Positions 1-64,000 of a stretch of 64,000 nt of DNA are shown here, piece by piece. The translations under genes were made by a program, and so were the position numbers. Origin of the DNA: Pseudoalteromonas haloplanktis ATCC 14393. GTDB taxonomy: Bacteria; Pseudomonadota; Gammaproteobacteria; Enterobacterales; Alteromonadaceae. The DNA is taken from assembly GCF_000238355.1 (NCBI RefSeq), contig NZ_AHCA01000002.1, positions 186,001 to 250,000 on the forward strand. Direction: 5' to 3'. The notes beneath the pieces were generated by a model, which saw nothing but the letters and a program-made list of their open reading frames with translations, made no database searches and was not told the DNA's origin. How positions within the stretch are numbered: the first letter of the stretch is position 1; the number at the start of each line of letters is the position of its first letter.

Positions 1-1
1 A

Positions 2-280
2 AAAGTAGAAGCGGATAAAATTAGCTTTAAGTTTAATAAAGGCGACACTAGCAATATCCACTCATTAAAGCTGTCATTTTATCATCGTACAATTGAAGAT
101 CATGACTTTAGTACGCATTTGACGCCAAATGCCAATGGTGAATTTACCGCTATTGTTGAGCCCTATATCAACGGCACTTATACAGTTTTTATTGAGCCAA
201 CTGATGGTAGCTGGAAACTAAAAGAAAACATCACTTTGCCAAGTGAGCAAAGTATTGCCGTAAGCCCTGAGTATAAGTAG
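2..280 (+). CDS. ccoH: CcoH/FixH family cbb3 oxidase assembly protein, C-terminal part
   Basis: The window opens inside this gene. The frame starting at base 2 stays open for 92 codons to a TAG at 278-280. The visible part is a periplasmic-type beta-rich domain containing the D-G-S-W-K-L segment near the end that is usual in FixH/CcoH proteins. CcoH is a single-span membrane protein that stabilises the CcoNOQP cytochrome cbb3 oxidase during assembly. The next gene, ccoI, begins only 10 bases after the stop, so they are probably one operon. The N-terminus and membrane segment lie outside the window. The family call rests on this fragment and on the neighbours. Confidence 0.75.
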   Translation, partial: KVEADKISFKFNKGDTSNIHSLKLSFYHRTIEDHDFSTHLTPNANGEFTAIVEPYINGTYTVFIEPTDGSWKLKENITLPSEQSIAVSPEYK

Positions 281-290
281 TCACCCTATC

Positions 291-2666
291 ATGTCCAATA
301 ACTGCTTTCACTGCCTTGAAAGTGTACCCGCAGGTTTTAGCGCTACGGTTGTTATAGACGGTAGTGCAGAGCCTATGTGTTGCATTGGCTGTCAAACCGT
401 TGCCGAGACAATTGTCGCTCAAGGCATGACCGATTATTATAAATTTAGAACAGTCACTGCGGGTAAAGTTGAACAACTAGTCCCGGAACAACTTGAACTG
501 ATCAAAAGTTATGATAATGAAGATATTCAAGATGAATTTATAAGTCAAAATGGCGATATCAGTGAAGTATTACTGACCGTCGAAGGTATCACCTGTGCTG
601 CGTGTGCGTGGCTAATTGAAAAGCAGCTGCTGAATATGGCCGCTGTAAAACGAGTAGACGTAAACACTTCGACCAATCGCGCCATGATTCAGTGGCATAA
701 AAATGCTTTACCGCTGAGTGATATAATCAAAGCATTGCTAGAAATAGGTTATAAAGCATACCCTTTCCAAGCCGATCTAGAAGCAAGCCAAAAACAACTC
801 GTTGCAAAAGCCTACATACGTAGACTCGGCGTGGCAGGCTTAATGACCATGCAAGTAATGATGTTCGCGTTTGCCATGTACTTTGGAATGTTTTCTGGCA
901 TGGAAGAAAACTTTGAGCAGTATTTTCGCTGGATCAGCCTAATACTCGCCTCCCCTGTTATTTTATACAGCGCAATGCCTTTCTTAACAAATGCTATAAA
1001 TGGACTCAAAGCTAAACAGCTCAACATGGATTTACCGGTGTCATTGGCTATCTTTGGGGCATATGCAGCCAGCAGCTATGCCACAATAATGGCCGTAGGC
1101 GAAGTCTATTTTGAATCAATTTGTATGTTTACCTTTTTACTTCTACTGGGTAAATATTTAGAGTTTCGTGCACGGCTTAAAGCCAGCGAATTTACTGCAA
1201 ACTTACAAAAGTTATTACCGCTTACGGCACGTAAAGTGGATGAAAATGGCCAAGAGCATATTATTGCGGCTAAAAAGTTAAAACTTGATGACCGAGTCTT
1301 GATCAAAGCGGGTGAAACCATTCCAGCTGATGGCATTGTCTGTTCAGGCAATACAACGGTAGACGAATCAATGATGACTGGCGAGCATTTACCCGTTAAC
1401 AAATACATCGAACATCAAGTGTTTGCAGGTACTGTGAACCATGACGGTGTGATTGAAATTCGCATCAACAAGATTGGCCAAAATACACTTTTAAATCAAA
1501 TAATAAAACTACAGCACGGTGCACTGGCTACCCGTCCTAAATTAGTAGAGATTACCGACAAAGTTGCGCAATGGTTTGTTGCCTGCTTGCTGGTATTTGC
1601 ATCTATTACTGCAATTGGCTGGTATCAAGTTGACCCTGAGCATGCTTTTTGGATCACCATAGCGGTACTTGTAGCAACCTGCCCTTGCGCATTAAGCTTA
1701 GCTATCCCAACGGCGTTAACCTGCGCGGTGGCAACCTTAACCCGCAAAGGCATACTCATTAAGCAATCTCATGTACTTGAGACTTTGCCACAACTAACCC
1801 GCGTTGCCTTTGATAAAACAGGCACTTTGACACAGGGGCGTTTTACCCTTGATGCGGTGGATTTATTAGCAGACACCTTGTCAAAAAAACAAATTTTAAC
1901 CTTAGCTGCGCAACTGGAGAGTTACTCAGAGCACCCGATAGCTAGCGCATTCACTGAGTTTACACCGAATCAACGCCATTTAACGAATATAACCATCCAC
2001 CCGGGCCTTGGCATCACTGGTAGTGATGACACCCACCATTATGCGGTGGGCAAAAGCGGCTGGTTCAACAGCAAGAAAAGTAATGCTCAAGCCACGTTTT
2101 ATATTGATCAACAGCCGGTTGCTAACTTTTATTTTGTTGATGAAGTAAAAAGCAATGCCGCACAGTTGATCCGCTCTTTACAGCAGCAAGGCTTAAGCTG
2201 CCATATGTTAACTGGCGATGCGTCAAACGCAGGGCAACAAATTGCTAAAAAGCTTGCGCTTGATAGCTATAAAATAAGCTGTTTACCAGAGGATAAACAA
2301 AGCGAAGTACAGCGCTGGTCTCGTGAAGGTGAAATTGTTGCCATGGTTGGTGATGGCGTTAACGATAGCCCGGTTTTCAACAGTGCACATTTATCTATTG
2401 CGATGGAGACAGGTGCTGATATTTCCAAAAATACTGCCGATGTGGTATTACTCAACAGTGATTTAGCCGCAATTGACCATTTAATAACGGTATCGAAAAA
2501 AACGCGCCGCATTATAAAGCAAAACTTAGCGTTGTCGTTGTTCTATAATGGCTCTATCTTACCGCTTGCAGCGTTAGGACTTGTTGCCCCATGGATGGCC
2601 GTTATCGGCATGTCTGCAAGCTCCATTATTGTGATCAGTAACTCACTGAGGTTATTAAAGTTATGA
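291..2666 (+). CDS. ccoI: Copper-translocating P-type ATPase CcoI/FixI
   Basis: Heavy-metal P1B ATPase of 791 residues that exports Cu(I) across the inner membrane for insertion into cbb3 oxidase. The N-terminus has a cysteine-rich domain (C5, C8 and the C30-C31-x-x-C34 cluster), followed by a heavy-metal-associated domain with CAAC at 102-105. The actuator loop TGEH is at 363-366. The intramembrane metal site CPC is at 464-466 and the phosphorylation site DKTGT at 508-512. The hinge motif VGDGVND follows near residue 685. The extra N-terminal cysteine domain is typical of the CcoI/FixI branch and not of CopA. The stop overlaps the ccoS start by 4 bases. Position between ccoH and ccoS supports the assignment. 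Confidence 0.95.
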   Translation: MSNNCFHCLESVPAGFSATVVIDGSAEPMCCIGCQTVAETIVAQGMTDYYKFRTVTAGKVEQLVPEQLELIKSYDNEDIQDEFISQNGDISEVLLTVEGITCAACAWLIEKQLLNMAAVKRVDVNTSTNRAMIQWHKNALPLSDIIKALLEIGYKAYPFQADLEASQKQLVAKAYIRRLGVAGLMTMQVMMFAFAMYFGMFSGMEENFEQYFRWISLILASPVILYSAMPFLTNAINGLKAKQLNMDLPVSLAIFGAYAASSYATIMAVGEVYFESICMFTFLLLLGKYLEFRARLKASEFTANLQKLLPLTARKVDENGQEHIIAAKKLKLDDRVLIKAGETIPADGIVCSGNTTVDESMMTGEHLPVNKYIEHQVFAGTVNHDGVIEIRINKIGQNTLLNQIIKLQHGALATRPKLVEITDKVAQWFVACLLVFASITAIGWYQVDPEHAFWITIAVLVATCPCALSLAIPTALTCAVATLTRKGILIKQSHVLETLPQLTRVAFDKTGTLTQGRFTLDAVDLLADTLSKKQILTLAAQLESYSEHPIASAFTEFTPNQRHLTNITIHPGLGITGSDDTHHYAVGKSGWFNSKKSNAQATFYIDQQPVANFYFVDEVKSNAAQLIRSLQQQGLSCHMLTGDASNAGQQIAKKLALDSYKISCLPEDKQSEVQRWSREGEIVAMVGDGVNDSPVFNSAHLSIAMETGADISKNTADVVLLNSDLAAIDHLITVSKKTRRIIKQNLALSLFYNGSILPLAALGLVAPWMAVIGMSASSIIVISNSLRLLKL

Positions 2667-2830
2667 GTATCATTTATATTCTAATCCCCATCGCGATATT
2701 GTTTGTATTGATTGCAATCGGGGTATTCTTTTGGGCTGTTCGTGGAGAACAGTTTTCTGATTTAAACAAGCAAGGTCATAGTATTTTGTTTGAAGACGAC
2801 AAAGAGCAACACAAAAAAAGTAATGATTGA
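2663..2830 (+). CDS. ccoS: cbb3-type cytochrome oxidase assembly protein CcoS
   Basis: A 55-residue protein too short for ordinary ORF cut-offs. It starts MSIIYILIPIAI and has one transmembrane helix (about residues 3-25) followed by the conserved F-F-W-A-V-R-G-E-Q-F-S-D-L segment diagnostic of CcoS, and ends in a charged acidic tail. CcoS is needed for metal and heme loading of cbb3 oxidase. The ATG overlaps the ccoI stop (ATGA arrangement), showing translational coupling. The last codons overlap the next gene by 8 bases. Size, motif and position between ccoI and the SafE-like gene all agree with the family. Confidence 0.93.
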   Translation: MSIIYILIPIAILFVLIAIGVFFWAVRGEQFSDLNKQGHSILFEDDKEQHKKSND

Positions 2831-3494
2831 TCCGTTATTCGTCAGCGCATTCATTATGGGGTTAATTGGCAGTGGCCACTGCATTGCGATGTGCGGCGGT
2901 ATTGCCAGCTCTTTACAATTAGCAACCGATAAAAGCCGGCCATTACAATACTCGATTGCGTATAATATTGGCCGCGCTGGCAGCTATATGTTTGCAGGTG
3001 CGCTCGTTGCTGGGATCAGCAGCCATTTCGCCACGCAAAACCATTTGCTGGCGTTAACGTTAGCCTTGTTAAGCGGCCTATTTATGATCTTAGTTGGCTT
3101 ATATATCATGCGCTTAGGCGCAAGCTTACAATGGCTTGAATCATTAGGTAAAACACTAATATGGCAGCATTTAATTAAACTTAACCGCTTTATAATGCCG
3201 ATTAACTCATTACCTAAAGCAATGGCGTATGGTGCTTTATGGGGGTGGTTACCCTGTGGTTTAGTGTATTCAGCATTAACTTGGGCAATGTCCAGTAGCA
3301 ACGCTTATGATGGCGCTTTAGTCATGCTATTTTTTGCTCTAGGCACTTTTCCTGCCATGTTAAGTATGGGAATGGGAGCACAAGTGCTCCATAAACTATT
3401 AAATCACCCTTGGGCACGAATAGCACTTGGCAGCATACTGATCTGGTATGGTATTTATTTACTTATCATTGCAACTGACAAGCTGGTGCATTAA
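2823..3494 (+). CDS. TauE/SafE-type integral membrane protein of the cco cluster
   Basis: A polytopic membrane protein of 223 residues with about six hydrophobic helices. The N-terminus carries the G-S-G-H-C-x-x-M-C-G-G motif (about residues 16-26), and W-L-P-C-G-L-V-Y lies near the middle. Both are typical of the 'sulfite exporter TauE/SafE' family members that follow ccoS in many gammaproteobacteria. Some relatives are copper importers feeding cbb3 oxidase, so copper or metal handling is an attractive inference, but the substrate is not shown here. I chose the ATG at 2823, which overlaps ccoS by 8 bases. An upstream in-frame ATG at 2790 would add 11 polar residues inside ccoS and is less likely. 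Confidence 0.8.
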   Translation: MIDPLFVSAFIMGLIGSGHCIAMCGGIASSLQLATDKSRPLQYSIAYNIGRAGSYMFAGALVAGISSHFATQNHLLALTLALLSGLFMILVGLYIMRLGASLQWLESLGKTLIWQHLIKLNRFIMPINSLPKAMAYGALWGWLPCGLVYSALTWAMSSSNAYDGALVMLFFALGTFPAMLSMGMGAQVLHKLLNHPWARIALGSILIWYGIYLLIIATDKLVH

Positions 3495-3535
3495 TCTTAA
3501 CAAATTGATGTGACAACATTTTACGGACTGAACTA

Positions 3536-4270
3536 ATGGATTTATCTCATAACAAAACCAAAAACAATTGTACTATCAGCTGTAATGACTGCAGTATTAG
3601 CCAATTATGCTTGCCTTTTACCCTTAATGGTCAAGAAATGGATAAACTGGATGAAATCATCGAGCGTAAAAAACCGCTTCATAAAGGTGACTTTCTATTT
3701 GAGTCGGGTGCCCCATTAAATGCTATTTTTGCAGTTCGTTCTGGTTCATTTAAATCATATACTCTCTCTGAGCAAGGTGATGAACAAATCACCGGCTTTC
3801 ACCTAGCGGGTGACTTAATTGGCTTTGATGCAATAAATAAAATGACTCATCAAAGTTTTTCACAAGCACTTGAAACCTCGATGGTATGTGAAATTCCATT
3901 TGATACCTTAGATGAACTGTCTGGTAAATTGCCGAAATTACGCCAACAAATAATGCGTTTGATGAGCAGTGAGATTAACTATGATCAAGAAATGTTTTTA
4001 GCACTCAATAAAAAATCGGCTGAAGAGCGTTTAGCAAGCTTCATTCATAATTTATCAAATCGGTTTGGTGAGCGTGGCTTTTCGCGTAAGGAATTTCGCT
4101 TTACCATGACCCGTGGTGAAATTGGCAATTACCTTGGCTTAACGGTTGAAACAATTAGCCGCTTATTAAGCCGTTTTCAAAAAGCTGAGCTGATCAAAGT
4201 AGAAGGTAAATTTATAACTATTTTAGATAGTGAAGGTTTATCTGCAGCAGCGGCAATTCACCCCAAATAA
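3536..4270 (+). CDS. fnr: Oxygen-sensing transcription regulator Fnr (EtrA-type)
   Basis: A 244-residue Crp/Fnr family regulator. Cysteines C16, C19 and C25 at the N-terminus and C118 in the sensor domain match the four ligands of the oxygen-labile [4Fe-4S] cluster of E. coli Fnr in spacing. The C-terminal helix-turn-helix contains E-T-I-S-R, whose E, S and R read the TTGAT half-site. It activates anaerobic and microaerobic genes, and the adjacent cbb3 maturation genes are plausible members of its circuit. It lies 41 bases after the SafE-like gene on the same strand. I looked for an Fnr box directly upstream and did not find a convincing one. Confidence 0.95.
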
Positions 4271-4374
4271 ATTGATCTAGCGTAACATATGCTTCGCTGT
4301 TACTTTAACTACTCATGAAATGCGTTACACTGTAAGTATTATGTAGACATAGAATGTAGTTAAAGGAGCAGCTT

Positions 4375-5298
4375 ATGAACACTATCAAACAGATCCTCGC
4401 TATTATCGATCCAACCGCTGACTCGCAGCATGGTTTATCTCGTTCTATTGAACTTGCTAAAAAATCAGGTGCAAGTATCACTGCCTTTATGAGTATTTAT
4501 GATTTCTCATATGAAATGACCACCATGCTCTCGTCCGATGAACGCGAAGCAATGCGTAACGCCGTCGTAAAAGATCGCCAATTATGGTTAGATGAAATTT
4601 TAACACAGTATCCAGAGGTTAAAATCTGTAGCCGAGTTGTGTGGCATAACCGCGCATATGAAGCGATCATAGATACTGTTATCAATGAACAATTTGATTT
4701 GGTTGTTAAAGGCACCCACCAGCACGACACTTTAAAGTCCGTTATTTTTACGCCAACTGACTGGCATTTAATTCGTAAATGCCCAGCACCAGTATTACTC
4801 GTCAAAGAGCAAGCATGGCCTGCACAAGGAAATATTTTAGCCGCAGTAAATGCCGTCAGTGAAAACCAACAGCACCTTGATTTAAATCACCGTATTATTA
4901 AAGATGCACAATTTCTATGCGAGCTTGCTAACGCCAGTTTAAATCTCGTCAACGCCTACCCTGCTACACCTGTGAATATCGCTATTGAAATTCCAGAATT
5001 TAATCCCAGCGTCTACAATGAATCGGTTAAGAAACACCATATAGAATCAACCCAAGCATTAGCAGCTAAACATCAAATTAGTCAGCAACACTGTGTTATT
5101 GAAGAAGGTTTACCCGAAGATGTGATCCCAGATGTTGCTAAGCGGCTAAACAGCGAGCTAGTTGTTATTGGCACTGTTGGTCGCACAGGCTTAAGTGCGG
5201 CTTTAGTTGGCAATACCGCAGAGCATGTAATTGACAGCCTAGATTGCGATGTATTGGCGCTCAAACCCGATGGTTATGTTTCTCCATTGGCAAAATAA
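4375..5298 (+). CDS. uspE: Universal stress protein UspE
   Basis: Tandem universal stress protein of 307 residues with two Usp domains (about 4-145 and 155-300). The second domain ends with the typical V-V-I-G-T-V-G-R-T-G-L-S-A-A-L-V-G-N-T-A segment. Length is close to E. coli UspE (about 316). Its place next to fnr is conserved in gammaproteobacteria. It is a cytoplasmic protein linked to stress survival, with no enzymatic activity that I can read from the sequence. A good Shine-Dalgarno, AAGGAG, lies about 6 bases before the ATG. The 104-base gap after fnr suggests its own promoter. Confidence 0.9.
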   Translation: MNTIKQILAIIDPTADSQHGLSRSIELAKKSGASITAFMSIYDFSYEMTTMLSSDEREAMRNAVVKDRQLWLDEILTQYPEVKICSRVVWHNRAYEAIIDTVINEQFDLVVKGTHQHDTLKSVIFTPTDWHLIRKCPAPVLLVKEQAWPAQGNILAAVNAVSENQQHLDLNHRIIKDAQFLCELANASLNLVNAYPATPVNIAIEIPEFNPSVYNESVKKHHIESTQALAAKHQISQQHCVIEEGLPEDVIPDVAKRLNSELVVIGTVGRTGLSAALVGNTAEHVIDSLDCDVLALKPDGYVSPLAK

Positions 5299-5385
5299 AT
5301 TAGCCAATAAATAAGTTTTGAGCATTGCCACTTTCAGCATATAATACGCCCCTTTATTTTACGCATAGTATTTCAAGGGGGCGTA

Positions 5386-6291
5386 ATGTCGCATTCTGTT
5401 CAAGCCAAAGCTCAATATAACTTCAATAAGTTACAAAAGCGCTTACGTCGTCTAACTGGTCAAGCCGTTATGGACTTCAACATGATTGAAGAAGGCGACC
5501 GTATCATGGTGTGCTTGTCAGGAGGCAAAGACAGTTACACTCTATTAGATATGCTGCAGCATTTGCAACGTGTTGCACCTATAAAGTTTTCCCTCTTTGC
5601 TGTTAATTTAGATCAAAAACAACCAGGCTTCCCTGAGCATGTATTGCCTGAGTATTTAGATACCCTGGGTATTGAATACAAAATTGTCGAAGAAGATACC
5701 TACAGTATAGTGACAGACATTATTCCCGAAGGAAAAACAACATGCTCGCTATGCTCTCGCTTACGCCGTGGTATTTTATACCGTACTGCTAAAGAGCTAG
5801 GTGCGACAAAAATTGCATTGGGTCATCATCGTGACGATATGATTGAAACGCTATTCTTAAACATGTTTTATGGCGGTAAACTAAAAAGTATGCCTGCTAA
5901 ACTAATGAGTGATAATGGTGAGCATATGGTTATTCGCCCATTAGCGTACTGTAAAGAAACCGATATTGAAAAATATGCCATTCATCAAGCTTACCCTATT
6001 ATTCCCTGTAACTTATGTGGCTCGCAGGAAAATTTACAGCGTAAACATACCAAAGCAATGCTTGCGCAGTGGAATAAAGAACACCCAGGTCGTATTGAAA
6101 GCATTTTCACCGCGATGCAAAATGTAGTGCCATCACATTTAGCCGATAATCAATTATTCGACTTTGCTAACTTAACAACTGGTGAAGTGATCGACGGTGG
6201 TGATATTGCCATGGATAAACCTGACATTCCAAAGCAACCTATCAATAGCAATGAAGACGTTGCTGATGTAGTGACTATTAATTTAAGTTAA
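5386..6291 (+). CDS. ttcA: tRNA 2-thiocytidine(32) synthetase TtcA
   Basis: Cytoplasmic tRNA-thiolating enzyme of 301 residues. The PP-loop ATP-binding motif SGGKDS is at residues 45-50. Cysteines C120 and C123 (in C-S-L-C) and C211 (in C-N-L-C-G) correspond to the three ligands of the [4Fe-4S] cluster used to deliver sulfur to C32 of certain tRNAs. The next segment, [10 protein letters not shown], is a family signature. An AAGGGGG-like Shine-Dalgarno precedes the ATG. The gene is followed by a bidirectional terminator shared with the convergent secF. Confidence 0.95.
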
Positions 6292-6309
6292 CAAGTTTAC
6301 TTGTTAAGC

Positions 6310-6337
6310 AAAATGCCGCATTCATTGCGGCATTTTT
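6310..6337. terminator. Bidirectional Rho-independent terminator (ttcA / secF)
   Basis: Inverted repeat AAATGCCGCA-ttca-TTGCGGCATTT with A-rich and T-rich flanks, placed between the convergent ends of ttcA (+) and secF (-). It should work in both directions. Confidence 0.85.
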
Positions 6338-6356
6338 ATTAGTATCATGCGGATCG

Positions 6357-7283
6357 TTACGGCATATCCATTAACGCTTGGCTTTGTTCGTCCACTTTAA
6401 CTTGATAGTTCTCATGCTTTAAACCAAGTAACTGTGGTAGCGTTGCCGCAATACAGATGGATGACAAGGTCCCTACCACAATTCCCGTAAACAAAGCGAT
6501 AGAAAACCCCTGTAATGGCGCACCAGCGAGTAACCAGACACTCGCAACTGTCGCTAATGTAGTACCTGAAGTGATCAAAGTACGCGTTAAAGTACTTTTA
6601 ATTGATTCATCAATCACAGTGTTAACGCTTGCGAGTTGTTTATTAGTATCCAAGCGTAGCAATTCACGCACTCGGTCTGCGACAATAATAGAATCATTTA
6701 ATGAGTAACCAATAATTGCCAGCAAACTTGCCAATACCGTTAAATTAAAATCAAGCTGCAACCACGAAAATAAGCCTACCACTATGATCACGTCATGCAG
6801 TAAAGCTATTACCGCCCCCAGCGCCAAACGCCATTCAAACCTAAGTGCTAAGTAAATCATTACAGCAACCATTGCTGCAAATAATGCTAAGCACCCTTGA
6901 TCGAATAATTCATCTCCCACTTGTGAACCTAAATAAGATGATGACACAACTTCAACACCCAACGACTCATCTTCAGTTAAACTTGTGATCCAGCCTGAGT
7001 TTTTTACTTGCTCAGCTTCTCTTAATTGAAAGTGTTGGCTTGATTGCGCGGTGAGAATAAAATCACCGTCATGATAAATACTCAATTTCTCAGTAAGTTC
7101 ACTTTGGTTAATTGGCACTGAGGTCGTAAACTCAGTTAAATACCCCCCGGTAAAATCAAGGCCAAAATTCAAGCCTTTTGATGTTATTCCTATTACTGAG
7201 AAAATGATTAAAAACAGAGATAAAAATAAACCAGATAAACGTAAGCGCGTTATTGTGCTCTTTTTTTCAGTTACTTTACTCAT
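6357..7283 (-). CDS. secF: Protein translocase subunit SecF (accessory SecDF copy)
   Basis: A 308-residue inner-membrane protein with an N-terminal helix, a periplasmic domain starting with the family motif G-L-D-F-T-G-G (about residue 37), and five further membrane helices. These include the S-L-N-D-S-I-I-V-A-D-R-V-R-E segment typical of SecF. With SecD it pulls preproteins out of SecYEG using the ion gradient. The start codon overlaps the secD stop by 4 bases (ATGA), so it is translationally coupled. The pair is not accompanied by tgt or yajC, the usual partners of the main secDF operon, so it is probably a second copy under the control of the upstream VemP-like gene. Confidence 0.92.
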   Translation of the reverse strand: MSKVTEKKSTITRLRLSGLFLSLFLIIFSVIGITSKGLNFGLDFTGGYLTEFTTSVPINQSELTEKLSIYHDGDFILTAQSSQHFQLREAEQVKNSGWITSLTEDESLGVEVVSSSYLGSQVGDELFDQGCLALFAAMVAVMIYLALRFEWRLALGAVIALLHDVIIVVGLFSWLQLDFNLTVLASLLAIIGYSLNDSIIVADRVRELLRLDTNKQLASVNTVIDESIKSTLTRTLITSGTTLATVASVWLLAGAPLQGFSIALFTGIVVGTLSSICIAATLPQLLGLKHENYQVKVDEQSQALMDMP

Positions 7284-9124
7284 GCATTTACTCCACGTTT
7301 GTTTGCCAATTTTAAATACACGGTTTGGCTCAATGCCTTTGAGACATACACGCCGGTAAACACACTGGTTATAAGCCCAAGCGCAAGCGTAATAGCAAAC
7401 CCTTTTACTGGCCCATAGCCTATGCCATATAAAATGACGGCAGTGATCATCGTGGTAATGTTAGCGTCAAAAATGGTGCTAAATGCTTGTTTATAGCCCT
7501 GCTCTATAGCTTGATAGGGCGCACGGCCTTTACGTCGCTCTTCTTTGATACGCTCAAATATAATGACATTAGTATCAACCGCCATGCCAATTGTTAGTAC
7601 CAGCCCTGCAATCCCAGGTAAAGTGAGCACAACACCAGGCAGCAATGACATTAAACCAACCAAAGCCGTTAAATTTAATAATAAGGCTATATTCGCCACT
7701 AACCCTAAGCGCCGATACCACAAAGCCATAAATGCCAATGTGATACCCATTCCTAGCATTAAAGCAGCTAACCCGTTATTTATGTTATCAGCGCCTAAGC
7801 TTGGGCCAATGGTTTGTTCTTGCACTATGGTTACTGGGGCGGTTAGTGAACCTGCACGCAGTAATAATGCTAAATCTTGTGCCGCTTGCGGGCTTTGCAT
7901 ATTTGTAATACTAAATTGACTACTTAAGTGCTGAGCTATATTTGCTACATTAATAACTTCACTTTTTTTAACCACTTTTCCTTGGTCATTTTTGTAATAT
8001 TCAGAATACACTGTCGCCATAGGCTTGCCGATATTACGCTTGGAAAACGCCGACATCGCTTCGCCACCTTGGCTATCAAGGCTCAGTTGTACCAGAGGCT
8101 TACCCCACTCATCGCGCCCAACATGCGCATTATTAATATGTTGGCCTGAAAAGATAGCAATTGGATCTAAGCTGATGGTGCCCCCATTTTGTAGGGCAAA
8201 GGACTTGCCGCCATATTCTTTAAGTTGATGGAAATCAAGGGATGCCGTAGCACCAATGATCCGTTTTGCAGCTGCGGGATCTTGTACACCGGGTAGTTCA
8301 ATACGAATACGCTGTTTACCTTGGCGCTGGGTTACCGCTTCCGTAATGCCTAACTCTTCAATACGACCACGCAACGTCGTCAACGTTTGACTCATCACTT
8401 CTTTAGTAAACTCACTACTGCCTTGCTCACTAAAACTAAATGCCACTGTTGTTAACTTACCTTGCGTATGCACCGTTGGAGCTAAACGCTGAAAACGTTT
8501 TAAAACTTGCGTCTGCACTGTAAGCAATTGATCTTTTGCAGCTGGCAATGCATGTAATTCAAATCCTTGCGCATTTTGTTGCACACGGACCCCTCTGGCT
8601 TTTTCATCACGAATTATCGTTTTTGTTTGCTCATAAGCGCTATCCAGCTGCTCTTGTTGCGCTTTGACTAAATCAACATCTAATACAAACAACACCCCAC
8701 CATTGAGATCCAGCCCCAACTTTATAGGTGCTAAACCTAAACTTTGTAACCAATCTGGACTTGTTTGATGCGTCACTATTTTTACATTCAACTGCATAAA
8801 TTCACTTTTTAACGCTTGCTGAGCTGCGGCGCTTTTTGTCGGCTCGTGGAGTAACACTTTTAATGACGATTGCTGTTGAGACGATTGCATAGACTGTTCG
8901 ACAGTAAAACCGTGTTGATTTAAAAAATCAACCACACTTTTTTGCGTGTCAATTGCTAATAACTCAGCGTTAACTTGTTGTTGTGCTGTCACATGCAACC
9001 AGGACTTTGCAGGGTATAAATTTGGTAAGGCGCTAATAGCCAGCAATATCAGTGCTACAAGCATAGCTAGATAGCTTATTTTAAAACGCTGAAACAGCGG
9101 TTTTTTTGATGATTTTTTTAACAT
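7280..9124 (-). CDS. secD: Protein translocase subunit SecD (accessory SecDF copy)
   Basis: A 614-residue inner-membrane protein. It has an N-terminal helix (about 15-33), a large periplasmic region with G-L-D-L-N-G-G at 137-143, and a C-terminal six-helix RND-type block. That block contains G-M-A-V-D-T-N-V-I-I-F-E-R, whose Asp is the essential ion-transfer residue of SecD. The start is preceded by AAGGA six bases upstream. This ribosome binding site can pair with bases just after the stop of the upstream vemP-like gene, predicting that secD translation depends on ribosome stalling there. Vibrio has two SecDF pairs with different ion preference, and the inducible pair sits behind vemP. The same arrangement is seen here. 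Confidence 0.93.
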   Translation of the reverse strand: MLKKSSKKPLFQRFKISYLAMLVALILLAISALPNLYPAKSWLHVTAQQQVNAELLAIDTQKSVVDFLNQHGFTVEQSMQSSQQQSSLKVLLHEPTKSAAAQQALKSEFMQLNVKIVTHQTSPDWLQSLGLAPIKLGLDLNGGVLFVLDVDLVKAQQEQLDSAYEQTKTIIRDEKARGVRVQQNAQGFELHALPAAKDQLLTVQTQVLKRFQRLAPTVHTQGKLTTVAFSFSEQGSSEFTKEVMSQTLTTLRGRIEELGITEAVTQRQGKQRIRIELPGVQDPAAAKRIIGATASLDFHQLKEYGGKSFALQNGGTISLDPIAIFSGQHINNAHVGRDEWGKPLVQLSLDSQGGEAMSAFSKRNIGKPMATVYSEYYKNDQGKVVKKSEVINVANIAQHLSSQFSITNMQSPQAAQDLALLLRAGSLTAPVTIVQEQTIGPSLGADNINNGLAALMLGMGITLAFMALWYRRLGLVANIALLLNLTALVGLMSLLPGVVLTLPGIAGLVLTIGMAVDTNVIIFERIKEERRKGRAPYQAIEQGYKQAFSTIFDANITTMITAVILYGIGYGPVKGFAITLALGLITSVFTGVYVSKALSQTVYLKLANKRGVNA

Positions 9125-9126
9125 AC

Positions 9127-9229
9127 TTCTTCCTTAAGCCTATAAAAACATAGGCTTCACGCCAAAATTGGCGTCGTTATTTTTTGCTTTAGCGAAATCA
9201 CTAAAACAGCGAAAAATTAACGAGAAGAA
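9127..9229 (-). promoter_or_regulatory. Structured secD leader that can mask the secD ribosome binding site
   Basis: On the transcribed (-) strand this spacer can fold into adjoining helices. P1: UUCUUCU (9229-9223, directly after the vemP-like stop codon) pairs with GGAAGAA (9133-9127, the secD ribosome binding site), 7 pairs with one G-U. P2: CGUUA-a-UUUUU (9222-9212) pairs with AAAAA-a-UAACG (9185-9175). P3: ACGCCAA/TTGGCGT hairpin (9174-9159). P4: AAGCCUAU/AUAGGCUU hairpin (9157-9136). The four helices abut each other almost without spare bases, which is unlikely by chance. A ribosome stalled on the last codons of the upstream gene would cover the 5' strand of P1 and expose the secD start. 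The folding was done by eye. Confidence 0.65.
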
Positions 9230-9721
9230 TTAACTGTGGTAGGTAACAACAGCTCGGTATTGTAAATTTGCGTCTTTCCAACCACTCAAACGAGACTTCT
9301 TACCTTCATAACACACAAACCAAGGTAACGTTATTGCCGGTTCAAGAGGCTGTAAATAAAGTTGCCGCGCAAGACTTGGCACAAAAAACTCAAAGATAGC
9401 CACATAATTTGGCTCTACTTGAGTATGATATAAAAATAATGACGAGTTGCTAACGGTTAAACGTGGTTGCAATGATTCAAAGCCTGCACCTTCAGAGGTT
9501 TGCTCATCCGCCGCACTCTTTTTAGTAAAAGGCGTGGTATCTGACGTTGAATTGTCAAATATCTTTACCGCTAACTGACTCAAATCTGCTTGTATCAGCG
9601 ACTGAAAAGTAGCAATAGGCTGATTCAGTTCAACTTTAGTGCTGCTCGCAGCAGTTGCCTGCACACTAAAAAGTGCAGCAAACATCAGTAACACAACGAA
9701 GACTAAGCGAAAACGAATCAT
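9230..9721 (-). CDS. VemP-like secretion monitor / translation-arrest peptide upstream of secDF
   Basis: A 163-residue secreted protein. The signal peptide (charged M-I-R-F-R, hydrophobic core 6-20, likely cut after A-T-A at 22-24) is followed by a polar low-complexity region with no enzyme motif. The last 20 residues contain S-R-L-S-G-W-K-D-A-N-L-Q-Y-R-A-V. From memory, the arrest motif published for Vibrio VemP is H-R-I-x-G-W-K-E-T-N-A-M-Y-V-A-L. R, G, W, K, N, Y and A are identical, and L, D and V are conservative changes. VemP has about 159 residues, sits directly upstream of secDF2, and stalls near its C-terminus until its own export resolves the stall. Size, signal peptide, motif position and gene order all agree. 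The homology is inferred without a database search. The ATG has only a weak Shine-Dalgarno. Confidence 0.75.
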   Translation of the reverse strand: MIRFRLVFVVLLMFAALFSVQATAASSTKVELNQPIATFQSLIQADLSQLAVKIFDNSTSDTTPFTKKSAADEQTSEGAGFESLQPRLTVSNSSLFLYHTQVEPNYVAIFEFFVPSLARQLYLQPLEPAITLPWFVCYEGKKSRLSGWKDANLQYRAVVTYHS

Positions 9722-9814
9722 TTTATTATCTAGCTAGAATATTAATACTATTATTGGGTGCATTTTAATTATTTCAATAGCGTTTTACTATTTAAAAAAT
9801 CATGCCGCCGTTTA

Positions 9815-9850
9815 ATACCAATCGACTTAAATACTTAACACGATTGGTAT
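9815..9850. repeat. Palindromic-end repeat, copy A (ends only)
   Basis: A 36-base remnant holding just the two ends of the repeat family seen at 42383-42591 and 59711-59871. ATACCAATCG and CGATTGGTAT are perfect 10-base inverted ends around 16 bases. The left part matches the right end of the full element reversed, and the right part matches its left end, so the interior is deleted. It lies between the stop of the alcohol dehydrogenase gene and the vemP-like gene. Confidence 0.75.
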
Positions 9851-9870
9851 AAAGCGGCACTATAGAGCTA

Positions 9871-10920
9871 TTAAACGACTTCAAGTGATGACATGTCAAT
9901 CACATAACGGTGAGATAGATCCCCTTCTTTTAGACGTTCAAATGCTTGATTGATCTCATCCATTTTAATCATTTCAACTTCTGGAAGAATATTGTGTAGT
10001 GCACAGAAATCGAGAATTTCCTGCGTTTGCGCAATACCACCAATTAAAGAGCCAGCCACGCGGCGACGTCCCAATAATAGTGGCACTGAGCTGGATTCAG
10101 CCATATCACCCACTTGGCCAACTAACACTTGTGTGCCATCAATATCGAGCAAAGGCAAATAAGGGGTAAAGTCATGCTTAACGGGAATGGTATTAATGAT
10201 TAAATCAAATTTATTTGCATGGGCATCCATGGCTTTTTGATCTTTAGAGATAAGTAAACCTTCAGCGCCATATTCAAGTGCTTGCTGTTTTTTGTCATCT
10301 GATCGACTAATAGCCGTCACATGCGCTCCCATCGCCGCAGCAATTTTAATCGCCATATGGCCCAAGCCTCCTAAACCAATCACGGCAACACGACTACCAG
10401 GGCCGACATTCCAGGTGCGAAGCGGTGAATATGTGGTAATACCCGCACATAAAATTGGTGCACATTTAGCAAGATCCAATGATTTTGGTACGTTTAGAAC
10501 AAACTCTTCGCGCACAACAATGTGTTTCGCGTAGCCACCTTTGGTTGATTCACCAGTAATACGATCTTTCCCTGAATAAGTACCAACCATGCCTTCGCGA
10601 CAAAATTGCTCTTCGCCTTTATGGCATTGGTCGCATTCAAGACAGCTATCAACCATACAGCCAACTGCAACATTGTCACCAACTTGGTATTTAGTCACTT
10701 TGCTGCCAATAGCAGTCACACGGCCTACGATCTCATGGCCTGGTAAAATGGGGTAACGAGTACCGCCCCAGTCGTTATTTACAGTATGGAGATCTGAATG
10801 ACACACCCCGCAATACAAGATTTCAATCGCAACGTCTTCACTGCGTAAATCGCGTCTTTCAAAATAAAATGGCGCTAATGGCGTGTTAGCTTCATGTGCC
10901 GCGTATCCGATAGTTTTCAT
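9871..10920 (-). CDS. NAD(P)-dependent zinc alcohol dehydrogenase, YahK/cinnamyl-alcohol type
   Basis: Cytosolic medium-chain dehydrogenase of 349 residues. Catalytic zinc ligands are C40 in Y-C-G-V-C-H-S-D and H62-E63 in the G-H-E motif. Structural zinc ligands are C93, C96, C99 and C107. The Rossmann motif G-L-G-G-L-G-H lies near residue 185. The sequence resembles E. coli YahK and other cinnamyl-alcohol-type enzymes that reduce a broad range of aldehydes, usually with NADPH. The physiological substrate cannot be read from sequence. It is a single gene, divergent from the following ABC exporter with a 163-base shared upstream region. Confidence 0.9.
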   Translation of the reverse strand: MKTIGYAAHEANTPLAPFYFERRDLRSEDVAIEILYCGVCHSDLHTVNNDWGGTRYPILPGHEIVGRVTAIGSKVTKYQVGDNVAVGCMVDSCLECDQCHKGEEQFCREGMVGTYSGKDRITGESTKGGYAKHIVVREEFVLNVPKSLDLAKCAPILCAGITTYSPLRTWNVGPGSRVAVIGLGGLGHMAIKIAAAMGAHVTAISRSDDKKQQALEYGAEGLLISKDQKAMDAHANKFDLIINTIPVKHDFTPYLPLLDIDGTQVLVGQVGDMAESSSVPLLLGRRRVAGSLIGGIAQTQEILDFCALHNILPEVEMIKMDEINQAFERLKEGDLSHRYVIDMSSLEVV

Positions 10921-11083
10921 CTGCTTTCCCTTCTGTGTTAAAAACTGAGTTTAATTAATTGTCTTAAGCTGTCTACACTGTACTATGTGCTGTTACAGTA
11001 TAGTCCTAGATCCACACTGTTAAAGTTTATACTCTAGGCTACTAAAAAAAGTTTAATACAGACTTAATAGAGTTAGAGAAAAT

Positions 11084-12880
11084 ATGCGCGGTATGGGTAA
11101 ACAAGAAGCAATAAAACATCATGATGCCATGAACTTAAAACAAAGTATTAAAACGTTATGGCCATATTTAATGGTGTTCAAAGCGCGAATCTTGTTAGCT
11201 GTGCTTGCATTGATTGCTGCAAAAGGCGCAACCTTGCTGATGCCATGGGCGCTAAAAGAAATCATTGATGCTGTTGATGGTAATCTACAAACCGTTCTCA
11301 TGGTCCCCGTAACACTTTTACTGCTTTATGGCGGATTACGCTTTGCTGGGGTGTTTTTTGGCGAAGTACGCGATGCCTTATTTGGCCGTGTCACAGAGCA
11401 CGCCATGCGGCATATTGGTCTTAAAGTATTTAAGCATTTACATGCACTTGAGCTGAGTTTTCATTTAAATAGACAAACTGGCGGGATTAGCCGTGATATT
11501 GAACGCGGAACGCAAGGCCTAAGCTTTTTAATGCGCTTTTTAATGTTTAATATTATCCCTACGCTATTAGAGATCTTAATTGTCGCGATTATATTCGCCA
11601 CGCTTTTTTCTCCTTGGTTTGCGCTTGTCACCCTCATCGCGGTGATTATTTATATTGCCTTCACGGTCACTATTACTCAATGGCGCAATCGATTCATTCG
11701 TGAGGCAAACCAAGCGGATAACAACAGCAATAGTCGAGCAATCGACAGTTTGCTCAACTACGAAACCGTTAAATATTTTAATAATGAAACCCACGAAGCC
11801 AACAGTTATGACGCTTTTTTAGCTACTTGGGAACACGCACGATTGAAAAACCGCTTATCTTTATTAGCACTTAACTCAGGCCAAGCCTTGATCATTGCCG
11901 CAGCGATCACCGCATTAATGTGGTTAGGCACAGCAGATGTCGTAACAGGTGAGTTAAGCATCGGTGAGTTGGTTATGATCAATGCCTACATGATCCAGCT
12001 TTTCTTACCACTCAATTTTTTAGGCTTTGTATATCGAGAAATTCGCCGTGCCCTAACAGATCTTGAAAACATGCTCGGGCTATTAACCACAAAGCCACGG
12101 ATCACAGATAAAGAAAATGCCCAGCCGCTTGCTATACAGCAAGGGAATATAGAGTTTAACAACGTTAATTTTAGCTACCACAGCTCGCGGGCTATTCTCA
12201 AGCAACTGAGTTTTACCATTAACGCTGGGAGCAAAGTCGCGGTGGTCGGTGCCAGTGGCGCAGGTAAAAGTACCCTTGCCCGTGTGTTATATCGTTTTTA
12301 TGATATTGACAGTGGCAGTATTTGTATTGATGGCCAAGACGTGCGCGACATCACGCTACACAGCTTACGCCAAGCAATTGCCATCGTCCCACAAGACACC
12401 GTACTTTTTAATACCAGCATACGAGAAAATATCGCTTATGGTCGCCCTAGTGCCAGTGATGAAGAAATCGATAAAGCGATTAAGATGGCTCACTTAACTA
12501 AATTTATAAATAGCCTTGAGAAAGGCGATCAAACCCTTGTTGGCGAACGTGGCTTAAAAGTCTCTGGGGGTGAGAAACAACGTATCGCCATCGCGCGTGC
12601 CATTTTGAAGAAGTCACCAATCTTAATTTTTGACGAAGCAACCTCTGCGCTGGACTCTCATGCAGAACAAGCAATATTAAACGCCATGCGAGAAGTAGCC
12701 GCAAATCATACAAGTTTAGTGATTGCACACCGCTTATCAACAATAACCGATGCTGACAAAATCTTGGTTATGCAAGCAGGTCAACTCGTTGAACAAGGCA
12801 ATCATCAACAACTGCTTGCTTTACAAGGTGAATATGCGCGGATGTGGCAATTACAGCAAATGCAGTCAAACAATTGCTAA
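11084..12880 (+). CDS. ABC transporter, Atm1/HMT-type fused permease-ATPase
   Basis: A 598-residue half-transporter with an N-terminal six-helix membrane domain (about 30-320) and a C-terminal ATPase. Walker A GASGAGKST is near 389-397, the signature VSGGEKQR near 493, and Walker B with I-F-D-E-A-T-S-A-L-D near 514-523. The membrane domain segments L-S-F-H-L-x-R-Q-T-G-G-I-S-R-D-I-E-R-G and Y-E-T-V-K-Y-F-N-N-E are hallmarks of the Atm1/ABCB7 family, which exports glutathione-linked sulfur or metal compounds. It probably works as a homodimer in the inner membrane. No partner gene is adjacent. ATGs at codons 1 and 4 are both possible starts. Confidence 0.9.
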   Translation: MRGMGKQEAIKHHDAMNLKQSIKTLWPYLMVFKARILLAVLALIAAKGATLLMPWALKEIIDAVDGNLQTVLMVPVTLLLLYGGLRFAGVFFGEVRDALFGRVTEHAMRHIGLKVFKHLHALELSFHLNRQTGGISRDIERGTQGLSFLMRFLMFNIIPTLLEILIVAIIFATLFSPWFALVTLIAVIIYIAFTVTITQWRNRFIREANQADNNSNSRAIDSLLNYETVKYFNNETHEANSYDAFLATWEHARLKNRLSLLALNSGQALIIAAAITALMWLGTADVVTGELSIGELVMINAYMIQLFLPLNFLGFVYREIRRALTDLENMLGLLTTKPRITDKENAQPLAIQQGNIEFNNVNFSYHSSRAILKQLSFTINAGSKVAVVGASGAGKSTLARVLYRFYDIDSGSICIDGQDVRDITLHSLRQAIAIVPQDTVLFNTSIRENIAYGRPSASDEEIDKAIKMAHLTKFINSLEKGDQTLVGERGLKVSGGEKQRIAIARAILKKSPILIFDEATSALDSHAEQAILNAMREVAANHTSLVIAHRLSTITDADKILVMQAGQLVEQGNHQQLLALQGEYARMWQLQQMQSNNC

Positions 12881-13032
12881 GTACCGCTGACTCAGTTAGT
12901 TTATTTATTAACACGGCTTTATCGGGTGATTAAGTTATTCACCTCAAAAGTTTGTCTCGCTTTCGGTTATCTATAACAATCAAAAGCTAGGTTATAAAAA
13001 TCTATGATAAAAATAACATTCAGGGTAATCCA

Positions 13033-15111
13033 ATGAAAAAAACACTTATTGCAGCCACACTCGCTGCCACATTTTTAGCAGGCTGTTCTAAGCCTGAAAC
13101 AACCGAAACCTCAGCCCCAAAAACAGCCGTTGAAACAACCACAGCCGCTGAACAGCCAGAATTAGGTAGCTTTGGTGTAGATTTAACGGCGCGTAACGAA
13201 GCAATTAAACCTGGCGATGATTTTTTTATGTACGCCAGTGGCACATGGTATGACAACTACGTAATGCCTGCGGACAAAACACGCTATGGTGCTTTTTCTG
13301 GGTTAGCAGAGCGCAGTGAAGAGCGTGTTAAAGAAATCATTGAAGAGATAGCGGCACGTGATGATTTAAATGCTGAAGAGCAGCTAATCGCTGACTTTTA
13401 CAACGCTTATATGGATACCGAAACACTTAATAAATTAGGTATCACACCTATTAAACCATTGTTGACTGAAATCAATGACGTATCATCAACGGATGATCTT
13501 ACTAAGCTGTTTGGTCAAGCGTGGCTGAGTGGTGTTAACTCTCCTATTGGCGGTGGCATGTGGTTTAACCGTCTTGATCCAAATAAATATGAAATGTCAC
13601 TGGGCGCTGGCGGTTTAGGCTTACCAGATCGCTCTTACTACTTAGAAGATTCTGAGCGTTTTGAAAAAACCCGTAGCGCATATGTTGCACACATTGCACA
13701 AATGCTTGAATTAGCCGGTGTCGATAATACCACCGAACGTGCACAGGCGATCTTAGCCCTTGAAACTAAAATTGCAGAAGGTCATTGGCCACGTGAAAAA
13801 CGCCGTAACCGCGACCTAACATTAAACCAAGTTAAGCGCAGTGAGCTGAGCGAAGCATACCCAGACTTTAATTGGGATCTGTACTTTGCGCAAACAGGTT
13901 ATCAAGTGCCGCAGTTGAATGTGTCACAACCAGAGCCTATAAAAGCCATGATTGAACTTATCAATCAACAAGACCTAGCAGTATGGAAAGACTACTTAAC
14001 CTATCACGCACTCAGTGGTAACGCAGAGTTACTTTCTGAAGAAGTATTCAATACTAATTTTGCGTTTTACGGTAAAGAACTTAACGGACAACAAGCGCCA
14101 CGTCCTCGCTGGAAACGTGCTATTAGCCAAATGTCAGGTACCAACTCGTTAGGCTTTGCTATCGGTAAAGTGTATGTCGCACGTTACTTCCCAGAATCAT
14201 CAAAACAGCAAATGTCCGAATTGGTTGAAAACCTACGTACAGCACTCGGTGAGCGTATTGATAACCTAGACTGGATGGGCGCAGAAACAAAAGTAAATGC
14301 GCGTGCTAAATTGGCCGCATTTGTGCCAAAAATCGGCTATCCAGATGTATGGCAATCATTTGACGGCTTAACAATTAGCGACAACGATTTAATGGGCAAT
14401 ATAAAAAACACCCGTGAATTTTTCCAAGCAGACAGTGTTGCCAAAGAGCTTGAAAAAACGGATCGTAACCGTTGGGGTATGACACCACAACGCGTGAATG
14501 CGTACTACAATAGCTCATTTAACGAAATTGTGTTCCCTGCTGCTATCCTGCAACCACCATTTTTCGATCCAAATGCCGATCCAGCTGTTAACTATGGTGG
14601 CATAGGTGCTGTTATTGGTCATGAAATGGGTCATGGTTTTGATGATCAGGGCTCTAAATCAGATGCAAACGGTGTGCAACGCAACTGGTGGACTGACTCA
14701 GATCGTGCTGCATTTGAGGCCAAAGCCGATCAGCTCGCAGCCCAGTATAGCCAGTACGAGCCAATCCCAGGTAACTTCGTCAATGGCCGTAACAGCTTAG
14801 GTGAAAACATTGGTGATGTGGGCGGCCTAGCAATGGCATATCACGCTTATAAACTGAGCTTAAATGGTAAAGAAGCACCTGTAATTGATGGCCTAACAGG
14901 CGATCAGCGGTTCTTTTTAGCTTGGGCACAAGTATGGAAAGAAAAACGTACAGAGCAAAGTATGTTAAACCAACTACGTGGTGGTACACATGCGCCAGGT
15001 CGCTTTAGAGCACAAGCCCCTCGTAACCATGATGCATGGTATAAAGCATTTGATGTAAAACCAGGTGATAAGCTTTACTTGCCTGAAGAAGAGCGTGTGC
15101 GTATTTGGTAA
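13033..15111 (+). CDS. M13 family zinc metallopeptidase, lipoprotein (PepO-like)
   Basis: A 692-residue neprilysin-type endopeptidase. The signal peptide ends in a lipobox L-A-G-C with C18 as the lipid-attachment residue, so it is anchored to a membrane on the periplasmic side. The zinc motif H-E-M-G-H is at 530-534, and the third ligand and second motif G-E-N-I-G-D-V-G-G begins at 590 with E591. N-A-Y-Y-N, the substrate-binding motif, is upstream of it. The C-terminus ends in R-I-W, close to the conserved C-x-x-W tail of the family without the Cys. Length is normal for M13. It probably degrades periplasmic or imported peptides. It is a single transcription unit with a strong terminator after it. 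Confidence 0.93.
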   Translation: MKKTLIAATLAATFLAGCSKPETTETSAPKTAVETTTAAEQPELGSFGVDLTARNEAIKPGDDFFMYASGTWYDNYVMPADKTRYGAFSGLAERSEERVKEIIEEIAARDDLNAEEQLIADFYNAYMDTETLNKLGITPIKPLLTEINDVSSTDDLTKLFGQAWLSGVNSPIGGGMWFNRLDPNKYEMSLGAGGLGLPDRSYYLEDSERFEKTRSAYVAHIAQMLELAGVDNTTERAQAILALETKIAEGHWPREKRRNRDLTLNQVKRSELSEAYPDFNWDLYFAQTGYQVPQLNVSQPEPIKAMIELINQQDLAVWKDYLTYHALSGNAELLSEEVFNTNFAFYGKELNGQQAPRPRWKRAISQMSGTNSLGFAIGKVYVARYFPESSKQQMSELVENLRTALGERIDNLDWMGAETKVNARAKLAAFVPKIGYPDVWQSFDGLTISDNDLMGNIKNTREFFQADSVAKELEKTDRNRWGMTPQRVNAYYNSSFNEIVFPAAILQPPFFDPNADPAVNYGGIGAVIGHEMGHGFDDQGSKSDANGVQRNWWTDSDRAAFEAKADQLAAQYSQYEPIPGNFVNGRNSLGENIGDVGGLAMAYHAYKLSLNGKEAPVIDGLTGDQRFFLAWAQVWKEKRTEQSMLNQLRGGTHAPGRFRAQAPRNHDAWYKAFDVKPGDKLYLPEEERVRIW

Positions 15112-15130
15112 GCACAACTTAACCTTTAAT

Positions 15131-15160
15131 TAGCCCGCGCACGCGGGCTATATTGTTTTT
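15131..15160 (+). terminator. Rho-independent terminator after the M13 peptidase gene
   Basis: The stem TAGCCCGCG/CGCGGGCTA is followed by a T-rich tract (tattgttttt), starting about 20 bases after the peptidase stop codon. Confidence 0.85.
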
Positions 15161-15296
15161 ATTTAAACAACCAGCACAGCAAAACCTTCTCTACTGCTTA
15201 CACACTTTAAATCAGACTAGCCCTGCCCCGCATTTACCTTTAGAATACGAGCCTACAAAATTTACACTTTTAAAATATATTTAAGGCGAAACGCAG

Positions 15297-16010
15297 ATGG
15301 GAAGAGCTTACCAAAACAAAAAAGATTCAATGGCTAAAACTGCGGGTGCTAAAACTAAAGTTTACTCAAAGTACGGTAAAGAAATTTATATTTGTGCCAA
15401 AAACGGTGGTGTTGATCCAGATGGCAATCTCGCACTACGTCGTTTAATCGAAAGAGCTAAAAAAGACCAAGTTCCCGCTCACGTTATTGAGCGCGCTATC
15501 GACAAAGCCAAAGGCGGCGGTGGCGAAGATTACTCAGCGACTCGCTACGAAGGTTACGGCCCGGGTAACTGCATGATCATCGTAGATTGCTTAACTGATA
15601 ACAACAAACGCACCTTTGCTGATGTGCGTGTATGTTTTACCAAAGCAAATGCTAAGATTGGCGCACAAAATTCGGTATCGCACTTATTTGATCATCTTGC
15701 GATTTTTGTTTTTGACGGTGATGACGACGAAACCGTGCTTGAAGCACTGATGATGGCGGATGTTGATATCACTGACGTAGAAGTAGAAGACGGTAAAGTG
15801 ACCGTTTTTGCTCCACATACTGAATATAACAACGCTCGTACTGCGCTAGAAGAAATGGGTATTAGTGAATTCCACGAAGACTTAATCGCATTCGTCCCCC
15901 AAGTAGAAGCACCACTTGAAGGTGAAGATGTAGAAGTAATGGAACGCTTTTTAGCGATGCTTGAAGATTGTGACGACGTACAAAACGTCTATCACAATGC
16001 ACAATTTTAA
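15297..16010 (+). CDS. YebC/PmpR family protein, YeeN branch
   Basis: A 237-residue protein of the YebC/TACO1 family. It shows the family signatures K-x-Y-x-K-x-G-K-E-I-Y near the start, [11 protein letters not shown], and Y-E-G-Y-G-P, and ends in V-Q-x-V-Y-H-N like E. coli YeeN. The family has been linked both to DNA binding and to easing ribosome stalling on proline-rich stretches. Which applies to the YeeN branch is not settled to my knowledge. An AAGGCGAAA-type ribosome binding site precedes the ATG. It is a single gene followed by a terminator. Confidence 0.88.
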
Positions 16011-16033
16011 TTCCATACAATAAAGTGATCATC

Positions 16034-16058
16034 AAGGCCATTAGATTGGCCTTTTTTA
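16034..16058 (+). terminator. Rho-independent terminator after the YeeN-like gene
   Basis: AAGGCCA-ttaga-TTGGCCTTTTTT: a 7-pair stem with a T-run, 23 bases after the stop codon. Confidence 0.85.
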
Positions 16059-16099
16059 TTTACTGAATATTAAACTACCTAAATAAATGGATTTGTATT

Positions 16100-17374
16100 T
16101 TGAATACCCTTGAACAGCTTCGCAGTGGTCAATTAGTTGGCGCTAAACGTTTGCAACTGGTTGCAGAATTAACGACGTTCCCCGACGAAATATTTACCCT
16201 AGCAGAGACTCTTGAAGTACTCGATTTATCAAACAATAAACTCACTGATTTACCCGCTCAGTTTGCCTGTTTAACCAAATTAAAACGGGTATTTTTATCA
16301 TTCAACCAGTTTCAGCATATTCCCCCTGTACTAGCAAAATGCCCAGCCCTGATCATGATCGCGTTTAAAGGTAATCAGATCAGCGAATTTGCAGAGCATA
16401 GCTTGCCACTTACAACTCAATGGTTAATTTTAACTGACAACAAGCTTCAACAATTGCCTGAGTCTTTTGGTGAACTTACTCAACTACGTAAACTCGCTCT
16501 AGCTGGTAATCAGTTAACAACTCTGCCCCACAGCATGCAGCAGTGTCAGCAACTAGAACTCGTTCGCTTATCAGCAAATAACTTAACCCAAATTGATGAC
16601 TGGCTGTTCGAACTCCCCGCGCTTACTTGGCTGGCGTTTGCCGGAAACGACTTTAATAAATCGCAATCACTGCAACATGGGGCAATAAAGCAAACAACGC
16701 TTAATGAGTTTGAACTCATAAGCCAAATTGGTGAAGGCGCATCGGGAATAATACACTTAGCAGATTGGCAGCAACATAAAGTAGCCGTTAAGCTATTTAA
16801 AGGAGCGATTACCAGTGATGGTTATCCATTAGATGAAGTAAACTGTTGCTTACAAGCTGGCGAGCACCCAAATCTTATCAAAGTGCTTGCATATATCGAT
16901 AACCCAGAACAACTAGGGCTGGTGATGGAGCTTATTAACCAAGATTACCAAAATCTTGGCTTACCGCCGTCACTTGAAACCTGCACTCGCGATACCTTTG
17001 CCGAACACACACAGTTCACCGCTGAAGCCATTAAACATATTGCAAAGCAGATGCTCAGCACCCTTGCCCACTTACATGCTAATAATGTCAGTCATGGTGA
17101 TGTGTACGCTCACAACACTATGATAGATGCCCAGTACACTGTTTTATTTGGTGACTTTGGCGCAGCAACCAACTTGAACTCTCTCACTGACTATCAGCGT
17201 TCACAAATGGAGTTGATAGAAGTAAGAGCTATAGGTTGTTTAATTGCTGATTTACTTACCCTATGCAAAGAATCTACCCCAGAAACGCATAAACTACAGC
17301 AAATTGCAGCGCAATCTATGAGTTTAGTAATGTCAGAGCGCCCTCGCTTAGCAACTTTGAACGTTAAGCTATAA
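16100..17374 (+). CDS. Leucine-rich-repeat protein with C-terminal protein-kinase domain
   Basis: A 424-residue protein without signal peptide or membrane helix. Residues about 38-200 hold leucine-rich repeats of 22-23 residues, with L-x-x-L-x-L-S-x-N-x-L-x-x-L-P type units. From about 203 a eukaryotic-type kinase fold follows: glycine loop I-G-E-G-A-S-G near 209-215, V-A-V-K with Lys near 230, catalytic loop H-G-D at 332-334 with N339, and D-F-G at 352-354. The conserved HRD Arg is Gly, as in activation-loop-independent kinases. ATP and catalytic residues are otherwise present, so activity is likely. The start is TTG. No ATG is available in frame and the ATG at 16087 leads to an early stop. 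Substrate is unknown. No phosphatase or secretion gene is nearby. Confidence 0.8.
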   Translation: MNTLEQLRSGQLVGAKRLQLVAELTTFPDEIFTLAETLEVLDLSNNKLTDLPAQFACLTKLKRVFLSFNQFQHIPPVLAKCPALIMIAFKGNQISEFAEHSLPLTTQWLILTDNKLQQLPESFGELTQLRKLALAGNQLTTLPHSMQQCQQLELVRLSANNLTQIDDWLFELPALTWLAFAGNDFNKSQSLQHGAIKQTTLNEFELISQIGEGASGIIHLADWQQHKVAVKLFKGAITSDGYPLDEVNCCLQAGEHPNLIKVLAYIDNPEQLGLVMELINQDYQNLGLPPSLETCTRDTFAEHTQFTAEAIKHIAKQMLSTLAHLHANNVSHGDVYAHNTMIDAQYTVLFGDFGAATNLNSLTDYQRSQMELIEVRAIGCLIADLLTLCKESTPETHKLQQIAAQSMSLVMSERPRLATLNVKL

Positions 17375-17381
17375 AACGCAA

Positions 17382-17406
17382 AAAAGCCGCGATATTCGCG
17401 GCTTTG
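17382..17406. terminator. Bidirectional terminator between the LRR kinase gene and gap
   Basis: AAAAGCCGCGA-tat-TCGCGGCTTT lies between the converging kinase gene (+) and gap (-), with an A-run on the left and T-rich sequence on the right. Confidence 0.8.
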
Positions 17407-17436
17407 TTGGATAAAGCTAAACTTTTATAGGGTCAA

Positions 17437-18441
17437 TTATAAATACTGACCGAGTGTTTTAACTTGGTCTAACATGCGGTTTGAGAAACCCCATTCGTTA
17501 TCATACCAAGCCATCACTTTAACTAATTTACCTTCAGCTTTAGTTTGCGTAGCATCAAAAATTGACGACGCTGGGTTATGATTAAAATCAATAGAAACAA
17601 GCGGAAGCTCATTGTACTCTAAGATCTCTTTCATTGAACCTTCAGCTGCGGCTTTCATTACTTCATTTATTTCAGCTGCTGTTGTGTCACGTTTAGTAAT
17701 AAACGTAAAATCAACTAACGATACGTTAATTGTTGGAACGCGTACTGACATCCCGTCAAGCTTACCCGCAAGCTCAGGTAATACTAAGCCAACCGCTTTG
17801 GCTGCGCCTGTTTTAGTTGGGATCATAGACTGCGTAGCACTACGTGCACGGTATAGATCTGGGTGGTATACATCTGACAGGTTTTGGTCATTTGTATAAG
17901 CATGAATGGTTGTCATGCTGCCTTGCTCAATACCAACTGTATCATTAATTGCTTTTGCAATAGGTGCTAAACAGTTTGTAGTACATGATGCGTTAGAAAT
18001 AATGTTGCTGTCGGCATTAAGTACATCATCATTTACACCATGAACTACGGTTGCATCTAAGTCGGTACCAGGTGCTGATACAATCACTTTTTTCGCACCC
18101 GCAGTAATGTGTTTTGCAGCATCTTCACGTTTTGTGAAAAAGCCCGTACATTCTAATACGATATCTACGTTTAACTCTTTCCATGGCAAGTTTGCAGGGT
18201 CACGCTCTTGCGTAAGAGTAATTACGTCATCACCGATAAGCATAGTGTTATCAGCAAGTGTTACTTTTTGCGAAAATTGACCATGCACAGAATCAAATTG
18301 AGTAAGGTGTGCATTTACATTCGCTGGCGCTAAGTCATTAATCGCAACGATTTTAATTTCATTGTTTTGCGCTGACTCATAAAGTGCACGTAATACGTTG
18401 CGACCGATACGGCCATAGCCATTAATTGCTACATTAATCAT
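17437..18441 (-). CDS. gap: Type I glyceraldehyde-3-phosphate dehydrogenase
   Basis: A 334-residue cytosolic enzyme that oxidises glyceraldehyde-3-phosphate to 1,3-bisphosphoglycerate. The N-terminal nucleotide motif G-Y-G-R-I-G-R begins at residue 8, and N35-D36 after the second strand suggests NAD preference. The catalytic cysteine is C153 in [10 protein letters not shown]. It is the last gene of an edd-eda-gap operon (19-base gap after eda), so it takes up the glyceraldehyde-3-phosphate released by Eda. A ribosome binding site AGGGGAG precedes the ATG. Confidence 0.96.
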
Positions 18442-18460
18442 TTAAAAAACTCCCCTTTAA

Positions 18461-19081
18461 TTATTTAATTTCACTTGCTTGGCGAGCAAGCGCTTCAATG
18501 GCTTGCCAGTCTTTGTTTTCAATAAGTTGTTTATCAAGCATCCAAGTACCACCGACACAAATCACATTGCTAAGCGCTAAGTAGCTCGGTGCAGTTGCTA
18601 AACTAATACCACCTGTTGGGCAAAACGTAACATGAGGTAATGGGCCACCAATTGATTTAAGCATTGCAGTACCGCCTGCAGCTTCTGCTGGAAAGAACTT
18701 TAAAAACTTAAAACCATGGCTTGCTAACTTCATCACTTCGCTCGGCGTTGCGGCACCTGGTAGAAATGGAATATCACTGTCTTTAGCTAGCGCTAAAAGC
18801 TCATCATTTACGCCCGGGCTGACCATAAAGTCAGCGCCTGCGGCAACCGATGCTTCAAAGCTTGCTTTATCAACCACTGTACCTGTGCCCACATACGCTT
18901 CTGGTACTTCCGCTTTCATCAGCTTGACCGCTTCTGCAGCAATGGGTGTACGTAATGTGATCTCAAGCGCTTTTAAGCCCCCGTTATAAAGTGCTCTAGC
19001 AAGTGGTGCTGCATCTTCTAATTTTTCAATCACCACTACTGGCACCACAGGTGCCGATGCTAAGATTTTTTCTATGCTCAT
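18461..19081 (-). CDS. eda: KDPG / KHG aldolase Eda
   Basis: Class I aldolase of 206 residues that splits 2-keto-3-deoxy-6-phosphogluconate into pyruvate and glyceraldehyde-3-phosphate. The Schiff-base lysine is K128 in L-K-F-F-P-A-E-A. The general acid-base glutamate is E40 in A-L-E-I-T-L-R-T. P-G-A-A-T-P-S-E and G-T-G-T-V are further family motifs. It lies 34 bases after edd and 19 before gap. GAGGA stands upstream of the ATG. Confidence 0.96.
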   Translation of the reverse strand: MSIEKILASAPVVPVVVIEKLEDAAPLARALYNGGLKALEITLRTPIAAEAVKLMKAEVPEAYVGTGTVVDKASFEASVAAGADFMVSPGVNDELLALAKDSDIPFLPGAATPSEVMKLASHGFKFLKFFPAEAAGGTAMLKSIGGPLPHVTFCPTGGISLATAPSYLALSNVICVGGTWMLDKQLIENKDWQAIEALARQASEIK

Positions 19082-19115
19082 TGTATGTCCTCATTACCCT
19101 GTGAATGGCTAATTA

Positions 19116-20966
19116 TTATTCTATTCCAAACGCACTTGCGCCTAAATCTGCGCTACTAACAATGTTTCTAAATCCTGTAAACAACTCACGTCCAGTACCA
19201 AAGGTTAAACTTGGGACGCTCAGCTGTAATTCACGTTTTGCAAGCTCTTCATCGCTTACGTGTAGTTTTAAAATTCCCGCTGGTGCATCAAGTGTAACTA
19301 AATCACCTTCGTGAATTTTTGCGATAATGCCACCTTCAACGGCCTCTGGCGCTAAGTGAATTGCAGCAGGAACTTTACCTGATGCGCCAGACATACGGCC
19401 ATCAGTCACAATTGCAACTTTAAAACCTTGATCTTGCAAGGTTGCCATAACTGGCGTTAATTTATGCAGCTCTGGCATGCCCTTCGCTTTAGGGCCTTGC
19501 TCTTTAAGTACAGCAATAAAGTCTTGGTTTAATTCACCGCGTGTATACGCTTCTTGTAGTGCACTTTGTGAACTAAATACTTTTGCCGGTGCTGATACTA
19601 CTTGGTGCTCAATTGCAACTGCTGACACTTTAATAACAGCTTTACCTAAGTTACCTGTAAGTAGCTGTAAACCACCTTGTTTACTGAATGGGTTATCTAC
19701 TGGACGCAGTACTTCTTCATCTAATGACTTTTCAGGACATGGCACCCATTTCACTTTGCTTGGACCATTTGAATCAGTCATGATCAAATTATTATCCGTG
19801 TCTAAACGTGGCTCTTGGGTGTATGCTTCAAGGCCTTCACCCACAATAGTTTTAACGTCATTGTGTAAGAAACCAGCACCAACAAGTTGCTTCATTAAGA
19901 AACCCATACCACCGGCAGCTTGGAAATGATTCACATCAGCTGAGCCATTTGGATAAATACGCGTCAGTAGTGGCACAACTTCTGATAAATCCGACATATC
20001 TTTCCATGTCAGCTCAATACCCGCCGCTTTAGCGATAGCAACCAAGTGAATAGCATGGTTTGTAGAGCCGCCTGTAGATAATAAACCGACCAAACCATTA
20101 ATTATGGTTTTTTCAGTTACAACGTCAGCTAAACAATTCGCATCTTTTGTTTGAATAAGTTGCTTAAGCATGGTTTCTACCGCATTACCCGTTAGACCAT
20201 CGCGTAATTCTGTATATGGATTGATAAACGAGCTACCTGGAAGGTGTAAGCCCATAATTTCCATTAACATTTGGTTTGAGTTAGCAGTTCCATAAAAAGT
20301 ACATGTACCAGCACTGTGGTAAGACGCACTTTCAGCTTCTAACAATTCATCACGGCTTACTAAACCTTGTGCGAACTTTTGACGAATACGGGCTTTTTCT
20401 TTGTTAGGGATACCTGATTGCATCGGACCTGCTGGTAAAAACGCAACCGGTAGATGGCCAAATGATAAAGCGCCAATTAATAGGCCAGGGACAATTTTGT
20501 CACACACACCTAAGCAAAAAACACCATCAAATACATCGTGTGATAACGAAATTGCAGTAGACATAGCAATAACATCACGAGAAAAAAGTGATAATTCCAT
20601 GCCATCACGGCCCTGAGTAACACCATCACACATCGCTGGCACACCACCAGCGACTTGTGCTGTTGCATCATATTTAGTGGCAAGGTCTTTAATTAAATCT
20701 GGATAATCTTTGTAAGGGACATGCGCAGAAAGCATATCATTGTATGAATTGATAATAGCTAGGTTAGGCTGTTCATCAGCCTTTAAACGTGCTTTATCAT
20801 CACTGCTACAAGCAGCCATTACGTGAGCAATATTACCGCAACCTAAACCAGAACGAACTCTTGTTTGTTTTTTTGCATGATTCATGCGTTCTAAATAGGC
20901 TTGGCGAGTAGCTTTACTACGTTCGATAACGCGTTCGGTGACTTCTTGAATACGAGGATGCAACAT
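19116..20966 (-). CDS. edd: 6-phosphogluconate dehydratase Edd
   Basis: A 616-residue Entner-Doudoroff dehydratase of the IlvD/Edd family. Iron-sulfur and metal motifs are visible: G-C-G-N near the N-terminus, M-C-D-G-V-T-Q-G, and the C-terminal [13 protein letters not shown] start at the ATG at 20966 (M-L-H-P-R), which matches the E. coli start region and has GAG-rich sequence about 10 bases upstream. The frame is open to an ATG at 21047, but those 27 extra residues overlap a leader hairpin and do not resemble the family. Two copies of the 14-base operator palindrome lie 137-183 bases upstream. Confidence 0.95.
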
Positions 20967-21001
20967 AAAATTCGACTCATCTCTATGGTTAGAGGATAAA
21001 G

Positions 21002-21045
21002 GCTCAGTAGCAAGCACATACTCCACGAATGAACTTGCACTGAGC
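21002..21045 (-). promoter_or_regulatory. Stable hairpin in the edd leader
   Basis: The 5' leader of edd contains a 12-pair stem: GCTCAGT with ACTGAGC and GCAAG with CTTGC, separated by one bulged base, around a 19-base loop. It ends about 36 bases before the edd start codon. There is no U-run, so it is not a terminator. It could affect mRNA stability or translation. Confidence 0.45.
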
Positions 21046-21102
21046 ATCTTTGATTTACCCGTTCAAAGGTATACGTTGTCAAGTTGTCTCTCACAATCAA
21101 CC

Positions 21103-21116
21103 TGACACCGGTGTCA
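21103..21116. promoter_or_regulatory. LacI-type operator TGACACCGGTGTCA, edd-proximal
   Basis: Perfect 14-base palindrome with a central CG, the form usual for LacI-family operators. It lies upstream of edd and repeats 33 bases away and again upstream of glk. Probably bound by one of the two LacI-family proteins encoded nearby. Confidence 0.8.
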
Positions 21117-21135
21117 CTGTATTAACGCACGACTG

Positions 21136-21149
21136 TGACACCGGTGTCA
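21136..21149. promoter_or_regulatory. LacI-type operator TGACACCGGTGTCA, edd-distal
   Basis: Second perfect copy, 33 bases centre to centre from the first (about three helical turns), so the two sites face the same side of the DNA and could be bound cooperatively. Confidence 0.8.
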
Positions 21150-21343
21150 ACCTTATCTTATAAATTTAGTTTAATTATTTTAAATGACCAAATAATGACC
21201 ACCACTATTTTTTTACTCAGTGCACAATTTTTGTTCGCTATTTTTTAAAAAAGCTTTAACAACCCACCTAGTATTAAACTAGTTCGTTAATATTAAAAGG
21301 TTTTACTTTCTTCTAGTACAAAGTAGCAGTGAATAAAATTGTT
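21150..21343. other. AT-rich gap upstream of the edd operators
   Basis: Between the operators and repeat copy B I see no open frame of useful length, RNA gene or clear terminator. Together with 21414-21518 this makes up most of the 618-base gap between edd and the downstream lacI gene. An edd promoter must lie around or just upstream of the operators, but I cannot single out convincing -35/-10 boxes. Confidence 0.5.
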
Positions 21344-21413
21344 ATACTCTTTCGTGTTAAGTTACTGACCATTTAGCTCGCTAGAATGGTTAAATATTTA
21401 AGTCGATTGGTAT
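21344..21413. repeat. Palindromic-end repeat, copy B (internally deleted)
   Basis: A 70-base copy in the same orientation as 42383-42591. It has a worn left end (ATACtctttCGTGTTAAGTT), the left arm up to ...GACCATTTA, and then jumps to the right arm from GCTCGCTAGAATGG to CGATTGGTAT. The junction falls at ATTTA, which occurs at both sides of the missing part in full copies. This suggests deletion between short direct repeats. Confidence 0.7.
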
Positions 21414-21518
21414 ATCTGTTTAGTCAAAAAATTTATGCCGCTAAGCAGAGCATACTAGGCTCAATAATGAATTAACCAAGAAATTTTTTGCTGGGGCAAA
21501 CTTAACATTAAAAACAGC

Positions 21519-21559
21519 TAAAAAAATGCCCGAGTAAGCGTCACTCAAACTCGGGCAAC
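21519..21559 (-). terminator. Terminator after the glk-lacI operon
   Basis: On the (-) strand, TTGCCCGAGT and ACTCGGGCA flank a 13-base loop and are followed by a run of six to seven U. It lies 25 bases after the stop of the LacI-family gene. Confidence 0.85.
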
Positions 21560-21584
21560 TGTGAAAATTGCTTCATTTACATAT

Positions 21585-22601
21585 TTAAGGCTTTATTTGT
21601 GCGGTGGATTCACGGGTGATCAAACGCGCTTCTAGCGTCACTTGATAGGGCTGCTCTTGCGGTTCACTAATGTGCTCAATTAGTTTATTAACCGCTTGCT
21701 GAGTCATTTCTTCTACAGGTTGTGCAATAGTTGTCAGCCCAGGCCAAATATGGCGTGCAATTGGGGCATTATCAAAACCTGCTATCGAAATATCATCCGG
21801 TACTTTTAACTGCCGTTGTGTTGCCAATTTTAATACGGCAGCGGCCATGTAATCATTTGATGCAAATACTGCCGTTGGTCTTGGTGTTAGATCTAAGATG
21901 CTGCGTGCACTGTCTACACCTGAGTGATAACTAAAGTTACCTTCTTCAACCAAACGTTCATTAAATTCAATGCCATGGGTACTTAAAGCACGGCGATAAC
22001 CTTTAAAACGCTGCTCTGTAGCACTGTGATCAGGGTGACCTTTAATAAACGCGATCGCCTTATGACCTAAGTTAATTAAGTGCTCGGTGATCTCAAAAGC
22101 CCCTTGCTCATCATTACTACGCACTGAAATCGACTCATCTTCAAGTACAGCAGACGCTACACGGGCATAAGGAATTTTTTTGCTTTTTAGAAAATCAACC
22201 AACACCTTAAAATCTGAAAACGGCGGGGTTAATACCAAACCATCAAGGCGAGAAGATTGCAGTAAATGTTCTATATTACTGATCAACGCATCACCACGTA
22301 GATCACATGGGTGGATCAACAAGTTATAGTTGTTTTCTTGGCACGCAGCCAGTGCACCTGTTTGCACCCGAGTGATATAACTTTTACTCGGGTTATCGTA
22401 AATACAGCCAATTATAAAACTACGATTTTGTGCTAAACCGCGAGCAATAGGGTTAGGAGTATAATCGAGCTCTTTAAACACTTTGAGCACTTTTTCGCGA
22501 GTTGCATCACTTACATTGGGTTCATTATTTAAAACACGCGATACGGTTTTTTTAGACACCCCAGCATAGCTTGCAACACTATTTATAGTAACTTTCTTCA
22601 T
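21585..22601 (-). CDS. LacI-family transcription regulator (glk-linked)
   Basis: A 338-residue regulator. The N-terminal helix-turn-helix (V-A-x-Y-A-G-V-S-K-K-T-V-S-R-V-L-N) is followed by the hinge L-A-Q-N-R-S and a periplasmic-binding-protein-like sensor domain. G-F-D-N-A-P-I-A is near residue 278 and P-x-x-T-T-I-A-Q-P near the end. It follows glk by 35 bases on the same strand and is probably co-transcribed, so it belongs to the glucose / Entner-Doudoroff module. It may read the TGACACCGGTGTCA sites before edd and glk, but the second LacI protein (23963-24982) is an equally good candidate. The effector is unknown. Confidence 0.88.
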   Translation of the reverse strand: MKKVTINSVASYAGVSKKTVSRVLNNEPNVSDATREKVLKVFKELDYTPNPIARGLAQNRSFIIGCIYDNPSKSYITRVQTGALAACQENNYNLLIHPCDLRGDALISNIEHLLQSSRLDGLVLTPPFSDFKVLVDFLKSKKIPYARVASAVLEDESISVRSNDEQGAFEITEHLINLGHKAIAFIKGHPDHSATEQRFKGYRRALSTHGIEFNERLVEEGNFSYHSGVDSARSILDLTPRPTAVFASNDYMAAAVLKLATQRQLKVPDDISIAGFDNAPIARHIWPGLTTIAQPVEEMTQQAVNKLIEHISEPQEQPYQVTLEARLITRESTAQIKP

Positions 22602-22636
22602 CCAACCTTCCCAATAGCATCCCCTACAGCGATGTT

Positions 22637-23638
22637 TTATGACTGCCCATTAACGTGCAAGCAAGCCGCAGCACCAATAAGTGGAATATTATCTTGTATA
22701 ACAAGCGTTACGGGTATTTGGCTCACATATTGCGACATGATCCCTTTAGCGTTAAAACGCTCAACAAAGCGGCTTGCAAGTAAACGATCTTGCATGCGCG
22801 GTAAAATACCGCCACCAATATACACACCACCTAGCGCACCAAAGGCAACAGCAAGGTCCCCTGCTACGCTTCCTATCCAATCACAAAATTGGTTTAAGGT
22901 CGCATCACAAATACTGCATTCGCCATTATTAGCTAATTCGCTAATTTGTGCAGCCGTTAAATTTTGTGCTTCAACACCATTTACAGCAGCCATTGCTTGA
23001 TATAAATGGACAATACCAGGGCCTGAAAACACAGTTTCCACCGATACATGGGGTAACTGTTTACGTAATTGCGCGATCAACTGAGTATCGAGTTCATTTA
23101 CTGAAGCAAGCGTCATATGCCCTGCTTCGCAACTCAACACTGCGCTTGCCTGCGTTGTACGCACTAAACAAGCCGCACCAAAACCAGTGCCAGGGCCCAT
23201 TACTGCAATATTCGCATCAGTATCTGCTTGTCCAGCTTTAACTGCAATGTTTTGTTGTGCGTCTAAATACGGCGCTGCATAGGCAAATGCAGCAAAGTCG
23301 TTGATCACTTCAAGTTGCGCTAAATCAAATTCAGCTTTAACCTCTGCAACGCTAAAATGCCAACCTAAATTAGTCAAATGTACTTGGCCAGCTTTGATTG
23401 GTCCTGCGACGGCTAGACAAGCGCGACGAGGCTGAATATTATTAACTTGCGATAAATAATGCTGCAATGCTGCTTGCAATGAGCCAAAATTGGCACTTGG
23501 AAAAGTAATATTATGCTCAATAACAAATTGTTTTTTTTCTAAGTTAAAGGCAGTAATTAAAGCAAAACGAGCATTAGTGCCGCCAATGTCGGCCACTAAG
23601 ATAGGATCGAATTGTGAATTTGGCTTGGAGTTCATCAT
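22637..23638 (-). CDS. glk: Glucokinase Glk
   Basis: Cytosolic glucokinase of 334 residues, phosphorylating free glucose with ATP. The phosphate motif A-D-I-G-G-T-N-A-R-F-A-L begins near residue 14. G-P-G-T-G-F-G-A-A and the C-terminal G-G-V-Y-I-G-G-G-I segment are typical of the bacterial Glk family. I start at the ATG at 23638 (tandem ATG-ATG), with AAGAG five bases upstream. The open frame extends to 23743, but that part is leader containing no family sequence. Glucose-6-phosphate made here feeds the Entner-Doudoroff enzymes encoded next door. A terminator-like hairpin sits in its leader. Confidence 0.94.
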   Translation of the reverse strand: MMNSKPNSQFDPILVADIGGTNARFALITAFNLEKKQFVIEHNITFPSANFGSLQAALQHYLSQVNNIQPRRACLAVAGPIKAGQVHLTNLGWHFSVAEVKAEFDLAQLEVINDFAAFAYAAPYLDAQQNIAVKAGQADTDANIAVMGPGTGFGAACLVRTTQASAVLSCEAGHMTLASVNELDTQLIAQLRKQLPHVSVETVFSGPGIVHLYQAMAAVNGVEAQNLTAAQISELANNGECSICDATLNQFCDWIGSVAGDLAVAFGALGGVYIGGGILPRMQDRLLASRFVERFNAKGIMSQYVSQIPVTLVIQDNIPLIGAAACLHVNGQS

Positions 23639-23763
23639 GTTTTCTCTTTTGTCTAAGCGGTTTAGATACTTAGCTATAACCGAGCTTATTATTGTAATTT
23701 CAATGGTCTTGCCATCGTCATGAGATAAACTTTGAGCTATCACCCCAAAGCAGTTACTCTAGT

Positions 23764-23793
23764 AAAAAAATGCTGCCCAAATAAATGGGCAGC
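23764..23793 (-). terminator. Rho-independent terminator inside the glk leader
   Basis: On the (-) strand, GCTGCCCA-tttatt-TGGGCAGC is followed by A and seven U. It lies between the operator at 23834-23847 and the glk start at 23638, pointing towards glk. Either it attenuates glk transcription or it ends a short upstream transcript. On the + strand there is no U-run, so it does not serve the divergent lacI. Confidence 0.7.
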
Positions 23794-23833
23794 CAATACG
23801 TTTTGACAACAAAATGATAAAACGCCGACATTA

Positions 23834-23847
23834 TGACACCGGTGTCA
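23834..23847. promoter_or_regulatory. LacI-type operator TGACACCGGTGTCA between glk and the divergent lacI
   Basis: Third perfect copy of the palindrome found before edd. It lies 196 bases upstream of glk and 115 bases upstream of the divergent LacI-family gene, so one bound repressor could control both directions, including its own gene. Confidence 0.8.
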
Positions 23848-23962
23848 GGTTTGAATCAATAAAAATTTTAGATTACTGATAAATAGCTTGTAAAAATCAA
23901 CAAATCAACGAAAATGGCACGAGTTATTTGCACTTTATTTACTTAAAGCAGTTAGGTTATCT

Positions 23963-24982
23963 ATGAAAGGTAAAGCTACATCGTTTGACATCGCCCACTA
24001 CGCAGGGGTATCGCAATCTACTGTTTCGCGCGCTTTGCGTAACAGTCCATTAGTTAATGAAGAAACTCGCAAACGTGTTTTTGAAGTAGCAAAACAACTT
24101 AATTACAAAGTTGATAAAAACGCCAGCAATTTACGCACTCAGCAAAGTAGTACTTTAGCTTTATTATTGTTTGAAGATCCCACTGCCGATGAATCACAAA
24201 TCAACCCGTTCTTTTTGGCTATGCTTGGTAGTATTACTCGCGCATGTGCTACACAAGGGTATGATTTACTAGTTTCTTTTCAATCAACCAGCGCCGATTG
24301 GCAAGCAGATTACGAAGACAGCCACCGTGCCGACGGTATTATTTTGCTTGGGTATGGTGATTATGTAGATTACCAAGCCAAATTTAGTAGCCTTATAGAA
24401 CAAAACACTAAGTTTGTATGTTGGGGAGCAAGTGTAGATAACCGTCCTGATCTCACGGTCAGTTGTGATAATTACGGCGGCGGTAAACTTGCTGCTGCCC
24501 ATCTATTACGTGCAAATAGAAAAGACTGTGCCTTTATTGGTGATGCATCAGAACATAGTCCTGAGTTTTTTGCTCGTTATCAGGGGTTTAAAGATGAATT
24601 TAATCAGCACGGCATTAATCTAAGCGAACGTAAGATGGCTAATGCCATTTCGACTGAAGAATCAGGCTATCATGCTACACGTTCATTAATTGCCAACAAC
24701 ATTCATTTTAATTCATTATTTGCCGCAAGTGATTTAATTGCCATTGGCGCTATACGCGCACTCAAAGAAGCCGGGATCAAAGTACCTGATGACGTTCATG
24801 TGGTAGGCTTTGACAACATTGCAGTTGCCAGTTTTACTAATCCACCCTTGACCACAGTGCAACAAGACACAACGCTCGCAGGTCAAATGCTGGTTAATAA
24901 TTTACTAAAATTAATTCGTGGTGAAACCGTTGAAAACACCCTACTTCCCCCCTCATTGATCATTCGCGGTTCAAGTGTATAA
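23963..24982 (+). CDS. LacI-family transcription regulator (divergent from glk)
   Basis: A 339-residue regulator with N-terminal helix-turn-helix F-D-I-A-H-Y-A-G-V-S-Q-S-T-V-S-R-A-L-R and a sensor domain ending in V-V-G-F-D-N-I-A-V-A-S-F and P-P-L-T-T-V-Q-Q-D. It is read away from glk, and the shared 324-base region holds one TGACACCGGTGTCA site, the usual position of an autoregulated repressor. I regard it as the likeliest reader of the three identical operators, but this is position-based inference. The inducer might be glucose, glucose-6-phosphate or an Entner-Doudoroff intermediate. Confidence 0.88.
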   Translation: MKGKATSFDIAHYAGVSQSTVSRALRNSPLVNEETRKRVFEVAKQLNYKVDKNASNLRTQQSSTLALLLFEDPTADESQINPFFLAMLGSITRACATQGYDLLVSFQSTSADWQADYEDSHRADGIILLGYGDYVDYQAKFSSLIEQNTKFVCWGASVDNRPDLTVSCDNYGGGKLAAAHLLRANRKDCAFIGDASEHSPEFFARYQGFKDEFNQHGINLSERKMANAISTEESGYHATRSLIANNIHFNSLFAASDLIAIGAIRALKEAGIKVPDDVHVVGFDNIAVASFTNPPLTTVQQDTTLAGQMLVNNLLKLIRGETVENTLLPPSLIIRGSSV

Positions 24983-25011
24983 CGTAAGAGAGTAACGGTT
25001 TTGCGTATACC

Positions 25012-25057
25012 CTAAGCCTTATGATTAGTCATATTGAGAATAATCATAAGGTCTTAG
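25012..25057. repeat. Long inverted repeat after the lacI gene
   Basis: CTAAG-c-CTTATGATTA and TAATCATAAG-gt-CTTAG form a stem of about 15 pairs around a 14-base spacer. It lies between the converging lacI (+) and hydratase-like gene (-). It may act as a bidirectional terminator although no U-run follows on either side. Confidence 0.5.
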
Positions 25058-25093
25058 CAACTCGGCTCCATAAACCAATTTGTAGCGCATTCT

Positions 25094-25897
25094 CTAACGC
25101 GCTGTAAATGTAATGCTGTACTCGCCAAGCCCTGCATAGGAAATAACACAGCTGCTATCGGTATCTAAATCGATCACCCCACTGTACGAGCCGGTAATAA
25201 ATACTTGTCCCGCTTTTATATCGATACCTAACTGTGCGAGGTAATTTACCGCCCAATAAACTGGTGCTTGTGCAAGACCTGAAGGGTGTTTGCCTGTTCG
25301 CGTATTACGGTGTTCATTTTGCTCAATCGTTAACTCAATCTGAGCGGCATCAAAAGCGTCTGCTTTATTGATCTCTGGGCCGATGACGATACCTTGGTTA
25401 AATAAGCCATCCGCTAACTTTTCGAAATGTGTTGGTTGATAATCATCTGAAAAGCGATTCTGAATCAATTCAAGTGCCATATGGGTTTTAGCTATCGCAG
25501 CGTCAACCTGTTCATGACTGTAGTTTTCAGTCGCCAATAAGTCTTGACCAAATACAAATGCGATCTCAGGCTCAACACGCGCTTTATTATTTTGCGTATA
25601 TAATTCACACGTTTGTGTAAATGCATAAGGTTTACTCAACAGCGGGGCTAAAATAATCGAACCATCATCAAGTGGTAATAAACACTTCCAGCCATACACT
25701 TGCTGATCATTAAGTGCGATCATTAATTTCTGTACAGCAAAGCTTTCTTCGCTGTCTTTTAATGCTAAGCCAGCTGGTAAATCTGATTTAGGTAAAGCAG
25801 AGTCACGTTGCGCCATTAAATGACGCGCAATTGTTTGTAATTGAGTTGAATTATCCACATTATTCTCGATTTGAGCTTGTACCACAGCACCAAGCAA
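25094..25897 (-). CDS. 2-keto-4-pentenoate hydratase / fumarylacetoacetase-like family protein
   Basis: Up to 267 residues, close to MhpD-type hydratases (about 260-270). Visible family features are Y-G-W-K, V-E-P-E-I-A-F-V-F-G (metal-binding glutamates), and the C-terminal G-S-Y-S-G-V-I-D-L segment. Relatives add water to 2-hydroxypenta-2,4-dienoate in aromatic meta-cleavage or decarboxylate related oxo-acids. No aromatic degradation genes lie nearby, so the substrate is open. The start is uncertain: the first in-frame start is TTG at 25897 without a ribosome binding site, and GTG at 25858 with GAGA upstream is a reasonable alternative. Confidence 0.75.
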   Translation of the reverse strand: MLGAVVQAQIENNVDNSTQLQTIARHLMAQRDSALPKSDLPAGLALKDSEESFAVQKLMIALNDQQVYGWKCLLPLDDGSIILAPLLSKPYAFTQTCELYTQNNKARVEPEIAFVFGQDLLATENYSHEQVDAAIAKTHMALELIQNRFSDDYQPTHFEKLADGLFNQGIVIGPEINKADAFDAAQIELTIEQNEHRNTRTGKHPSGLAQAPVYWAVNYLAQLGIDIKAGQVFITGSYSGVIDLDTDSSCVISYAGLGEYSITFTAR

Positions 25898-26038
25898 TAA
25901 ACTATTAGCTATAGTTTATACACGAAACGTAAAAGAGTGTTACACATAATTAAAACACACCTATGACATTTTCTGTTGCCTTATATTTAGAAGCTATAAA
26001 AATTTAATACTGCAGGCACTCAGACGGAAAATCTCATC

Positions 26039-26464
26039 TTATTTACTACGTTTGTCAAAACAGCCACTATAAATTAACTGGCAGAACACACCAATGGCGG
26101 CTCCTACAACTAACGCTTTAAAACCAACGAATAAATTGATCAACAGCCAATACCCTTGCTCTGGGCCTAATGAACCTTTTTGCATGATGTCAGCTAACAT
26201 CATGTAGTTCCAACCTATGTGTAAAATAACAGTTACAATAAATGCACCAAGTACCAGCCAGTAAAATAAAGGCTCTATTGGTTTTTTTCTAGATTTAATA
26301 TCCATGAAATAAAGTGCTATAAATGGCAGAAGTATCGGAATAGATAAAACCATGGCAGTACCAAAAGCACTGACAATTGTACTCCCAGTAATCACAAAAG
26401 CTATCACTACCATCATCATTGCAATTACAACACTACATAAAGCTGTTTTAGTAACAATCAACAT
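26039..26464 (-). CDS. Small integral membrane protein of unknown function
   Basis: About 141 residues with four hydrophobic segments (roughly 5-30, 35-50, 65-85 and 103-128 from the chosen start) and a basic C-terminus K-R-S-K. I recognise no family. The start at 26464 has AAGGA eight bases upstream. An ATG nine bases further out (26473) lies on top of that ribosome binding site and is less likely. It follows recD by about 47 bases on the same strand but is not part of the usual recCBD operon. Confidence 0.6.
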   Translation of the reverse strand: MLIVTKTALCSVVIAMMMVVIAFVITGSTIVSAFGTAMVLSIPILLPFIALYFMDIKSRKKPIEPLFYWLVLGAFIVTVILHIGWNYMMLADIMQKGSLGPEQGYWLLINLFVGFKALVVGAAIGVFCQLIYSGCFDKRSK

Positions 26465-26511
26465 AACATTCATCCTTGATTAAACGATACACTTTAAATT
26501 TTGCTTAAGGC

Positions 26512-28437
26512 TTACAACTGCACCAACCTCTCATACAACCCTGATGCGCGACTGACTGATTTACTCATTGCTGCAAGTAATACTTTTTTGTCGGCCACCA
26601 GCTCAAAAGTATTTTTGGCGCGGGTAATACCAGTGTAGACCAGTTGGCGGTTTATGCCTGTGGTCGCTTGGTTTGCCGGTGGTAATACCATGGCGGTGTA
26701 GTTAAATTCAGAGCCTTGAGATTTGTGTATAGTCATTACATACACTTTATCGTGAGCGGGCAATCGCGCTGGTGAAAACGCTCGTTCATTACCCTGCTCG
26801 TCTATAAACACGGCTTTTAGTTGCGCGTTTTCATCGAGCATTAAAATACCGATATCACCATTGAATAATTTTAGCTGGTAGTCGTTTTGCGCAACCATGA
26901 TCGGCATACCCACATAATGGCGCTGATCAGCATTTAAGGCTATTAAGCCTTGTTGTGCAAGCTGCTTTTCAATACGGTGATTTAAATTATTTACACCATA
27001 ATCACCTTCACGCACAGCCGCGAGTAATTGATAGCTGGCAAAGGCTTTATGTACAGCAGCACTTGGCGCATGCTGAGCAATTAATTGCAGATACTCGGCG
27101 TATTTATTAGCCGCACTTTGCACGAGCTTATCAAGAGGCTGGCTAACTAAGTCATAATCAAAAATCACGTCTTTAAATACGCCGTTATTTACCTCTTGCT
27201 CTACGTAATTGAGTTTACCGCTGTTATTTGTGTTTACCGCTTGCGCTAATTGACCAATACCACTCTTTGCATCAAAGCGATAACTGTGTTGTAAAAATGC
27301 AATGCAATCGGCAAGTTTAAAATCACTCGGGTTGTTTTGCAGTTTAGCTTCGCCATTAAAACACAGTTGATTCAGTTCAGCGCAGCGCTCAACAGAATAA
27401 TGTGGTGTTTGACCAAGCGCTAACCCTTGGCAAAGGTCGCTCATTACACTGCCAGTATCTACCGAAGCAAGTTGGTCTTTATCGCCCAATAAAATAAGTC
27501 GTGCATGGGCTGGCAATGCTTCAATGAGCTTTGCCATCAAAGATAAATCCACCATGGAGGCTTCGTCGATAATCAACAAATCAACATGCAATGGGTTGGC
27601 AGTTGAGTGCCTAAATTTATTAGTAAAGGGCTTAACCCCGAGCAAACGATGAATCGTTTGCGCGCTTTGTGGTATCAAGGTTTTGATATGCTCGGGAATA
27701 CTGGTGAGTTTGTCTTTTGCGCCCAGTATTGATTCACTCAAGCGTGCGGCGGCTTTTCCGGTTGGTGCCACCAGCTTAATACTCAGCGGTGCATGTTGAT
27801 AAAGTGACTGTAATATTGCTAATAATTTTGTCACTGCGGTGGTTTTACCTGTACCAGGGCCACCCGTGATCACACTAAACCCTTTAGTCGCCGCCATTGC
27901 ACACGCTACTTTTTGCCAGTCGATGCTATCGGTTTGCTGATCTGGAAAATAATGCGCTAAGAGCTGCGTCAGTGCCTGATTATCAATCTTTACTGTTTGC
28001 TGACTCATCTGCAATAACCGCTGTGCAAGGGTATGCTCGTAACCAGCAAGGCGAGAAAAGTAGAGGCGATTATCGAATAACAATAAGGGTTTGTCAGCGC
28101 CAACACTGGCATGACTTTGCAAGCAAGTAACTGCCTGTTCGGTGCTAAAGCCATCACAGAATGGGCTTAAGCAATCGGGCACACTTAGCGTCAGTGGGCT
28201 AAATTCTGTTTGGCGTAAATTAAATGGATTTTGCCAATCAAGTTCGTTCAGTGTTAAGCAACTATGTTGGCTTTGCTGGGCATTACTGAGTAATAAAATT
28301 AAGTAAAAAACATCATCATGTTGTTGCTCACAGAGTAATTCAGCCAGTTTTATATCTACCATGCGCACACGGTTTTCACTGAGCAAATAATCCAGTAACG
28401 GCACTATAACAGGGCTAGTTGGTTGGGGAGTATTCAT
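26512..28437 (-). CDS. recD: Exodeoxyribonuclease V alpha subunit RecD
   Basis: The 5'-3' helicase subunit of RecBCD, 641 residues. Walker A G-G-P-G-T-G-K-T-T is at 192-200, the D-E-A-S-M motif II near 292, and the C-terminal motif with V-M-T-I-H-K-S-Q-G-S-E-F near 565. Y-T-G-I-T-R-A-K is motif VI. The start overlaps the recB stop by 4 bases (ATGA). Length is close to E. coli RecD (608). Confidence 0.95.
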   Translation of the reverse strand: MNTPQPTSPVIVPLLDYLLSENRVRMVDIKLAELLCEQQHDDVFYLILLLSNAQQSQHSCLTLNELDWQNPFNLRQTEFSPLTLSVPDCLSPFCDGFSTEQAVTCLQSHASVGADKPLLLFDNRLYFSRLAGYEHTLAQRLLQMSQQTVKIDNQALTQLLAHYFPDQQTDSIDWQKVACAMAATKGFSVITGGPGTGKTTAVTKLLAILQSLYQHAPLSIKLVAPTGKAAARLSESILGAKDKLTSIPEHIKTLIPQSAQTIHRLLGVKPFTNKFRHSTANPLHVDLLIIDEASMVDLSLMAKLIEALPAHARLILLGDKDQLASVDTGSVMSDLCQGLALGQTPHYSVERCAELNQLCFNGEAKLQNNPSDFKLADCIAFLQHSYRFDAKSGIGQLAQAVNTNNSGKLNYVEQEVNNGVFKDVIFDYDLVSQPLDKLVQSAANKYAEYLQLIAQHAPSAAVHKAFASYQLLAAVREGDYGVNNLNHRIEKQLAQQGLIALNADQRHYVGMPIMVAQNDYQLKLFNGDIGILMLDENAQLKAVFIDEQGNERAFSPARLPAHDKVYVMTIHKSQGSEFNYTAMVLPPANQATTGINRQLVYTGITRAKNTFELVADKKVLLAAMSKSVSRASGLYERLVQL

Positions 28438-31400
28438 AACATGGTTCCTTCACTAAACAAGCCATCTAAGATCAGCACTTGCGCTGTGGTGAGCTTTTTA
28501 AAATACACGCCTTTGCCCTCACTCATGCCGCGTAAAAAAGTGTAATACACACCTCCTAAATGTTGCTCAATGCTGTAATTAGGAACTCGTTGTTTTAATA
28601 ATCTATGCAGCGCCACAGTATAAATTAAATATTGTAAATGGTACTGATGACTACTCATTGCTTGCTCTAGTAAATCGCGCTCATAGTCACTCACTTGGCT
28701 TCCTAAGTAGTTTGATTTGTAATCTAAAATATAGTACTTATCTTGATAGCAAAATATTAAATCAACAAAGCCTTTCAGCAGGCCTTTTACATCATAAAAG
28801 TCCAACCGGCTTTGGTTAAAGTCAAACTCTTTAATTAATACCGCATTTAACTGCTTAGCTGATAGGTGACTCAGTGGCAGGTTAAATTCCATCTCCACTA
28901 AACATTGCTGTGGGGTTAACACGCCAAGGCTCAAGCCATGCTCATTTAATGGGCAATTAAGAATATTGCGTACCCATTGCTCTGTGGTTGCTTGCCACTG
29001 CTCACTAATGTGGTATTTTTTTAAACTACGCTCAACCACAGCCGCTAAATTTTGCTCAGCATTCGTGGGGTGAGTTTCAGGTTGGGTAAAATCGAGTTGT
29101 TCAAAAATTTCATGTAAACAACTGCCTGGTTTTGCACCTTTAGGAAAGCTATATGGCGATAAGATTTCATCTTGCTGGGTGGCAAACTCGTCTTTTTCGT
29201 GATCTTCATCGCTACGACCAGGCTCTATATGATCAGTGTGCTTTTTAAAACTCAGCGCACTAAAGCTAGTCGCGCGCCAATTCCGCTCAATACAGGTATT
29301 AACCTGATTTACAGTGAGTATTTCACTGGTGTCAAGGCTGCTGGAAAATGTTAACACGCCCTGCTCACCCAGTTGTTCTGAGGTAAACTGCTGATATGCC
29401 ATTGCAGCGTTTTCAGCACAAAAGGTCTGTAAATGCTCACGCCAAACTTGACTACTGGTAATATCTAAACCTGCAAATAATACATGCCCTAACGAGCTAC
29501 TTTGTATTGCTAAGCGGCTGCTTTGTCCTTGGCCAAGGTTATACATACCAATGGCACAAAAATGCACGGCACGAGTGAGTGCAACATACAATAACCGTAA
29601 GTCTTCAGCTAAGCGCTCTTGTTGGGCTTTTTCGAGTGCCTCTTCACTTTTACTTAAATCATAAATCAGTTTGCCATCTTGATGATAAAGCGCGTCTTTG
29701 GTTTCACGAAAGCCACTGGCAAACGGCATAAACACCAACGGATACTCAAGTCCTTTTGAGGCATGCATAGTGACAATTTTAACTAAGTTAGCGTCACTTT
29801 CTAGGCGTACTTGCACCGCTTCACCATCTTGCTGGCTAACCTTTTGCGCAAACCAACGTAATAGACGCAGCGTGCCTTCAAGCTCAATTTGTTTTTGTTG
29901 TAATATTTCAGCTAAATGCCTGAAGTCGGTTAACCAACGTTCAACGTTATAACCTAAGCCCTGCCACTTAGCACTGAGCTGATTATGGCTAAGTAACTGT
30001 TCCATCATCGCCATCGCACCTTGTTTGTGCCAAGTATCACTCAAGGTGGCAAAAAAGGTTAAATACTGTTGCCACTGAGTTTCGTCTTCATGCAAGGCAT
30101 AAATAGCGGTATAACTGAGGCAAAATAGCGGTCCTGCTAAGACGCCACGCAGTAACGACTCGTCATATTGGCCGTGTAAAGCAGTTAAAAAGTTAAGCAA
30201 ATGATGGCTTAACTCTTGATTAAATACACTGTCACGAGACAAATAAACGCTGGCAATATGCGCCTCACTCAAGGCTTTTTTCATTATTTGAGCTTCAACA
30301 CGGTCCCGTACCAAAATACAAATATCAGCAGCAGTAATAGGTGTTGTGCCAATACAAGCACGCTCTTGGCCAGCGTGCTCCAACAAAATGACTATTTTAT
30401 TAGCAAAATACTGTGCTAACTGTTGCTGGCCAAAGCCTTTACTGGTTGGTTTATTTTTTTCATCTGCATCAGTATCTACAAATACACAAAATTCAAATGC
30501 AGTAGCGGGCTTACCATCAAGTAAAAATGATTTATCGGCTTTTTTACCCTTTGCTGCAACTGGACTGAACGGTATGGCATCGTTATAAATAAAGCTATTG
30601 CCGTGTTTGGCAAATAGCTGGTTTACGCTTTGGACTATGTCGCTACTGGAGCGAAAGTTTGTGCCTAAGGTAAATTGCTGCTCTTTAACAACCGCTTGTT
30701 TTGCGCCGATGTAAGTAAAAATATCCGCGCCTCTAAAACCATAAATGGCCTGTTTTGGGTCGCCAATCATGGCAAGCGTGGTATTCTCTTGGCCATAAAT
30801 CTTGCTAAAAATGCCGTACTGAATGGGATCCGTATCTTGAAACTCATCAATCATTGCCACCGGAAACAGCTGCGCTATTTTTTGCGCCAAGGTATCGCCT
30901 TGCTCGCTGTGCAGCGCACTGTGTAAATTGCTGAGTAAATCATCAGGGGTGATCACACTTTGCTCTTGTTTACGCTTAACAATGGCGGTTTTTACCCAAC
31001 GTGCGGCATGTTGCACAATAGCAATACCTAAACCTTGGTTCACTACAGATGAAAGTCTTGCGAGTTCATCAAATTCGGCTATCAGCGGGTGAGTAAATAG
31101 CGGCTGATTTTTTTTATAATTGCTCGTATCGCTTAAGCTATCGCTACCCCACACTGCAAATGAGTATTTGCTAGTGCCAAACTCAAAAAAAGCTTCATCA
31201 CCTACACAAAATTCTTCCAGCGCTTGTAAACTGCCTTTACGTGCCGGAGTTTTCGAGCCACTTAGCCCTGAGCTTTTTATGGCAGCAATAAACTCGCTTT
31301 CTAAACAGGCTTGTTTAAAGCTGGGGACTTTTGCTAAATATTGCTCGCGGGCTTGCCACACATCTTCTAACTTTATTTGTGGTGTGATCTGCGCATTACC

Positions 31401-32009
31401 TTTATTTAAAATACTCGCTACGTGTGAGAACAATTGTTCTGGCGCGGCGAACACATTTAATATGGCATCGGTTTTTTCTTTATCTAACGGGTATACAAAC
31501 GCACGCCAAAAATCTTTAATGGTCTCAAGCAGAATATCCCGCTCATCGAGAATAAACTCTAAATTAAATGCCACACCAGATTCAAACGCATGCTGTTTAA
31601 GCATACGTTGACAAAAACCATGTATAGTAAAAATAGCCGCTTCATCCATGGATTTAGCCGCCGCGTCAAGTAAATCAAAAGCGCGGTGTTTATCGTCAAT
31701 TGCCGCAATTACACCGGTTATCAACTCATCTTCTGGCTCTTGACCAAGCAACGCATCACGGGCGGCAATAATACGGCTTCGCACCCTGTCTTTAATTTCT
31801 TGGGTGGCGGCATCGGTAAACGTTACCACCAATATTTGCTCAACACTCAGTGGTACATTGCCTGCGGCAGCGGGGTCGTCGGCTCTCTGCATACCAAGTA
31901 AATAACGTAAATATAAGCCCGTTATGGTATAAGTTTTACCAGTACCGGCACTGGCTTCAATCAGGCTTTGTCCCTTCAGTGGCATTGTGAGTGGGTTAAG
32001 CGCTTGCAT
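28434..32009 (-). CDS. recB: Exodeoxyribonuclease V beta subunit RecB
   Basis: The 3'-5' helicase-nuclease subunit, 1191 residues. Walker A A-G-T-G-K-T is at 21-26, D-E-F-Q-D-T-D motif II is in the first half, and Y-V-A-L-T-R-A is motif VI. The C-terminal nuclease is intact: G-F-V-D-L-I-F and L-D-Y-K-S supply the catalytic Asp, Asp and Lys. I start at the ATG at 32009 because AAGGAG stands seven bases before it and E. coli RecB begins at the matching point. The frame is open to 32045, further into recC. The start overlaps recC by 14 bases. Confidence 0.96.
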   Translation of the reverse strand: MQALNPLTMPLKGQSLIEASAGTGKTYTITGLYLRYLLGMQRADDPAAAGNVPLSVEQILVVTFTDAATQEIKDRVRSRIIAARDALLGQEPEDELITGVIAAIDDKHRAFDLLDAAAKSMDEAAIFTIHGFCQRMLKQHAFESGVAFNLEFILDERDILLETIKDFWRAFVYPLDKEKTDAILNVFAAPEQLFSHVASILNKGNAQITPQIKLEDVWQAREQYLAKVPSFKQACLESEFIAAIKSSGLSGSKTPARKGSLQALEEFCVGDEAFFEFGTSKYSFAVWGSDSLSDTSNYKKNQPLFTHPLIAEFDELARLSSVVNQGLGIAIVQHAARWVKTAIVKRKQEQSVITPDDLLSNLHSALHSEQGDTLAQKIAQLFPVAMIDEFQDTDPIQYGIFSKIYGQENTTLAMIGDPKQAIYGFRGADIFTYIGAKQAVVKEQQFTLGTNFRSSSDIVQSVNQLFAKHGNSFIYNDAIPFSPVAAKGKKADKSFLLDGKPATAFEFCVFVDTDADEKNKPTSKGFGQQQLAQYFANKIVILLEHAGQERACIGTTPITAADICILVRDRVEAQIMKKALSEAHIASVYLSRDSVFNQELSHHLLNFLTALHGQYDESLLRGVLAGPLFCLSYTAIYALHEDETQWQQYLTFFATLSDTWHKQGAMAMMEQLLSHNQLSAKWQGLGYNVERWLTDFRHLAEILQQKQIELEGTLRLLRWFAQKVSQQDGEAVQVRLESDANLVKIVTMHASKGLEYPLVFMPFASGFRETKDALYHQDGKLIYDLSKSEEALEKAQQERLAEDLRLLYVALTRAVHFCAIGMYNLGQGQSSRLAIQSSSLGHVLFAGLDITSSQVWREHLQTFCAENAAMAYQQFTSEQLGEQGVLTFSSSLDTSEILTVNQVNTCIERNWRATSFSALSFKKHTDHIEPGRSDEDHEKDEFATQQDEILSPYSFPKGAKPGSCLHEIFEQLDFTQPETHPTNAEQNLAAVVERSLKKYHISEQWQATTEQWVRNILNCPLNEHGLSLGVLTPQQCLVEMEFNLPLSHLSAKQLNAVLIKEFDFNQSRLDFYDVKGLLKGFVDLIFCYQDKYYILDYKSNYLGSQVSDYERDLLEQAMSSHQYHLQYLIYTVALHRLLKQRVPNYSIEQHLGGVYYTFLRGMSEGKGVYFKKLTTAQVLILDGLFSEGTML

Positions 32010-35000
32010 AATCACTCTCCTTAGCGTGAGCAAATAATGGCGCAAGCAATTGCTCGCTCCACTTTATAAATTCGTCTTGGCAATCGGCCAACGACTGCAC
32101 AGTTAAGCGAATATAAGGATCTTCCCCTTCACCACGGCCTATGTATTGCGGGCTAAATTTACTCATTGCTTTATTTATATCACCACCGCTTTTAATGTAT
32201 TCATAACCACTAACCGGAAAAAACGCCACCGGTGCTTGTCGTAGCGCTTTATATAAAGCAAACCAGTCGGCGAGTAACGCATCTGCATCGGCTTTACTCA
32301 GTGGCGCAAAACTAATTTGTTTATCAAGGCCCAGTAGCAATGTTTCAACATTTTGCTGCATGCTTTGTGCTGCTAAGTGATAAATAAAACCTTTGATCAG
32401 ATCGTTAGCTTTAATACTGGCACTGCGATAAAACACTTGTTTTTGCATATACACATGGTTTAACCAACCTTCAATTTGAGTCTGCTCAAGGGTTAACTTA
32501 ACCTCAATTGGCTCACTTATGCCGCCTTTAATATGCTCTTTTACTTGCCCTGCCAATGCGTCAACACGGTGTTGCATACTGTCGTAAATAATGTCGCCCA
32601 CATTGGCTTGCGGTAAATCGCCGCGTTGGAGTATTTGTGCTGTGCTAAGCGGTTGTTCATTAATATTTGCTTGCAGTATTTCATCAAGGTAAAAGTAACG
32701 CTTGAGTGCATCTACACTAAATGGCTCTTCATCTTTGGCCACTTCATTAAATTGCGGTAAGCGCAAGCCTAAACTTTGTTGATAAAAGCTTTCTTGCGCA
32801 TGGCACACACTGCGAATAAACACATCAAGATCAAGTTGCTCTGGCGCACGAACATCAAGCGCAGTGACAGGTTCTGGCATTATTGGCGCAGCAGGTAGCC
32901 AAATTGGGTTGTAACTGTGATTACTTTGCAAATTGTGATCTGGCTCTGCTTTATAGTAATGGCTATTAAAGGGTTGTAAATGCTGGTGGTTTATTAAACT
33001 TTGCGGTAACTTTTTATCGCTTTGTTCAGCGTATTCAAAGCTACGACCAATGTATTCTAATAACTCACTCACCAAGGTTGATGGCATGCGCGGTTGATTG
33101 TCAAAACACGATCGGCCTATGTAGCTCATATATAAATTATCGCGAGCACTGAGCAGCGCCTCTAAAAACAAGTAACGATCATCGAGTTTGCGTGATCGGT
33201 CACCTTTTTGCTTTTTAGAATACGGCACTAAATCAAAACCAATCGGTTGTACGGTGCGTGGGTAGTCAGCATCATTAAGACCAAGCATACACACCACTTT
33301 AAAAGGCACAGCACGCATTGGCATTAAGGTACAAAAATTAACCTGCCCCACTAAAAAACGCTGCCCTACGCCTTTTTCTTGAATACCTTGTTTAACCAAA
33401 TAACTAACAATGCGCTGCGATACGGCTTGGCTGTAATCGCCATTATCATGATGCTTTTTCAGCTCATCCAACACATTTTGCAGTACTAATAAATCCCAAC
33501 TATCGTCGCTGTCACTTTCATAAATTTCGCTTAACAAATTAGCCAAAATATCAGCTTTATTAGTCAACGTATCATCGGGGCTTAGTTGCTCTTTAAAGTT
33601 TTGTAATACATCAATAAAGTGTACTAGTTTATTAAGCGTATCAAGCGCCATACCTTCCACTTCATCGGCGCTGTAAACCCCTTTGTAAGGGCATTGTTCA
33701 TCGCGCTGGGCAATGCCAAGCAATAATCGGTTTAAACCATGTTGCCAAGTATTTAGCTCTATAGCGGGTAAATCAAAACTGTGTTTATGCTCAGCGTTAA
33801 TGCCCCATTTAACACCAACACGTTCCAGCCAGTACTGAATTTGTTCGTACTCATGGGCCTCAACACTGAACTTTTCAGCTATTTGGCTCACTTGCAGTAA
33901 GTCGAGAATGTCTGACACACCAAAGCGCGAAAACGGCAAATTAGCCAGACTTGCAAACGAGCTAAGCACTGGTTTTTCTTGCTCTATGGCTAAATCAGCC
34001 AGCGCGTAAGGAATATTACGGCTACCTTGGGCACCGCCAAACACGGCTTCAATATAGGGGCTATAAGTGCCTACATCTGGCATCATGACAATAATGTCTT
34101 TTGGAGTGAGATCTTTATTTTGATGAAACAAATTGAGTAAATAGTCGTGCAGGCGCTCGACTTCTCGAAGTGGGGTATGGCAATCGCTGAGTGTTATACT
34201 GGTATCGTCACAACTGACTGGCAATTTACCTTCATCATTAATAAACCACGCTTTATCTTCAGTTAACGATTCACCTTTAAATGCCAACTGATAAATCTCG
34301 CTTTGAATTTGGCCAAGTAAAGTGTCGTCAAATGCATCAATAAAGCCATCAACCCAACTGGCGTCTAGCTGAACAAGTTGCTCAAAATAATCACGGCCAA
34401 GTTTACCCCACGATGATAACAGTGGATTACCAATAAAATAGTAATCTTGTTCCGGTTTAGATTGCGCCTCTAACAGCGGTTTTATCGCGTATTTAGCGGT
34501 GATCTTTGCTGCGGTTTTTTCATCAACTACATCACCCCAGTAATGTTCGCTGGGGTTGAAAAAGAATAAATTAACGTCTGTTTTTCGACTCAAGGCTTCA
34601 AACACCTCGAGCTGCGAGTTGGCTATCGCAGAAATACCAAATAAATTGATGCGCTTGGGCAATAAATTCGCGTCCATTGACTCAAGTGCGCTGAGTAATT
34701 TTCCTTGCATATTAGCACGATGGAATTGACTCTGGCCGAGTCCTTTACTGTGTTCAACAATACGCCGCCACAGATCAGGCTGCCAAGGCGCTATGCTTAT
34801 ATCTACATCAGCGAGTTTATCAACACCACTGTCCCAAGTTGCAATCCAGTGCGGCCGATACATTAAGTATTGATCGTACACGTCAGCAATTTTTTCACAC
34901 AGGGCAAAGGTTTTTTGCCCGTCTGTATCGCCTGCCAAATAAGTTTTTAGTGGCAAATACAGTGGCTCATCAATACAAGCTGGTAAAATGGCAAACAGTT

Positions 35001-35280
35001 TCCAAGCAAGGTTAGGTTTGTTAAACGCCGACTCTTTAGGCACATTAGGCAATAGCTGTTGATAAAGCTGCCAAATAAAGCTCGAAGGCAGTGGAAAGTC
35101 CACCTGCGCAGCAATACCGAGTTGTTCGCTCAAGCCTATTTTAAGCCACTGCGACATACCCGGCGATTGCACTAACACCACTTCTTTATCAAACACACTG
35201 GGTAAAGGATATTTATTTAACAGGTAATGAAACTGCGCTTGCAGGGCTTCCATTCGGTTTGATTGAATAATATTGAGCAT
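31996..35280 (-). CDS. recC: Exodeoxyribonuclease V gamma subunit RecC
   Basis: The Chi-recognition subunit of RecBCD, 1094 residues. The N-terminus resembles E. coli RecC closely (Q-S-N-R, L-V-Q-S-P-G-M-S-Q-W-L, I-A-A-x-x-D-F-P-L-P-S-S-F-I-W), which fixes the start at the ATG at 35280. An upstream in-frame start at 35328 would add 16 unlike residues. It heads the recC-recB-recD operon, all translationally coupled. ptrA, which lies between recC and recB in E. coli, is absent, as in other Alteromonadales to my knowledge. Confidence 0.95.
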   Translation of the reverse strand: MLNIIQSNRMEALQAQFHYLLNKYPLPSVFDKEVVLVQSPGMSQWLKIGLSEQLGIAAQVDFPLPSSFIWQLYQQLLPNVPKESAFNKPNLAWKLFAILPACIDEPLYLPLKTYLAGDTDGQKTFALCEKIADVYDQYLMYRPHWIATWDSGVDKLADVDISIAPWQPDLWRRIVEHSKGLGQSQFHRANMQGKLLSALESMDANLLPKRINLFGISAIANSQLEVFEALSRKTDVNLFFFNPSEHYWGDVVDEKTAAKITAKYAIKPLLEAQSKPEQDYYFIGNPLLSSWGKLGRDYFEQLVQLDASWVDGFIDAFDDTLLGQIQSEIYQLAFKGESLTEDKAWFINDEGKLPVSCDDTSITLSDCHTPLREVERLHDYLLNLFHQNKDLTPKDIIVMMPDVGTYSPYIEAVFGGAQGSRNIPYALADLAIEQEKPVLSSFASLANLPFSRFGVSDILDLLQVSQIAEKFSVEAHEYEQIQYWLERVGVKWGINAEHKHSFDLPAIELNTWQHGLNRLLLGIAQRDEQCPYKGVYSADEVEGMALDTLNKLVHFIDVLQNFKEQLSPDDTLTNKADILANLLSEIYESDSDDSWDLLVLQNVLDELKKHHDNGDYSQAVSQRIVSYLVKQGIQEKGVGQRFLVGQVNFCTLMPMRAVPFKVVCMLGLNDADYPRTVQPIGFDLVPYSKKQKGDRSRKLDDRYLFLEALLSARDNLYMSYIGRSCFDNQPRMPSTLVSELLEYIGRSFEYAEQSDKKLPQSLINHQHLQPFNSHYYKAEPDHNLQSNHSYNPIWLPAAPIMPEPVTALDVRAPEQLDLDVFIRSVCHAQESFYQQSLGLRLPQFNEVAKDEEPFSVDALKRYFYLDEILQANINEQPLSTAQILQRGDLPQANVGDIIYDSMQHRVDALAGQVKEHIKGGISEPIEVKLTLEQTQIEGWLNHVYMQKQVFYRSASIKANDLIKGFIYHLAAQSMQQNVETLLLGLDKQISFAPLSKADADALLADWFALYKALRQAPVAFFPVSGYEYIKSGGDINKAMSKFSPQYIGRGEGEDPYIRLTVQSLADCQDEFIKWSEQLLAPLFAHAKESDYASA

Positions 35281-35400
35281 GGCGACACTGTTCTTGCTTG
35301 AGATAAAACCAGTGTAAGATATTTTCAATTACAGGGGTAGCCAAAGTCGTTAATTGGCTTTAATAAATCAGATGCTTAGCTTGAAATATAAACACAGTAA

Positions 35401-35430
35401 GCTCACAGCTTCATCCATGATGCTATGAGC
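35401..35430 (-). terminator. Possible terminator after the phosphatase operon
   Basis: An imperfect stem of about 14 pairs (GCTCATAGCATCAT with ATGAAGCTGTGAGC on the (-) strand) lies 20 bases after the PhoD-like stop. It is followed only by a weak U-tract, so termination strength is uncertain. Confidence 0.4.
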
Positions 35431-35449
35431 AGTTTAACAAGCGCCTTGC

Positions 35450-36532
35450 TTATTTATACGGGCTAATACTTGATAAACTAAATTGACTTTGCATAATGGT
35501 TTTGCCATCAATACCTTTAAGCTTCAATGAAATTGCAGGGTCTTCTTGCAGCCAATCAATACTTAAATCACCGTAATTTACCTCATGAGTAAACTGCCCA
35601 ACGCGGTGCTTATTCGGGCTGACGTCTTTCCATTTTTCCGTCAATCCTGAGCTGGTCATTTCGGTTAATGGGTAATCGAGGTTGGCACTGTATTTTGAAA
35701 TTTCTCCCCAATGAGTATCACCACTGATTATGATCACCCCATTGACACGGTGTTTTTTGATCAGTGCAAATAAACGTGCACGATCTTCTGGAAAGTTAGC
35801 CCATGATTCCCAGCCGGTAAAATCAGGCAGTAGCTGCAAGCTTGAGCTGATCAGTTTGATTGCCGCAGGTTTTTTCAGCTCTTGCTCAAACCATTGCCAC
35901 TGCGCTTCACCGAGCATTGATGCACCTTTCACATCCGTTGGACTGTAAGGTCCTTGATTGTTTGCTTTGCGCTTAGTGTAATATTCGACTTCGCTAACAT
36001 GATTAAGCGCATCACGATTCCAGCGTAAATCAGGCATGATCACCTGCACTGTTTGCTTGCCTTTTCCATACATGTACGAAGTATAAATACCATCAGGGCG
36101 TGTTCGTCTAATTGATGTTTTTGGCTCTTGGAAGAAATCGAGCATAATGTGTCGTGACTGCTCTTTTTCTGGGTATTCTTTACCTGCATCGTTTTGCCCA
36201 AAATCATGGTCATCCCACATGGCGATAATCGGCGTTTGCTCCCTAAGCGCTTTAAAGCCTGGTTTCGCACCCAATTTTTGGTACTTGTCAGCCAGTACTT
36301 GCATATCATTGGTGTCGCCGTAAATGTTATCCCCTAAAAAGATAAACAAATCAGCCTTTTCTTTATTAATAGCATCAAAGATAGGAATCGCTTTATCTTG
36401 ATGACTACAGGAGCCAAACAGGATTTTTTGTGGTGCCGTTATTTTTTCTGCTGCACTTAAAGCGCTAAAACTCACTAATGCACATGATATAAGTGTTGTG
36501 GTGATCATTGCTGTTGAAAATAATAGCTTCAT
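35450..36532 (-). CDS. PhoD-like alkaline phosphatase / phosphodiesterase, exported
   Basis: A 360-residue metallophosphoesterase with a signal peptide (hydrophobic core about 8-25, likely cut after L-S-A). Metal-binding motifs are F-G-S-C-S-H-Q at the start, F-L-G-D-N-I-Y-G-D-T, and W-D-D-H-D-F-G-Q-N-D, which identify the PhoD family. Family members release phosphate from phosphodiesters and monoesters outside the cytoplasm. The start overlaps the stop of the upstream AlkP-superfamily gene by 4 bases, so the two are coupled and probably act on the same substrate. Confidence 0.88.
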   Translation of the reverse strand: MKLLFSTAMITTTLISCALVSFSALSAAEKITAPQKILFGSCSHQDKAIPIFDAINKEKADLFIFLGDNIYGDTNDMQVLADKYQKLGAKPGFKALREQTPIIAMWDDHDFGQNDAGKEYPEKEQSRHIMLDFFQEPKTSIRRTRPDGIYTSYMYGKGKQTVQVIMPDLRWNRDALNHVSEVEYYTKRKANNQGPYSPTDVKGASMLGEAQWQWFEQELKKPAAIKLISSSLQLLPDFTGWESWANFPEDRARLFALIKKHRVNGVIIISGDTHWGEISKYSANLDYPLTEMTSSGLTEKWKDVSPNKHRVGQFTHEVNYGDLSIDWLQEDPAISLKLKGIDGKTIMQSQFSLSSISPYK

Positions 36533-37656
36533 TTAAGCACCTCTAAAATTGCGGGTGCCATTTTAGGGTTTATCTTTTTCGGGTCTTCACCTAGTGCTGT
36601 TAATACTGTAGCAGCAACTTGCGCTTGTTTTAGCTCTGCTCTAGTTTTAAGCAAACCTGTGGCTTTAATGGTAGGGCCTATTGCAGCAAACCAGATATGA
36701 TCAGAGCCAATTATTCCTTCAGGAAATGCTTTACGTCCTTGCTCTGATTTTGCTAAAGCCTGCTTAGAGCTGTGATGCTGCCAATCATTTGCGTGACTAC
36801 CACGGCCATGATCGGTGGTAATGATAAGCGTGGTGTTATTTTTATAACCCTGCGTTGTTTGAATGGTTTGCCATAAGTCTTGAATAAATGCATCATTTTG
36901 TTTGGCTGATTTTAAATACTGATCATAATGACCATCGTGCGCAAAATCATCGGTTTCACCTAAACTTATCACCAATAGTTTTGGCTTGTTAGCCAACATA
37001 TACGCTTTCGCAAAACGGTAAGTAAAGCTATCAAAACGTACGTTGTGCCAAGGGCTTGGGATCTCATTTTGCATCGCATTTAAAAGCGCAGCATCGGTTG
37101 ATAACCCCTCAGCAATTGGCATAAAGCCCGCGTTTACATACACGCCACTGCGCTTATCATTGACAATAAACGGGAATACATCCCAGCTACCAAATAGTGC
37201 CGTTTTGTTTTTATATTCAACCTGTTGCTCAAGCAACTCCAGCATGGTTTGGTTGGGGTTTAAAATTTTATCGTTACTGTTAATGCCCTCATCAACAAAC
37301 CCAGTTAAAATTTCGTTGTAACCTGGGTATGAGAAATACCACGGATTACTCACCGACATCTTGGAGTTATTATTTCTGTCGCCAATAATCGCTCCTTGTT
37401 TTGCCACTGTTTGAGTTATAAAAGGCATTAACAATTGTTGGCGTTGCTGAGTGTCTTCATGCCAAAATTCGGCTTTTAACTCGTCGCTACGTTTGACAAA
37501 ATCAGGGTTGTTGAGCAAATTAGCATCTGCGCCATTAAATACCTCTTGCCAACGCACGCCATCCAGTGTGACTAACACTACATTTTGCGCTGCTATAGCG
37601 AATTGGCTCGTTAGTAACACTATGCCTAACAAATTTAGTTTGATTAGTTTTTTCAT
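36529..37656 (-). CDS. Alkaline-phosphatase-superfamily phosphoesterase / phosphodiesterase, exported
   Basis: A 375-residue protein with a signal peptide (M-K-K-L-I-K..., cut near A-I-A-A). It begins its mature part with the AlkP-superfamily motif V-V-L-V-T-L-D-G-V-R-W. Downstream it has G-E-T-D-D-F-A-H-D-G-H-Y and T-D-H-G-R-G, which supply metal ligands. The Asp/Thr pattern suggests a type I phosphodiesterase or nucleotide-pyrophosphatase branch and not a classical PhoA. It is coupled to the PhoD-like gene and lies 60 bases downstream of a TonB receptor gene, together suggesting scavenging of organic phosphate. Confidence 0.8.
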   Translation of the reverse strand: MKKLIKLNLLGIVLLTSQFAIAAQNVVLVTLDGVRWQEVFNGADANLLNNPDFVKRSDELKAEFWHEDTQQRQQLLMPFITQTVAKQGAIIGDRNNNSKMSVSNPWYFSYPGYNEILTGFVDEGINSNDKILNPNQTMLELLEQQVEYKNKTALFGSWDVFPFIVNDKRSGVYVNAGFMPIAEGLSTDAALLNAMQNEIPSPWHNVRFDSFTYRFAKAYMLANKPKLLVISLGETDDFAHDGHYDQYLKSAKQNDAFIQDLWQTIQTTQGYKNNTTLIITTDHGRGSHANDWQHHSSKQALAKSEQGRKAFPEGIIGSDHIWFAAIGPTIKATGLLKTRAELKQAQVAATVLTALGEDPKKINPKMAPAILEVLK

Positions 37657-37676
37657 TTTTTACCTGTAAAAATCGC

Positions 37677-37700
37677 AAAAGCCCATCAATGATGGGCTTT
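37677..37700 (-). terminator. Terminator after the TonB receptor gene
   Basis: AGCCCATC-att-GATGGGCT followed by TTTT on the (-) strand, between the receptor stop (37717) and the phosphoesterase start (37656). Leaky reading through it could still link the genes. Confidence 0.65.
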
Positions 37701-37716
37701 GTGTTTACACTATGAT

Positions 37717-40065
37717 TTAAAAGTTAGCAGTAAATGTCAGTGCCGCTGTACGCGGTGCGCCAATAAAGTAGGTAGAACCGTTACCGGTGCCACCGGCAAG
37801 ATATTGTTTATCTGTTACATTCGTCACTGCAAACGCTATGTCGATTGATTTAAATGCGCCAGCATTTACTTCAGCGTAGTAGCCTGCATTAAAATCAATC
37901 ACGGTATAACCATCAACCTCATTGCGAGCACGGGTTTGCTCATCCGTCCATGCACCTAAACGCTCTCCTGTGTATTTAGCTGAAATACCAAAACGGAAAT
38001 CACCGCTGTAGTAGTCAGTAGAGAGTACAAACATATCGCTTGGCGCATCAATCACATCATCACCCGCTCTAAAGCTTGGTCCAGCACCATCAATGAGCTC
38101 ACCATTTGCATATGAGCTTGGGTCGTCAGAAGCGTATTCAGAGCTATTGTTAGTGTATGACGTGTAGATATTCCACTCATTAGTTAACATATAGCTTGCT
38201 GATAATTCAAAACCTTGTGATTCAATACCACCCACATTAATGTACGAACCATTAGTGCCTATTGTGTAATCAATACCACTGGTATCACTGCCTGGTGCAA
38301 TAAAAGTGATACGGTTTTCAAACTCAATTGAGTAAGCCGTTGCGGTCAGACTTAAACGGTCAGCGTTATAACGCACACCAAAATCAATATTTTCAGCAGT
38401 TTCCGGCTCAATATCAGTTAACGTTGAGCTGTCACGCTCAAGTACACCATCTTTAATTGCTGCAAAGTTTTCGCTGTAGCTAGTAAATAACTCGGTGCTA
38501 CTATTAAGCTGATAAAGCACACCCGCGCTAAATAACACATCTGAGTCGCTATCTACTTTATCTGAGCTGATATCATTAAAGTGGTCGTACTTTTGTAATT
38601 CAACTAGGTATTGCTTAGCACCAATATTTAAAGTGAAATCCCCCAGCGCCATCGAGTCTTGTAGGTACCATTTGAACGTATCGGTATCAAAGGTGTTTTT
38701 GTACTGTGTCCAATATGGAGTGCTATCAAAATGATGATATACACGGGCATCAATCACTTTATGCCAATCACGGGATTCATCACGCTCAGATTGCTCATAC
38801 CAAATACCCGCTTCAATATCATGCATACCAAGCGTTAATTGGTAGTTAGCAGTTAAGCCTAAACGGCTTTTATCATAATGGGTATGTCGATACGACATAA
38901 CAGGCGTGGCATCAGCTGAGTAACAGGCGGGATTTAAGCCTGGGCCAGATTCCCACGGCCAACTTAAACTTTGTGTACAGCCGTCATTTGGCGCAAGAGG
39001 GTTACCGTCACTATCAACAAAACCATAGGAGCCTGCATTACTGCCGCCCTCTGTCGTTGGGTTACCATTTTCATCAACTGGAGAAGTTAAATAAGGCGGG
39101 ATCCAATCACCTCGGCCTGAATTTTTATGGTAATACGGGCTGAATGTGAGCATTGATGAAGGCGAAATAGCATATTCAAATTTTAAGTAACCTAACGTAT
39201 TTTCACGCAACGTGCCCCAACCTTCTGCAAACATCTGGTCAAAATGCGGGGTGCCTGTCCAGTTCCACGTAAGTTGATCCCAATCTGGCGTTTGTGCAAA
39301 CTGCTCAAGGCTTACACTGTTGTAGTTGGTCTCGCTAACATCATCATAGGATAAACGCCCTGTCAGGGTTAAAGCATCAAAGTTTGATACAAACTTAACC
39401 TCAGCATGTTGGTTATCTTTACCACCATTGCTACCCTCACCTATCCAGCGGCTCGTATCAGTTTGCGAATAGCTTACATACGCTTGTGTATTATCAAAAA
39501 TGGTGCCTGTTTCATGTTTAAAATAATAGCGTGAGGCATCATGATCACCATTGGTATAAGCAAAAGTGGTGCTTTTATCGAGACTTGGATCTTTACTAAC
39601 AAAGTTAAATGTACCACCTAACGCCTCAAGTGATGCCGATGCGATGTCTGATGTACCTTGACCTACCTCAACTGTAGCAAGGTTTTCACTGTCGAGGTAA
39701 CGATTCGCTTTTGCACCACCACCGTAATTTGAGCCACCATTTGGAATACCATCAACCGTCATACCTAGTTGTTGCTGATTACCGTCAATACTAAAACCAC
39801 GCATAGTGATTGTTGTTGACCAATCATCACCACCAAACGCATCACCTTCGTTAATGCTTATGCCTGGCAAGTTATCAATCACCGCCAAAACACTTGATAC
39901 CGAGCTTTGCTGCTCAATCATAGATTGTTCAATCACACTGTTAGCGTAACTGGTTGGTTTAGCCACTACAGTGACTTCTTCTATTTCATTATTGGCATAG
40001 CTGTTAGTTGAAAAAACCAACGCAATAGCGAGGCTTAAAGTTGATTGTTTTGTCAAAGTACGCAT
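37717..40065 (-). CDS. TonB-dependent outer-membrane receptor
   Basis: A 782-residue outer-membrane receptor. It has a signal peptide (cut near N-S-Y-A), a TonB-box-like I-E-E-V-T-V-V at the mature N-terminus, a plug domain (with I-D-N-L-P-G-I-S-I-N-E-G), and a large beta-barrel ending in F-T-A-N-F with the terminal Phe needed for outer-membrane insertion. The start at the ATG at 40065 is chosen because the signal peptide begins there. The frame runs to 40104 without family sequence. Substrate is unknown. The two phosphoesterase genes directly downstream point to a phosphorus-containing compound more than to iron. Confidence 0.88.
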   Translation of the reverse strand: MRTLTKQSTLSLAIALVFSTNSYANNEIEEVTVVAKPTSYANSVIEQSMIEQQSSVSSVLAVIDNLPGISINEGDAFGGDDWSTTITMRGFSIDGNQQQLGMTVDGIPNGGSNYGGGAKANRYLDSENLATVEVGQGTSDIASASLEALGGTFNFVSKDPSLDKSTTFAYTNGDHDASRYYFKHETGTIFDNTQAYVSYSQTDTSRWIGEGSNGGKDNQHAEVKFVSNFDALTLTGRLSYDDVSETNYNSVSLEQFAQTPDWDQLTWNWTGTPHFDQMFAEGWGTLRENTLGYLKFEYAISPSSMLTFSPYYHKNSGRGDWIPPYLTSPVDENGNPTTEGGSNAGSYGFVDSDGNPLAPNDGCTQSLSWPWESGPGLNPACYSADATPVMSYRHTHYDKSRLGLTANYQLTLGMHDIEAGIWYEQSERDESRDWHKVIDARVYHHFDSTPYWTQYKNTFDTDTFKWYLQDSMALGDFTLNIGAKQYLVELQKYDHFNDISSDKVDSDSDVLFSAGVLYQLNSSTELFTSYSENFAAIKDGVLERDSSTLTDIEPETAENIDFGVRYNADRLSLTATAYSIEFENRITFIAPGSDTSGIDYTIGTNGSYINVGGIESQGFELSASYMLTNEWNIYTSYTNNSSEYASDDPSSYANGELIDGAGPSFRAGDDVIDAPSDMFVLSTDYYSGDFRFGISAKYTGERLGAWTDEQTRARNEVDGYTVIDFNAGYYAEVNAGAFKSIDIAFAVTNVTDKQYLAGGTGNGSTYFIGAPRTAALTFTANF

Positions 40066-40184
40066 TATTGTCCCATTTGCAATTGTTATTTTGAATGCGG
40101 GCACAGTATGGCGGGAGTTTATGACAAAATAGGTCCAGAATATTGAAGGAATAATTAAAAAAATATAGAAATTTTATGGCAGTC

Positions 40185-42224
40185 TTAGCTTTTATTTGCG
40201 TTATTACGGGTTTGCGTAAAAGTAATCACTTCATTTCGTAACATGGCAGGAGCATATAACCAGCCTTGTGCGGTGGTGATCCCTAAGCTCTTCACCCACT
40301 GCTCTTCTGCGACTGTTTCTATTCCTTCTGCAACAACAGAAAAGCCAAGCTTGGCAAATAATTCTGTTACTTGTTGATAGAGGATCCGACCTGCATCTTG
40401 CTGGCATTGCAGTAAAAATTGGCGGTCTAATTTAACGTGTTTCACAGGAAAGTGTGTCAACATAGATAAACTTGAATACCCCGTCCCAAAATCATCCAAC
40501 ACAGTTTCGATATTATGCTCACGCAGCTTGTTTATATTCTGTGTCACGATGAGTTGTTGTTCAAGGTAACTGGATTCGACGATTTCAATTTTTACTTGTT
40601 CTGCAAATTCAACAAACAGCTGGCATATTTTATCAACCATTGCAGTGTTGGTAAGTACATCAGGATTAACATTAATACTGATATTGGGCTTAAAACCAAC
40701 ATTGCGCCACTGCGTTAAATCACGGGCCGCTTGCTTAATTACCCAGCCATCAATAATATCAGTTTGCTTGTGTAGGATCAGGGTATCTAAAAAATAAGGA
40801 CCAGAGACACTTCCATCGTTATTATGTAACCGTAGCAAGGCTTCAAAACCACTCACTTGACCTGAGCTCAAATCTATTTGTGGCTGATAATATAAGGCTA
40901 GCCTTGCATTTGAAATAGTATTTAGCACAGTAGTCAGCTGAGCACTTGACAAATTCTGTGCTCTTTGTTGTTTAATAAAACGCTGCTCAGAGTTAGCCGC
41001 AAAGCCTTCGTTCACATTTAATTGGCTACTTAGTTTATTAAATGCCATTTGGTAATTATTTTTTTCACTGCTTAGCCGCAAAAACGGGTAATAAATACAG
41101 GCATTACACAGGATCAAAAACACTTGATATAAAGGCGCGGTTGCATCTGTACCAACCATAGCACCGTTGATAATCGTTGGTGTCATCCAACTAATGGCCA
41201 CTTCCTGATACCCTATAACCCCACTTGATAGTAAAAAATAACTGACCAAAAAGTTAAAACATGGCACTAAAATAAAAGGCACTAGCAACATCGGGTTTAA
41301 AAATACCGGCAATGCAAATAAAATGATTTCACAGAAATTAAATAACGAAAACGGGATTGATATCTTTGCGATACTTTTTTCATGACTGCCATTTGGCAAC
41401 AGAAACGCAGCGACAATTAAGCCAATAAAACAGCCAGTACCACCAATCAACACAAAGGTGTCGTAAAATGTTTTTGCTGTTAAACCCGGCACAATATCGT
41501 GTTGTAAAAACGGCTGCTCAAACATCATTGTATACGCATTATCACCATGTACACCAAAAAACCAAAAGCTGTGGACGATGATCATACGTTTAAATAATTG
41601 CATAGCTACACTGCTATCATCACCACTTGGGACAATATAAAGTAGAACCGATTGCACGCTCAATTCAATGAAGGGAACAATTAAATACAGAGCAAAAAAC
41701 GCCAAGCTAAAAGGCACAATTAAAGATAGTTTTTCTTTTAAAAAGTCACTGAGCAATGGTAACTCGAGCCAGTGTTTAGGAGTCAATTTATACCCCAACA
41801 TAAGCAAATAGCTGGTTAATGACGGCACTAAAACAGCATATGCCGACGCGCCCGCGCCATTGACAGCAAATTCGCCATTATTAAGCGCTAAAAAATCACT
41901 GTGCGTGCAAAACCCTACTAACGCTAGCATACTGCCAACCACTGCACTGTTACCTAAGTTTTTAGACAGGTGAAAGCCTACCGACAGTGCAACCATCAGC
42001 GGAAATAATACAGAAATGATATTTGAGCTGTGTTGTATAACGTTATACAAAAAATCGTTGGGAGATAAAAAAGCAAAATTAACAGCAAGGTTTAATACTA
42101 AAATGGCCAGTGCTGAACTTACAAAATACGGGATCAATGCAATGAATGCTTCACGTAGGGAAATAATATACCGTGATTGGGCAAACACAGAAAACAGTGT
42201 ATTGAATTGCTTTTTAACCAACAA
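40185..42224 (-). CDS. PTS EIIC-like membrane domain fused to a cyclic-di-GMP phosphodiesterase (EAL) domain
   Basis: A 679-residue inner-membrane protein. Residues 1-385 form a multi-helix PTS EIIC-like domain of the cellobiose/lactose type, with F-W-F-F-G-V-H-G near 221-228 and F-N-F-C-E-I near 295-300. Residues about 440-670 are an EAL domain with the catalytic set apparently complete: E461 (EAL), N518, E550, D577-D578 (D-D-F-G-T-G), K598, E633 and Q653. No EIIA or EIIB is encoded nearby, so the membrane part probably senses a sugar and is not a PTS transporter. It is followed by no partner gene. c-di-GMP hydrolysis is expected but untested. Confidence 0.85.
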   Translation of the reverse strand: MLVKKQFNTLFSVFAQSRYIISLREAFIALIPYFVSSALAILVLNLAVNFAFLSPNDFLYNVIQHSSNIISVLFPLMVALSVGFHLSKNLGNSAVVGSMLALVGFCTHSDFLALNNGEFAVNGAGASAYAVLVPSLTSYLLMLGYKLTPKHWLELPLLSDFLKEKLSLIVPFSLAFFALYLIVPFIELSVQSVLLYIVPSGDDSSVAMQLFKRMIIVHSFWFFGVHGDNAYTMMFEQPFLQHDIVPGLTAKTFYDTFVLIGGTGCFIGLIVAAFLLPNGSHEKSIAKISIPFSLFNFCEIILFALPVFLNPMLLVPFILVPCFNFLVSYFLLSSGVIGYQEVAISWMTPTIINGAMVGTDATAPLYQVFLILCNACIYYPFLRLSSEKNNYQMAFNKLSSQLNVNEGFAANSEQRFIKQQRAQNLSSAQLTTVLNTISNARLALYYQPQIDLSSGQVSGFEALLRLHNNDGSVSGPYFLDTLILHKQTDIIDGWVIKQAARDLTQWRNVGFKPNISINVNPDVLTNTAMVDKICQLFVEFAEQVKIEIVESSYLEQQLIVTQNINKLREHNIETVLDDFGTGYSSLSMLTHFPVKHVKLDRQFLLQCQQDAGRILYQQVTELFAKLGFSVVAEGIETVAEEQWVKSLGITTAQGWLYAPAMLRNEVITFTQTRNNANKS

Positions 42225-42382
42225 AGTAGTTCCAAAAGTTAAGTGCTGTTTTGGAGTATAATTTATTTATCCTAGAATTGTTAATTATTTAAAACAATGC
42301 CTTAACCTGCTTGATGCCGCTGTTGCTGCAAGCAAAAAAATACCACCGAGAAGCGGTGGTATTCATATAAATTAAATTTTTT
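42225..42382. other. Gap between the EIIC-EAL gene and repeat copy C
   Basis: This holds the leader of the EIIC-EAL gene (on the right side of its start) and a short GC hairpin ACCACCGAGAAGCGGTGGT near 42342-42360 that could end a transcript. Otherwise I see nothing in it. Confidence 0.4.
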
Positions 42383-42591
42383 ATACCAATCGTGTTAAGT
42401 TACTGACCATTTATAGCGACAGGTAAATACAGTGATAACAAGGCATAAATTTTGACATGTAGTTGTTCTCGGCAATTGCTCCTGCATTGCTCTACCTCCT
42501 GCATCCATGCAGTCGTACATGAAAAATTTATAACGCAGTTAGCGCTTTATTTAGCCCGCTAGAATGGTTAAATATTTAAGTCGATTGGTAT
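42383..42591. repeat. Palindromic-end repeat, copy C (209 bases, longest)
   Basis: The longest copy of the family. It begins ATACCAATCGTGTTAAG and ends AAGTCGATTGGTAT. The outer 10 bases are perfect inverted repeats, and the ends can pair imperfectly over about 29 bases. It contains a 48-base segment (about 42455-42502, including the small hairpin CTGCATCCATGCAG) that is absent from copy E. No open frame is present. This is compatible with a non-autonomous MITE-like element. It ends 6 bases from the stop of the ene-reductase gene. Confidence 0.8.
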
Positions 42592-42597
42592 TAGTAC

Positions 42598-43641
42598 TTA
42601 GATCAGTTCAGCTAGCATGCTTTCATCATATGCTACTAACTGTTCGTTATTAGCAATTTTGCTCACGTAATCAGGATTAGCAATAAATGGGCGGCCAATA
42701 GCGATTAAATCGAATTTATTACCATTGATCGCAGCTTTTGCAGTATCAAAGTCATAACTGCCCACTCCCACTAAGGTACCTTGATAATTAGCCCGTAAAT
42801 ACTCTGAGGTAGTTTTGTCTTCAAGGCTTGCAAAGCGCATGCTGTCATCAAAAATACCACCATGTAAATAAGCCAAATCACGAGTATTTAATTGTTTTAG
42901 TAGATAATCAAATACGGCTTTATCACGGCTATCTTCATCCATATTAAAGTAAGCACCAGGCGATAAACGCAGCGCCGTTTTATCTGCCCCAATGGCAGCA
43001 ATAACAGCATCGACCACTGCTAATGCAAAACGCGACATATTCTCTGGTGTTTGGCCATATTCATCATTGCGCTGATTAGCAGCAAAGTGTAAAAACTGAT
43101 CAATCAAATAGCCATTTGCACCGTGAATTTCTACGCCATCAAACCCTGCTTCAACTGCGTTTTCTGCCGCTTTTGCATAATCGGCAACTAAGCCTTGAAT
43201 ATCGTCAAGAGTTGCAGCCTTAGGTGTTTGATAGGTTAATTCACGCATCCGTGGTACAGAGCCTTCAACACCAATTGCTGATGGTGCTAACACTTCGCCA
43301 TCAAAAAAGTGTGGATGTGCAACACGACCTACATGCCAAAGCTGCGCAAATATTTTACCGCCGTTAGCATGTACTGCCTCTGTTACTTTTTTCCAACCTT
43401 GAATTTGCTCGCTGGTAAATAACCCCGGCGTATTTGGGTAACCTTGCGCATCTGGGCGGATTATCGTGGCTTCGCTGATAATTAATCCGGCTTCTGCACG
43501 GCGTGCATAATAGTCAACCATCGCTTGGGTTGGTACTAAGTTATCGTCCGCCATACAGCGTGTTAAAGGCGCCATAAGTATGCGATTTTGTAATTCAATA
43601 CTGTTATTAAGTTTAAATGGTTGCAGTAGATCGGTGGTCAT
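42598..43641 (-). CDS. nemA: FMN-dependent alkene reductase of the Old Yellow Enzyme family (NemA-like)
   Basis: A 347-residue cytosolic flavoenzyme reducing activated C=C bonds and nitro compounds with NADPH. Family features are R-I-L-M-A-P-L-T-R, Q-L-W-H-V-G-R, V-E-I-H-G-A-N-G-Y-L-I-D-Q-F, R-L-S-P-G and I-A-I-G-R-P-F-I-A-N-P. The start is the ATG at 43641 with AAGGA nine bases upstream. A TTG at 43650 overlaps that site. A 28-base near-perfect palindrome lies directly upstream, so the divergent TetR-family gene most likely represses it, as NemR does in E. coli. Confidence 0.92.
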   Translation of the reverse strand: MTTDLLQPFKLNNSIELQNRILMAPLTRCMADDNLVPTQAMVDYYARRAEAGLIISEATIIRPDAQGYPNTPGLFTSEQIQGWKKVTEAVHANGGKIFAQLWHVGRVAHPHFFDGEVLAPSAIGVEGSVPRMRELTYQTPKAATLDDIQGLVADYAKAAENAVEAGFDGVEIHGANGYLIDQFLHFAANQRNDEYGQTPENMSRFALAVVDAVIAAIGADKTALRLSPGAYFNMDEDSRDKAVFDYLLKQLNTRDLAYLHGGIFDDSMRFASLEDKTTSEYLRANYQGTLVGVGSYDFDTAKAAINGNKFDLIAIGRPFIANPDYVSKIANNEQLVAYDESMLAELI

Positions 43642-43652
43642 TATTATCAATC

Positions 43653-43680
43653 CTTATCTTGAATGTATATTCAAGATAAG
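43653..43680. promoter_or_regulatory. TetR-type operator 1 (nemA-proximal)
   Basis: CTTATCTTGAATGT/ATATTCAAGATAAG is a 28-base palindrome with one mismatched pair. It starts 12 bases upstream of the nemA start codon and its edge reaches the ribosome binding site. The core TTGAA-N6-TTCAA recurs at 43710. Confidence 0.8.
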
Positions 43681-43709
43681 GGCGAAGCATAAAACATTCA
43701 AGTCTAATT

Positions 43710-43725
43710 TTGAATATTTGTTCAA
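43710..43725. promoter_or_regulatory. TetR-type operator 2 (regulator-proximal)
   Basis: TTGAATATTTGTTCAA shares the TTGAA-N6-TTCAA core of operator 1. It is 43 bases upstream of the TetR-family start, suited to autoregulation. Confidence 0.65.
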
Positions 43726-43767
43726 GATTAAGTAAACTGCGTTCACCAGTTACCCTAAGAGAGCGCT

Positions 43768-44349
43768 ATGAGAGTTGCCGAATTTGACCGCGAATATGTA
43801 TTGCGCCAAGCGATGCTTGCTTTTATGCAATGTGGTTACGCGAAAACCAGCATGCAAAAATTAACGCAAGTAACGGCCCTCCATCCCGGTTCTTTATATG
43901 CTGCATTTGGTAATAAAAAAGGTATTTTTTTAGCCGCTATTGAGCAATATCAAGCTGATCGTAATCAACAATTCACGGCTCTTTTTTGTGATCAAATGCC
44001 GGTTTTGCCGAGTTTGCGCCTATATTTAGACTCCATCATTGCTGAATGTATCAGCGGTGATGCCATGAAAGTATGCTTACTCACTAAAAGTATAAGTGAA
44101 GTTGAAGGGCAAGATCTGCAAATAAGCCAAGCGCTGATGGCAAATTTAAACGCCTACGAAAATGCCCTTGCCATACAATTTAAGCGGGCTATTGAACAAG
44201 GTGAAATAGCCAATACACGCACTGGTGAACAACTTGCTCGTTTTTTAACTATGGGTTTGTATGGCCTAAGAACTTACGCACTAACTAACCGCTGTGAACA
44301 CGATTTGCAACAGTTAGCAAATGATTTATACCACGCAATCTGTAATTAA
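43768..44349 (+). CDS. TetR-family repressor, NemR-like
   Basis: A 193-residue regulator with the TetR helix-turn-helix (residues about 8-55: G-Y-A-K-T-S-M-Q-K-L..., H-P-G-S-L-Y-A-A-F-G-N-K-K) and a C-terminal ligand domain. A cysteine lies near the domain (M-K-V-C-L-L-T), as in electrophile-sensing NemR-like proteins. It is divergent from nemA with two matching operators between. Probably derepressed by electrophiles such as quinones or aldehydes, which the reductase then detoxifies. The ligand is inferred. Confidence 0.88.
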   Translation: MRVAEFDREYVLRQAMLAFMQCGYAKTSMQKLTQVTALHPGSLYAAFGNKKGIFLAAIEQYQADRNQQFTALFCDQMPVLPSLRLYLDSIIAECISGDAMKVCLLTKSISEVEGQDLQISQALMANLNAYENALAIQFKRAIEQGEIANTRTGEQLARFLTMGLYGLRTYALTNRCEHDLQQLANDLYHAICN

Positions 44350-44422
44350 TTTTAAACTAATCGACATAATGTCATATTAGTCAATATACTAAGACTAAAG
44401 CCATTCAAGAGAGAGCCGAGCA

Positions 44423-44818
44423 ATGAGTAATGCAATTTTAGCAGCATCTGAGAAGTTTGAGACAATCTTAAATTTAGGAGCAAAAAAAAGACTCGCCTTT
44501 ATGTTTGAAACCGTGCAAGAGTTCAAACAAGTGTGGATACTAAATGACGAAGATGGCTGTGTAATGCTTGCCAACGAAGATGATGATTGTGTTCCAGTAT
44601 GGCCAGAGCGTATTTACGCCGAAGCATGGGCTACTGGTGAATGGGAAAACTGCACAGCAAAAGCCATTCCATTAAAAGATTGGCAATCACGTTGGACACC
44701 AGGCCTTGAGCAAGACGACCTACTCATTGCCGTATTCCCCACTGAAGAAGACGACGGCACCATTTTATTTCCTGATGAATTTGATAGCCAACTTAAAGCA
44801 CCTAAAAAACGCTATTAA
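44423..44818 (+). CDS. DUF2750-type protein of unknown function
   Basis: A 131-residue acidic cytosolic protein, with no signal peptide or membrane helix. Features are R-L-A-F-M-F-E-T-V, D-D-D-C-V-P-V-W-P, a W-rich middle (A-E-A-W-A-T-G-E-W-E-N-C) and the C-terminal V-F-P-T-E-E-D-D-G-T-I-L-F-P-D-E-F. I believe this pattern is the DUF2750 family, but I cannot confirm it here. A GAGAGAG-type ribosome binding site precedes the ATG. It is a single gene closed by a strong terminator. Confidence 0.7.
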   Translation: MSNAILAASEKFETILNLGAKKRLAFMFETVQEFKQVWILNDEDGCVMLANEDDDCVPVWPERIYAEAWATGEWENCTAKAIPLKDWQSRWTPGLEQDDLLIAVFPTEEDDGTILFPDEFDSQLKAPKKRY

Positions 44819-44837
44819 TCATACAACCGTATAAAGC

Positions 44838-44865
44838 AAAAAAGCGACCCAAGGTCGCTTTTTTT
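44838..44865. terminator. Rho-independent terminator (DUF2750 gene / tRNA-Ser)
   Basis: AAAAAAGCGACC-caa-GGTCGCTTTTTTT lies 19 bases after the DUF2750 stop. It is symmetrical, so it also ends the tRNA-Ser transcript coming from the right. Confidence 0.9.
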
Positions 44866-44873
44866 GAATCTAA

Positions 44874-44962
44874 TGGCGGGAGGGAGGGATTCGAACCCTC
44901 GTTAGGGATTAACCTAAACACACTTTCCAGGCGTGCGCCTTCAGCCACTCAGCCACCTCACC
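44874..44962 (-). tRNA. tRNA-Ser(GGA), with an irregular acceptor stem
   Basis: An 89-base class II tRNA including the encoded CCA. The anticodon arm CACGC-CTGGAAA-GTGTG gives anticodon GGA. There is a long variable arm (TTAGG/CCTAA) and a T-arm GAGGG-TTCGAAT-CCCTC. The 5' acceptor strand is GGTGAGG, but the 3' strand reads CCTCCC before G-CCA, one base short of the expected CCTCACC. T3 would be bulged. This is either a real one-base deletion or a sequencing error. Confidence 0.88.
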
Positions 44963-45060
44963 GCAAGCGTTAATTTATAACGCGACGTAATAGTATGTAA
45001 TCACGCTCAGTGGTGCAAGGTGTTTTTCCCTTTTGCCAATTAACTGCTTAGTAAACAAAC

Positions 45061-45092
45061 AAAAAAGGCCGCTGAGAGCAATATCAGCGGCC
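45061..45092 (-). terminator. Terminator after nadA
   Basis: GGCCGCTGA and TCAGCGGCC around an 8-base loop, followed by six U on the (-) strand, 19 bases after the nadA stop codon. Confidence 0.9.
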
Positions 45093-45110
45093 TTATCTTT
45101 ATAACCAAGT

Positions 45111-46151
45111 TTAGCGCTTAAGTGACGCTGAGAAATCAAGCATGCGATTAAGCGACTTGAGTGCGCCTTCACGAAGGTCCATATCTACAAACACTTCTTT
45201 GCCAGTTGCATCTAATAACGCTTCCTCAATCGCTTTGAGGCCGTTCATTGCCATCCATGGGCAATGCGCACAACTTTTACAGGTTGCGCCCTCACCTGCT
45301 GTTGGTGCGGCTACAAATTCTTTATCTGGGCAAAGCTGCTGCATTTTATAAAAAATGCCGCGGTCGGTGGCCACAATAAACTTTTTGTTATCCATTGTTT
45401 GCGCAGCTTTAATTAATTGACTGGTTGAACCGACTGCATCAGCTAGAGCAACAATTTCGGCTGGTGATTCTGGGTGCACTAATACACCCGCATCTGGATA
45501 CAGCGCTTTCATGTCTTTTAAGGCTTTGGTTTTGAACTCGTCATGTACGATACATGCGCCATTCCACATGATCATATCAGCCCCAGTATTCTTTTGAATA
45601 TAGGCGCCTAAGTGTTTATCTGGGCCCCAGATGATTTTTTCGCCCATTTCATCTAAGTGTTCAACAATCTCAAGCGCACACGATGAGGTGACGATCCAAT
45701 CGGCACGTGCTTTAACAGCTGTTGATGTATTAGCATACACAACCACTTTACGATCAGGGTATTGATCGCAAAATGCAGAAAACTCGTCAATCGGGCAACC
45801 AATGTCTAGTGAGCAGGTTGCAGCAAGCGTTGGCATAACGACAGTTTTATTCGGGGTTAAAATTTTAGCTGTTTCACCCATAAAGCGCACACCCGCGACA
45901 ATGATCATGTCAGCATCGTGTTTAGCGCCAAAGCGCGCCATTTCTAACGAGTCAGCAACACAACCGCCCGTTTCTTCCGCAAGTGCTTGAATTTCAGGAT
46001 CAGTATAATAATGGGCAACCAATACAGCATTCTTATCAATCAATAGTTGTTTGATACGTGCTTTGTATTGCGCTTGCTCATCAACGTTCAACGGAGCTGG
46101 CTTAGGAGGAAAGATATAACCTTCAGGCATAATAGTTTGAGCTAAACTCAT
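45111..46151 (-). CDS. nadA: Quinolinate synthase NadA
   Basis: A 346-residue [4Fe-4S] enzyme that condenses iminoaspartate with dihydroxyacetone phosphate to quinolinate in NAD synthesis. Cysteines C113, C200 and C297 coincide exactly with the cluster ligands of E. coli NadA, and C-K-S-C-A-H-C is at 291-297. H-Y-Y-T-D-P-E near 47 is substrate-binding. The position downstream of cpoB and the lysine tRNA array is the same as in E. coli. nadB is not in the window. Confidence 0.96.
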
Positions 46152-46232
46152 TTCTCGACCACTTAAATCTACAGTGCATTTATGGGGCGAATTATACGAG
46201 AATATAAAACTAAATAACAGTAGTGCTCATAA
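46152..46232. other. nadA upstream region
   Basis: About 80 AT-rich bases between the nadA start and repeat copy D. They probably hold the nadA promoter. I see no clear operator. Confidence 0.4.
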
Positions 46233-46362
46233 ATACCACTCGACTTAACTATTAAACCATTTAAGCGGGCTAAATAAAGCGCTAACAACGTTAGTAATTT
46301 TTTATGTACGACTGCATGGATGCAGGAGGTAGAGCAATGCAGGAGCAATTGCAGAGAACACT
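46233..46362. repeat. Palindromic-end repeat, copy D (truncated)
   Basis: Reverse-oriented partial copy. It starts ATACCACTCGACTTAA (one change from the family end), runs through GCGGGCTAAATAAAGCGCTAAC and the CTGCATGGATGCAG segment shared with copy C, and loses similarity after GCAATTGCAGAGAACA. The other end is missing, so it is probably a dead copy. It lies between nadA and the last lysine tRNA. The remaining 92 bases up to the tRNA show nothing recognisable. Confidence 0.7.
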
Positions 46363-46454
46363 AATTTATATTTTAGCAGTGAGCTCATTAATTGTGCCGA
46401 ATGAAACTTATGAAATACAAGGAGAGTAACTTTACGCAAAGAGGAAATACCAAA

Positions 46455-46530
46455 TGGTGGGTCATGATGGACTTGAACCATCGACCAATGGATTAAAAGT
46501 CCACTGCTCTACCAACTGAGCTAATGACCC
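46455..46530 (-). tRNA. tRNA-Lys(TTT), array copy 7 in transcription order
   Basis: 76 bases with encoded CCA. Acceptor GGGTCAT/ATGACCC, anticodon loop CTTTTAA, T-loop TTCAAGT. Last gene of the seven-copy array. Its upstream spacer is 65 bases, shorter than the 77-base spacers of the others. Confidence 0.97.
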
Positions 46531-46595
46531 GCTCTGGTGCTTGTAAAAGCCTACGTAGATCCGCCGATTAAAACCATTCTGTACACTGTAAAGAA

Positions 46596-46671
46596 TGGTG
46601 GGTCATGATGGACTTGAACCATCGACCAATGGATTAAAAGTCCACTGCTCTACCAACTGAGCTAATGACCC
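46596..46671 (-). tRNA. tRNA-Lys(TTT), array copy 6
   Basis: Identical to the neighbouring copies over all 76 bases, anticodon TTT. Member of the 153-base tandem repeat. Confidence 0.97.
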
Positions 46672-46748
46672 GCTCTGATGCTTGTAAAAGCCTACGTAGA
46701 TCCGCCGATTGAAACCATTCAACTTATAGCATAAAGCCAAATAAAGAA

Positions 46749-46824
46749 TGGTGGGTCATGATGGACTTGAACCATCGACCAATGGATTAAAAGTCCACTG
46801 CTCTACCAACTGAGCTAATGACCC
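46749..46824 (-). tRNA. tRNA-Lys(TTT), array copy 5
   Basis: Identical to the neighbouring copies, anticodon TTT. Flanked by the conserved 77-base spacers. Confidence 0.97.
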
Positions 46825-46901
46825 GCTCTGGTGCTTGTAAAAGCCTGCGTAAATCCGCCGATTGAAACCATTCAACTTATAGCATGAAGCCAAATAAAGA
46901 A

Positions 46902-46977
46902 TGGTGGGTCATGATGGACTTGAACCATCGACCAATGGATTAAAAGTCCACTGCTCTACCAACTGAGCTAATGACCC
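46902..46977 (-). tRNA. tRNA-Lys(TTT), array copy 4
   Basis: Identical to the neighbouring copies, anticodon TTT, encoded CCA. Confidence 0.97.
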
Positions 46978-47054
46978 GCTCTGGTGCTTATAAAAGCGTG
47001 CGTAAATCCGCCGATTGAAAGCATTCAACTCTTAGCATAAAGCCAAATAAAGAA

Positions 47055-47130
47055 TGGTGGGTCATGATGGACTTGAACCATCGACCAATGGATTAAAAGT
47101 CCACTGCTCTACCAACTGAGCTAATGACCC
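47055..47130 (-). tRNA. tRNA-Lys(TTT), array copy 3
   Basis: Identical to the neighbouring copies, anticodon TTT, encoded CCA. Confidence 0.97.
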
Positions 47131-47207
47131 GCTCTGGTGCTTTTAAAAGCGTGCGTAAATCCGCCGATTGAAACCATTCAACTCTTAGCATAAAGCCAAA
47201 TAAAGAA

Positions 47208-47283
47208 TGGTGGGTCATGATGGACTTGAACCATCGACCAATGGATTAAAAGTCCACTGCTCTACCAACTGAGCTAATGACCC
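47208..47283 (-). tRNA. tRNA-Lys(TTT), array copy 2
   Basis: Identical to the neighbouring copies, anticodon TTT, encoded CCA. Confidence 0.97.
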
Positions 47284-47360
47284 GCTCTGGTGCTTATAAA
47301 AGCCTGCGTAAATCCGCCGATTGAAACCATTCAACTTATAGCATAAAGCCGAATAAAGAA

Positions 47361-47436
47361 TGGTGGGTCATGATGGACTTGAACCATCGACCAATGGATT
47401 AAAAGTCCACTGCTCTACCAATTGAGCTAATGACCC
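47361..47436 (-). tRNA. tRNA-Lys(TTT), array copy 1 (promoter-proximal)
   Basis: Same tRNA with one base change in the D-loop (GCTCAATTGG instead of GCTCAGTTGG). Anticodon TTT. First gene after the array promoter. Confidence 0.97.
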
Positions 47437-47489
47437 GCTCTTTTTGCCGCAATTTGAGTGGTTGAACCATTCGTTTGCTGCGGGCGCTT

Positions 47490-47517
47490 ATAATACTTAT
47501 TTAAAAAATGAGTGCAA
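47490..47517 (-). promoter_or_regulatory. Promoter of the tRNA-Lys array
   Basis: On the (-) strand, TTGCAC and TATTAT are separated by 16 bases and followed by a GC-rich discriminator (GCGCCCGC). That discriminator is typical of stable-RNA promoters under stringent control. It sits about 53 bases upstream of the first tRNA. Confidence 0.7.
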
Positions 47518-47604
47518 CAGAAAATGTCTCTTTTTTTAAGTTTTTATGTCTAGTTGACCAATTTTAGACCGCTTATGACAAAAAGCAGTCTAATCAAGCT
47601 GATT

Positions 47605-48357
47605 CTACATTTTTGCAATGCGATCAGTGGCCAACTTTGCAGCAGTTGTACTTGGGTATTGATTGATCAAATCACTCAACGTTTTTAATGCTTGCTCAGC
47701 TAAACCTTGTTCTTGTAACAAAGTACCAAGCTTCAACATTGCATCAGGACGTTTATTTGAATTTGGAAATTCATTGACAACAACTTTAAAGTGTTCCGAC
47801 GCTTTTACTGGATCATTTTTAATTGTCAGTAATTGCCCTAACCAATAATGAGCGTTTGATGCATACACAGAGTTTGGGTACGTTGTTAAAAAGGTTTGAA
47901 ACTCTGGAATTGCCTGATCGTAACGCTTGTCTTTCATTATTAATGCTACTGCGCGCTCGTAAGCTTCATTCTCGGACAGATCTGAGCTAATTGCTTGCGA
48001 TGGAACAGGGTCTGCATATTGATCAGCACTGGATGCACTAGGTTGTGAATAAGCTTGGCTAACACGATTTTCAATTTCTTGATAAAGCTCGCGCTGACGC
48101 TGTAACACTTTTTCTAGTTTATAGGTTTGCTCTTCGGTGATCCCACGAACTTGGCTCACTTCATCTTGCAGTACATTAAGCTGTTGTTGTAACTCAACTT
48201 GTAACAAGTTACGCGACTGCATCATGTTTTCAAGGGCAGCAAGGCGTTTTTCTATACTCGATTGTGAACTCGCAGCTTCTGAAACAGGAGCGGGAGCAGC
48301 CCAAACGTGGGTGCTCCCGCTCAATATCATGGCTGCCAAAATAATTTTCGGCTTCAT
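47605..48357 (-). CDS. cpoB: Cell division coordinator CpoB (YbgF)
   Basis: A 250-residue periplasmic protein. It has a signal peptide cut near V-W-A-A, then an N-terminal coiled coil (about 30-100, with L-E-N-M-M-Q-S and L-Q-Q-Q-L-N-V-L-Q-D-E heptads) that trimerises. The C-terminal half holds TPR-type repeats with the typical A-H-Y-W-L-G-Q and F-P-N-S-x-K-x-P-D-A-M-L-K-L-G. It links Tol-Pal constriction with PBP1b during division. It is the last gene of the tol-pal operon, 13 bases after pal. Confidence 0.93.
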   Translation of the reverse strand: MKPKIILAAMILSGSTHVWAAPAPVSEAASSQSSIEKRLAALENMMQSRNLLQVELQQQLNVLQDEVSQVRGITEEQTYKLEKVLQRQRELYQEIENRVSQAYSQPSASSADQYADPVPSQAISSDLSENEAYERAVALIMKDKRYDQAIPEFQTFLTTYPNSVYASNAHYWLGQLLTIKNDPVKASEHFKVVVNEFPNSNKRPDAMLKLGTLLQEQGLAEQALKTLSDLINQYPSTTAAKLATDRIAKM

Positions 48358-48370
48358 AATGTCTCTAATC

Positions 48371-48913
48371 TTAGTAAACTAGTACCGCACGGCGGTTTTT
48401 AGCGAAAGCAGATTCAGTACGTGATTTAACCATTGGCTTTTCTTCACCATAGCTCACTACTGACATTTGGCTTGCTGAAACACCTAAGCTTTGTAGGTAT
48501 TTTTCAACTGCTTGGCCACGGTGCTCACCAAGAGCAATATTGTACTCAGGTGTACCACGTTCATCAGCATGACCTTCAATTAATACTTTAACTGATGGGT
48601 TTTTAACTAAAAACTCTGCGTGTGCACGAAGTAATTCACCGTACTGACCTTGAATTGTTGCTTTATCAAAATCAAAGTAAATAATTTGTTCTTTACGTAA
48701 TTCGTCATACTTCTGACGAAGTTCTTCTTGTGCTTGTTGCTCTGGCGTCAATGTAGCCACTTCAACTGTATCAGTATTCGCTGTTTGCTCTACAGTTGCT
48801 TGATTTGATTGATTTGCTGCACCTTCATCGATATCTGAAGATGAGCTACAAGCTGCTAGTGTCATAACTGGCACAGCAATTAGCAGGCCTTTAAGTATTT
48901 TATTAAGTTGCAT
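48371..48913 (-). CDS. pal: Peptidoglycan-associated lipoprotein Pal
   Basis: A 180-residue outer-membrane lipoprotein. The lipobox L-A-A-C puts the acylated cysteine at C22. An acidic linker follows, and the C-terminal OmpA-like domain binds peptidoglycan (F-D-F-D-K-A-T-I, G-H-A-D-E-R-G-T-P-E-Y-N, G-x-x-R-x-x-A-V). The start is the ATG at 48913, where the signal peptide begins, with AGGAA upstream. The frame extends to 48970 inside the tolB end. Confidence 0.95.
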   Translation of the reverse strand: MQLNKILKGLLIAVPVMTLAACSSSSDIDEGAANQSNQATVEQTANTDTVEVATLTPEQQAQEELRQKYDELRKEQIIYFDFDKATIQGQYGELLRAHAEFLVKNPSVKVLIEGHADERGTPEYNIALGEHRGQAVEKYLQSLGVSASQMSVVSYGEEKPMVKSRTESAFAKNRRAVLVY

Positions 48914-48948
48914 TGAGTAGATTCCTATATTGAGTAAACCAGCAAATA

Positions 48949-50307
48949 TTATTGTAAATAAGGCGACCACGCAGGTGCCTTTACTTGTCCATTTAGCACA
49001 GGTAACCGTGCTTTAAAGCGACCGTCCATTGATACTAGCGCTAGTACCTGCTTATTATTATGAAGCGTGCTATAAATGATCATCGAACCGTTTGGCGCTA
49101 TGCTCGGTGATTCATCTAGGCGCGTTCGCGTTAACACTTGAAATGCGCCTGTAGCCAGCTCTTTCTTAGCGAGATGGTACTGCCCGTTGGTACGGTTAAC
49201 CATCACTAATTCTTTGCCATCAGGGGTAACTGAACCTGCTAGATTCATGTCACCGTCAAAGGTCATTCGTTGTGACCTACCTGTTTGTAAATTTAACTTA
49301 TAAATCTGAGCATTACCACCCCTTTCAGAGGTAAACACGATATCTTGACCATTAGGATGCCAAGACGGTTCAGTATCTATACTACGGTGGTTAGTCAAAC
49401 GGGTTTCTTTACGTGTTGCTAAGTCTAGCATATACACTTCTGTTGCGCCGTTTCTGTCCTTTGATAGTACCAAAAGTAATTTTTTGCCGTCTGGCGAAAA
49501 CTGCGGTGCACCGTTAATACCTTGATGGCTAGTGATTAACTCACGTTTGCCTGAGTATAAATCTTGGATATAAATTTGGCTTTGACGATTCTCAAATGTT
49601 ACATACGCAAGCTTGGTACCATCAGGTGACCACGCTGGTGACATCAATGGCTCTTGCGAGCGCAACAATACTTGCTCGTTAAAACCATCATAGTCGGCTA
49701 CCACTAGCTGATACGGCTTAGGTTCATCATCACGCACGATAACATACGCAATTTTAGTTAAAAATGCGCCACGTTCACCAGTGAGTTTTTCATAAATAAC
49801 ATCACTAATGCGGTGTGCATAACGTCTAAAGCCAGTATCACTAATTACACTCTCGCGTGCTTCTTGAATATGATCTTGGCTTTTAATTAGCTTGCCATTG
49901 CTCATCATTTGCGTTTCGCCGCCAGTGATTTGACCACGAATAACATCAACCAACTCATAACGCACTAAGTAACGGCCATCAGTTTGTTGTTCAACTTCAC
50001 CTACTAAAATAGCTTCAACACCTTTATTTACCCATGCAGCATAGTCAACGTCTGCATCTTTACTAGGCAACTGCGGCATCTCATTTACATCAATTGGTTT
50101 AAACTTTCCGCTGCGCATTAAATCAGCAGCAATTACAGTGCTGAGCTTTTGCGGAATTGGCCCAACACCCTTGTATTTAAATGGCACAATAGCAATAGGC
50201 CGTGCTCCATCAATACCCTCTGTGATGACTATTTCAAGTGCTGCATTGGCAACACCAGCAAAGCCTAAAACGAAAATTAAACAAACTGTTTTCAACTTGT
50301 TGAACAT
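48949..50307 (-). CDS. tolB: Tol-Pal periplasmic beta-propeller protein TolB
   Basis: A 452-residue periplasmic protein with a signal peptide cut near A-N-A-A, an N-terminal D1/D2 domain, and a six-bladed propeller built of repeats of the S-P-x-W-S-P-D-G-x-x-L-A-Y type. It binds Pal and passes the TolQRA energy signal. It lies 9 bases after tolA. Confidence 0.95.
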
Positions 50308-50316
50308 ACCATTCCT

Positions 50317-51243
50317 TTAAAATTGTGGCTTAATTGTTAAGTTAATATTTTTTAATTGCTCAAACACATCTTTATCTTTAGAAACTGGCAGCGTATCAGC
50401 CATACGCACCGCTCTAAGCGCCGCTTCACATACTAACTTATCACCGCCTAATGATTTAACCTGCGTTACCAAGCCATTAAAGCCTAGACGTATATTGACA
50501 CGACATTGTTGATTTTTCATTTTTTCATCGATTAATAAGTTTTGCTGGATCCGCGCCATTATTAATGCTTTGTATTTATCAACCTCAGTGCCAACTTGTT
50601 GTTGACGAACTTTATTACGTGCAGCTTGCTCTGACGCTAGCTGTTCTTGCAACATTTGTTCTTGTAATGCTTTTTGACGCGCGGCTTCAGCAGCTTCTGC
50701 ACGCTCTTTAGCTTCTTGCTCTTGACGCTTGCGCTCTGCTTCCGCCTTTTTAAGTGCTTCTTCTTCAGCTTTGCGTTTTTCAGCAGCCGCTTTCGCAGCG
50801 AGTTCAGCTTGCTCTTTTTGCTTTTCAGCTTGCTGTGCTTTTTCACGTTCTTTTTGCTCAATTTCGCGGGCTTTTTTCGCCTGTGCTTGTGCTTGTGCGG
50901 TTTCTTTCTCTTTCGCGCGACGCTCTTGCTCTAATTTTTTAATTCGTCTATCTTCTGCTTCACGTTGCTTACGAGCATCCGATGCACGGCGCTCTAAATC
51001 ACGAATACGTTTATCTTCAGCACGTTTTTTATCATCTTCTTGACGTTTTAACTCAGCAATCTTTTGCTCAACCATTTTTTGGTCAACAGTCACCGCTGAC
51101 ACCGCGTTCTCAGCCTCAGGCATGGCAGTATTTAATGTTACTTCCATTACTGAAGGTGCTGAAGTATGAAAATTTGCAGTGCCAATTAGCACGCCTATAA
51201 TCGCAAGGTGCAACAACACTGATTTTACTACTGAAGCACCCAT
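50317..51243 (-). CDS. tolA: Tol system energy-transducing protein TolA
   Basis: A 308-residue inner-membrane protein. One N-terminal helix (about 7-25) is followed by a long Lys/Glu/Ala/Arg-rich coiled-coil stalk (about 55-220) and a C-terminal globular domain (about 225-308) with R-V-N-I-R-L-G-F-N-G-L. The stalk explains several long open frames in other frames here. The start is the ATG at 51243, one base after the tolR stop, with AAGGGA 12 bases upstream. A TTG at 51264 lacks a ribosome binding site. Confidence 0.93.
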   Translation of the reverse strand: MGASVVKSVLLHLAIIGVLIGTANFHTSAPSVMEVTLNTAMPEAENAVSAVTVDQKMVEQKIAELKRQEDDKKRAEDKRIRDLERRASDARKQREAEDRRIKKLEQERRAKEKETAQAQAQAKKAREIEQKEREKAQQAEKQKEQAELAAKAAAEKRKAEEEALKKAEAERKRQEQEAKERAEAAEAARQKALQEQMLQEQLASEQAARNKVRQQQVGTEVDKYKALIMARIQQNLLIDEKMKNQQCRVNIRLGFNGLVTQVKSLGGDKLVCEAALRAVRMADTLPVSKDKDVFEQLKNINLTIKPQF

Positions 51244-51244
51244 A

Positions 51245-51679
51245 CTATTTTTTATTCCCTTCAAATGATTCAGTCATTAAACCTACCGAAGGTACGCCTG
51301 CGTTTTTCAAAAAGTCCATTAGTAACAATACCTCTTGGTACGATACTTTGCCTGATCCTTTGATCATTACTGGCGTTTCTGGATTTTTCATTAATTGTAA
51401 TTTGATCACTGCAGCAACATCTAAAGCTTCCATAGGCTCCTCAGGATCAGTACCAATGCTTACATAGTACTTACCTTGCGAATCAATAGAGGCAATAATT
51501 GGCGGTGTATCTTTAGTATCAACTAAATCTGATTCTTCCATTTTTGGTAAATCAACTTTAACACCGTGAGTGATCAAAGGCGCTGTTGCCATAAAGATGA
51601 TCAATAATACCAACATTACATCTATATAAGGAACTACGTTTATCTCTGCAACAGGACGACGTTTCTTACGCTGATACAT
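51245..51679 (-). CDS. tolR: Tol system proton-channel subunit TolR (ExbD family)
   Basis: A 144-residue protein with one N-terminal membrane helix. The conserved [15 protein letters not shown] segment contains the channel Asp (about D20), followed by a periplasmic domain. The start overlaps the tolQ end by 14 bases. Confidence 0.95.
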
Positions 51680-52370
51680 TCGCTTTTGCCTCTATTTGTG
51701 TAGCTGCTTGACGGTGTAAAATATTCGCGAACTCTTCCATAAAGTTAATGTAGTGAGACTCAAGTTTTTCAACTTTGTTAGCAAAGCGGTTATAGGCAAT
51801 TACAGCTGGGATTGCTGCAAATAGACCCATTGCTGTAGCTATCAACGCCTCGGCAATGCCTGGTGCTACCATCTGTAAGGTTGCTTGCTTAACTTCACCC
51901 AGCGCGATAAAGGCATTCATTATGCCCCACACAGTACCAAATAAACCAATATAAGGGCTAATAGAGCCAACCGTTGCCAAAAACGATAAGCTTGATTCTA
52001 GTTTTTCAATTTCACGAGATAAAGCCACACGCATTGAGCGGTGTGTACCTTCCATTACAATACTGGCACTTTGAAACGATGTTTTTTTATGGCGTGCAAA
52101 TTCTTTAAAGCCAGCAATAAACAATGCTTCTATACCACTTGAATTACCACTGCGTGACGATATTTCGTTGTAAAGTTTACTTAAATCGATGCCAGACCAA
52201 AACTTTTGTTCAAAACGTTTTGCTTGTGTTAACGCATCAGAAATAGCTTTCTTACGTTGAAAAATTATTGCCCATGACATGACTGACATTGCAACGAGTG
52301 CCAACATTACCAACTGCACAAGAAAACTTGCTTCTAGAATTAAATCTAAAAAATTAAGCCCTGAACCCAC
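51666..52370 (-). CDS. tolQ: Tol system channel subunit TolQ (ExbB/MotA family)
   Basis: A 234-residue protein with three membrane helices. [10 protein letters not shown] and [15 protein letters not shown] are the channel-lining motifs. It is the first gene of the tolQRAB-pal-cpoB operon here. ybgC, which usually precedes it, is absent. The leader has AGGAG-like sequence before the ATG. Confidence 0.95.
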
Positions 52371-52858
52371 ATTAAACTCCTAATAAGATTTCTTGTAAAA
52401 ATACCATTTCTTTATACGCTAGCTATCAGACCAACAGGTTGGCCTAAAGTTGCAACTAGTGTATCTATTCAGCTCGTTACTGACAACGCTATTGCTGTGA
52501 ATTAGCAACAAAAAACGTTGAAAAGCAGGTCTGCAACTTTTTATTTAGCTAAATCAGCCAACGCAATTCAAGCTCTATTTCCAACGACCTAGATAAATAT
52601 TCTGGCACGGTGCGTATTTATCAACAAAAACTCTATAAAACACTGCGTTTATTCACTATGTGTGCATAACCACGCAAAAGCACCATTTAAAGTTTAAAAC
52701 AGGACAGTTTAACTAATCCGTTTAAAAACCAACCAACTAAATAAAGTTTCATAAATTCAACAAACTAATAACTTTCTGTGAATTTTATGAACACAAATAA
52801 AGAAAACAAAAAAGTCTAGCTATTAGTTTTTTTTATCTGAAAATTAAATTTTTCTAGT
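52371..52858. other. Long AT-rich gap upstream of tolQ
   Basis: No open frame of note. On the tolQ strand TATAAA (52411-52416) is a possible -10 box, and a 16-base near-palindrome GACCAAC-ag-GTTGGCC lies just upstream at 52429-52444, in the region of the -35 box, which could be an operator. The rest is unusually AT-rich with several T and A runs and nothing recognisable. The thioesterase gene ybgC that normally occupies this place is missing. Confidence 0.4.
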
Positions 52859-52887
52859 TTGAACAAAAAACAACTATTGCGTATTAT
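52859..52887 (+). promoter_or_regulatory. Sigma-70 promoter of a candidate small RNA
   Basis: TTGAAC and TATTAT with a 17-base spacer, near the consensus. A start point at about 52894 is expected. No protein gene follows on this strand before a terminator. Confidence 0.65.
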
Positions 52888-52893
52888 TCTCAC

Positions 52894-53074
52894 ATACCGA
52901 GCTAGCGCAGTAATGAATACTTCATGAAGCCCAGTTCTTTGCAATATGAATCTGATTTTTCGTATTGCTAAGCTTAAAGTCCTCTTGATAAAACTTGATG
53001 AGTTTAAGCTGTGTTCCCTAGATTACTTCCTTCAACTTGTTGTTTGCCCGCATCTTTATGCGGGCTTTTTTTTT
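52894..53074 (+). ncRNA. Candidate small RNA of about 180 bases between tolQ and ruvB
   Basis: A transcript unit without coding sequence: a near-consensus promoter at 52859-52887, then two internal hairpins, then a strong terminator. Hairpin 1 (52941-52968) has a 10-pair stem GCAATATGAA/TTCGTATTGC with an 8-base loop. Hairpin 2 (52971-53010) has an 8-pair stem AGCTTAAA/TTTAAGCT, with an inner CTC/GAG. CTTCATGAAG near 52919-52928 is a further small palindrome. It does not look like 6S, tmRNA, SRP RNA, RNase P RNA, Spot 42, GcvB or CsrB. It is read away from tolQ and towards ruvB. Function is unknown. Confidence 0.6.
53046..53074 (+). terminator. Strong Rho-independent terminator of the candidate small RNA
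   Basis: GCCCGCAT-cttt-ATGCGGGC followed by nine T. An excellent intrinsic terminator, pointing on the + strand where no protein gene is present. Confidence 0.9.
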
Positions 53075-53209
53075 GCCCTAAATAAAAGCTAAGCGCCGCG
53101 CTATGTGGGATACAATATCGTTTACAAACTTAACAGCATGTGAATTATATTTGTTACAACAACTAAATACCTATGTACATAGGCTAAGCGGTTAAAAAGA
53201 CAACTATAG

Positions 53210-53235
53210 GTGGCTATACATGCGCGTATAACCAC
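53210..53235 (-). terminator. Probable terminator after ruvB
   Basis: On the (-) strand GTGGTTATAC and GTATAGCCAC make a 10-pair stem (one G-U) with a 6-base loop, 13 bases after the ruvB stop. A U-rich tract follows only after about 15 bases, so it may be weak. A separate perfect 14-base palindrome CCTATGTACATAGG lies at 53170-53183. Confidence 0.5.
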
Positions 53236-53247
53236 TGGAAGTGAGAT

Positions 53248-54255
53248 TTACTGTTGCTTTGCTAATAAGCCAAAGTGATGGTAAGCGTTATCAGACACAA
53301 TCCGCCCGCGTGGAGTTCGCTGTATGAAACCTTGCTGGATCAAGTATGGTTCAATCACATCTTCGATGGTTTCTTTTTCTTCACCGATGGCGGCTGCTAA
53401 GTTATCTAAGCCTACAGGGCCACCCATAAATTTTTCTATGATGGCAAGCAAGTATTTACGATCCATGTAGTCAAAACCACTTTTATCAACATCAATCATG
53501 TTCAGCGCCTGCTCTGCTACTTCAGCATTAACAGTTCCATCTGATTTTACTTGCGTGTAATCACGTACTCGACGCAATAATCGATTTGCAATACGCGGAG
53601 TGCCACGAGAGCGTTTCGCTATTTCAGCTGCGCCATCATCACACATTTGTAAATTTAAATAATGTGCTGAACGCCCTACTATGGTTGAGAGATCAGCAAC
53701 AGAATAAAATTCTAAGCGCTGCACAATACCAAAGCGATCTCTCAGCGGTGATGTTAACGAGCCTGCCCGCGTAGTGGCGCCAATGAGTGTAAAGGCAGGT
53801 AAATCAAGCTTGATTGACCGTGCTGCAGGGCCTTCACCAATCATTAAATCAAGTTGGTAATCTTCCATGGCAGGATATAAAATCTCTTCAACTTGAGGAC
53901 TAAGTCTGTGTATTTCATCTATAAACAGTACATCACCTTCTTCAAGATTGGTAAGTAGCGCGGCTAAGTCCCCTGCTTTTTCAAGTACCGGGCCTGATGT
54001 GGTTTTAATACTGACATTCAGCTCGTTCGCAACAATATTCGCCAAGGTGGTTTTACCTAACCCTGGAGGGCCAAATATTAATAAATGATCGAGTGCTTCA
54101 CCACGGGTTCGAGCCGCCTCTATAAATATTTCCATTTGCTGTTTAACATGGGGCTGACCTGTGTAATCGGCTAATAGTTTTGGCCGTATAGCGCGATCAA
54201 CAACATCTTCATTACTTTGTTCTGTCGCATCAATTAAACGATCCGCTTCAATCAT
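53248..54255 (-). CDS. ruvB: Holliday junction branch-migration ATPase RuvB
   Basis: A 335-residue AAA+ motor. Walker [10 protein letters not shown] is at 62-70, Walker B is I-D-E-I-H-R-L, sensor I is I-G-A-T-T-R-A-G, and the C-terminal winged helix holds P-R-G-R. It lies 7 bases after ruvA in a ruvC-ruvA-ruvB operon. Confidence 0.97.
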
Positions 54256-54262
54256 GGTTTAC

Positions 54263-54880
54263 TCACAACATTGATTTTAAAGATTCTTTAATAAGAACCT
54301 CTGTAGACATATCAGGTTTGGCTACTGATTTTACTGTTTTTTGTGCTTGCGCCAATTTATAACCCAATGACACTAAGGCCGAAACCGCGTCATCTGCCGC
54401 ATTATTTGCGATCAACGTATCGGCAGCAGGCTCTATCACCGCATTATCACTAAATGGCGTGAATAAGTCATTACCCCAATCTTTCAATCGATCTTTCATT
54501 TCTAGTACTAAGCGCTCAGCGGTTTTTTTGCCAACTCCAGGGAGCTTAACTAAGCTTGTGGCATCTTCATTATTCACGCAGTTCACAAATTGTTTAGCAG
54601 ACATACCAGACAAAATCGCTAAACCGAGTTTAGGCCCTACGCCGTTCGCTTTTAATAACTCTCTAAATAATGCGCGTTCAGTTTTATTATTAAAACCAAA
54701 CAATAATTGTGCGTCTTCTCTCACTACAAAATGCGTATATACAATGGCCTGCTCGCCAATATTAGGCAGATCATAAAAGCAGGTCATTGGCATATTTACT
54801 TCATAACCCACTCCACTTACTTCAAGTAAGATTTCTGGCGGTTGTTTTTCGACTAAAATGCCATTTAAGCGACCTATCAT
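54263..54880 (-). CDS. ruvA: Holliday junction-binding protein RuvA
   Basis: A 205-residue protein. The N-terminal OB-fold (M-I-G-R-L-N-G-I-L) is followed by two helix-hairpin-helix motifs ([11 protein letters not shown] and [16 protein letters not shown]) and the C-terminal domain that contacts RuvB. One base separates it from ruvC. Confidence 0.97.
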
Positions 54881-54881
54881 G

Positions 54882-55406
54882 TTATTTCCTTAATCGTCCT
54901 CTAACGGTTTTACTGGCACTGCCCGCTAGTTTTATTAAATTTTGATCTGAATGAGCATGGCATATTGCAATTGCCAATGCATCGGCGGCGTCTGCTTGCG
55001 GGGTACCGGGCAATTTTAAAATATTTTTAACCATGTGCTGTACTTGGCTTTTATCGGCACCACCATTACCCACTACGGCTTGTTTTATTTGCCGCGCAGA
55101 ATACTCAAAAACGGGCAGTTCTGCGATAGCTGCGCCTACTATTGCCGCACCACGGGCTTGCCCCAGTTTTAATGCTGAATCTGGGTTATGCGCCATAAAC
55201 ACTTTTTCGATAGCGAAGTGATCCGGCGAAAATTGCTCAATCAGTTGACTAACACCTTGGTAAATCATTTTTAATCGAATGGGAAAATCATGATCAGCCA
55301 ATTTAATACAGCCACTACCTAAATAAGTAAATTTAGCCCCTTGATGGGCAATTACCCCATAACCAGTTAAACGCGAGCCAGGATCAATCCCTAAAATAAT
55401 AGCCAA
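54882..55406 (-). CDS. ruvC: Holliday junction resolvase RuvC
   Basis: A 174-residue endonuclease. Catalytic acidic residues are visible: D8 in L-G-I-D-P-G-S, E67 in A-I-E-K-V-F, and the Asp pair in [11 protein letters not shown] near 140. First gene of the ruvCAB operon. Confidence 0.97.
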
Positions 55407-55479
55407 TACGTGCCCAATCAGTATAAATAAATAATTAATTGCAGTAATAATGCCAGAGCACTGTATAAATTACCAGTGC

Positions 55480-55503
55480 AAAAAAGCCCGTAAAAACGGG
55501 CTT
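55480..55503 (-). terminator. Terminator after the FtsX-like permease gene
   Basis: AAGCCCG-tttttа-like loop-CGGGCTT followed by four to six U on the (-) strand, 18 bases after the permease stop codon. Confidence 0.85.
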
Positions 55504-55520
55504 GTTCAATTGCTAACCTG

Positions 55521-58022
55521 TTAGGCTAAAGAGCGCAGCAAACCTTGAGTATTTTTACGCATGGTTCGGGCTATCATGAAGTAACCTAGAGATGCTACAA
55601 ACATGCCCCCTACTATTGGCCCAATTAACCAAATATGTGGGTGCAGCTTACCGGCTAAATCGAACATCTCACGTTGCACGATTAATAAGGCAACATCGCT
55701 AACCAACGCAGCTACGAAGCCTGCTGCGCTGCCGAGTAATAAAAATTCATACAAGGTCGCATTTTTTATTAACCGTCCTTTTGCCCCTAAGGTACGCAAT
55801 ATAACAATTTCTTGCATCCGCTCACCCAAGCTTGCTTGTACTTGTGAGATCAATACTAAGCCGCCGCACAACACCACAATCGCTAATACAAAACCAATTG
55901 CTAGGGATACTTGCGAAATAGTTGAGCGTATTTGAGTGACAAAACTATCTACGTCGATGGCGTTGATGGTTGGGTAACTACGTAATAATTGACTAAAGTC
56001 GCGTTTTTGCTCGGCATTAATTCGTACCGATGAAATATAGGTTGCCGGAAAATCCGCTAAAACATCAGGACTTAAAATAATAAAGAAGTTAGGCTTTAGC
56101 GTTGCCCAATTCACTTTACGAACACTGGTAATTTTGGCATCAAACGACTGTGCACCGATTAAAAAGGTCAAGGTATCACCAAGTTTTACATCTAAGCGTT
56201 CAAGCATAGACTCTTCTATTGACGCCTCCGCGGTCGCGTTATCAGCAAACCACTTACCATCAATGATCTCATTTTGTGCAGGCGCTTGCTCAAGCCAAGT
56301 AAGATTAAGCTCGCGACCTATACCTGAGCGGGCTTCTTCGTCTTTCTTTTCGTTATCTTGTAATGACACTTCACGGGCAACCAGTTCGCCATTCACTGCG
56401 TTTACACGCCCTCGCACAGTTGGATAAAAGTCAGACACCTGAATGTTCTTTTGTTCTAAAAACGCATTAACATCTGGTAATTCTGTTTCAGTGATATTAA
56501 CCAAAAAGGCATTTGGCGCGTCGCTAGGTAGTTGCGACTGCCAATCCGCGATCATATCATTTTTAAGTACCACTAAAAATAACAGCAGTTTTATAGCAAG
56601 TGAAAAACTGATCAACTGCACCGCATTGGCATTGGCACGTTTTTGAATAGAGGCAATCGCAAGTGACCAGCTACTACCTGGACGCAGGCCTAACTTACGA
56701 CCACCACCGAAGATCAACCGCGAGAGCAAAAATAAGATAGCGATTAAAATCAACGTTGATACAAATAAAATAGCGGTGATTTTTAAGTTATTACTAAATA
56801 GCCACATGAGTAAAAATACCGTCACAGCCGACATGCCTAAATGCACTTTACTCACTAACAACTTATCGCCCAAGTTACGGCGTAATACTCTAAGCGGTGG
56901 AATATCAAATAAGTCTAATAACGGTTTGATTGAAAACATCACGGCACATATTACACCTGTGCTGATCGCGACAAACCAAGGTTTTAAACCCGCCGCTGGC
57001 AAAGTGTTATTCATTGATTTTGCCAAATAGCCAGTGGCAATTTCTTGTAAGCCATAACCAATTGCTAAACCAAGGATCACCGATAAACCACACACTAAAG
57101 ATAAGTGCAGTAAGTAGATTTTGCGGATCATCGCGCGGCTACCACCGAGCGTTTTCATCATCGCAACAGGGTCATATTGGCGCTCACAATAACGTTTAGC
57201 CGACACCGCAATGGCCACTGCCGCTAAAATAATCCCTAATAACCCCGCGAGTAATAAAAAACTTTCAGCGCGGTTTAAGCTATTAGCAATAGGCGATTGT
57301 CTGTCTTTTACTCCGTACCATTGCTGGTTTTCTTTTATTTGTGGCTTTAGCCACCCATAAAAGTCGCTAATATCACCTTCATCGCCGCTGTACAATTGAC
57401 GGTAAAAAACACGGCTGCCAGGTTGAATAACTTCGGTTTTTTCTACGTCTTGATTGTTTAACAACACACGACGACTGCTCGAAAAAATATTAAATGGCGC
57501 ATCCGGCTCTTCAACTAGCACTTTTTCGATATTAAATTGTGCAGCCCCTAGCTCAACGGTATCACCCACTTTTACATTTAACGCATAAAATACCGATTCA
57601 CTGAACCACACATTACCCACCGATGGTCCCTGCGTAGCAACTTCTATCTCACCAGTTAAACTACTTTTGACTTTAAGTTCACCTTTTAGTGGGTAATGCT
57701 CCGATACTGCCTTCACTGAGCTTAATTGCATTTCATCATTAGCAAATAACATAGTATCAAAGTAAGTTAACTGCGCGGTTTGCAAATTATACTCGCTGGC
57801 TTTCGTTAAATACTCATCGGGTAGCACATGATTACTTGCCAACACACGATCAGCAGCAATAAAGGCACTGCTTTTTTGCGCAATGCTTTGCCCTATTCGG
57901 TCAGTTACCATAGAAAGTGTTAATACCGTCAATACCGCCAGCGATATTGCCGCACAGATCACCGTGAGTTCACCACGGCGAAACTCACGACTAAATAATT
58001 TTAACGCTAATTTAGCCCACAT
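55521..58022 (-). CDS. FtsX/MacB-type ABC transporter permease (YbbP-like)
   Basis: About 833 residues with the layout of YbbP: an N-terminal helix, a long periplasmic domain, a block of membrane helices around 260-480, a second periplasmic domain, and three C-terminal FtsX helices. The C-terminal part has L-G-E-R-M-Q-E-I-V-I-L-R-T-L-G-A. Such permeases usually work as mechanotransmission or lipid-related extractors. The partner ATPase is the preceding gene, which it overlaps. I chose the ATG at 58022 with GAGG upstream. An ATG at 58037 adds five residues and is also possible. Confidence 0.87.
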   Translation of the reverse strand: MWAKLALKLFSREFRRGELTVICAAISLAVLTVLTLSMVTDRIGQSIAQKSSAFIAADRVLASNHVLPDEYLTKASEYNLQTAQLTYFDTMLFANDEMQLSSVKAVSEHYPLKGELKVKSSLTGEIEVATQGPSVGNVWFSESVFYALNVKVGDTVELGAAQFNIEKVLVEEPDAPFNIFSSSRRVLLNNQDVEKTEVIQPGSRVFYRQLYSGDEGDISDFYGWLKPQIKENQQWYGVKDRQSPIANSLNRAESFLLLAGLLGIILAAVAIAVSAKRYCERQYDPVAMMKTLGGSRAMIRKIYLLHLSLVCGLSVILGLAIGYGLQEIATGYLAKSMNNTLPAAGLKPWFVAISTGVICAVMFSIKPLLDLFDIPPLRVLRRNLGDKLLVSKVHLGMSAVTVFLLMWLFSNNLKITAILFVSTLILIAILFLLSRLIFGGGRKLGLRPGSSWSLAIASIQKRANANAVQLISFSLAIKLLLFLVVLKNDMIADWQSQLPSDAPNAFLVNITETELPDVNAFLEQKNIQVSDFYPTVRGRVNAVNGELVAREVSLQDNEKKDEEARSGIGRELNLTWLEQAPAQNEIIDGKWFADNATAEASIEESMLERLDVKLGDTLTFLIGAQSFDAKITSVRKVNWATLKPNFFIILSPDVLADFPATYISSVRINAEQKRDFSQLLRSYPTINAIDVDSFVTQIRSTISQVSLAIGFVLAIVVLCGGLVLISQVQASLGERMQEIVILRTLGAKGRLIKNATLYEFLLLGSAAGFVAALVSDVALLIVQREMFDLAGKLHPHIWLIGPIVGGMFVASLGYFMIARTMRKNTQGLLRSLA

Positions 58023-58725
58023 TCGCCACAGCCTCATTGGTATTTTTAACTAATTGCCCCGCTTCAATTTGCAAAACATGCTGACATTTCGCAGCCAGCG
58101 CTTCGTCATGGGTGACTAACACTAAGGTAGTGCCGTGCATTTTATTAAGGTCGAATAACAATGATTCTATTAATTTACCATTTTTGCTATCAAGGTTAGC
58201 GGACGGCTCATCTGCGAATAATATTTTGGGCGTGCCAATAAATGCTCGAGCAATAGCAACACGTTGTTGCTCGCCACCAGAGAGTTGCGATGGGTAATGC
58301 TCAACACGATGACTCAAGCCCACTTTTTCAAGTAACTCAAGTGCCTGCTGTTTGGCATTTTTTTCGCCTGCAAGCTCAGCAGGTAGCATTACGTTTTCAA
58401 GTGCGGTTAAACTCTGCACTAACATGAAAGATTGAAATACAAAACCCACTTTAGCTGCTCTGAGTGCTGCACGTGCTTCTTCATCAAGTTCATGCAATGG
58501 CTCGCCGTCTAAATAAATTGAACCTTGCGTTGACTGATCCAGACCTGCTAGTAAACTAAGTAAGGTTGACTTGCCAGAGCCAGATGTACCAACCACCGCC
58601 ACTGAATCCCCAGACTTGACATTAAAGGTGATGTCGCTGAGGATGGGCAAATCCCCTTCAAGGGTAGTAACCGTTTTTGAAAGATCTTTAACCTGAATAA
58701 TATTTAATTGAGATAGCGCTGACAT
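58012..58725 (-). CDS. ABC transporter ATP-binding protein (YbbA/LolD-like)
   Basis: A 237-residue ATPase. Walker A G-T-S-G-S-G-K-S-T is near 48, the signature L-S-G-G-E-Q-Q-R near 150, and Walker B I-L-F-A-D-E-P-S near 172, in the MacB/LolD subfamily. Together with the YbbP-like permease and the divergent tesA this reproduces the E. coli ybbA-ybbP/tesA locus. Its start codon abuts the start codon of tesA directly. Confidence 0.92.
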   Translation of the reverse strand: MSALSQLNIIQVKDLSKTVTTLEGDLPILSDITFNVKSGDSVAVVGTSGSGKSTLLSLLAGLDQSTQGSIYLDGEPLHELDEEARAALRAAKVGFVFQSFMLVQSLTALENVMLPAELAGEKNAKQQALELLEKVGLSHRVEHYPSQLSGGEQQRVAIARAFIGTPKILFADEPSANLDSKNGKLIESLLFDLNKMHGTTLVLVTHDEALAAKCQHVLQIEAGQLVKNTNEAVANVG

Positions 58726-59343
58726 ATGATGTATTCAATCCTACGTTTTATATTCGTTTTACTGTTAGTAATCAAACCACTTACTGCAGCAGCTGACAAC
58801 ACAATTTTAATTTTAGGAGACAGTTTAAGTGCCGCCTACGGGTTAAAACAAGAACAAGGCTGGGTTCAGTTGTTACAAGATAAATATGATGCTGAACAAG
58901 CATCTATACAACTGATCAATGCCAGTATCAGTGGCGAAACCACCGGTGGCGCACTGCGTCGTTTAGACGCTCTACTCAATGAATTTCAACCTAGCCATGT
59001 ACTTATCGAGCTCGGTGGTAACGACGGCCTACGTGGCTTTCCAATTAAACGGCTGAAAGAAAACCTAACAAGTTTAGTCAATAAGAGCAAACAAGCCGAT
59101 GCCAAAGTAGCAATTATGGAAATACACATTCCACCTAACTATGGACCACGTTATACCGGGCAATTTACCGCAAGTTTTGCCACTATTGCTGATGAAACCG
59201 ATAGCCATTTAATGCCGTTTTTCGTGCTTGATATCGCTGCAGATAAAAACCTAATGCAAAACGACAACATACACCCTAACAAAACTGCTCAACCTATGCT
59301 ACGAGATACGATGTATAAATCGATCAATGACTGGATAAACTAA
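58726..59343 (+). CDS. tesA: Multifunctional acyl-CoA thioesterase I / lysophospholipase L1 TesA, periplasmic
   Basis: A 205-residue SGNH hydrolase with a signal peptide (about 1-22, A-A-A-D). The nucleophile is S33 in G-D-S-L-S, the oxyanion residue N99 is in G-G-N-D, and the D180/H183 pair is in D-N-I-H-P-N. E. coli TesA acts as thioesterase, arylesterase and lysophospholipase in the periplasm. It begins with two ATGs in a row at 58726 and 58729, immediately next to the divergent ATPase start (CATATG), so its promoter and ribosome binding site must lie inside the ATPase gene. Confidence 0.93.
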   Translation: MMYSILRFIFVLLLVIKPLTAAADNTILILGDSLSAAYGLKQEQGWVQLLQDKYDAEQASIQLINASISGETTGGALRRLDALLNEFQPSHVLIELGGNDGLRGFPIKRLKENLTSLVNKSKQADAKVAIMEIHIPPNYGPRYTGQFTASFATIADETDSHLMPFFVLDIAADKNLMQNDNIHPNKTAQPMLRDTMYKSINDWIN

Positions 59344-59402
59344 CCGCAGAAAATTTATTTCGCTTAGTACGTTTAATAAATGTTCAAATAAACAAAAGCT
59401 TA

Positions 59403-59430
59403 TTGATTTTTGAAAAAATATACGTACTAT
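59403..59430 (+). promoter_or_regulatory. Promoter of tRNA-Pro
   Basis: TTGATT and TACTAT with a 16-base spacer end 12 bases before the mature tRNA. Confidence 0.5.
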
Positions 59431-59442
59431 TGCTTGCAACGT

Positions 59443-59519
59443 CGGTATGTAGCGCAGCTTGGTAGCGCACTGTCATGGGGTGGCAGGGGTCGAGAGTTCG
59501 AATCTCTCCATACCGACCA
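59443..59519 (+). tRNA. tRNA-Pro(GGG)
   Basis: 77 bases with encoded CCA. Acceptor CGGTATG/CATACCG, anticodon arm CTGTC-ATGGGGT-GGCAG giving anticodon GGG, T-loop TTCGAAT. It is the isoacceptor for CCC/CCU. No terminator is obvious directly after it. Confidence 0.97.
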
Positions 59520-59710
59520 TTTATCTCCCTTAAATATCCTGCACTTACACTAAATTGAAAGCTAACTTCTAAAACCCATTTGGATACGCTTTGTAATTCA
59601 CGTTTTCATATGTCTTTTTAGTTTTTACTTAAACTGACAAAACCATGACTGAGTTAATTAGTCTTTAACTGCTCAACATCTTTCTCAGCAGGCATCTCAT
59701 ACAGTTGTTT

Positions 59711-59871
59711 ATACCAATCGTGTTAAGTTACTGACCATTTATAGCGACAGATAAATGACGTGATAACAAGGCGTAAATTTTGACATGTAGTTGTTCTACA
59801 TGAAAAATTATAACGCAGTTAGCGCTTTATTTAGCTCGCTAGAATGGTTAAATATTTAAGTCGATTGGTAT
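59711..59871. repeat. Palindromic-end repeat, copy E (161 bases)
   Basis: An intact-looking copy, from ATACCAATCGTGTTAAG to AAGTCGATTGGTAT, in the same orientation as copy C and nearly identical apart from the missing 48-base segment (junction GTTGTTCT/ACATGAAA). It lies in the gap between tRNA-Pro and the small membrane protein. It contains no open frame. Confidence 0.8.
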
Positions 59872-60126
59872 TATACTCTCTATTAAGCTCGGAGGGACTA
59901 CCATACCTACACTGTAGCCTACTTACTCTGGGATCATTTTTCCACCGGCATTAACCGTCGAGTTCTTGGGGATAAAGTCAATTTAAGTATTGATAGGGCT
60001 GTTCTCAGTTCGTATTCTGAATTTTCTATAAAAAATAGAGCGACTCACTACATGAAAATAGAGAGCCGAATAGATATCCAGTTACGCTCTAACACAGCAG
60101 TTTAGCTGTGTATTTGGGAGTCTTTT
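59872..60126. other. Gap downstream of repeat copy E
   Basis: A frame without start codon is open from 59887 to a TAG at 60103-60105 (72 codons). It resembles no family I know and is probably chance or a decayed remnant. A 7-pair hairpin ACACAGC/GCTGTGT lies at 60092-60111. The other part of this gap, 59520-59710, shows nothing. Confidence 0.3.
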
Positions 60127-60297
60127 TTACTTTAAGATATACCACGCGGTGACTATCAGGGTTGAGGCGAGCGCTAAGCTTGCAAGTAAGTCAATTTCGC
60201 CATCAACAAGCAAAGCGGCAACTATGCCTGTTATAGAAAGTATAAATAAGATAATTGGCAACTTGAAAATTTGCCAAAGAGAAAGCTGTTTGGCCAT
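60127..60297 (-). CDS. Small membrane protein next to the PepSY gene
   Basis: A 56-residue protein (start M-A-K-Q-L-S) with two hydrophobic segments (about 12-30 and 38-54) separated by a short acidic loop (D-G-E-I-D). The ATG at 60297 is 7 bases after the PepSY gene stop, with GGAG upstream. A longer frame to 60378 overlaps the PepSY gene and is unlikely. It is probably co-transcribed with the receptor and PepSY genes and may assist iron uptake. No family recognised. Confidence 0.6.
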   Translation of the reverse strand: MAKQLSLWQIFKLPIILFILSITGIVAALLVDGEIDLLASLALASTLIVTAWYILK

Positions 60298-60304
60298 CAG
60301 TAAG

Positions 60305-61429
60305 CTACTCCGCACTTTTTTTACTGGTTGTATTAAAATTAGTTTTTTTATTCTTTTGATACCAAAGGTACAGCCCACTGCCTAGAATAATAATGGTGAT
60401 GATATCAAGTATTGCCCATAATATTTTAAGAAATAATCCCCCATAGTCTCCAAAATGCAGTGGCCTTGATAAAGAGAGTACTTTGCCATACCAAGGCATT
60501 TCAGTTAGTCCAATTACGTCACCATTAGTTGCATCAACCAATACAGGAGTAATAAGCTCCTTTGTTAATGGCGTATTGCCATGCAAGAAAATGGCGTAAT
60601 GCTGATTACTTGAAAATTTACTACCAGGGAAGGCAACAAACTGTAAGGTCATATTTGGTGCGATTAACTTGGCTTGTTTAACGGCCTCAGTTAATGAAGC
60701 GCTAGGCTCAACAATAGCTCCACCTTGGTGCTCAGACAACAACTGCTTTAAATTATTATCCCTCCAAGTATCTAAAATGGGTTCTTCAAGTGTATTAATA
60801 ACCCCAGTTACCCCCACAACTAACACCCAAGCAACAGTAACAATTCCAAATAAATTATGGTAATCCAACCACTTATGCCGTGTTGATTTATGTCGGCGTA
60901 TTGTTCCAAAATTAAGTTTGCGCATATATTGACGGTATATAACTACGCCGCTAATAGTTGATATTACAAATAAAACACCCATTGCCCCTAGAAACAACAT
61001 ACCGGGTAAACCTAAGAACATATCGGTATGTAATTGTAAAATAAACTCCATCACAGATTCGCCCACATCTGATGGCGGTACTAACTCACCACTGGTTAGA
61101 TCATAGGAAGCGAAATGCATCTCACTGCTCGGCGCATCTGCTGTTGGGCCACTTGTTATATTAATGACCGGGCGCAGAATATCAAAACTCATATAAATAG
61201 CTTGCTCACCTTCACGATTCGTAAGGGCTATCTCAAGTATTTCATCTAGGGTTAAATGCTCTGCTTGTGGGTATTTAGGTTGCCATACATCGGGGTTTAA
61301 CGCTTCATCAATTTCATCATGAAAGATCAGTGGCAAACCCGTTATGCACAACATCAATAAGAAAAGTGTGCAAATCAAGCTCGTCCATTTATGCACTAAT
61401 TCCCATACTTTTACTGTAGATGCCCGCAT
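60305..61429 (-). CDS. PepSY-associated inner-membrane protein (PiuB-like)
   Basis: A 374-residue protein with four main membrane helices (about 12-35, 145-170, 195-218 and 340-362). It carries PepSY-type periplasmic segments and the family motifs W-x-x-V-H-K-W-T-S-L and H-K-W-L-D-Y-H-N-L-F-G, with conserved histidines. Such proteins accompany siderophore receptors and are thought to reduce ferric siderophores at the inner membrane. The receptor gene is 167 bases upstream on the same strand. Confidence 0.85.
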   Translation of the reverse strand: MRASTVKVWELVHKWTSLICTLFLLMLCITGLPLIFHDEIDEALNPDVWQPKYPQAEHLTLDEILEIALTNREGEQAIYMSFDILRPVINITSGPTADAPSSEMHFASYDLTSGELVPPSDVGESVMEFILQLHTDMFLGLPGMLFLGAMGVLFVISTISGVVIYRQYMRKLNFGTIRRHKSTRHKWLDYHNLFGIVTVAWVLVVGVTGVINTLEEPILDTWRDNNLKQLLSEHQGGAIVEPSASLTEAVKQAKLIAPNMTLQFVAFPGSKFSSNQHYAIFLHGNTPLTKELITPVLVDATNGDVIGLTEMPWYGKVLSLSRPLHFGDYGGLFLKILWAILDIITIIILGSGLYLWYQKNKKTNFNTTSKKSAE

Positions 61430-61540
61430 TTATATAAACCTAATGAAATAAAAATCTAATAATATCATGATACGAATTCAATAAAATATTACTTTAATAT
61501 AATTACTCTAATTTGAGAAAAGAGATGGATGGTAGTTCAC

Positions 61541-61589
61541 AAAATGTAATATGCCCTATTCAGCGTAAACGGAAATAGGGCATATTACA
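61541..61589 (-). terminator. Terminator after the siderophore receptor gene
   Basis: A perfect 16-pair stem TGTAATATGCCCTATT/AATAGGGCATATTACA with a 13-base loop and TTTT on the (-) strand. Very stable for this genome. Partial read-through to the PepSY gene is likely if the two share a promoter. Confidence 0.75.
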
Positions 61590-61596
61590 GGAGTTA

Positions 61597-63723
61597 TTAA
61601 AAGGAATAATTAAAGCTCAGATTATAGTTTTTAGGAACGCCGTAGCGATATTGATCACGTGAAGCGACTCGACTGTAATATTCTTCATCGAGCAGGTTAT
61701 TAACATTTAGCTGTACTTGCATATTGCTATTAATATCGTAACGAGCCATAAAGTTAACTAACGCGTAAGCGCCCTGCTCTACACTTTGTCCATAGGTTTT
61801 GCTCTGCCAATTAATGCCGCCGCCAATAGTTAAATCAGGGTGTAAACTAATTAGTCTATAGGTTGTAAATAATTTAAACTGCTTGCGTGGCATTTGAGTA
61901 TTCACTTTCACATCATCAGCATCTTCAGCTTCGAACTGAGAATAACCAGCGTTAATATTCCAACCATCTACAGGCTGCCCTACAACCTCAAATTCAAAAC
62001 CTGTACTTGTTGCACCTTCTGCTGCACGTTGCGCTTGTGAATTTACAGTGCCAGGAATTATGTAGCCAGGATCCGCTTGCGCTACATTATCTTGCTCAAT
62101 TGTATACAGCGCAAGATTGGTATGAAACATATCATCTAAGAAGCTGCTTTTAAGACCCGCTTCATAACTTTTACCTTCAATTGGCGCTAAAAAGTCACCA
62201 TTTCGGTTTTGAGCACTTTGCGGTTTAAATATTTCTGTGTAACTAATATACACACGGTGGTTTTGCGTTAAATCATAAAGAGCACCAGTATATGGAATGA
62301 AAACACCCGTATCGCCAAATTCAGTGTCAACACTGTAGTTGCTTCCTTTGCGCTCCCAGCTGGCTATTCGCCCACCGACAATGACTTTAAATGAATCACT
62401 CATCGATAGCCTAGTAGCACCATACAGTCCTTTTTGCTCGGTATCCATGTCTACATCGACTATCTCTTCATCGCCCCAAGTTGGCTCTGCAAAACTGCCA
62501 TCCCATTCAAAAAAGTTACCTACATCCGCAATATCACCAAGCGTTTCGTAAGATGTCGAGACAGTAGATTGATTGCTATATAAAGCACCTAGTACAAATT
62601 CATGTTGTTGTGAAAAAAACGAATAATCACCTTTCAACTGAAAATCAATACTATCTTGATCGCTGTCGCCTTTACTTTTATAAAGAGAGCTACCGAGCCC
62701 TTCGCCCGTTTCTTTATCAACAGTACCCCATAAATAAACTAGCTTTGACTCCTTCATATATTTGATTTTGTTGTAGTTAGCAACTAATTCCCAACCATTA
62801 CTAAGTACATGGTTTAAATTAACGAACAAATTAGTGTTCTCTGTATCCCACTCACTCCAGTCTGTAGCTGTCGTTTTAGATATTTCCCAATCAGTTTTTG
62901 TACCATCTGTATAAAAACCTGGGAGATTACCCCAGGTTGGTGAAGTAGGCGTATTCTTTTGATAACTTCCACCAAAACGTATGAGCGTATTTTCGGTTAA
63001 GTCAGCTTCAATAACTCCGTACAAGACTTTAGTTTCATCTTGGTATAAATCCATGTGGGAGTCGCTTTCTTCATATTTCGCCACTACCCGACCACGAACT
63101 GAACCAGAGTCATTCAGGCCTGTAGCTATATCAGCTTTGATCTCTCTGTTGTCCCAGCTACCAATTGCGGCACTCACATTTCCTGTTAGTTCAGTACTTG
63201 TTGCATGCTTTCTAACTAGGTTAATCGATGCAGACGGATCACCAACGCCAGTGAGTAAGCCCGTAGCGCCTCTAACAAACTCAACACGTTCGTAAATGGA
63301 AACATCGCTGATTGTTTCACCCGAATTAGCAGCCAGGCTCCACGCTATTGGCACTTCATCTATTTGGTAGTTACTAATTTCAAAACCACGAGAACTTAAA
63401 TTATTTCTTACATTATCAAATGCTTCAGATGACACACCTACAGCGCTGTTAACAGTATCGATTATTGTATCAAGTGCCTGATCTTGAATTTGCTGTTTGG
63501 TAATAACAGTAACTGATTGCGGTGTTTCACGCAGAGTTAAACCTAAGCCCGTCGCAGTATCAACGACTTCATTCACTGTAAATGAACCAGTAACAGTAAT
63601 TGTTTCAAGGCTGTCTTTTTCTGCCGATTTTATTGTGGTTGAGTCTTGAGCTAAAATCGGTGATGAAGTGACTATTAAAGAAATAGCAACGGATAAAGGT
63701 AATAATTTAAATGAATTAAGCAT
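61597..63723 (-). CDS. TonB-dependent siderophore receptor (FhuE/FpvA-like)
   Basis: A 708-residue outer-membrane receptor with a signal peptide cut near P-I-L-A-Q. The plug domain shows L-R-E-T-P-Q-S-V-T-V-I-T, Y-Q-I-D-E-V-P and V-R-G-A-T-G-L-L-T-G-V-G-D-P-S-A-S-I-N, typical of ferric-hydroxamate/coprogen-type receptors. The barrel ends in Y-N-L-S-F-N-Y-S-F with terminal Phe. The exact siderophore is unknown. No biosynthesis genes are in view, so it may take up a foreign siderophore. A Fur-like site upstream and the PepSY gene downstream support iron-regulated uptake. Confidence 0.9.
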   Translation of the reverse strand: MLNSFKLLPLSVAISLIVTSSPILAQDSTTIKSAEKDSLETITVTGSFTVNEVVDTATGLGLTLRETPQSVTVITKQQIQDQALDTIIDTVNSAVGVSSEAFDNVRNNLSSRGFEISNYQIDEVPIAWSLAANSGETISDVSIYERVEFVRGATGLLTGVGDPSASINLVRKHATSTELTGNVSAAIGSWDNREIKADIATGLNDSGSVRGRVVAKYEESDSHMDLYQDETKVLYGVIEADLTENTLIRFGGSYQKNTPTSPTWGNLPGFYTDGTKTDWEISKTTATDWSEWDTENTNLFVNLNHVLSNGWELVANYNKIKYMKESKLVYLWGTVDKETGEGLGSSLYKSKGDSDQDSIDFQLKGDYSFFSQQHEFVLGALYSNQSTVSTSYETLGDIADVGNFFEWDGSFAEPTWGDEEIVDVDMDTEQKGLYGATRLSMSDSFKVIVGGRIASWERKGSNYSVDTEFGDTGVFIPYTGALYDLTQNHRVYISYTEIFKPQSAQNRNGDFLAPIEGKSYEAGLKSSFLDDMFHTNLALYTIEQDNVAQADPGYIIPGTVNSQAQRAAEGATSTGFEFEVVGQPVDGWNINAGYSQFEAEDADDVKVNTQMPRKQFKLFTTYRLISLHPDLTIGGGINWQSKTYGQSVEQGAYALVNFMARYDINSNMQVQLNVNNLLDEEYYSRVASRDQYRYGVPKNYNLSFNYSF

Positions 63724-63807
63724 CTACATACTTTCCTAGAGGAAAAAGCAATTAGTTTAATTAACCAACTAATTAAAGAACAAAAGAATTAGGGGCGGCA
63801 TGTTAAT

Positions 63808-63826
63808 ACAAATGGTTTCCATTATC
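63808..63826 (-). promoter_or_regulatory. Probable Fur box upstream of the siderophore receptor
   Basis: GATAATGGAAACCATTTGT on the (-) strand matches 12-13 of 19 positions of the classic Fur consensus, with a good left half and an AATGG-N3-CCATT core. It lies 85 bases before the receptor start. Beyond it, up to the window end, I see no gene. Confidence 0.55.
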
Positions 63827-64000
63827 AACGTATAGATGTGTAAATAGTGCAAACAAAAGCGCTCTAAGTGCCTATTTTAAATACATATTTGTGAGAATAG
63901 AGCCTTGTAACTACGATGTTCGGCAGTACGGATTTTTTATGCATAAGCATTGAAAAAGCCCTGTAAAAGTGAACTTGATTAAATATTAAATTAATCTGCT

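Follow-up and report, generated by a model that had tools for sequence, protein, structure and literature searches.

The window, by which we mean the whole 64,000-nucleotide stretch of Pseudoalteromonas DNA analysed here, contains on its minus strand an ATG-started open reading frame of 163 aa (9230..9721, stop codon 9230-9232), which from its translation and its profile match to VemP we designate a VemP-like export-monitor ORF; the plus-strand translation of 9230-9721 is full of stops. The monitor stop codon lies 105 nt from the start of secD2 (614 aa, 7280..9124), assigned by domain scans and by its place in the SecD2 clade of a tree, which is followed by secF2 (308 aa, 6357..7283; domain scans), all three genes being on the minus strand. 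A sequence-only reading of this DNA had proposed a secreted protein directly upstream of secD, the gene order monitor, secD, secF as in Vibrio, and a second secDF pair without tgt and yajC. The secreted protein was supported by a putative signal peptide recognised by eye and the gene order was confirmed on the minus strand; the standing of the pair as a second copy without tgt and yajC follows from the location of the host's primary secDF on a different contig, C49, where queA, tgt and yajC precede secD and secF in that order. Pfam and NCBIfam scans of the monitor returned no Pfam family and one NCBIfam match far under the cut-off, and promoter-like sites 5' of the monitor were at chance level (3 found versus 2.4 expected in the region).

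The features of the monitor and its leader all lie on the minus strand. The protein begins with a putative signal peptide (residues 1-24, MIRFRLVFVVLLMFAALFSVQATA; 9650..9721), in which an n-region RFR, a hydrophobic core and ATA, the predicted cleavage point, were read by eye. Conservation marked out a mid-chain element at residues 95-112 (LFLYHTQVEPNYVAIFEF; 9386..9439), where a hydrophobic stretch is followed by EPxYxxxxEF, and, upstream of the core, Trp134 (9320..9322), which is near-invariant in both the 28-row and the order-wide alignments and is a possible analogue of VemP Trp124, a residue that stacks on uL22 Arg95 (PMC5449182). Near the C-terminus, which reads RLSGWKDANLQYRAVVTYHS (also given as KKSRLSGWKDANLQYRAVVTYHS), lie the putative arrest core, R144-LSG-W148-K149-DA-N152-LQ-Y155 (9257..9292), and a PTC-proximal tail, RAVVTYHS (9233..9256), within which alignment to VemP Q156 predicts Tyr161 as the P-site codon (9239-9241). 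Immediately 3' of the stop codon, the computed fold places an anti-Shine-Dalgarno segment, UUCUUCUC (9222..9229), which a leader with three internal hairpins (9136..9221) joins to the Shine-Dalgarno (SD) core of secD2, GGAAGAAG (9126..9133), predicted from unpaired probabilities to be sequestered by the anti-SD.

The motif that had first drawn attention, R-L-S-G-W-K-D-A-N-L-Q-Y-R-A-V near the C-terminus, corresponds to residues 144-158 and begins 20 residues from the end, as had been described. Translating the window in all six frames yields the pattern R...WK..N..Y a single time, against an expectation of 0.012; for the C-terminal 30 residues of a single ORF, the expectation is about 3e-6. 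Searches with the single monitor protein matched 63 of 108 Pseudoalteromonas genomes and a profile matched 66 of 107; six named relatives were all Pseudoalteromonas (arctica, rhizosphaerae, ostreae 75%, prydzensis twice, 67%, and neustonica 52%). Alignment of 28 orthologues, in which residues ~25-80 vary and differ in length, revealed invariant positions in mid-chain (F96, L97, Q101, P104, Y106, E111, and F112) and at the C-terminal end (R144, S146, G147, W148, K149, N152, L153, Y155, and T160), with Y161 present in at least 90% of the rows. In 36 diverse order-wide rows, P104, R144, W148, K149, N152, and Y155 were invariant (36/36) and Y106 was present in at least 90%, so that the C-terminal motif is conserved among orthologues in the genus as well as in the order.

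Similarity to VemP emerged in profile searches. Against 177,635 PDB sequences, the 28-orthologue profile placed the VemP nascent chain (5nwy_s) at the top and in register, with an E-value of 0.14 that is not significant alone (next match 0.41), and for the 36-row order-wide profile the same chain was the only match, again in register (E 0.0047). Single-sequence PDB searches with the window monitor and with one relative missed VemP, and another gave it weakly (E 1.3); the profiles found it. Profile-profile comparison (hhalign) with 20 canonical VemPs gave probabilities of 93.6% over 24 columns and 97.5% over 29 columns, with the core aligned to VemP R139/W143/K144/N147/Y150. These 20 canonical sequences were taken from genus g38, which we infer to be Vibrio because its row L103 (159 aa) has P67, R85, R139, W143, K144, N147, Y150, L153, and N154 at the published V. 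alginolyticus numbers and a C-terminus that matches the PDB chain. The VemP motif quoted in the sequence-only reading agrees with HRIXGWKETNAMYVXLNXX (PMC7897499) and with PDB 5nwy chain s, and its proposal of a VemP-type monitor in a lineage outside Vibrio held for this Pseudoalteromonas host; the motif as cited there stops short of Asn154, a PTC-proximal residue of VemP that is missing from the window monitor.

Identity with VemP was upheld only in part: the arrest core, its spacing and the putative signal peptide (by eye) agree, but the tail and Arg-85 differ. The window monitor retains the partners of VemP R139, G142, W143, K144, N147, and Y150 as R144, G147, W148, K149, N152, and Y155, and the likeness in length (163 against about 159) and in the distance of the motif from the C-terminus was supported, the signal-to-stall spacer being 137 in the window against a published median of 133 (PMC10987492). 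In the VemP structure, R139 touches A752, W143 touches uL22 R92, K144 touches U747, and N154 together with Y150 touches the PTC region, while the stall has Q156 in the P site and F157 in the A site (PMC5449182). The host uL22 hairpin has both R92 and R95, the VemP contacts (numbering from 110-residue PDB chains). In contrast, VemP L153, N154, and Q156, positions at which changes harm arrest, are V, V, and Y in the window monitor, and the canonical tail V151-A152-L153-N154-x-Q156, near-invariant in the 20 rows, shares only its Ala with R156-A157-V158-V159-T160-Y161 (YVALNSQF versus YRAVVTYH). The Arg-85 that follows a short hydrophobic segment is invariant in the 20 canonical rows, but the window monitor has no Arg at that place, residue 102 being V; a hydrophobic LFLY is present at 95-98 and is preceded by an invariant Arg87, 74 residues from the stall compared with 71 for VemP Arg-85. 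No alignable counterpart was found for the VemP (hydrophilic)xP motif Q65-S-P67, a region that was dissimilar in hhalign. Since L153/N154/Q156 are replaced, the similarity is confined to the C-terminal 24-29 columns and Arg-85 has no counterpart, the window monitor is, judged on sequence, VemP-like and not canonical VemP.

Tails ending in TYH are usual in Pseudoalteromonas and are met again in families f7 and f11; in L046 and L047, TYH forms the very end of the protein. Other tails read YSHFRELLS, YSHRQYP, and YIPQQY. Because the VemP anchor partners are kept, L153/N154/Q156 are lost and tails vary among lineages, the tunnel anchor appears to be fixed and the PTC-proximal part exchangeable. 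One invariant tunnel core combined with several natural PTC-proximal tails amounts to a ready-made mutational series, in which residues holding the chain in the tunnel can be told apart from those through which the peptidyl transferase centre is silenced. Two further monitors, L141 (G102, RISGWQESN) and L142 (G103, RISGWHESN), keep R and W with the core Lys replaced by Q or H, a natural test of the K-U747 contact.

The monitor is closely tied to the second SecD. In Pseudoalteromonas, 60 of the 66 monitor matches are followed on their own strand by a SecD2-type gene, at a distance of 79-278 nt measured between the ends of the two matches; the six others are in G073 (contig break), G079, G012, G020, G085, and G088, and that of G079 adjoins a SecD gene outside the matches listed. 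Defining SecD2-type as the 70 genes with at least 665 bits among the matches listed (down to 641 bits), we found a monitor ORF upstream of 69/70, 60 with a profile match and nine with a class II ORF recognised on inspection, G073 being cut by the contig end. At L133 (G039), the class II monitor (stop near 1159) stands ~700 nt from secD compared with ~120 nt in its relatives, perhaps through an insertion between the arrest ORF and its target. When 31 SecD proteins from 15 genomes were placed in a tree, the 15 primary copies separated from 16 further copies, both clades at 100/100; the window SecD fell among the latter, the SecD2 clade, and three sampled SecD2 behind canonical VemP (G567, G572, G577) formed one clade (100/100). 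One genome, G116 (L175, L183), carries two SecD2-type genes from different SecD2 subclades besides SecD1.

Across the order, 77 of 394 genomes and 19 of 114 genera matched at E <= 0.01, some of these genomes (e.g. G140 and G428, with mid-chain positions only) probably by chance. Inspection by eye of the 29 loci L042-L070 showed 28 in which a core-bearing ORF precedes a SecD-like start; the exception, L058, belongs to G012, which has the peptidase-linked homologue described below. Genus g38 had matches in 88 of 118 genomes, and its 24 loci among the matches listed (L092-L115) comprised 20 of canonical NALYVALNSQF type and four of a wider type (L092-L095). Four g38 genomes (G529, G543, G593, G594) gave two or three monitor matches each, and therefore some species may run several monitor-secDF units.

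The leader between the monitor and secD2, which had gone unmentioned in the earlier reading, adds an RNA element to the locus. For the 132-nt leader of the window, the computed folding energy is -41.0 kcal/mol (z -6.4 versus 300 dinucleotide shuffles), and in this fold the SD core GGAAGAAG pairs with UUCUUCUC around the three hairpins. The unpaired probability of the SD core was 0.17 in the free leader, a value not unusual alone since it did not fall below shuffles (mean 0.29, P 0.26), and it increased to 0.62 and 0.87 when the RNA was cut 3 and 6 nt beyond the stop, a rise reached by 0/300 shuffles. At 9- and 12-nt cuts it was 0.30 (P 0.13 and 0.16), with U-rich bases taking over. With Tyr161 at the P site, the front edge of the ribosome is estimated from the usual footprint to lie about 3-6 nt past the stop. 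By computation, then, the leader sequesters the SD and is opened by a ribosome stalled with its front 3 or 6 nt past the stop, and not at 9 or 12 nt.

Among 50 distinct Pseudoalteromonas leaders, the median SD unpairedness was 0.16 versus 0.45 in shuffles, and a cut 9 nt past the stop gave a median rise of 0.47 versus 0.00; at this cut 41/50 leaders exceeded 95% of their own 40 shuffles, but the window leader did not. Considered as an isolated duplex, the anti-SD/SD pair beat letter shuffles in 32/50 leaders (p < 0.05), and it was not beyond shuffles for the window (p 0.21) or for the class II loci L130, L135, and L143. Order-wide, most stop-codon/SD duplexes outside Pseudoalteromonas were not beyond shuffles either, nor was that of the window with longer segments (p 0.605), and the automatic choice of secD starts gave doubtful starts in many of the loci outside Pseudoalteromonas. 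Because of these doubtful starts and the weak duplexes elsewhere, we make the RNA claim for Pseudoalteromonas and from whole-leader folding.

Within Pseudoalteromonas, one clade (12/12 sampled rows together, 100/100) carries class II monitors, which share the scaffold but have a rewritten core such as NHGFIDACKPANLVYKARLTYHA. In these, R and W are lost and ANL plus an aromatic is kept, before SecD2 (L127-L140, L143-L146; L151:5014-5496). The anti-SD/SD pairing persists in re-lettered form in most class II loci, the leaders pairing through unrelated letters (TCATTATCT with AGATAATGA in L127 and its kin, and L144 with others), and the leaders' own stop/SD pairs were stronger than cross-class pairs (means of -8.0 and -9.2 versus -5.6 and -3.9 kcal/mol; 34 and 16 leaders). 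The R-WK-N-Y core is the one that accompanies outgroup SecD2 (f7, f1g2, f16, f11), which makes class II most likely the derived form.

A third class of homologue stands directly before an S41 peptidase gene in G012, G020, G085, G088, G076, G011, G002, and G009 (L147:5441-5851, L148:5506-5910, L149:5304-5714, L150:5187-5597; also L207, L208, L209, and L211), the Pfam S41 assignment having been checked on two of the peptidases. There were 12 peptidase matches in 107 genomes, and the homologue precedes all eight genes scoring at least 289 bits (8/8). The class I and class III profiles matched at a probability of 97.1 over 75 columns, and the class III profile matched 25 class I proteins at 5e-12 to 3e-6; the class III proteins end in a W-R/H-D/N-x-N-I/V-L core. 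All eight genomes fall outside the 70 that have a SecD2-type gene among the matches listed, and G088, G076, and G011 have only two SecD/SecF matches in all, again among the matches listed. In class III, the segment at the stop codon is complementary to the bases immediately 5' of the peptidase SD, the SD itself being left outside the helix, and this complementarity beat shuffles at p < 0.05 in six of the eight loci, the exceptions being L204 and L211. Class III is a possible arrest peptide with a new target. Canonical VemP gave no convincing match to the class II or class III profiles (probability 0.6 and 2.5), so that both classes are tied to VemP only through class I.

Based on these data, we put at about 0.87 the probability that the window gene encodes an export-monitoring arrest peptide which controls secD2-secF2 by a VemP-like mechanism. 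During normal export, the ribosome on the monitor would finish and leave, the leader would fold with the secD2 SD paired 3' of the monitor stop, and SecDF2 would be kept low, the pairing being computed and the repression deduced from it. When export is slow, the R144-x3-W148-K149-x2-N152-x2-Y155 core would hold in the exit tunnel and the ribosome would stall when within a few codons of the stop, the alignment pointing to Tyr161 as the probable P-site residue. Its front, 3-6 nt past the stop, would then cover the anti-SD and, as computed for the RNA, free the SD, so that in the cell SecDF2 would be made, and renewed pulling on the chain would, by extension from VemP, end the stall.

Other explanations of the locus were weighed against this one. 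The anti-SD lies right at the stop codon, where any ribosome would open the stem briefly, and the gene could be a plain translational-coupling leader in which ribosomes reaching the monitor stop open the stem without a nascent-chain stall, the conserved C-terminus having some other role. Such a leader leaves unexplained, however, both the invariant R, W, K, N, and Y beside a freely varying middle and the in-register match to VemP, and we consider it quite improbable. Less credible still is that the monitor is an unremarkable secreted protein, or else serves SecDF2 as client or cofactor, and that its C-terminus resembles VemP by chance: the signal peptide and the lack of a known domain would suit this view, but the chance expectation of about 3e-6 at that place, the retention of the match beside SecD2 in other families of the order and the RNA switch all speak against it. 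The nature of the signal leaves more room for doubt. VemP is tied to PpiD and SecDF through Arg-85 together with its short hydrophobic segment. This arrangement has not been kept in the window monitor, which instead has the invariant Arg87 before the segment at a similar distance from the stall (74 versus 71), and the protein might arrest in response to a cue that is neither SecDF1 nor salinity, such as membrane potential or the general activity of Sec/SecA. We regard this as somewhat unlikely, given that its target, a second SecDF, is an orthologue of the Vibrio one and that monitors usually sense the task of their own target.

Under the arrest-peptide reading, the monitor would be a member of a broad R-WK-N-Y family tied to SecD2 in this order of Gammaproteobacteria, of which the canonical VemP of Vibrio, marked by a YVALNSQ tail and Arg-85, would be one branch. 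To a wider proposal we give even odds, namely that VemP is a branch within an old modular sensor family in which the core is held and the tail swapped by lineage, in which class II has had its anchor rewritten (R and W lost; e.g. GFIDACKPANLxY) with the gene order unchanged and the RNA switch complementary but re-lettered, and in which class III, in eight genomes, has taken an S41 peptidase as its new target. If true, class II and the peptidase-linked homologue would show arrest peptides changing their mechanism and target with a working RNA switch kept.

In the open-licence literature, we found no account of VemP in Pseudoalteromonas and, among the matches listed, no secDF arrest peptide or secretion monitor of this genus; in texts where "vemp" and Pseudoalteromonas occur together, the word is a personal name, once that of an author. 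Published work describes the vemP operon as a feature conserved specifically in Vibrio (PMC11470409). A 2024 survey gives 339 VemP-like sequences with an RxxxWKxxNxxY-like consensus (PMC10987492), and because this consensus is looser than canonical VemP, the 339 may already include such homologues, and R-WK-N-Y monitors beyond canonical Vibrio VemP may already be implicit there. What is new here is the stop-codon/SD switch, the invariant core with a replaced PTC-proximal part, the class II core and the S41-linked homologue.

Among known systems, VemP of Vibrio alginolyticus resembles the window monitor in its length of ~160 aa, its signal peptide (by eye in the window), the core R-I/L-S-G-W-K-E/D-x-N-x-x-Y and its distance from the C-terminus, the secD2-secF2 genes downstream and a stem hiding the secD2 SD, likewise computed for the window leader. 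The window monitor agrees with the VemP-like uORF cluster in motif, localisation signal (by eye) and position, but the consensus of that cluster (PMC10987492) covers neither the class II core nor the S41-linked homologues. The uDF_RQH_Enterobacterales peptides (e.g. of Alteromonas naphthalenivorans, a related marine genus) are likewise arrest peptides before secDF2 with a stem that masks the SD, but have an RGPP-type arrest motif in place of the R-WK-N-Y of the window (PMC10987492). SecM of E. coli similarly couples an export-sensitive stall to the opening of a leader stem over a downstream SD, and differs in its motif, FxxxxWIxxxxGIRAGP, and in its target, secA.
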